In this document: positions 1 to 17,940 of the stretch, one piece after another | How the letters are laid out: every line of letters starts with the position of its first letter | Position numbering within the stretch: position 1 is the first letter of the stretch | Assembly (NCBI GenBank): GCA_026397695.1 | Contig: JAPLUJ010000324.1 | Coordinates: forward strand, 1-17,940 | Length of the DNA stretch: 17,940 nt | Origin: Verrucomicrobiota bacterium | GTDB taxonomy: Bacteria; Verrucomicrobiota; Verrucomicrobiia; Verrucomicrobiales; Akkermansiaceae | Direction of reading: 5' to 3' | Notes under the pieces: generated by a model | What the model was told of the DNA's origin: nothing | Database searches by the model: none | What the model saw: the letters and a program-made list of their open reading frames with translations, nothing else | Program-made: the position numbers and the translations under genes

Positions 1-2
1 TC

Positions 3-434
3 AACCGAGTCGAAGACGGCGGGCGAACAGCGCCGAGTGGGCTGAATTCCCAAGAGGTTAAACTTTATGTGGCGTTGCCACATGGATTGTTCCACTACGA
101 ACCGCTGGAGCATGGGCTTCAGCTCGTGATGACCGGCGACGTGCGTCGTCTCATTGGCTACAAGGATTTCGTTAGCACTGGAGCGTTGGACATGATCTAC
201 GTGGCTGACTATTCGCGGATGAATCTACTGCCAGCTGAGGATTGGGATGCCTTTGCATTGGCTGCCGCCGGCGCGATGACGCAGAACGTCTATCTTTACT
301 GTGCTTCCGTGGGACTCGGGACCGTCATCCGCTCTTGGTTTGATCGAAGTGCTTTGGCAAAAGAGTTAGGTCTGGGAGGAGACCGCAAACCCCTGCTGGC
401 GCAGACCGTAGGTATTGTGGCGAAAAGCAGTTAG
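3..434 (+). CDS. Nitroreductase-family (SagB-like) protein, C-terminal part
   Basis: The reading frame is open from the first bases of the window to a TAG at 432-434, so the N-terminus lies upstream. The start of the visible part (RTAPSGLNSQEVKLYVALP, then a Y-x-P-x-x-H stretch) and the later segment AAAGAMTQNVYLYCASVGLG match the FMN-binding fold of the nitroreductase superfamily, especially the SagB/thiazole-oxidoreductase-like branch, where the R-x-x-P-S segment contacts FMN and the second segment is a buried helix. Family members are NAD(P)H-dependent FMN oxidoreductases in the cytoplasm; the substrate cannot be read from sequence. GTG at 69 is an internal codon, not the start. The protein ends soon after a conserved VGIV-type strand, so its 3' end looks natural. 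The stop is followed immediately by decayed gene fragments. Confidence 0.8.
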   Translation, partial: NRVEDGGRTAPSGLNSQEVKLYVALPHGLFHYEPLEHGLQLVMTGDVRRLIGYKDFVSTGALDMIYVADYSRMNLLPAEDWDAFALAAAGAMTQNVYLYCASVGLGTVIRSWFDRSALAKELGLGGDRKPLLAQTVGIVAKSS

Positions 435-454
435 CAAACTCCGGGTGGAGCTGC

Positions 455-617
455 ACAACAGGTGGCCCACGGTCCCGGCTGGTAGTTTGGCACAGGCCTC
501 GTCCGTCGGTGCCAACACGGTTAGCGGTCATTCACCCGAGAACTCCCCAAGCAGATTCGCAGCGATGGTGGCCAGCAAGGTATTGAACCCACCCGCAGCC
601 GTGGCAGCATCGACCGT
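455..617 (-). pseudogene. FAS1 (fasciclin) domain fragment, decayed copy
   Basis: Read on the minus strand, this stretch aligns base by base with positions about 2222-2385 of the intact CIA30-FAS1 gene. It encodes ATAAGGFNTLLAT, then PLTVLAPTDEACAKLPAGTV, against PLTVLAPTDEAFAKLPAGTV in the intact gene. It carries a one-codon deletion and an in-frame TGA where the intact gene has a Gly codon (SGEGPLT becomes SGE-stop-PLT). Nothing of the signal peptide, the CIA30 domain or the second half of FAS1 remains. Similarity stops around 455, next to the nitroreductase 3' end, and around 617, where it joins a carH tail. It is a relic with no expected product. Confidence 0.85.
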
Positions 618-696
618 GGGCGACCTGCGCAAGCTGCTAACAAAGCCACCCGCAAGATCAGGCGTGAAGAAATATGCTCTGCAAACCGAACTCAGA
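618..696 (+). pseudogene. 3' tail of a CarH-like regulator gene plus its downstream flank, decayed copy
   Basis: This stretch aligns with positions about 4162-4252, which are the last codons of the intact CarH-like gene and some 40 bases beyond its stop. GACCTGCGCAAG here matches GACTTGCGCAAG in the intact gene, and CTGCAAACCGAACTCAGAAT matches CTGCAAGCCGAACCCGGAAT in the 3' flank. The stop codon is gone. It directly abuts the FAS1 fragment, so everything between the two genes and most of both has been deleted. Its orientation relative to the FAS1 fragment is the same as in the intact pair. Confidence 0.75.
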
Positions 697-764
697 ATTA
701 AACAGAACTATGAGTGGGCAAGCCAAGGCGCGGGTCGGAGAGTGGGGAAGTGCGTGATGACGGG

Positions 765-1415
765 TTACTTCCAGTTCAGCGCGGCGGCGCTCACCGGGAA
801 TTGTGTCATGAAAATCTTGCGGATGGCCAGGGCGATTTCCCGGTGTTCCTGTTGGGTGCTGTTGTCGGTGCGCACCTCCAGATAGTGGATCCAGCTTCTA
901 ACAGCACCCTTCATGTAGAGTTTCGTCCGGGTGCCAAGCGGCAGGAGCACCCGCGCGCACTCCTTGGCGATGCCTTTTTCCAGAGCGGTGTGGTACATGT
1001 CCATTGCCGACCGGGCAGTGCGTTCCTGCGCCGCGTCAAACCACTGGATGGTGGCAGCATCTAGATCGTTGAGCGAGTTCTGGCGGTTTTTGTCGTCCTG
1101 GCGGCGCGGTTGGTAGCGCTCGATTTCCTGTGCCTTGGCATAGCTTTGTGAGAACTCCTGGAACTGAAAACTCTTATGGCGGAGAATCTGCGGCGATATG
1201 GCCCTTGAGGTGACGATTTCAACGGTCATGTCCACCATTTCGAAAACGCTCCAGTGCTTATGCGCTATACAGTAGGCGAGCAGTTTCTCATAATCGAGCG
1301 TCTCCTGGCGCGGACTGGAGACCCGTGCGCAATAAGCGATCAGACCTTCGGGGGTGAGTGTCTGGTTCGCAACCTGGATGAGCGGGGCGGTGACGGAGAT
1401 AAGGCGCACTTGCAT
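765..1415 (-). CDS. thyX: Flavin-dependent thymidylate synthase ThyX
   Basis: A 216-residue protein of typical ThyX length. ThyX methylates dUMP to dTMP with methylene-tetrahydrofolate, FAD and NADPH. Family features are the N-terminal ARVSSP segment, HWSVFE (the H-x-S-x-F/x-E region), [17 protein letters not shown], the [15 protein letters not shown] segment and the C-terminal [20 protein letters not shown] block, which corresponds to the dUMP-binding and AQxEIR regions. The signature motif is unusual: the usual R-H-R reads R-H-K, and the usual S-x-R-Y reads S-Q-S-Y, so two of the conserved arginines are replaced; the Glu and Ser of the motif are kept. ATG at 1415 has no Shine-Dalgarno sequence but begins exactly at the conserved N-terminus. 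The gene is intact between two stretches of pseudogene debris. Confidence 0.92.
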
Positions 1416-1430
1416 GGGGTATTGGGTAAT

Positions 1431-3008
1431 TTATGTTAGAACTGGTCCCAGCCGCCGCAGACTTAAGCTAAACCATGCCGCAACGAAAGCAAGAAATCGA
1501 AGATCAGCTCTTGGAATACTGCAAACTCGACAAGCTGCTGATATATGGCACCCACTGATCGCGGTCATCGGGCGCTGGATCTGGAAATCCCCGGCGCAGG
1601 CATGGTTTTCCTGTTTGTTAGTTATTTCCTTGTGGTTGGCAGCGGGCAGGGCGGATGGGGAAATCGCGCCGGATCGCAGCGCGTAGCATTGAGGGGGGGG
1701 GTGATCGCCTGCCACGGCCCACCGGCCCTTCCCGCAGTATTGCCGCTCAGTCATCATTTTTTCAGGAGGACCCAAGCGCGGTCCAACCCCTTGCGCAGGA
1801 TCCAAGCCTGCTCGCGGGCCGACGACTCGGCACGCGCCGCGTTGAGCACCTGTGACTTGCAGCGCCTCACAGGTAACCTCATACAGCGCGGCACAAGCAG
1901 CCGCCTCACCTTGATTGAAAAAGGGCACACCCCGCTTGATGGCCAGTTCGATCAGCCCGGCAGGGCTGGGCGCGGCCGCTTCCGTGGTGGCCGGAATGAG
2001 CACTTGGTCGATCACGTGGATGATGCCATTGGAGGCTTGGATGTCAGCCGTAACCAGGGTCGCGGAACCGATCCGGACCCGTCCGTCCTCGAATCTAACA
2101 GCAACTTTCGATCCCTGCAAGGTGGTGCCCTCACGCAGTTCCAGGGCTTTGGCCAAAGTCACTTGGCCGGCAATCACGTGGTTCTTGAGGATTGCCACAA
2201 GCTGTCCACGGTTCTCGGGCTTCAACAGGTTGTCGACGGTCCCGGCAGGCAGTTTGGCAAAGGCTTCGTCTGTCGGTGCCAGCACCGTCAGCGGGCCTTC
2301 CCCCGAGAGCACCCCAACCAGGTCCGCAGCGGTGGCGGCGGCCAGCAAGGTTTTGAAGCCGCCCGCAGCCGTAGCAACATCGACCAGGGTTTTGCCACTT
2401 TTGGTGACCGCAGAGGCGGGTGCGGCTTCATCGCCGGTCGCCTTCACTGACTCGATCTCCAGCGAGAATGGACCAGCCTTTTTGTCCGCCAGGGTGAATC
2501 CGACCGACGTCACCGCCGCCGTGTTGATGGCCTTGAATGGAAGCACCCGCCCGAATGCCTGGAGTTTGAAATCCGTTAGCGGGATCCGGCTTTCACGCCA
2601 TTCCCCGGCGGTGGTGGGTAGGAAGGCCCGGTATGAGCTTGCTCCCATCTGGCCGGTCACCCGCAGTTCCACCCAATAGGTGCGGCCATCACCGCGCGCT
2701 TTCACGAGAATCGCGGACATGCCGGACAAGTCCAGTTTGCGCTCTTGGGTGCGGATCGAGGCAAAGCCGCCATTGTTTTCCAGCGAAATATCGCCGCTGA
2801 AAACCAAGGTCCCCTGCTCGGTGCGTTTGAAACCACCCTTGGAGACCCCGCCCATGACACCGTCATTAACGGAAGTCCAGAGCTTCAGCGAATCGGCCGC
2901 CGCAAAAGTAGCCAGGTCTTGTTGCGCCGCGAAAAGCGGCAATTGAGTTAAAAGCGCAGCCATGCCGACATGGAGGATCCAGCTGCGGGGCGTTGAATGT
3001 GGTTTCAT
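1431..3008 (-). CDS. Exported CIA30-FAS1 domain protein, frameshifted near its 3' end
   Basis: Start chosen at ATG 3008, where the protein begins with MKPHSTPRSWILHVGMAALL, a signal peptide ending near L-F-A-A; an upstream in-frame ATG at 3074 would bury it. About residues 30-195 form a CIA30-like domain (NDGVMGGVSKGGF, GDGRTYWVEL). About 200-340 is a fasciclin domain (TLVDVATAAGGF, GPLTVLAPTDEAFAKLPAGT, LKNHVIAG, NGIIHVIDQVLIP). A third domain follows (GLIELAIKRGVPFFNQGEAA, CAALYEVTCEAL). Near 1860 the frame slips: removing one base gives KSQVLNAARAESSAREQAW, then ILRKGLDRAWVLLKK and a TGA at 1754-1756, the natural-looking end. As sequenced, the frame instead runs through moaA debris to 1431. 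A periplasmic or surface role is likely; the function is unknown. It is divergent from the CarH-like regulator and may share its control. Confidence 0.8.
   Translation of the reverse strand: MKPHSTPRSWILHVGMAALLTQLPLFAAQQDLATFAAADSLKLWTSVNDGVMGGVSKGGFKRTEQGTLVFSGDISLENNGGFASIRTQERKLDLSGMSAILVKARGDGRTYWVELRVTGQMGASSYRAFLPTTAGEWRESRIPLTDFKLQAFGRVLPFKAINTAAVTSVGFTLADKKAGPFSLEIESVKATGDEAAPASAVTKSGKTLVDVATAAGGFKTLLAAATAADLVGVLSGEGPLTVLAPTDEAFAKLPAGTVDNLLKPENRGQLVAILKNHVIAGQVTLAKALELREGTTLQGSKVAVRFEDGRVRIGSATLVTADIQASNGIIHVIDQVLIPATTEAAAPSPAGLIELAIKRGVPFFNQGEAAACAALYEVTCEALQVTGAQRGACRVVGPRAGLDPAQGVGPRLGPPEKMMTERQYCGKGRWAVAGDHPPPQCYALRSGAISPSALPAANHKEITNKQENHACAGDFQIQRPMTAISGCHISAACRVCSIPRADLRFLAFVAAWFSLSLRRLGPVLT
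1475..1558 (+). pseudogene. Possible DUF2779 C-terminal remnant (very short)
   Basis: A short plus-strand frame of 27 codons, preceded almost directly by an in-frame TAA, encodes EIEDQLLEYCKLDKLLIYG. LLEYCKLDT followed by a hydrophobic helix is typical of the C-terminus of DUF2779 proteins, which have a nuclease-like fold. Only about 15 residues fit; after K-L-D the match breaks down and the frame runs into the end of the moaA fragment. I regard it as debris, or chance, rather than a gene. Confidence 0.25.
1549..1683 (-). pseudogene. moaA 3'-end fragment, decayed copy
   Basis: On the minus strand this encodes a decayed version of the C-terminal tail of the intact MoaA at 9476-10453. ALRSGAISPSALP aligns with ALRSNTIAASGLP, and AGDFQIQRPMTAISG with AGGFQVRRPMPAIGG. 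The functionally important Gly-Gly end is damaged (Ser-Gly) and the stop codon is lost (TGA to TGC). Similarity begins at the moaA stop codon and ends near 1683, followed by a run of nine G at about 1693-1701. The fragment stays open in the same frame as the upstream FAS1 gene, so it is read as the end of that reading frame. Confidence 0.8.
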
Positions 3009-3204
3009 GATTTTCGATTTTTTGGTTGGTTGTTTTGCAGTGGCTTCATGCCCGTCCGACGCTGCCGTCGCCAACGAACATGCGGATCTATCGTAGAGGA
3101 ATTGTCAAACGTCAAATTTTTTCTCAAATTATTTTCAGGCTGCCGTTCACAGCGCCGATTTATGCTGGTACTGGCTAATTCCCAATGGTCTATGGCTTGA
3201 ATGT

Positions 3205-3258
3205 GAAATATTCTGGATTTATTGTTTACACTGATCCGATTTATTGTAGAATATCTGT
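3205..3258 (+). promoter_or_regulatory. Array of 11-bp-phased direct repeats, candidate CarH-type operator
   Basis: The ten-base word GATTTATTGT occurs exactly twice, at 3216-3225 and 3238-3247, 22 bases apart. Stepping by 11 bases, the neighbouring units are GAAATATTCT (3205-3214, 7 of 10 matches) and GAATATCTGT (3249-3258, 6 of 10); the middle unit at 3227 is poor. The array lies just before the CarH-like start codon and overlaps both candidate promoters. Thermus CarH is known to bind head-to-tail 11-bp repeats covering its promoter as a tetramer, so the spacing is what that family would predict. The operator role is inference. Confidence 0.5.
3225..3252 (+). promoter_or_regulatory. Candidate promoter of the carH-like gene
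   Basis: TTTACA (3225-3230), a 16-base spacer and TAGAAT (3247-3252) resemble a sigma-70 promoter and lie within the repeat array. Transcription from it would start only a few bases before the ATG at 3266, giving an almost leaderless mRNA. An alternative is TTGAAT (3197-3202), 17 bases, TATTGT (3220-3225), which gives a leader of about 35 bases. Both would be blocked by a protein bound to the repeats. Confidence 0.4.
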
Positions 3259-3265
3259 CAAGAAA

Positions 3266-4213
3266 ATGCCTGACGCCCACCATCCCATTCAACTGGTCTC
3301 CCGCCTTACCGGGTTGAGCATGCATGTCATCCGGATCTGGGAGCAGCGTTACAATGCTGTGGAGCCGCAGCGGACCAGCACCAACCGGCGGCTCTATTCG
3401 CAGCAGCAGATCGAGCGGCTGAACCTGCTGCGCGAGTTGACCCAAGCGGGCTACAACATCAGCCAGGTGGCGCAGCTTTCCACTGGGAAGTTGCGCAAAC
3501 TCGTGCGGGAAAATTCCACCAGAATCCCCCATCCGGCGACTGAACACTCAACGACCGCACCGTTCCTCGACGAATGCGTGACCGCCGTCCAGTCCCTTGA
3601 TGCCCCCGCACTGAACGCAACTCTCAAACGCGCGTCAACCGCACTGGGCGCGATGGGATTGTTGCAGCGAGTAGTCGCGCCACTGGCCCAAACCCTTGGT
3701 GCATTGTGGCGCGATGGGACCATTACCGCCGCCCACGAACATTTCGCGTCGGCGGTGATGCGGGTGATTTTGGGCAATGCCGCCAAGTCCTCCGGGGCAC
3801 TGGAGCATGCGCCCGTTCTGATCGTTGCCACCCCGGCCGGGCAAGTCCATGAACTTGGCGCACTGCTGGTGGCGGCTACGGCGGTGCATTGCGGTTGGCG
3901 CGTCACCTACCTCGGTGCCAGTCTGCCGGCGGCGGAGATTGCCGGCGCGGCCCAACTCAGCCGGGCACGCGCGGTGGCCCTGAGCTTGGTCTATCCCGAG
4001 GACGATCCGCAACTCGAAGGCGAGTTAGTGCGTTTGCGCGAGGCCCTGCCGCCGCAAACGGCGTTGCTCGTCGGCGGACGCGCCATGTCCGCCTACCCGA
4101 AAGCGTTAGATAAAACAGACGCTGTCATGATCGACACTTTGGTACAACTGGGTTCGATTCTGGACGACTTGCGCAAGCCACATAACAAGGTCCCCCGCAA
4201 GCTCAAGCGATGA
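3266..4213 (+). CDS. MerR-family regulator with adenosylcobalamin-binding domain (CarH/LitR-like photoreceptor)
   Basis: A 315-residue protein. Residues about 6-75 are a MerR winged helix (PIQLVSRLTGLSMHVIRIWE, QRY, then NRRLYS). Residues about 100-175 are the helical cap and about 180-300 the Rossmann-type B12-binding fold. Key residues of CarH are present: W148 followed by nine residues and E158-H159 (the W-x9-E-H motif), and H195 in GQVHELG, the lower axial cobalt ligand. CarH/LitR proteins are tetrameric repressors in the dark and fall apart when light breaks the Co-C bond. The residue after the Trp is Arg, whereas Thermus CarH has His there, which becomes the second ligand after light. 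ATG 3266 was chosen over 3185 because the HTH starts directly after it and the promoter array lies before it. It is divergent from CIA30-FAS1 and convergent with the lipid operon. Confidence 0.88.
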   Translation: MPDAHHPIQLVSRLTGLSMHVIRIWEQRYNAVEPQRTSTNRRLYSQQQIERLNLLRELTQAGYNISQVAQLSTGKLRKLVRENSTRIPHPATEHSTTAPFLDECVTAVQSLDAPALNATLKRASTALGAMGLLQRVVAPLAQTLGALWRDGTITAAHEHFASAVMRVILGNAAKSSGALEHAPVLIVATPAGQVHELGALLVAATAVHCGWRVTYLGASLPAAEIAGAAQLSRARAVALSLVYPEDDPQLEGELVRLREALPPQTALLVGGRAMSAYPKALDKTDAVMIDTLVQLGSILDDLRKPHNKVPRKLKR

Positions 4214-4244
4214 AGGGAATACACCCTGCAAGCCGAACCCGGAA

Positions 4245-4769
4245 TTAAACACAACAACGGCATCTTTCATTAATCTTCCTTGCCACACCAAAGAGCAGGG
4301 GCAGGGCAATTGCCCAGGCGATGCCGATACCTATAAGACCTGCTGGCTCAGGCATCTGCGTCATGGCGTGCAGCTTTGCGCCGCTGTAATAGGCTATGGG
4401 CCCGCCGACCGCGCCGCAGACCGCGGCAAGTGCATACCGCCCGTGCAACCAGCCCATCGAAACATTGATAGTGGTGGCGAGGTTGACCCACAGCATGACC
4501 ATCCACAACGCAGTGAAAGGCACCGGGAATAGATCAGGAATCGGGGAGAACGCCCCTGCGGCGACAAGGACCGAATCGAGCACGAACCCCATAACAGCAG
4601 CGCATAGCGCGAGGATCAGTTCCGGCCGCCAGGCGGACGACAGCGCAAGATGAAGCGTGAGTCCGAGCGGGACTACGACGACGCTGAGCCATGGCATGCC
4701 GTTAGCAGCACCGAGCACCGCTGCGAACCATGCTGCCTGGAATGCAATAATGTTAATGATCTTGTTCAT
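4245..4769 (-). CDS. DUF2878 small integral membrane protein
   Basis: A 174-residue protein with about five to six hydrophobic helices. The N-terminal NIIAFQAAWFAAVLGAANG and the LGLTLHLALS segment are typical of DUF2878, a family of unknown function found beside the amine-oxidase/DUF1365/Cfa cluster. Its ATG overlaps the cfa-like stop in an ATGA arrangement, so it is the last gene of the operon and translationally coupled. Its last codons (RCRCCV) and stop lie in sequence that matches the 3' flank of the duplicated carH tail, so the original C-terminus may have been replaced at a junction near 4255. It ends 31 bases from the convergent regulator, with no obvious hairpin between them. Confidence 0.8.
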   Translation of the reverse strand: MNKIINIIAFQAAWFAAVLGAANGMPWLSVVVVPLGLTLHLALSSAWRPELILALCAAVMGFVLDSVLVAAGAFSPIPDLFPVPFTALWMVMLWVNLATTINVSMGWLHGRYALAAVCGAVGGPIAYYSGAKLHAMTQMPEPAGLIGIGIAWAIALPLLFGVARKINERCRCCV

Positions 4770-6034
4770 GGTCTGGCGGCAGTTGGCGCCGATGCCGGGA
4801 TATCCAGAGGCCGCGCGTCCGGCTTCACCAGGATCATCTGGACGTTGTTGATATAGCGTTCAAGGAACGCGCCCTCGCAGTAGCAGAGGTAATACTCCCA
4901 CATCCTGATAAAGGTTTCGGTATGGCCGAGATTCCGAATGGCGTCGATGTTCGCAAAAAACCGCTCCCGCCAGGCCAGCAGCGTCCGTGCATAATGCGGC
5001 GTGATGTCCTCAAGATGCACCAGGCGAAGATCCGATGCTTGTGCCACGGAGCGCGTAATCGCCTCGATGGACGGAATGAACCCGCCGGGAAAGATATAGC
5101 GCCGGATGAAATCGACCGAGCGGATTTGCGCCACATAGGCTTGGTCCGTGATGGTGATGGCCTGGAGCGCCATGATGCCGTTGTCTTGCAGGCGATCCGC
5201 GCAGACCCTGAAGTAGGTGTCGAGAAAATGGTGTCCCACGGCCTCGATCATCTCGATAGAAACGAGCTTGTCGTATTTACCGGTGAGGTCCCGATAGTCC
5301 ATGAACAAGAGTTCCACCTGTTGCGCAACGCCTTCCCGGATGATCCGCGCCTTGGCCCAGTCGTATTGATGTTGCGAAATGGTAGTTGTCGTGACCCGGC
5401 AGCCGTAGTGCTTTGCCGCATGGATCGCGAACCCGCCCCAGCCGGTGCCGATCTCGAGCACATGGTCATCCGGCGTCAAGGCCAGTTTCCTGCAGATGCG
5501 GTCGTACTTGGCTGTTGCCGCGTCCTCGAGCGTTGCGTTGTTGTGCTCGAAGATGTTGCAGGAGTAGGTCATGGTGGCATCGAGCCAGAGGCTATAGAAG
5601 TCATTGCCCAAGTCGTAGTGTGCCGCGATGTTCTTTTTACAGCCCGCCTCGGTGTTTTTTCTGATGACATGCATCACCCGGTACAGGGACTGCATGAACG
5701 CAGCCAGTCCGCGCTCGATGTCCATGAGCACGCGGCGGTTCAGCACGATGATCCGGACGAGCGCGGTGAGGTTATCGGCAGACCAGAACCCGGCCATATA
5801 TGCCTCGCCTGCGCCGATGCTTCCGCCGAACGCCAGATCGGTGTAGAATGCCCGATCATATACCGTGATCGTCGCAGTGAGTCCGCCCGTTGTGCCGAAG
5901 GTCTGGTGGCGGTCCGCATTTCTCAGGTTAGAGAAGACCGCACTGCGGGCAAGCCCGGTGAGCATGCCCGCAAGGCCGCGCGGCACGCTGCGCATAGCGG
6001 TTTTGTGATGGGATGGGATGACGGAACCACTCAT
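4766..6034 (-). CDS. Cfa-like SAM-dependent phospholipid acyl-chain methyltransferase
   Basis: A 422-residue protein of the cyclopropane fatty acid synthase family. The SAM-binding motif VLEIGTGWGGFA lies at about 192-203, and NIAAHYDLGNDFYSLWLD and FIRRYIFPGGFIPS are family signatures. Of the residues that hold the catalytic bicarbonate in E. coli Cfa, Cys (C159 in TYSCNIF), Glu (E264 in IEMIEAVG) and Tyr (Y348 in PHYARTL) appear kept, but the His is Gln (Q291 in ALQAITITDQAY). Cfa enzymes add a methylene from SAM across a double bond in membrane phospholipids; members of this amine-oxidase-linked subgroup may instead make methyl-branched unsaturated chains, as UfaM does in furan fatty acid synthesis. 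This assignment is inference. The gene is fifth in the six-gene operon. Confidence 0.9.
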   Translation of the reverse strand: MSGSVIPSHHKTAMRSVPRGLAGMLTGLARSAVFSNLRNADRHQTFGTTGGLTATITVYDRAFYTDLAFGGSIGAGEAYMAGFWSADNLTALVRIIVLNRRVLMDIERGLAAFMQSLYRVMHVIRKNTEAGCKKNIAAHYDLGNDFYSLWLDATMTYSCNIFEHNNATLEDAATAKYDRICRKLALTPDDHVLEIGTGWGGFAIHAAKHYGCRVTTTTISQHQYDWAKARIIREGVAQQVELLFMDYRDLTGKYDKLVSIEMIEAVGHHFLDTYFRVCADRLQDNGIMALQAITITDQAYVAQIRSVDFIRRYIFPGGFIPSIEAITRSVAQASDLRLVHLEDITPHYARTLLAWRERFFANIDAIRNLGHTETFIRMWEYYLCYCEGAFLERYINNVQMILVKPDARPLDIPASAPTAARP

Positions 6035-6067
6035 GGGATATGACTTCGGAACAAGCGGATATCGATG

Positions 6068-6811
6068 TTAAGCATGCCCATAGAAAGGAACACCCTTCCT
6101 CCAGAGTCGGAAGGCCTGCCAGTAAATACCGATGATCACTTGGAGCGTAATCATCGGATACTTGAGCAGCATCTGCCTGAGCGAGGTTCCGGTCATCTCC
6201 CTTCGCTCCGCTGTTAGCTCAGCCTCGAAAATCCTGCCCTGCCCGTCAAAGTTGCTCATCTGGACGTTCACCGTGATTCCCGGTTCGGTGAATGCCCATT
6301 CATAGTCCAGTTCCATTGGCATGAACGGCGATACCGTGAAATCTTTCTTTAGCCGGAATTGTTTCTGCTGTTGCGTGCCGATATTGTCCCGTTCATCCAC
6401 GACATAACAATGAACCTCGCCCCACGGTGTGTTGTGCACCTCTACCACGATGGTCTCAACCCTGCTGCCGGCGGCATCGTAGCAGTAGTAGAAGGTGGCG
6501 GGATTGAAGTAGTGGCCCAGATACCGCAGGTGCGTCATCATCCTCACAGGCCCGGCCGGCAGGTTGCCGGTCCTCTGCCGGACCAACTCGCGTACGGCTG
6601 CGTCGAGCGTCAGCGACGGGTTGCCAAAATGGTCTTTTCTGCGCAGCCACGCGAGGTTGGCGCCCTTGGTCGACCAGAGCAGCCGGCGGTCGAACACGGT
6701 ATCCAGTTCTGCCAAGTCCAGATACAGGAAAAAGAGCGAATGGCGGAAGCTGTTCTCCCTTGGTCGGTAACGGGCATGACGGATCACACCTTCATAAATG
6801 CAGCTATTCAT
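6068..6811 (-). CDS. DUF1365 family protein
   Basis: A protein of about 247 residues. NSCIYEGVIRHARYRPREN at the start, FRHSLFFLYLDLAEL, the YLGHYFNPATFYYCYD core and VEVHNTPWGEVHCYV are hallmarks of DUF1365, whose members nearly always sit between an FAD-dependent amine-oxidase-like gene and a Cfa-like gene. The biochemical role is not established; the context points to acyl-chain modification at the membrane. The C-terminus (LKYPMITLQVIIGIYWQAFR) is amphipathic to hydrophobic and could lie on the membrane. ATG 6811, two bases after the upstream stop, is preferred to a TTG at 6817 that overlaps that stop. Confidence 0.88.
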   Translation of the reverse strand: MNSCIYEGVIRHARYRPRENSFRHSLFFLYLDLAELDTVFDRRLLWSTKGANLAWLRRKDHFGNPSLTLDAAVRELVRQRTGNLPAGPVRMMTHLRYLGHYFNPATFYYCYDAAGSRVETIVVEVHNTPWGEVHCYVVDERDNIGTQQQKQFRLKKDFTVSPFMPMELDYEWAFTEPGITVNVQMSNFDGQGRIFEAELTAERREMTGTSLRQMLLKYPMITLQVIIGIYWQAFRLWRKGVPFYGHA

Positions 6812-6813
6812 GT

Positions 6814-8058
6814 TCAAAGTGTTTGCTCAAAGTAACTGCACGCCGCCAGTGCGCTCTTCACCCCGTCCTCATGAAACCCGTAACTCCAGTAGGCGCCGCA
6901 GTAGTGGGTCCGGTTCCTGCCGCTGATCTCAGCGTGGCGCTGCTGTGCCGCTGGCGCGGCCATCGTATACTGGGGATGGTGGTAAACATAGGTGCCGATC
7001 ACCTTCTCTGCGGCGATTGCACCAGGCAGGTTGAGCGTAACGCAGAACTCCTCGGAGGACCTGATCGACTGTAGGATATTCATGTCATAGGTGAGCACCG
7101 CGCGGCCTGATGAATTTCCCGGGATGTAGTAGTTCCAGCTCGCCCAGAGTTTTCGCCGATGCGGCAGGACAGCCGTGTCGGTATGCAGGACGGCCACGTT
7201 TTGCTGGTATGGGAACGCGCCGAGAACCTCGCGCTCAGCTGGCGTCGGGTCCGCGAGCAGGGCCAGGGCCTGGTCGCTGTGGCATGCCATTACCACATGA
7301 TCGAATAGCTCCACGGAGCCACCCGCCGCAATGACCTTGACATGATCCGCCGAGCGCTGCACAGACCGCACAGGAGCATTGAGGCGGATCCGATCCCGGA
7401 ACGAGGCAATCAGTGGATCGACATAGCGGGCTGACCCGCCGGTAATGACCTTCCACTCGAAGGGATTGCTCACCTCCAGAATGCCGTGGTTCAAAAAAAA
7501 CCGGGCGAAGGTACATAGTGGGAATTCCTCCACGGCTGCGGGACCTGCTGACCAGATGGCGGCCGCCATGGGGATCAGGAAAAAGTCGAGGAAGCGCTTT
7601 GAATATCCGCGGGAACGAAGATACGGTACCAACGGACGCTCATCAGCTCCTTCCTCTATCAGGCGTGTTAACTCTCCCCGCAGGCGCAGGATGTCCCGAA
7701 CCATGGCATAGAACGACGGGTCTAGCAGGTTTCTGCGCTGGCCGAAGATAGTATTGAGATTATGGGCGCTGTATTCACGGCCCTCGGGCTCGGATCTGAG
7801 GCTGAAGGTCATCTGCGAGGGCTGGTACGCCACGCCAAGACGTTTCATGAGCTTCAGGAAGTTCGGGTAGGTGACCTCGTTGAATACGATGAAGCCGGTA
7901 TCCACGTTGTACCGTTTTCCTGCCCGTTCCACCTCCACCGTATGCGTGTGTCCGCCGATATAGTCGTTTGCTTCGAAAACCGTGATCTCATGGTCCCCGT
8001 TCAGGAGATAGGCCGACACCAGCCCGGAGATGCCACCACCGATGATCGCTATTTTCAT
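6814..8058 (-). CDS. FAD-dependent amine-oxidase/desaturase-like flavoprotein
   Basis: A 414-residue protein starting with the dinucleotide-binding motif IAIIGGGISGLVSAYLL and an E-A-N-D-Y-I-G-G-H segment that binds the FAD ribose, typical of NAD(P)-binding Rossmann amine oxidases (COG2907). VDTGFIVFNEVTYPNFLKL is characteristic of the branch found with DUF1365 and Cfa. The C-terminal YCGAYWSYGFHEDGVKSAL holds the second FAD contact. In this gene context the likely substrate is a fatty acyl chain: in alphaproteobacteria a desaturation step (UfaD) precedes furan ring formation. I cannot tell from sequence whether this protein performs it. It lies 18 bases downstream of DUF2177 and its stop abuts the DUF1365 start. 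Confidence 0.88.
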   Translation of the reverse strand: MKIAIIGGGISGLVSAYLLNGDHEITVFEANDYIGGHTHTVEVERAGKRYNVDTGFIVFNEVTYPNFLKLMKRLGVAYQPSQMTFSLRSEPEGREYSAHNLNTIFGQRRNLLDPSFYAMVRDILRLRGELTRLIEEGADERPLVPYLRSRGYSKRFLDFFLIPMAAAIWSAGPAAVEEFPLCTFARFFLNHGILEVSNPFEWKVITGGSARYVDPLIASFRDRIRLNAPVRSVQRSADHVKVIAAGGSVELFDHVVMACHSDQALALLADPTPAEREVLGAFPYQQNVAVLHTDTAVLPHRRKLWASWNYYIPGNSSGRAVLTYDMNILQSIRSSEEFCVTLNLPGAIAAEKVIGTYVYHHPQYTMAAPAAQQRHAEISGRNRTHYCGAYWSYGFHEDGVKSALAACSYFEQTL

Positions 8059-8076
8059 GTCATCGTAGTATTGTTT

Positions 8077-8493
8077 TCACTTCAGCCACCGATCGAGATA
8101 TGCTGCCGCGAGGGTCCCCACGGCGTTCAGGAATCCGCCCCAGCAGATATCGACGAGTGATATGCGGAGCGGCCAATCCCGCAGCAGTGAATAATTCGTC
8201 ATATCGTAAATGGTGTAAACGATGATGCCGTACAGAGCGCCCCAGCACAGGCTCGATACAACCGGATTATCCGGCGAGACCCGAGGGAGGGCAAAGAGCA
8301 CGATGCCTGCGGGAATGGCGACATAGACGACCAGGGCCGCCCAGATGACCGGCTGCATCGAATCGCCGGACATCCGGAGGAAACCGCCAAGGTCCTTTTT
8401 GTACAGACTGGATGCGAATATGCCGAGCCAGATGAAGTCCAAGGCGAAGAGGATCGGGGGAAGAACAAGCAGGATTTTAATTGAATGCCACAT
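8077..8493 (-). CDS. DUF2177 membrane protein
   Basis: A 138-residue protein with four hydrophobic helices. FALDFIWLGIFASSLYKKDLG near the N-terminus and the YTIYDMTNYSLLRDWPLRIS block, then VDICWGGFLNAVGT, are typical of DUF2177, a family of unknown function. ATG 8493 is chosen because the hydrophobic helix follows at once and an AGAGG sequence lies at a normal distance upstream, one of the few clear ribosome sites in the window. A longer frame reaching 8589 would overlap the DUF1295 gene. It is the second gene of the lipid operon, 22 bases after DUF1295. Confidence 0.87.
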   Translation of the reverse strand: MWHSIKILLVLPPILFALDFIWLGIFASSLYKKDLGGFLRMSGDSMQPVIWAALVVYVAIPAGIVLFALPRVSPDNPVVSSLCWGALYGIIVYTIYDMTNYSLLRDWPLRISLVDICWGGFLNAVGTLAAAYLDRWLK

Positions 8494-8515
8494 GGTTTGC
8501 CTCTGTTTCTGTTGG

Positions 8516-9286
8516 TTATGTCTTGGGGAGCAGCGGGAAAAACGCGCTTGTCTGCTGCCGGTATTTTTCGAATTCAGGATTGCCTTCATACTTCTTTTCG
8601 AGCATGGGGATGCCCGAAACCCTGAGGATCAGAAAGGTGATGGCAAGCGGTCCGATGATGACAGGCCATGCCGCGCCTGCAGCAAGGGCTATCAGATATA
8701 TTCCCCACCACAGGGTCACTTCACCAAAGTAGTTCGGGTGCCGGCTGTAACGCCAAAGCCCGCGCATGATGATCCTTCCCTTGTGGGCGGCGTCTTGCTT
8801 GAATCTGAGAAGCTGCCAGTCACCTATTACCTCAAACAGGAAGCCCATGGTCCAGATGAGCAGGCCAGCAGCATCAAGCATCGTCCAGGGTGAACTATCC
8901 GCCATAATGACCGAGGTAACCGGCAGTGCTATGACAAGGAGCAGTAATCCCTGGAGCAGAAACACTTGGAAGTATGCACGGATGTTTGCGTTCCTGCCCC
9001 ACTCCTGTCTCCATGCGCGGTAGCGTTCATCCTCGCCTTTCACCCTGTTCCGCAGGTAGACATGCAGGGACAAACGCACGCCCCATATAATGACAACCGC
9101 CATGACAAGATATGCCCGGGGATTGAGATTCTCACTCACCGCGGCCGCCGCGAGCGCGGAAATCATGAAGCCGGGACCCCATGCGATATCCGCAATGTCG
9201 AATCTTGACATAGTCCGGGCAACAAGAAACCAGAGAGTCATATAGATGACGATAATTGCAAGCTGAATAAGCATTACATGCATCAT
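8516..9286 (-). CDS. DUF1295 (steroid 5-alpha-reductase-like) membrane protein
   Basis: A 256-residue polytopic protein. The signature GLWRYSRHPNYFGEVTLWWG lies in the C-terminal half and is the NADPH-binding segment shared with steroid reductases and isoprenylcysteine methyltransferases; FDIADIAWGPGFM near the N-terminus is typical of DUF1295. Members reside in the inner membrane and are predicted to reduce or modify lipid-like substrates. As the first gene of the operon it is directly downstream of the candidate promoter at 9344-9372. ATG 9286 is followed by further in-frame ATGs at 9283 and 9274, so the exact start is uncertain by a few codons. Confidence 0.88.
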   Translation of the reverse strand: MMHVMLIQLAIIVIYMTLWFLVARTMSRFDIADIAWGPGFMISALAAAAVSENLNPRAYLVMAVVIIWGVRLSLHVYLRNRVKGEDERYRAWRQEWGRNANIRAYFQVFLLQGLLLLVIALPVTSVIMADSSPWTMLDAAGLLIWTMGFLFEVIGDWQLLRFKQDAAHKGRIIMRGLWRYSRHPNYFGEVTLWWGIYLIALAAGAAWPVIIGPLAITFLILRVSGIPMLEKKYEGNPEFEKYRQQTSAFFPLLPKT

Positions 9287-9343
9287 GACAATCCATTGGT
9301 TAGGGTGGCGGCCTGCCGCAAGATGAAATCAAACAACATCGAC

Positions 9344-9372
9344 AGGATAATCCTGCAGCCGGCACAATTCAA
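9344..9372 (-). promoter_or_regulatory. Candidate promoter of the lipid-modification operon
   Basis: On the minus strand, TTGAAT (9372-9367), a 17-base spacer and TATCCT (9349-9344) form a plausible sigma-70 promoter, with transcription starting about 50 bases before the DUF1295 ATG. The upstream side reads TTTTTATTGAAT, so the TTTATTG core of the repeats before the carH-like gene overlaps this -35 element. The shared core is suggestive, but this region is AT-rich. Confidence 0.35.
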
Positions 9373-9475
9373 TAAAAATAATGACTGCCGGAAAATCGCC
9401 TTGGGGGTTGGCGCGCATGAGCAAGGTGGGGATGCGCGTTCCAATGGCCGGGGATCAAAGCAGTCCGCACGGGAT

Positions 9476-10453
9476 TCACCCGCCGATCGCGGGCATCGGG
9501 CGCCTGACCTGGAAACCCCCGGCGAAGGTGTGGCTTTCCGGCTTGTTAGATATCGCTTGGTGGATGGCTTGCGGGAGACCGGATGCCGCGATTGTGTTAG
9601 ACCGCAGCGCGGGCAGCAGGTCGATTTCGCCGTGGCGGCCGAGGCACGGGCGGAGTTTGCCGTCGGCGGTGAGGCGCAGTTTGTTGCAGGTGGCGCAGAA
9701 ATCCGCGCAGGTGATCGATCCGATGAAGCCGACCAGCGCGCCGCTGTGGCGCAGACGGAAATACCGGGCCGGGCCGTGGCCGACGGCTTGTTCACTAGCA
9801 GGATCCAGTTGGTCATGGGCGGCCAGGCGCGCCATGGCCTCGGCGATGGAGAAAAAGTGATTGTCATTGATCGGTCCGCCGGGCGCGAGAGGCATTAGTT
9901 CGATGAAACGCACCGGCATGCCGCGGGCGGCACCAAATTCGACCAGCGGGATGATTTGCTCGTCGTTGATGCCGCGCAGCAGGACACAGTTGAGTTTGAC
10001 GATCTCGAAGTTGGCGGCGGCGGCTGCGGCGATGCCATCAAGGGCGGCTTGGAGCCGTCCTCCTGTGAGTTTCTGATAGGCGGCGGGATCGAGCGTATCG
10101 AGGCTGATATTGATCGAGCGCGCCCCGGCTTGTTTGAGCGGCAGGGCGAGATCTGCGAGGCGGATTCCGTTAGTAGAGATGCCGAGCGCCTGCACTCCGG
10201 GCAGGTCCCAGATGCGGCGGGCGATCTCGACGATGTCGTGGCGGACCAGAGGTTCGCCGCCGGTGAGGCGGAATTTCCGGAACCCATGATCCGCCGCACA
10301 TGCGACAATGCTGACGATTTCATCGGCAGTTAGATGATCATTGCGTTGTGTCCAGCCCGGGTAGTTCACCGGCATGCAGTAGAGGCAGCGCTCGTTGCAG
10401 CGGTCGGTGACCGAGATGCGGAGGTAATCGATGTGGCGGCTGAAGGGATCCAT
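9476..10453 (-). CDS. moaA: GTP 3',8-cyclase MoaA (molybdenum cofactor biosynthesis)
   Basis: A 325-residue radical SAM enzyme that converts GTP to 3',8-cyclo-7,8-dihydro-GTP, the first step of molybdenum cofactor synthesis. The N-terminal cluster motif is C19-x3-C23-x2-C26 (DRCNERCLYCMP). KFRLTGGEPLVR binds SAM, and a second, C-terminal cluster is held by CADFCATCNKLRLTADGKL and the following RPC. The protein ends in the conserved Gly-Gly tail (PMPAIGG) needed for radical transfer, so it is complete. It starts 18 bases downstream of the TauE/SafE gene and is probably co-transcribed with it. No other moa genes are in the window. The last 45 or so codons have a decayed second copy at 1549-1683. 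Confidence 0.95.
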   Translation of the reverse strand: MDPFSRHIDYLRISVTDRCNERCLYCMPVNYPGWTQRNDHLTADEIVSIVACAADHGFRKFRLTGGEPLVRHDIVEIARRIWDLPGVQALGISTNGIRLADLALPLKQAGARSINISLDTLDPAAYQKLTGGRLQAALDGIAAAAAANFEIVKLNCVLLRGINDEQIIPLVEFGAARGMPVRFIELMPLAPGGPINDNHFFSIAEAMARLAAHDQLDPASEQAVGHGPARYFRLRHSGALVGFIGSITCADFCATCNKLRLTADGKLRPCLGRHGEIDLLPALRSNTIAASGLPQAIHQAISNKPESHTFAGGFQVRRPMPAIGG

Positions 10454-10471
10454 GGGGGTGGAGATGCGAAT

Positions 10472-11221
10472 TCAGATGGTCACGAATTTCGCAGCGGCGA
10501 CAAGCAAAACCACCGCCAGCGAGCGTTTCAAGGCGGGAACTCCGGCTCGCTTGCTGCCCCAGGATGAACCCAACCATCCGCCGATCATCACAACGGGCAG
10601 CAACTGCCAGGTAACGGGCGGAATGGCGCCGCCCTTGACGATGAAACCGGAGAGACCGGCCAGCGAATTCGCGAGAATGAAGGCGGCGGAGACGGCGGCG
10701 GCGGGTTTTGCCGGGGTCCAGCGGAACAGAATCAGCAGTGGTGTTAGAAAAATCCCGCCACCGATGCCGATCAGGCCTGATAGAAATCCGAGTGACAAGC
10801 CGAGCACCAGCAGGGTGGGCCACTGCGGTTCGCGGGTGAGCGTTTCAGCGGTATTGCCACTGAACGCCAGCCGCCACGCCCCGCAGACGAGGGTGGCGGC
10901 GACGATGATTTTGAAGATCGGATCGGGGGATTGCAGCCAGCCGCCGATGAATGCGGCGGGCACCGACGCCGCAGCCAGCGGCCAGAACAAGCGGGCGCGG
11001 AAATGTTGCGCACGCGCAAACATCACCAGCGCCAGCAACGAAACCGCGATGTTGAGAGTGAGCGCGATGGGTTTCATCTCCACCGGAGCCATGCCCATGA
11101 ATCCCATAACCGCAAGATAGGCAGACGCCCCGCCATGCCCGACCGAGGCATAGAGCGCCGCCGCGAGAAAAAACGCGCAGCAAAGCACCGGTAGCTGAAT
11201 AATGGAAAGGATGTCGCACAT
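10472..11221 (-). CDS. TauE/SafE family anion exporter, membrane permease
   Basis: A protein of about 249 residues with seven to eight hydrophobic helices. It shows the two inverted-repeat signatures of the TauE/SafE family (COG0730): ALYASVGHGGASAYLAVMGF in the first half and LSGLIGIGGGIFLTPLLILF in the second. Members export sulfite, sulfoacetate or related organic anions; the substrate cannot be deduced. ATG 11221 is preferred to an upstream start at 11275 because the first transmembrane helix follows immediately. It is first in a two-gene unit with moaA. A possible link is a molybdoenzyme that handles sulfur oxyanions, but no such enzyme is visible. Confidence 0.88.
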   Translation of the reverse strand: MCDILSIIQLPVLCCAFFLAAALYASVGHGGASAYLAVMGFMGMAPVEMKPIALTLNIAVSLLALVMFARAQHFRARLFWPLAAASVPAAFIGGWLQSPDPIFKIIVAATLVCGAWRLAFSGNTAETLTREPQWPTLLVLGLSLGFLSGLIGIGGGIFLTPLLILFRWTPAKPAAAVSAAFILANSLAGLSGFIVKGGAIPPVTWQLLPVVMIGGWLGSSWGSKRAGVPALKRSLAVVLLVAAAKFVTI

Positions 11222-11269
11222 GCCAGTCACAGTCGTCACTGCGGCGGAAAACTTGTCGTCGTTCCCACA

Positions 11270-11461
11270 TTGCACAAGAAAAACAATTCGCTCGAAGACA
11301 TGCCCCAGCTTGAAGCGTCCGGCCGCATGGGGATTTCACGCCAGACCTTCAGCCGCATTCTGGCCCGGGCGCGCCAAACCGTGGCCACATGCCTAACCCG
11401 GGGCATGGCGGTACGCATTGAAGGCGTGGTGGTACATCTTGACGCCGCCCCCAAAACATGA
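11270..11461 (+). pseudogene. DUF134 (UPF0251) DNA-binding protein, N-terminally truncated remnant
   Basis: The 63-codon frame contains EASGRMGISRQTFSRILARA, a helix-turn-helix matching the C-terminal half of DUF134 proteins, and RGMAVRIEG, which matches the conserved K-A-L-R-I-E-G end. The N-terminal half of the family (the P-R-K-x-R x V segment and the D-E-x-E-A-x-R-L block) is missing, and upstream in-frame sequence shows no similarity to it. The only starts are a TTG at 11270 and an ATG at 11300, neither with a ribosome site. It lies 69 bases upstream of cydA. It could be a small functional HTH protein, but truncation is more likely. Confidence 0.55.
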
Positions 11462-11530
11462 CGAAGCTAACGCAGGCATCCGCAGCCATCATCCACCGGC
11501 CGACAAAAATCCCTTTACGGTTTCCGCCCC

Positions 11531-12955
11531 ATGAACGTTGAAATGTTAGCGCGCATCCAATTCGCCTTCACGGCGGCCTTTCACTATCTCTATCCACCGT
11601 TGAGCATCGGGCTGGGGGTCGTGCTGGTCATGATGGAGGGGATGTGGCTGCGCACCCGCAAACCGCTCTATCACAACATGGCCCGCTTCTGGACCAAGAT
11701 TTTCGGCCTGATCTTCGGCTTGGGGGTGGCCACCGGCATCGTGCTGGAATTCGAGTTCGGCACCAACTGGGCCACCTACTCGCGCTTCGTCGGCGATATT
11801 TTCGGCAGCGCACTGGCGGCGGAAGGCATCTTCGCGTTTTTTCTTGAATCCGGGTTTCTGGCGATTCTGTTATTTGGTTGGGACAAAGTGGGACGTAAAC
11901 TCCATTTCTTTGCCACCTGCATGGTTGCGCTCGGGGCGCATTTCAGCGCGGTCTGGATCATTGTGGCCAATTCATGGCAGCAAACGCCGGCGGGGTCCCA
12001 CCTTGAAATCGGTGGCCAGCCAGTGCCCTTGGGGCACGCTTTCGAAGCCGCCGATCTGGGCCGGGCGCGCATGGTCATCGATGATTTCTGGGGCGTGGTG
12101 TTCAACCCGTCGTCGATGGACCGGCTCAGCCACACCTTGGTGGCCGCATGGCTGGCGGGCGCGTTTCTGGTTATCAGCGTGGCCGCCTTCTATCTGATCC
12201 GGCGGCGCCACGTCACGTTTGCCGCAACCTCCCTCAAGTTCGGCCTGGTGCTGGCGATGGCCGCTTCGCTGCTATCCCTGGTCACCGGGCATAGCTCCGC
12301 AGGCGGGGTGGCCAGGAACCAACCGTCGAAGCTGGCGGCGATGGAGGGTATCTGGCAAACCGGCGCGGCGGCGCCGCTACATCCCTTCGGCTGGGTGGAC
12401 ACAACTCACAGGCACACGGTCGGACCGAAGATTCCGGCGGGCCTGAGTATGTTAGTTGGAGGACGCAGCGATCATGCGGTTACCGGCCTGAATGATATTC
12501 CGAGGGATCTGCGCCCGCCGGTGCAGCTGACCTTCCAATGTTTCCATATGATGGTTGCTATCGGATTTGCCCTGATTGCCATGTCGCTGTGGGGCGGATG
12601 GCTGTGGTGGCGGGGGAAACTTGCCGACACGGAGCATTTCCTAACACGCTGGTTTTTGTTATTTTCTGTGCCTTTGGTGCTGCTCCCGCAAATCGCCAAT
12701 CAAGCCGGTTGGTTCACGGCGGAAATCGGCCGCCAACCGTGGATTGTCTGGGGTTACCTGCGGACCAGCGACGGCCTGTCGGTGGTGGTCAAGGCCCATC
12801 AGGTGCTGACCTCGCTGATCGGCTTCGGCTTGATCTATCTGCTATTGTTGGTGCTCTTTCTCTTCCTGCTCAATCGCAAGATCCAACATGGTCCCGAGCC
12901 GCTGGAAGAAAGCCACGAACTCCCTGACAACTGGCTCAAACAAAGCCGCGCCTGA
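11531..12955 (+). CDS. cydA: Cytochrome bd quinol oxidase subunit I
   Basis: A 474-residue inner-membrane protein, shorter than the E. coli subunit (522) and of the short-Q-loop type. H18 in AFTAAFHYLYPPLSIG corresponds to E. coli H19. E98 and E106 (AAEGIFAFFLESG) match the E99/E107 pair. RLSHTL holds the heme b558 His, and CFHMMV the Met ligand. In the Q-loop, QPSKLAAMEGIW keeps the Lys and Glu needed for quinol oxidation, and GRQPWIVWG is present. The enzyme oxidises quinol and reduces oxygen to water with high affinity, often under low oxygen or stress. It is co-transcribed with cydB. ATG 11531 has no Shine-Dalgarno sequence but gives the family N-terminus. Confidence 0.95.
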   Translation: MNVEMLARIQFAFTAAFHYLYPPLSIGLGVVLVMMEGMWLRTRKPLYHNMARFWTKIFGLIFGLGVATGIVLEFEFGTNWATYSRFVGDIFGSALAAEGIFAFFLESGFLAILLFGWDKVGRKLHFFATCMVALGAHFSAVWIIVANSWQQTPAGSHLEIGGQPVPLGHAFEAADLGRARMVIDDFWGVVFNPSSMDRLSHTLVAAWLAGAFLVISVAAFYLIRRRHVTFAATSLKFGLVLAMAASLLSLVTGHSSAGGVARNQPSKLAAMEGIWQTGAAAPLHPFGWVDTTHRHTVGPKIPAGLSMLVGGRSDHAVTGLNDIPRDLRPPVQLTFQCFHMMVAIGFALIAMSLWGGWLWWRGKLADTEHFLTRWFLLFSVPLVLLPQIANQAGWFTAEIGRQPWIVWGYLRTSDGLSVVVKAHQVLTSLIGFGLIYLLLLVLFLFLLNRKIQHGPEPLEESHELPDNWLKQSRA

Positions 12956-12983
12956 ACCCCTCAAGTTAGAACCCCTCAAGTTA
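12954..12983 (+). repeat. Perfect 15-bp tandem repeat at the cydA-cydB junction
   Basis: The unit GAACCCCTCAAGTTA occurs twice without a gap. The first copy begins inside the cydA stop codon and the second ends on the A of the cydB ATG. The duplication enlarges the gap between the genes to 27 bases; with one copy it would be 12. Confidence 0.95.
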
Positions 12984-13999
12984 TGGACTACAATCTCCTT
13001 TGGTTTGTATTGGTCGGCGTGTTGTTCGCCGGTTATGCGATGCTTGACGGCTTCGACCTCGGCGTCGGTGCCCTGATTCTCAGGGTCAAGGACGATGACG
13101 AGCGGCGCGTGCTCTACAATGCCATCGGCCCGGTATGGGATGGCAACGAGGTGTGGTTAGTCACTGGCGGCGGGGCCTTGTTCGCGGCCTTTCCGCCGGT
13201 TTATGCCACGGTTTTTTCCGGTTTCTATCTGGCATTCATGCTGCTGCTGTTTGCGTTGATTTTCCGGGCGGTGGCCATTGAGTTCCGCAGCAAGGAGCCC
13301 TGGTTGTGGTGGCGCCGCTGGTGGGACCGGGGGTTTTTCGCCGGCAGCACCACCGCCGCCCTGCTGATCGGAGTCGCCATGGGCAACATCGTCTGGGGCA
13401 TCCCGCTCGACGCCAGGGGCGAGTTCGCCGGCACCTTCCTCAGCCTGCTGCATCCATATGCCCTGCTCATGGGGGTGACGACGGTGGTGTTGTTTATGAT
13501 GCACGGGGCGATCTATCTGCACATGAAAACCGAAGGACCGTTGCAGGCCCGCATCCGGCAATGGATCAACCCGCTCATTATCGCATTCATCGTCTGTTAT
13601 GCACTGACCACGCTGGCCACCTTGCTCTATGTGCCGCGCATGACCCACATCCTGCGCGAGCAACCGGCGCTGTTTGCGGTGGTGGTGCTGCTGGTGCTGG
13701 CGATCGCCAACCTGCCGCGGGAAATCCACCGCGGCCGCGATGGCGCGGCTTTCCTTAGTTCCTGCGCTACCATGCTGTTGCTGATGGCCTTGTTCGGTCT
13801 CGGGATGTTCCCCAACATGGTGTACTCGGTGCCGGATCCGGCACATTCCCTAACGGCCTACAATGCGGCATCCACCGAGAAGACCCTCAAAATCATGACC
13901 CTCATCGCCGCCACCGGCGTGCCCATCGTGCTTGCCTATACCGCCACCGTTTACTATATCTTCCGCGGCAAAGTGAAAATCGGCAAGGACAGTTACTGA
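12983..13999 (+). CDS. cydB: Cytochrome bd quinol oxidase subunit II
   Basis: A 338-residue polytopic protein. The N-terminal YNLLWFVLVGVLFAGYAMLDG, then FDLGVG, and the NAIGPVWDGNEVWLVTGGGA block are diagnostic for CydB, as is the FRAVAIEFRSK segment. It supports the heme-bearing CydA and is required for assembly. It starts 27 bases after cydA, next to a duplicated 15-base element, with no recognisable ribosome site, so its translation may be coupled to cydA. No cydX-like small ORF or cydDC genes were seen next to it. It is convergent with the G3E GTPase gene. Confidence 0.95.
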   Translation: MDYNLLWFVLVGVLFAGYAMLDGFDLGVGALILRVKDDDERRVLYNAIGPVWDGNEVWLVTGGGALFAAFPPVYATVFSGFYLAFMLLLFALIFRAVAIEFRSKEPWLWWRRWWDRGFFAGSTTAALLIGVAMGNIVWGIPLDARGEFAGTFLSLLHPYALLMGVTTVVLFMMHGAIYLHMKTEGPLQARIRQWINPLIIAFIVCYALTTLATLLYVPRMTHILREQPALFAVVVLLVLAIANLPREIHRGRDGAAFLSSCATMLLLMALFGLGMFPNMVYSVPDPAHSLTAYNAASTEKTLKIMTLIAATGVPIVLAYTATVYYIFRGKVKIGKDSY

Positions 14000-14114
14000 A
14001 ACGCCGCCAAACCCCGCAGCCGACACCGGAAACCCTCAGTTTGCTGCATCTTTCATTAGCCCAAAGGGGTTTGGTCCCAAAGACCGGGGTTGGAGCACCG
14101 CCTATGCACCCGAA

Positions 14115-15209
14115 TCAGCAGGTCACCACATGGTCGTAGCGATGAGTCGGCTTTGGCCGTCCCGGTCTCAGACACCGCCAAGCCACATCGGTTGCCGTTA
14201 GGTCCCCGCTGCAACTTGAGACAACCCTGCCGCGCACGATTTCCTCAAGAACATCCGGTGTCATCTGCACGCGGGCGTTGATGATCAGACGAGCGGAGGA
14301 GCTGGTCCCTGCATGACCTCGAATGTTGAGAGTGTCTCCCTTGCCAGTCAGGTTTCCAATCAGAAAGCCGTCGTCAGCGACCAGCATGAGTTTCACATGA
14401 CCGACAGCTGCGCCCCTACTGTCAAAGCATTGGCTCAATCCGCGCAAGAGTCTCTCGGCAAAAACGTTCCACTCCGTCGGTTTCCCACGCAGCGCGAGGG
14501 TTGCGTTGAGCCACCCCAGAACCGCCTCGCCTTCCGCGTAAACATCGTAATCCACTGCGGCGACATGCCGTCCGGACTCGGATTGCGCGGCAACCGAATC
14601 CAGCCACTCATCCAGTCCATCCCCCGTCTTTGCGCTCACGGCGGAGATTTCCGCGCGGGGATAGGCTTGGGCGAGCCGCTTCTTGAGCACTTCAAGTTCG
14701 TCCGCACTGAGCAAATCCGACTTGCTGATGACCACGAGGTCTGCTTCCTCCATCTGCTTGCGGAAGATATATGCTGCGCTGGAATGCAAGCCCGCCGTGC
14801 CGCCATCAAGGATGTCAGCGAGTCGCGCGGGATCCGTCATGACTGACAGGGGAGACACCACCAACTCGCTCCGACAGAAATCCTTCAACGGTTGCAAAAT
14901 GGTCGCTGACAAATCGGTGCAACTTCCCACCGGTTCGGCGATGATCACATCCGCGTCAGCAGCCGTCCTGACCTGGTCCACGGCGTCTAGCAGGCCTTGG
15001 AAATTGCAGCAGAAGCAACTGCCGTTGACCTCCGCGACTTTGACGTTATCGCGTGCAAGGAACGCGGTATCGACGAGTTCGGGCGCTTGGTCGTTAGTGA
15101 TCAATCCCACCCGCAGGCCTTGTTCGGCGAACCTTTGGGCCGCCTCCCAGAGCAAAGTGGTTTTACCGGCACCAAGGAAGCCGCCGACAAGGATCAATCG
15201 TGTTTTCAT
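14115..15209 (-). CDS. G3E-family GTPase (COG0523, CobW/P47K-like metal chaperone)
   Basis: A 364-residue protein. The P-loop GGFLGAGKTT is at 9-18, the CxCC metal-binding motif (GSCFCCN) at 65-68, and SKSD supplies the GTPase N/SKxD motif. The C-terminus ends in LRPGRPKPTHRY, as in the CobW C-terminal domain. COG0523 proteins deliver zinc, cobalt or nickel to client proteins using GTP. ATG 15209, eight bases after the aquaporin stop, is chosen; a longer frame to 15545 lies entirely antisense-free but in another frame of the aquaporin gene. It is the last gene of the metal-transport operon, which supports a metal-related role; the metal is unknown. Confidence 0.9.
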   Translation of the reverse strand: MKTRLILVGGFLGAGKTTLLWEAAQRFAEQGLRVGLITNDQAPELVDTAFLARDNVKVAEVNGSCFCCNFQGLLDAVDQVRTAADADVIIAEPVGSCTDLSATILQPLKDFCRSELVVSPLSVMTDPARLADILDGGTAGLHSSAAYIFRKQMEEADLVVISKSDLLSADELEVLKKRLAQAYPRAEISAVSAKTGDGLDEWLDSVAAQSESGRHVAAVDYDVYAEGEAVLGWLNATLALRGKPTEWNVFAERLLRGLSQCFDSRGAAVGHVKLMLVADDGFLIGNLTGKGDTLNIRGHAGTSSSARLIINARVQMTPDVLEEIVRGRVVSSCSGDLTATDVAWRCLRPGRPKPTHRYDHVVTC

Positions 15210-15217
15210 GGTCTGTC

Positions 15218-16054
15218 TTATTTCGTTGAATCGGGTTCGTCTGATTTGCAATCGCAATTGTCGCCTGGGAAATTCATGGCTGGTTCCAACACTCGCCCGA
15301 AGAACCATGACGCAAGTGCGCCGCCGATCAACGGGGAAAAAACATAGACATGCAGGAATCCACCGGAATGGTCTGGAAACGCTGCGTCGCCCCAACCCAT
15401 CAGCCAGGCGACCATGCGGGGGCCGAGATCGCGCGCCGGGTTCAGGCCGGCCTGGGTCAGCGGCGCGATGAGGCAGATGATCGAAGTCACGGTCAAACCA
15501 ATGAACACGGGTGCCAGGGCATCGTTCGGACGTCCGACATTGCATCCTTCCGTAAGCGCGAAAACCATCATGACCAGCAAGAACGTTCCGAAAGCTTCCG
15601 CCCCGATTGCCAACGGCAACGAAACCGCGGCCGTTGATCCCGGATTAGGATAGAATTCACCGAACATCATCGCTGTTTTGATGGATTCAGGCGTGCCGCG
15701 AATAATGCCGTGGGCATTTTCGTATGTGGCGATCGAAGGAGCGAACAGCGCATACAATATCAGCCCTGCAAGAACGGCACCGGCGAACTGCGCACCGAAA
15801 TATGCCGGCAGCTTCCTTGCTGACATGCGCTTGCTGACAACCATCGCAAGACTGACCGCAGGGTTGAGGTGGGCGCATGACAGATGGCGGGTGAGATAAA
15901 TCGCGAGCGTCACACCGATACCCCAAGCCAGCGCCACCTGCATCAATCCTTGATGAGCATCAAACAGGACGGATACCGCAACCGATCCGCAGCCGAACAG
16001 CACCAGCACAAACGTGCCCAATGCCTCTCCGATGAATTCCCGTTTGTATCTCAT
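15218..16054 (-). CDS. Aquaglyceroporin (MIP family, GlpF-like)
   Basis: A 278-residue channel with six transmembrane helices and two half-helices. Both NPA boxes are intact: HLNPAVSLAM (N64) and GLNPARDLGPRMV (N205). The Asp after the second NPAR (D209) is the hallmark of glycerol-type channels, not strict water channels. Such channels pass glycerol, urea or undissociated arsenous acid. The C-terminal tail contains a Cys-Asp-Cys. Its ATG overlaps the upstream ATPase stop as ATGA, and the G3E GTPase follows eight bases later, so it is embedded in a metal-transport operon, an unusual position for a glycerol channel. No glycerol kinase or arsenic gene is visible. Confidence 0.93.
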   Translation of the reverse strand: MRYKREFIGEALGTFVLVLFGCGSVAVSVLFDAHQGLMQVALAWGIGVTLAIYLTRHLSCAHLNPAVSLAMVVSKRMSARKLPAYFGAQFAGAVLAGLILYALFAPSIATYENAHGIIRGTPESIKTAMMFGEFYPNPGSTAAVSLPLAIGAEAFGTFLLVMMVFALTEGCNVGRPNDALAPVFIGLTVTSIICLIAPLTQAGLNPARDLGPRMVAWLMGWGDAAFPDHSGGFLHVYVFSPLIGGALASWFFGRVLEPAMNFPGDNCDCKSDEPDSTK

Positions 16055-16779
16055 GTTTTCCTAATGGCTTGCCCATTGGTATTGTCCGTCTGTGGATACC
16101 AGTAGCGTGCGATACGTTCGGGACTGGAACCATCTTGCGCGATGATGCCGTTGGCGAGCACGACGAAGCGGTTGCATACCAGACGCGCGAAATCAAGGTC
16201 ATGGGTTGCGATGAGCATGGCGGTGTTCAACGAAACAAGTAATTCCGCAGTCTCCTTTTTGCCCACAGGGTCAAGCGCTGCGGAAGGTTCGTCTAACAAC
16301 AGGAGCGGGGGATTTGAGACGAGCGCCCCGGCCAAGGCGACACGCTGCATTTGACCGTGTGACAAGCGGTGTGGCGGGCGTGCGGCCAGGTCCTCCACGC
16401 CGAGCCTTTTCATAACAGGCAACACCCGCTGGCGCGCCTCCACGCGGGGAATGCCCCGGCGTTCCAGGGTGAAGGATATGTCATCCAGCACGTTTGGGAA
16501 AAGAATCTGGTCATCGGGAATGCCGAACAGGAAGCCGACGTTATCGCGGATCGAGCGCTCGGTCGTTGTTGACAGGATGATATCACATATCGAGATTTCC
16601 CCATCATACGGCACCAGACCCACTGCGGCATAGAGCAGGGTGGTTTTGCCGGAACCATTAAGTCCTAACAGCGCCACGCGCTCCGCGGGCGCGATGTCCA
16701 GCGAGATTCCAGTCAGGACCAACGGATCATCCGGGCGGTATCGCACGGAGACATTGCGGAATGACAGGGCGGATTTCAT
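16051..16779 (-). CDS. ABC transporter ATPase, CbiO/EcfA type
   Basis: A 242-residue ATPase. Walker A is GLNGSGKTT (39-47), the Q-loop region reads FGIPDDQILFP as in cobalt/ECF-type ATPases, the signature is LSHGQMQRVAL, Walker B is LLLLDEPSAALD, and the switch His is in ATHDLD. Such subunits power energy-coupling factor importers for cobalt, nickel or vitamins together with a CbiQ/EcfT permease. The ATG overlaps the permease stop as TGATG, indicating coupled translation. No substrate-binding S component (for example CbiM) is visible; it may lie upstream beyond the window end. Confidence 0.92.
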   Translation of the reverse strand: MKSALSFRNVSVRYRPDDPLVLTGISLDIAPAERVALLGLNGSGKTTLLYAAVGLVPYDGEISICDIILSTTTERSIRDNVGFLFGIPDDQILFPNVLDDISFTLERRGIPRVEARQRVLPVMKRLGVEDLAARPPHRLSHGQMQRVALAGALVSNPPLLLLDEPSAALDPVGKKETAELLVSLNTAMLIATHDLDFARLVCNRFVVLANGIIAQDGSSPERIARYWYPQTDNTNGQAIRKT

Positions 16780-17528
16780 CAGGCATGCAACCAGCGGATT
16801 GAGATGCCTGCTCCCAGCGTGAGCAAGGCGGATGTCACGGCGAGTCCATCTATCAAGGAGCAGTTGGCAAGCGATGACCGTGTGAAGAACTCAAAGCCCC
16901 GCAGGTCCATCGCAGTGCCAATGCGGTCGGCGCGATTCATGATGCGCAGCAACCAAATGGTGGGCAACGCCGGCAGAAACCGCAGTTTGGCAGCAAGGTC
17001 TAACGGCAATCCGCGGATTCGCAGCGCGGTTGAGATGCGTTGCGATTCATTCGTTAGCATGGCCGTCTGATGCGCGATCTGCATGAGGAGCTGGCTGATG
17101 ATGCGCGGGATTGGCAAGGAGCCAAGGGCCGCGTCGAAATCAGCCATGTCAAGGACTGCCATTGTCGCTGCGCAGACAAACACGCAAGCGGTGCCGCGGA
17201 GGCTCATGGCCAGCGGGATTTCCGCCGCAACCAACCATGGGTTGCCCCGGGCAGGCCCGGCACATGCCAGCCAAGGTGTGAGTAGAAATAGAGGCAGAAA
17301 CAGCGCCATGGAATAGAGGCACAACGCGAGCAGCCTGCTGCCCGGAAGGCCACAAAGCGCCACCCATCCGATGGCCGCACCGCAGCCGATGCAGATGCCC
17401 GGCAGTGATGTCAGGGGTGAAACAAGGCACGTGGCGAAGACGAGTGCGCCGCAGACCAGTCGTGTGGGAGGTGCCAGGCGTCGCATGCGGACACGGCCGG
17501 AGCCCCATAAATCGGGAAAGGATGTCAC
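16779..17528 (-). CDS. CbiQ/EcfT-type transmembrane permease
   Basis: A protein of up to 249 residues with four to six hydrophobic helices. Two short motifs in the cytoplasmic coupling region, ALRIRGLP and AMDLRGFEF, correspond to the paired A-R-G motifs with which EcfT/CbiQ subunits grip the two ATPases, and their order and spacing fit. The first reads R-I-R-G and the second D-L-R-G, slight departures from the canonical form. The start is uncertain: GTG at 17528, four bases after the methyltransferase stop, or ATG at 17486. It is followed by the CbiO-type ATPase with a one-base overlap. Confidence 0.82.
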   Translation of the reverse strand: MTSFPDLWGSGRVRMRRLAPPTRLVCGALVFATCLVSPLTSLPGICIGCGAAIGWVALCGLPGSRLLALCLYSMALFLPLFLLTPWLACAGPARGNPWLVAAEIPLAMSLRGTACVFVCAATMAVLDMADFDAALGSLPIPRIISQLLMQIAHQTAMLTNESQRISTALRIRGLPLDLAAKLRFLPALPTIWLLRIMNRADRIGTAMDLRGFEFFTRSSLANCSLIDGLAVTSALLTLGAGISIRWLHA

Positions 17529-17532
17529 AGTG

Positions 17533-17940
17533 TTATCCGGGCTTGCGTGCGGTTATCAAATAGCGGCTGTCATCATCGTGCATATAGATGATGCGGAACC
17601 CATGCATTTTGAGCAGTTTGGCGGTCTCGCTGGCGGGAACCAATATGTCATGGTGGACGGAAGGATGAGCCTGCGCATGGATGCGGTTGACCTCCGACCG
17701 GGCGATCAAATGCAGGATGTGCAGAGAACCTCCGGTACGCAACACCCGGCGGAATTCCCGGGTGACAGCGGCCGCATCATGGAAATGTGGCCATGCGGAG
17801 AAACATATCACATGGTCCACCGTGCCATCGTCCAGCGGCAGACTGTCAGCCGCCGCGCAATGCCAGGCGACGCGGGTGTCGGTCACTTTGTTTCGCGCCA
17901 GATCGAGCATTTTTTCCGCGATGTCAACCGCTACGACTCT
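17533..17940 (-). CDS. Class I SAM-dependent methyltransferase, C-terminal part
   Basis: The frame is open to the window edge, so the N-terminus is missing. The visible part begins in the middle of the SAM-binding fold with VVAVDIAEKMLDLAR (the acidic residue of motif II), then AADSLPLDDGTVDHVICFSA (motif IV) and REFRRVLRTGGSLHI. A tail with SEVNRIHAQAHPSVHHD and a final YLITARKPG follows. It is of the UbiE/Methyltransf_11 type. The substrate is unknown. It sits four bases upstream of the CbiQ-like gene, and methyltransferases of this look occur near cobalt/ECF importer genes, so a link to metal or cofactor uptake is plausible but unproven. Confidence 0.85.
   Translation of the reverse strand, partial: RVVAVDIAEKMLDLARNKVTDTRVAWHCAAADSLPLDDGTVDHVICFSAWPHFHDAAAVTREFRRVLRTGGSLHILHLIARSEVNRIHAQAHPSVHHDILVPASETAKLLKMHGFRIIYMHDDDSRYLITARKPG

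Follow-up and report, generated by a model that had tools for sequence, protein, structure and literature searches.

A CarH-like regulator facing a FAS1 gene and adjoined by a foreign furan-fatty-acid-type operon in a verrucomicrobial genome

The locus raises the question of whether a B12-dependent photoreceptor governs the genes on both of its sides. In a window of 17,940 nucleotides (the whole stretch of DNA that was analysed), a gene for a CarH-like regulator lies head to head with a gene for a FAS1 protein and tail to tail with a lipid operon, DUF1295-DUF2177-FAD-DUF1365-Cfa-DUF2878 (4245-9286, all on the minus strand), a layout that an earlier note on this DNA had described correctly. That note took the whole for one light-controlled system, of which the CarH-like regulator, the furan-type gene set and the FAS1 partner stand, while control of this operon by this CarH is not supported. 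We consider it rather probable that two modules adjoin here, an old CarH-FAS1 light switch and an acquired furan-lipid operon under its own promoter. The features of the locus are the following.

1431-3008, minus strand: CIA30-FAS1 gene, ATG at 3008, head to head with carH (open reading frame; Pfam CIA30 and Fasciclin)
3009-3265, no strand: divergent intergenic region with degenerate CarH-type 11-bp repeats at 3091-3131 and 3244-3265, strong in many relatives
3266-4213, plus strand: carH, CarH-like regulator with MerR HTH and B12-binding domains and the Wx9EH and QxHxxG motifs (Pfam)
4161-4255, no strand: carH 3′ end plus 42 bp, forming the left boundary of the foreign block and repeated in diverged form at 617-708 (score 101, against at most 38 in 100 shuffles)
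4245-4769, minus strand: DUF2878 protein, last gene of the operon (open reading frame; Pfam)
4766-6034, minus strand: Cfa/CMAS-family methyltransferase in the UfaM position (Pfam; R. palustris gene order)
6068-6817, minus strand: protein with the UfaO domain DUF1365, 78-79% to proteins labelled Nitrospirota (Pfam, comparison, tree)
6814-8058, minus strand: FAD-dependent oxidoreductase in the UfaD position (Pfam Amino_oxidase/NAD_binding_8; gene order)
8077-8493, minus strand: DUF2177 protein, start near 8493 picked by eye, listed frame to 8589 (open reading frame; Pfam)
8516-9286, minus strand: DUF1295 protein, first gene of the operon (open reading frame; Pfam)
9287-9476, minus strand: expected operon promoter region, with the right edge of the foreign block inside it and no CarH operator found (motif scan; duplication)
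9476-10453, minus strand: moaA, 65-77% in 7 of 36 same-genus relatives, common to part of the genus

CarH is best known for carotenoid control. The claim of a CarH-like B12 regulator agrees with the predicted domains, as MerR_1, B12-binding_2 and B12-binding all match 3266-4213 (plus strand) above the curated Pfam cut-offs, and the residues named for it, W148, E158, H159 and H195, are all found in place. The first three make up the Wx9EH motif, which is retained in 32 of the 34 CarH proteins read (L129 was left out). In the B12 motif of the window protein, QVHELG, H195 and G198 are kept and Q replaces the E of the published ExHxxG, a replacement also present in 31 of the other 33 proteins. Same-genus relatives match carH at 67-72%. 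Against the NCBIfam TransRegCarH equivalog the protein scores 102.7 bits, far below the cut-off of 400, and is therefore named CarH-like.

The divergent CIA30-FAS1 gene had been placed at 1754-3008; its start and domains hold, but its frame has no stop at 1754 and extends to 1431. The frame changes near residue 385, after which tail residues resembling the tails of the L002 and L003 proteins lie in another frame, with one stretch missing; the CIA30 and Fasciclin domains both precede this change and are intact. The gene product is 77-82% to close relatives, and its N-terminus, judged by eye, is hydrophobic and resembles an export signal. Its best FAS1 matches in the PDB are human TGFBI and periostin (E to 4e-47), followed by 1w7d (3e-32) and AstaP 8c18 (1e-15). 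Of 40 distinct CarH loci from Verrucomicrobiota, 20 have a divergent FAS1 gene next to CarH. Homologs of CIA30-FAS1 at 62-74% are also located away from CarH (G017, G026, G046, G058), which we counted against the CarH-FAS1 light switch, along with the frame change and the low NCBIfam score. Neither a crtI-family protein above cut-off nor a match to the PF03441 photolyase was found in the window's genome, which is 83% complete. A candidate photolyase-start relic after CarH, proposed from similarity to L002, agrees over just ~13 bases and was given no weight.

Many upstream regions of these loci carry repeats of the CarH operator type. A de novo motif, TTGTCTAAnT in 11-bp steps (retrained without the window), is identical, once reverse-complemented, to the published CarH repeat nAnnTnnACAn. 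Scored by the published repeat alone, tandem pairs (P<=0.05 each) occur in 23 of 40 upstream regions (19/35 in the first set and 4/5 added loci), where about 2 are expected; the remaining 17 loci, among them all seven of L123-L129, have no significant pair. Rows removed before counting were L012, L018 and L021, which lacked upstream sequence, L024 (Niastella, 29%), L141, which shares its contig with L016, and L064-L066, on the contigs of L003-L005; the near-identical pairs L008/L009 (98%) and L117/L118 (97%) were retained. In the window's own intergenic region, 3009-3265, the repeats are degenerate and fall short of significance (pair P 0.34, quad P 0.32, from shuffles with approximately resampled dinucleotides); its best dimer scores 8.7, the next best, elsewhere, 8.6, and the 95% level of single-base shuffles within 200-bp blocks is 13.1. 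A strict repeat-pair search of G000 gave 0 matches (control 0), a search that the window's degenerate site would fail too. The Pseudomonas LitR operator T(G/A)TACA-N12-TGTA(C/T)A was rejected as a candidate, as it has no window match with up to two mismatches at its spacing and the relatives fit the CarH 11-bp repeat.

With a divergent FAS1 gene in half of the loci and tandem operator repeats in 23 of 40, FAS1 is likely the target of CarH, also in the window with its degenerate repeats. In the dark, AdoCbl-bound CarH would occupy the 11-bp direct repeats of the carH-FAS1 intergenic region and repress both genes; in the light, breakage of the cobalt-carbon bond would release CarH and allow the secreted FAS1 protein, here CIA30-FAS1, to be made, which may confer photo-oxidative protection via adhesion or carotenoid binding. 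FAS1 had been put forward as a possible new partner: as a partner of CarH it is backed by the recurrent pairing, but it is not new to photo-oxidative regulons, where RSP_1409 and an Azospirillum FAS1 are known. Our literature search found no paper pairing a FAS1 gene with CarH, and no CarH photoreceptor paper for Verrucomicrobiota.

The gene identities read for the operon are each borne out by Pfam matches above curated cut-offs. DUF1365 matches at 263 bits (cut-off 25), so the UfaO domain is present, and it is adjoined by a UfaD-type FAD/NAD-binding oxidoreductase and a Cfa-like UfaM, both judged by families and order alone. The FAD-DUF1365-Cfa order is that of the proven ufaD-ufaO-ufaM furan-fatty-acid genes, and the proposal of a furan-fatty-acid-type gene set thus fits in family and order. 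With FAD as UfaD, DUF1365 as UfaO and Cfa as UfaM, the operon would produce acyl chains with a methylated furan ring as scavengers of singlet oxygen. A possible but doubtful alternative is that the product is a cyclopropane or methyl-branched acyl chain, and that FAD and DUF1365 use a different substrate: Cfa matches cyclopropane synthases of known structure, furan chemistry is predicted here from the genes, and native operons of the order have a second Cfa that is missing from the window operon. However, the shared gene order is that of RPA2571-2570-2569, which in R. palustris is reported as necessary and sufficient for making a furan fatty acid (PMC7380195), and we prefer the furan assignment.

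Judged by its sequence, the lipid operon is a foreign block in the window's genome. It is discrete, with carH on one side and moaA on the other, and diverged copies of the carH and moaA tails flank thyX at one place and the operon at the other. Among the matches listed, its DUF1365 is 76-82% to the top group (P0002-P0058) and its FAD 76-81% (P0122-P0165), and Nitrospirota is the only organism label found in both, a donor label that comes from three named proteins. In contrast, the window DUF1365 is 27-38% to that of relatives, and across 387 Verrucomicrobiota genomes none but its own copy is above 39%. A tree of 49 DUF1365 sequences, built from 34 of the 120 listed proteins plus 15 from Verrucomicrobiota and rooted by choice on one of these 15, places the window copy inside the Nitrospirota-labelled group. 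The native operon of the genus and order is arranged differently, FAD-DUF1365-Cfa-x-DUF1295-Cfa2, in 15 of 16 loci, a subset fetched from the 26 DUF1365 hits that lie outside the window. We infer the direction of transfer to be from a Nitrospirota-like donor, whose furan-fatty-acid operon would have been acquired horizontally and inserted between carH and moaA.

Could CarH nevertheless repress FAS1 and the lipid operon together in the dark, with light freeing both? In three of the 40 loci (L013, L022, L139) a native ufaDOM-type operon lies on the divergent side of CarH, with a 10/10 repeat pair in L022 and a 10/10 pair plus a 17/20 quad in L139, which suggests that a light-to-lipid logic exists elsewhere in the phylum; in L113 DUF2878 is followed by a MerR-type gene that weakly matches a B12 domain, and light-inducible, LitR-linked clusters of Pseudomonas contain phrB, SDR, FAD and ufaM genes. 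At L013 the pair is not significant (P 0.08). In the window, however, no CarH operator was found upstream of DUF1295 (9287-9475; dimer -3.4, P 0.41-0.91), carH and the operon are convergent, the operon is foreign, and DUF1365 is found in none of the four same-genus genomes with an orthologous CarH. These results speak against the CarH control that had been proposed, and make a single regulon improbable; the neighbourhood expected to be conserved in relatives is so for CarH and FAS1, not for CarH and this operon. The foreign operon would run from its own promoter and is probably free of direct CarH control. The failed motif search leaves room for a weak or indirect route. Counts of sigma-70 promoters and terminators in the window equal those of shuffles and were left unused; Rfam (at gathering scores) and tRNA searches of the window found nothing.

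That the contig is a chimera carrying another organism's operon is very unlikely, since both flanks belong to the genus (carH 67-72%, moaA 65-77%) and the block edges coincide with the diverged duplication of the carH and moaA tails, even though the operon is foreign in sequence and the assembly is in 759 contigs and 83% complete. GC content, tried and rejected as a marker of foreignness (operon 0.53-0.59; thyX, MIP, cobW and cbiO 0.57-0.58; carH, FAS1 and moaA 0.61-0.63), speaks neither for nor against a chimera.

Returning to the two adjoining modules, a CarH-FAS1 pair that recurs and has readable operators would extend the output of B12 photoreceptors to a second type, a secreted protein. 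The native operons facing CarH, L139 being the best case, would make light control of furan lipids approachable outside Proteobacteria, and the window holds a furan-lipid operon in a phylum where close relatives of it were not found (387 genomes). More tentatively, verrucomicrobial CarH may mainly switch secreted FAS1, with interchangeable photolyase, carotenoid or furan-lipid modules recruited alongside, and the window operon subject, already or increasingly, to weak or indirect control by CarH.

Comparable clusters place these modules among known systems. Such operons are, as stated, generally linked to MerR regulators of the LitR type or to ChrR, the exception being a Cupriavidus plasmid with a TetR neighbour (five plasmid neighbourhoods were examined, out of 122 and 98 matching records). 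DUF2878, proposed as a new partner, is already found after Cfa in Aeromonas, Salinivibrio and Pseudoalteromonas, and the V. cholerae PhrR regulon includes a DUF2878 gene (PMC12971978). The gammaproteobacterial cluster of Aeromonas and Salinivibrio, MerR-phrB-NTF2-SDR-FAD-DUF1365-Cfa-DUF2878-DUF3833, has its FAD-DUF1365-Cfa-DUF2878 core in window order, whereas the window operon is without phrB, NTF2, SDR and DUF3833 and has DUF1295-DUF2177 in front; the regulator is co-directional there and convergent here. With UfaD-UfaO-UfaM of R. sphaeroides (RSP1091/1090/2144) and R. palustris (RPA2571/2570/2569, in the same order) the window shares the FAD oxidoreductase, DUF1365 and Cfa-like methyltransferase, while it adds DUF1295, DUF2177 and DUF2878 and no ChrR/sigma-E gene was seen in it. 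RSP_1409 and the Azospirillum FAS1, both of sigma-E/ChrR regulons, likewise combine a single FAS1 domain with a link to photo-oxidative stress; unlike these, adhesion FAS1 proteins and AstaP, the window FAS1 is fused to CIA30 and lies beside a B12 regulator. Finally, the MerR HTH, B12 domains and Wx9EH of CarH from Thermus thermophilus, Bacillus megaterium and Myxococcus are shared by the window protein, and the published 11-bp direct-repeat operator by many of the relatives' loci. The window CarH differs in the Q for E in ExHxxG and in the residue that follows the motif Trp, an R here and in Thermus CarH a His that becomes the upper ligand in light, and, unlike known CarH systems, verrucomicrobial CarH has FAS1 as its neighbour in half of the loci.

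The gene content described for this locus in the earlier note holds: Pfam backs all eight genes that it named, and the Verrucomicrobiota origin of the window, whose own genome comprises 4.53 Mb in 759 contigs and is 82.8% complete, is in keeping with the named CarH relatives. The features are as follows:

456-708, 765-1415 and 1549-1683: locus flanks in a second, diverged copy (FAS1 fragment and carH tail; thyX; moaA tail)
1431-3008, reverse strand: CIA30-FAS1 gene, divergent from carH
3266-4213, forward strand: carH, a CarH-like MerR/B12 regulator
4245-9286, reverse strand: lipid operon, DUF1295-DUF2177-FAD-DUF1365-Cfa-DUF2878
9476-10453, reverse strand: moaA
11531-13999: cytochrome bd oxidase subunits I and II, divergent from the TauE/SafE gene and moaA
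14115-17910: CobW-type GTPase, MIP channel, CbiO-like ATPase, CbiQ-like transport protein and partial methyltransferase

The last cluster possibly serves metal or vitamin transport, and shares the window with a B12-binding regulator. By sequence, that regulator best matches the PDB entries 3whp and 5c8d, of which 5c8d is named CarH; against the NCBIfam CarH model it scores weakly (102.7 bits, well under the cut-off of 400). The Wx9EH motif is complete in 32 of the 34 CarH proteins extracted, a set that includes the window's and leaves out L129, with His replaced by Arg in the exceptions (L009 and L016), and H195 is conserved in these proteins, with only L011 differing (Cys). Thermus CarH forms a bis-His adduct in the light, as described in PMC8156234; because an Arg directly follows the motif Trp in the window CarH, this adduct, judging from the residues, could not arise there in the Thermus manner.

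CarH and FAS1 form a recurrent and the best-supported functional pair. Upstream sequence was available for 40 distinct loci (the window itself, 19 from the first set, L067, 14 from genus or order relatives, and five new ones from the phylum sample). Their neighbours were compared, and in 20 of them a divergent FAS1 gene adjoins CarH within about 1.1 kb, which bears out FAS1 as a CarH partner. The closest relatives carry the CIA30-FAS1 version (the window, L002, L003, L005, L006 and L067), and FAS1 lacking any CIA30 match lies next to CarH in L007, L008, L009, L011, L014, L015, L117-L121, L140, L143 and L144. Since no genome has more than five FAS1 or CIA30 matches (E<=1e-20), we estimate the chance expectation for such pairs to be far below one. 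CIA30-FAS1 homologs (62-74%) on contigs lacking CarH in four relatives' genomes (G017, G026, G046, G058) count against strict pairing. Other genes around CarH, recognized by eye in translations, are a photolyase (L002) and crtI-like genes (L005, L014, L016, L017, L019, L023); sigma-factor-like genes, also identified by eye (L011 4053-5114, L019 8754-9848), recall LitR-LitS of Streptomyces. In a Niastella MAG, FAS1-domain matches (L024 6433-7251) lie some 2.8 kb upstream of a CarH relative of 29% identity. The C-terminal tail of the window's CIA30-FAS1 protein (1750-1870) has a frame change and lacks a stretch relative to L002 and L003, with both domains intact.

Fasciclin proteins are known from photooxidative settings: RSP_1409 of R. 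sphaeroides goes up with singlet oxygen alongside cfaS, phrA and RSP_1090/1091, as reported in PMC7074977, and an Azospirillum brasilense FAS1 protein under RpoE-ChrR control is tied to flocculation (as cited in PMC10949492, which reports the fasciclin gene of its own strain as not expressed). The photoprotective FAS1 protein AstaP binds carotenoids (PMC10147662), and the window FAS1 domain matches it in a PDB search (8c18, E 1e-15), where adhesion-type FAS1 proteins match better. No crtI-family protein above the cut-off was found in the window's own 82.8%-complete genome, which speaks against a carotenoid ligand for FAS1 here.

De novo motif discovery upstream of CarH returned TTGTCTAAnT, repeated every 11 bp; most copies form a cluster around -175 to -145 and a pair around -22/-11. 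Read as its reverse complement, the motif equals the published CarH repeat nAnnTnnACAn. The published repeat alone yields, at P<=0.05, a tandem pair in 19/35 loci and an 11-8-11 quad in 18/35. Four of the five new loci have such a pair too (same threshold), for 23/40 in all against about 2/40 expected; related loci among these are not independent. A significant tandem pair is absent from every one of loci L123-L129. The window has degenerate, non-significant copies at the same positions, its best dimer being the -22/-11 pair by a hair (8.7 versus 8.6). No CarH operator is discernible upstream of the lipid operon (dimer -3.4), where the published repeat gives P values of 0.5 (pair), 0.41 (triple) and 0.91 (quad).

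The genes of the lipid operon overlap or lie at most 35 bases apart, so a single promoter is expected in 9287-9475. The operon is, on comparison of its proteins, foreign. DUF1365 is present in 27/59 genomes, the window's own included, and outside it identity is 27-38%; a match (E<=1e-20) was found in 63 of 387 Verrucomicrobiota genomes, none above 39% except the own copy. DUF2878 is rare in the phylum (7/288 genomes). The highest database identities among the matches listed are 82% for DUF1365 and 81% for FAD, and the organism labels in these top groups are Nitrospirota (DUF1365, P0039 at 79% and P0046 at 78%; FAD, P0145 at 78%). These values set aside P0121, a 99% FAD match that we regard as the window's own protein or one from a near-identical assembly; it may come from the same organism in another assembly. 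In a FastTree phylogeny, the window DUF1365 is nested in a group without verrucomicrobial sequences, all 15 of which fall outside (enclosing clade support 0.97, some inner nodes weak). GC content (operon 0.53-0.59; carH, FAS1 and moaA 0.61-0.63) is no help on foreignness, because thyX, MIP, cobW and cbiO (0.57-0.58) fall in the operon's range.

The edges of the block are marked by duplications. The carH tail with 42 further bases (4161-4255) is copied at 617-708 (score 101, shuffled maximum 38), preceded by a FAS1 fragment at 456-615 (82% over 163 bases), and the moaA tail (9477-9611) at 1549-1683 (score 130, shuffled maximum 37). Thus one diverged copy has thyX between the carH and moaA tails, and the other has the lipid operon there. 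A moaA gene at 65-77% occurs in 7/36 same-genus relatives, and where both moaA and CarH are present they lie on separate contigs. Most simply, the operon would have come to lie between carH and moaA by insertion or exchange.

Four same-genus genomes (86-96% complete) with CarH at 67-72% have no DUF1365 (E<=0.001); in the same genus, G022 and G033 do have DUF1365, together with a CarH at 45%. Ten genomes besides the own one have both genes, and none of their ten fetched CarH stretches holds an operon gene. With no operator found upstream, a foreign operon and no DUF1365 in the four same-genus CarH genomes, the proposed CarH control of the operon is not supported. Of the single light-controlled CarH/FAS1/lipid system once envisaged, the CarH-FAS1 pair is the part best supported, but the lipid operon is adjacent and of different origin: a furan-fatty-acid-type gene set borrowed from elsewhere, and nothing points to direct control of it by CarH.

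Elsewhere, a link between light regulators and furan-lipid genes appears, from gene order, to be real at L013, L022 and L139, where CarH faces a native ufaDOM-type operon (FAD, DUF1365, Cfa) on its divergent side. The repeat pair upstream of CarH is perfect (10/10) in L139 and L022, and L139 adds a 17/20 quad; at L013 the published repeat is not significant. DUF2878 is followed at L113 by a MerR-type gene whose B12-domain match is weak, and at L114 by a similar gene, identified by eye. The latter locus also has a CIA30 protein (1783-2346) near its FAD-DUF1365-Cfa-DUF2878 operon and putative MerR gene, so that CIA30 and FAS1 are each found separately near such genes.

FAD-DUF1365-Cfa occurs in all 16 fetched DUF1365 loci, followed by DUF1295-Cfa2 in 15. 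The window's order equals that of R. palustris RPA2571-2570-2569 (UfaD, UfaO, UfaM), which PMC7380195 reports as necessary and sufficient for its furan fatty acid, with DUF1365 as the domain carried by UfaO. DUF2177 (window 8077-8493) is also frequent beside heliorhodopsin genes, another light-linked context (PMC11109279). The FAD-DUF1365-Cfa-DUF2878 core recurs with MerR and phrB in Aeromonas and Salinivibrio, and with sigma/ChrR in Pseudoalteromonas; for Aeromonas, a predicted operon with these four genes is published (PMC10012899). Azospirillum has core genes with sigma/ChrR and no DUF2878 listed, and on a Cupriavidus plasmid such genes have a photolyase and a TetR regulator as neighbours. 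PMC9758184 describes light-inducible, LitR-linked clusters in Pseudomonas that contain phrB and ufaM and, in P. mendocina, SDR and FAD genes as well, and V. cholerae DUF2878 is annotated within the regulon of PhrR, a MerR regulator, in PMC12971978.
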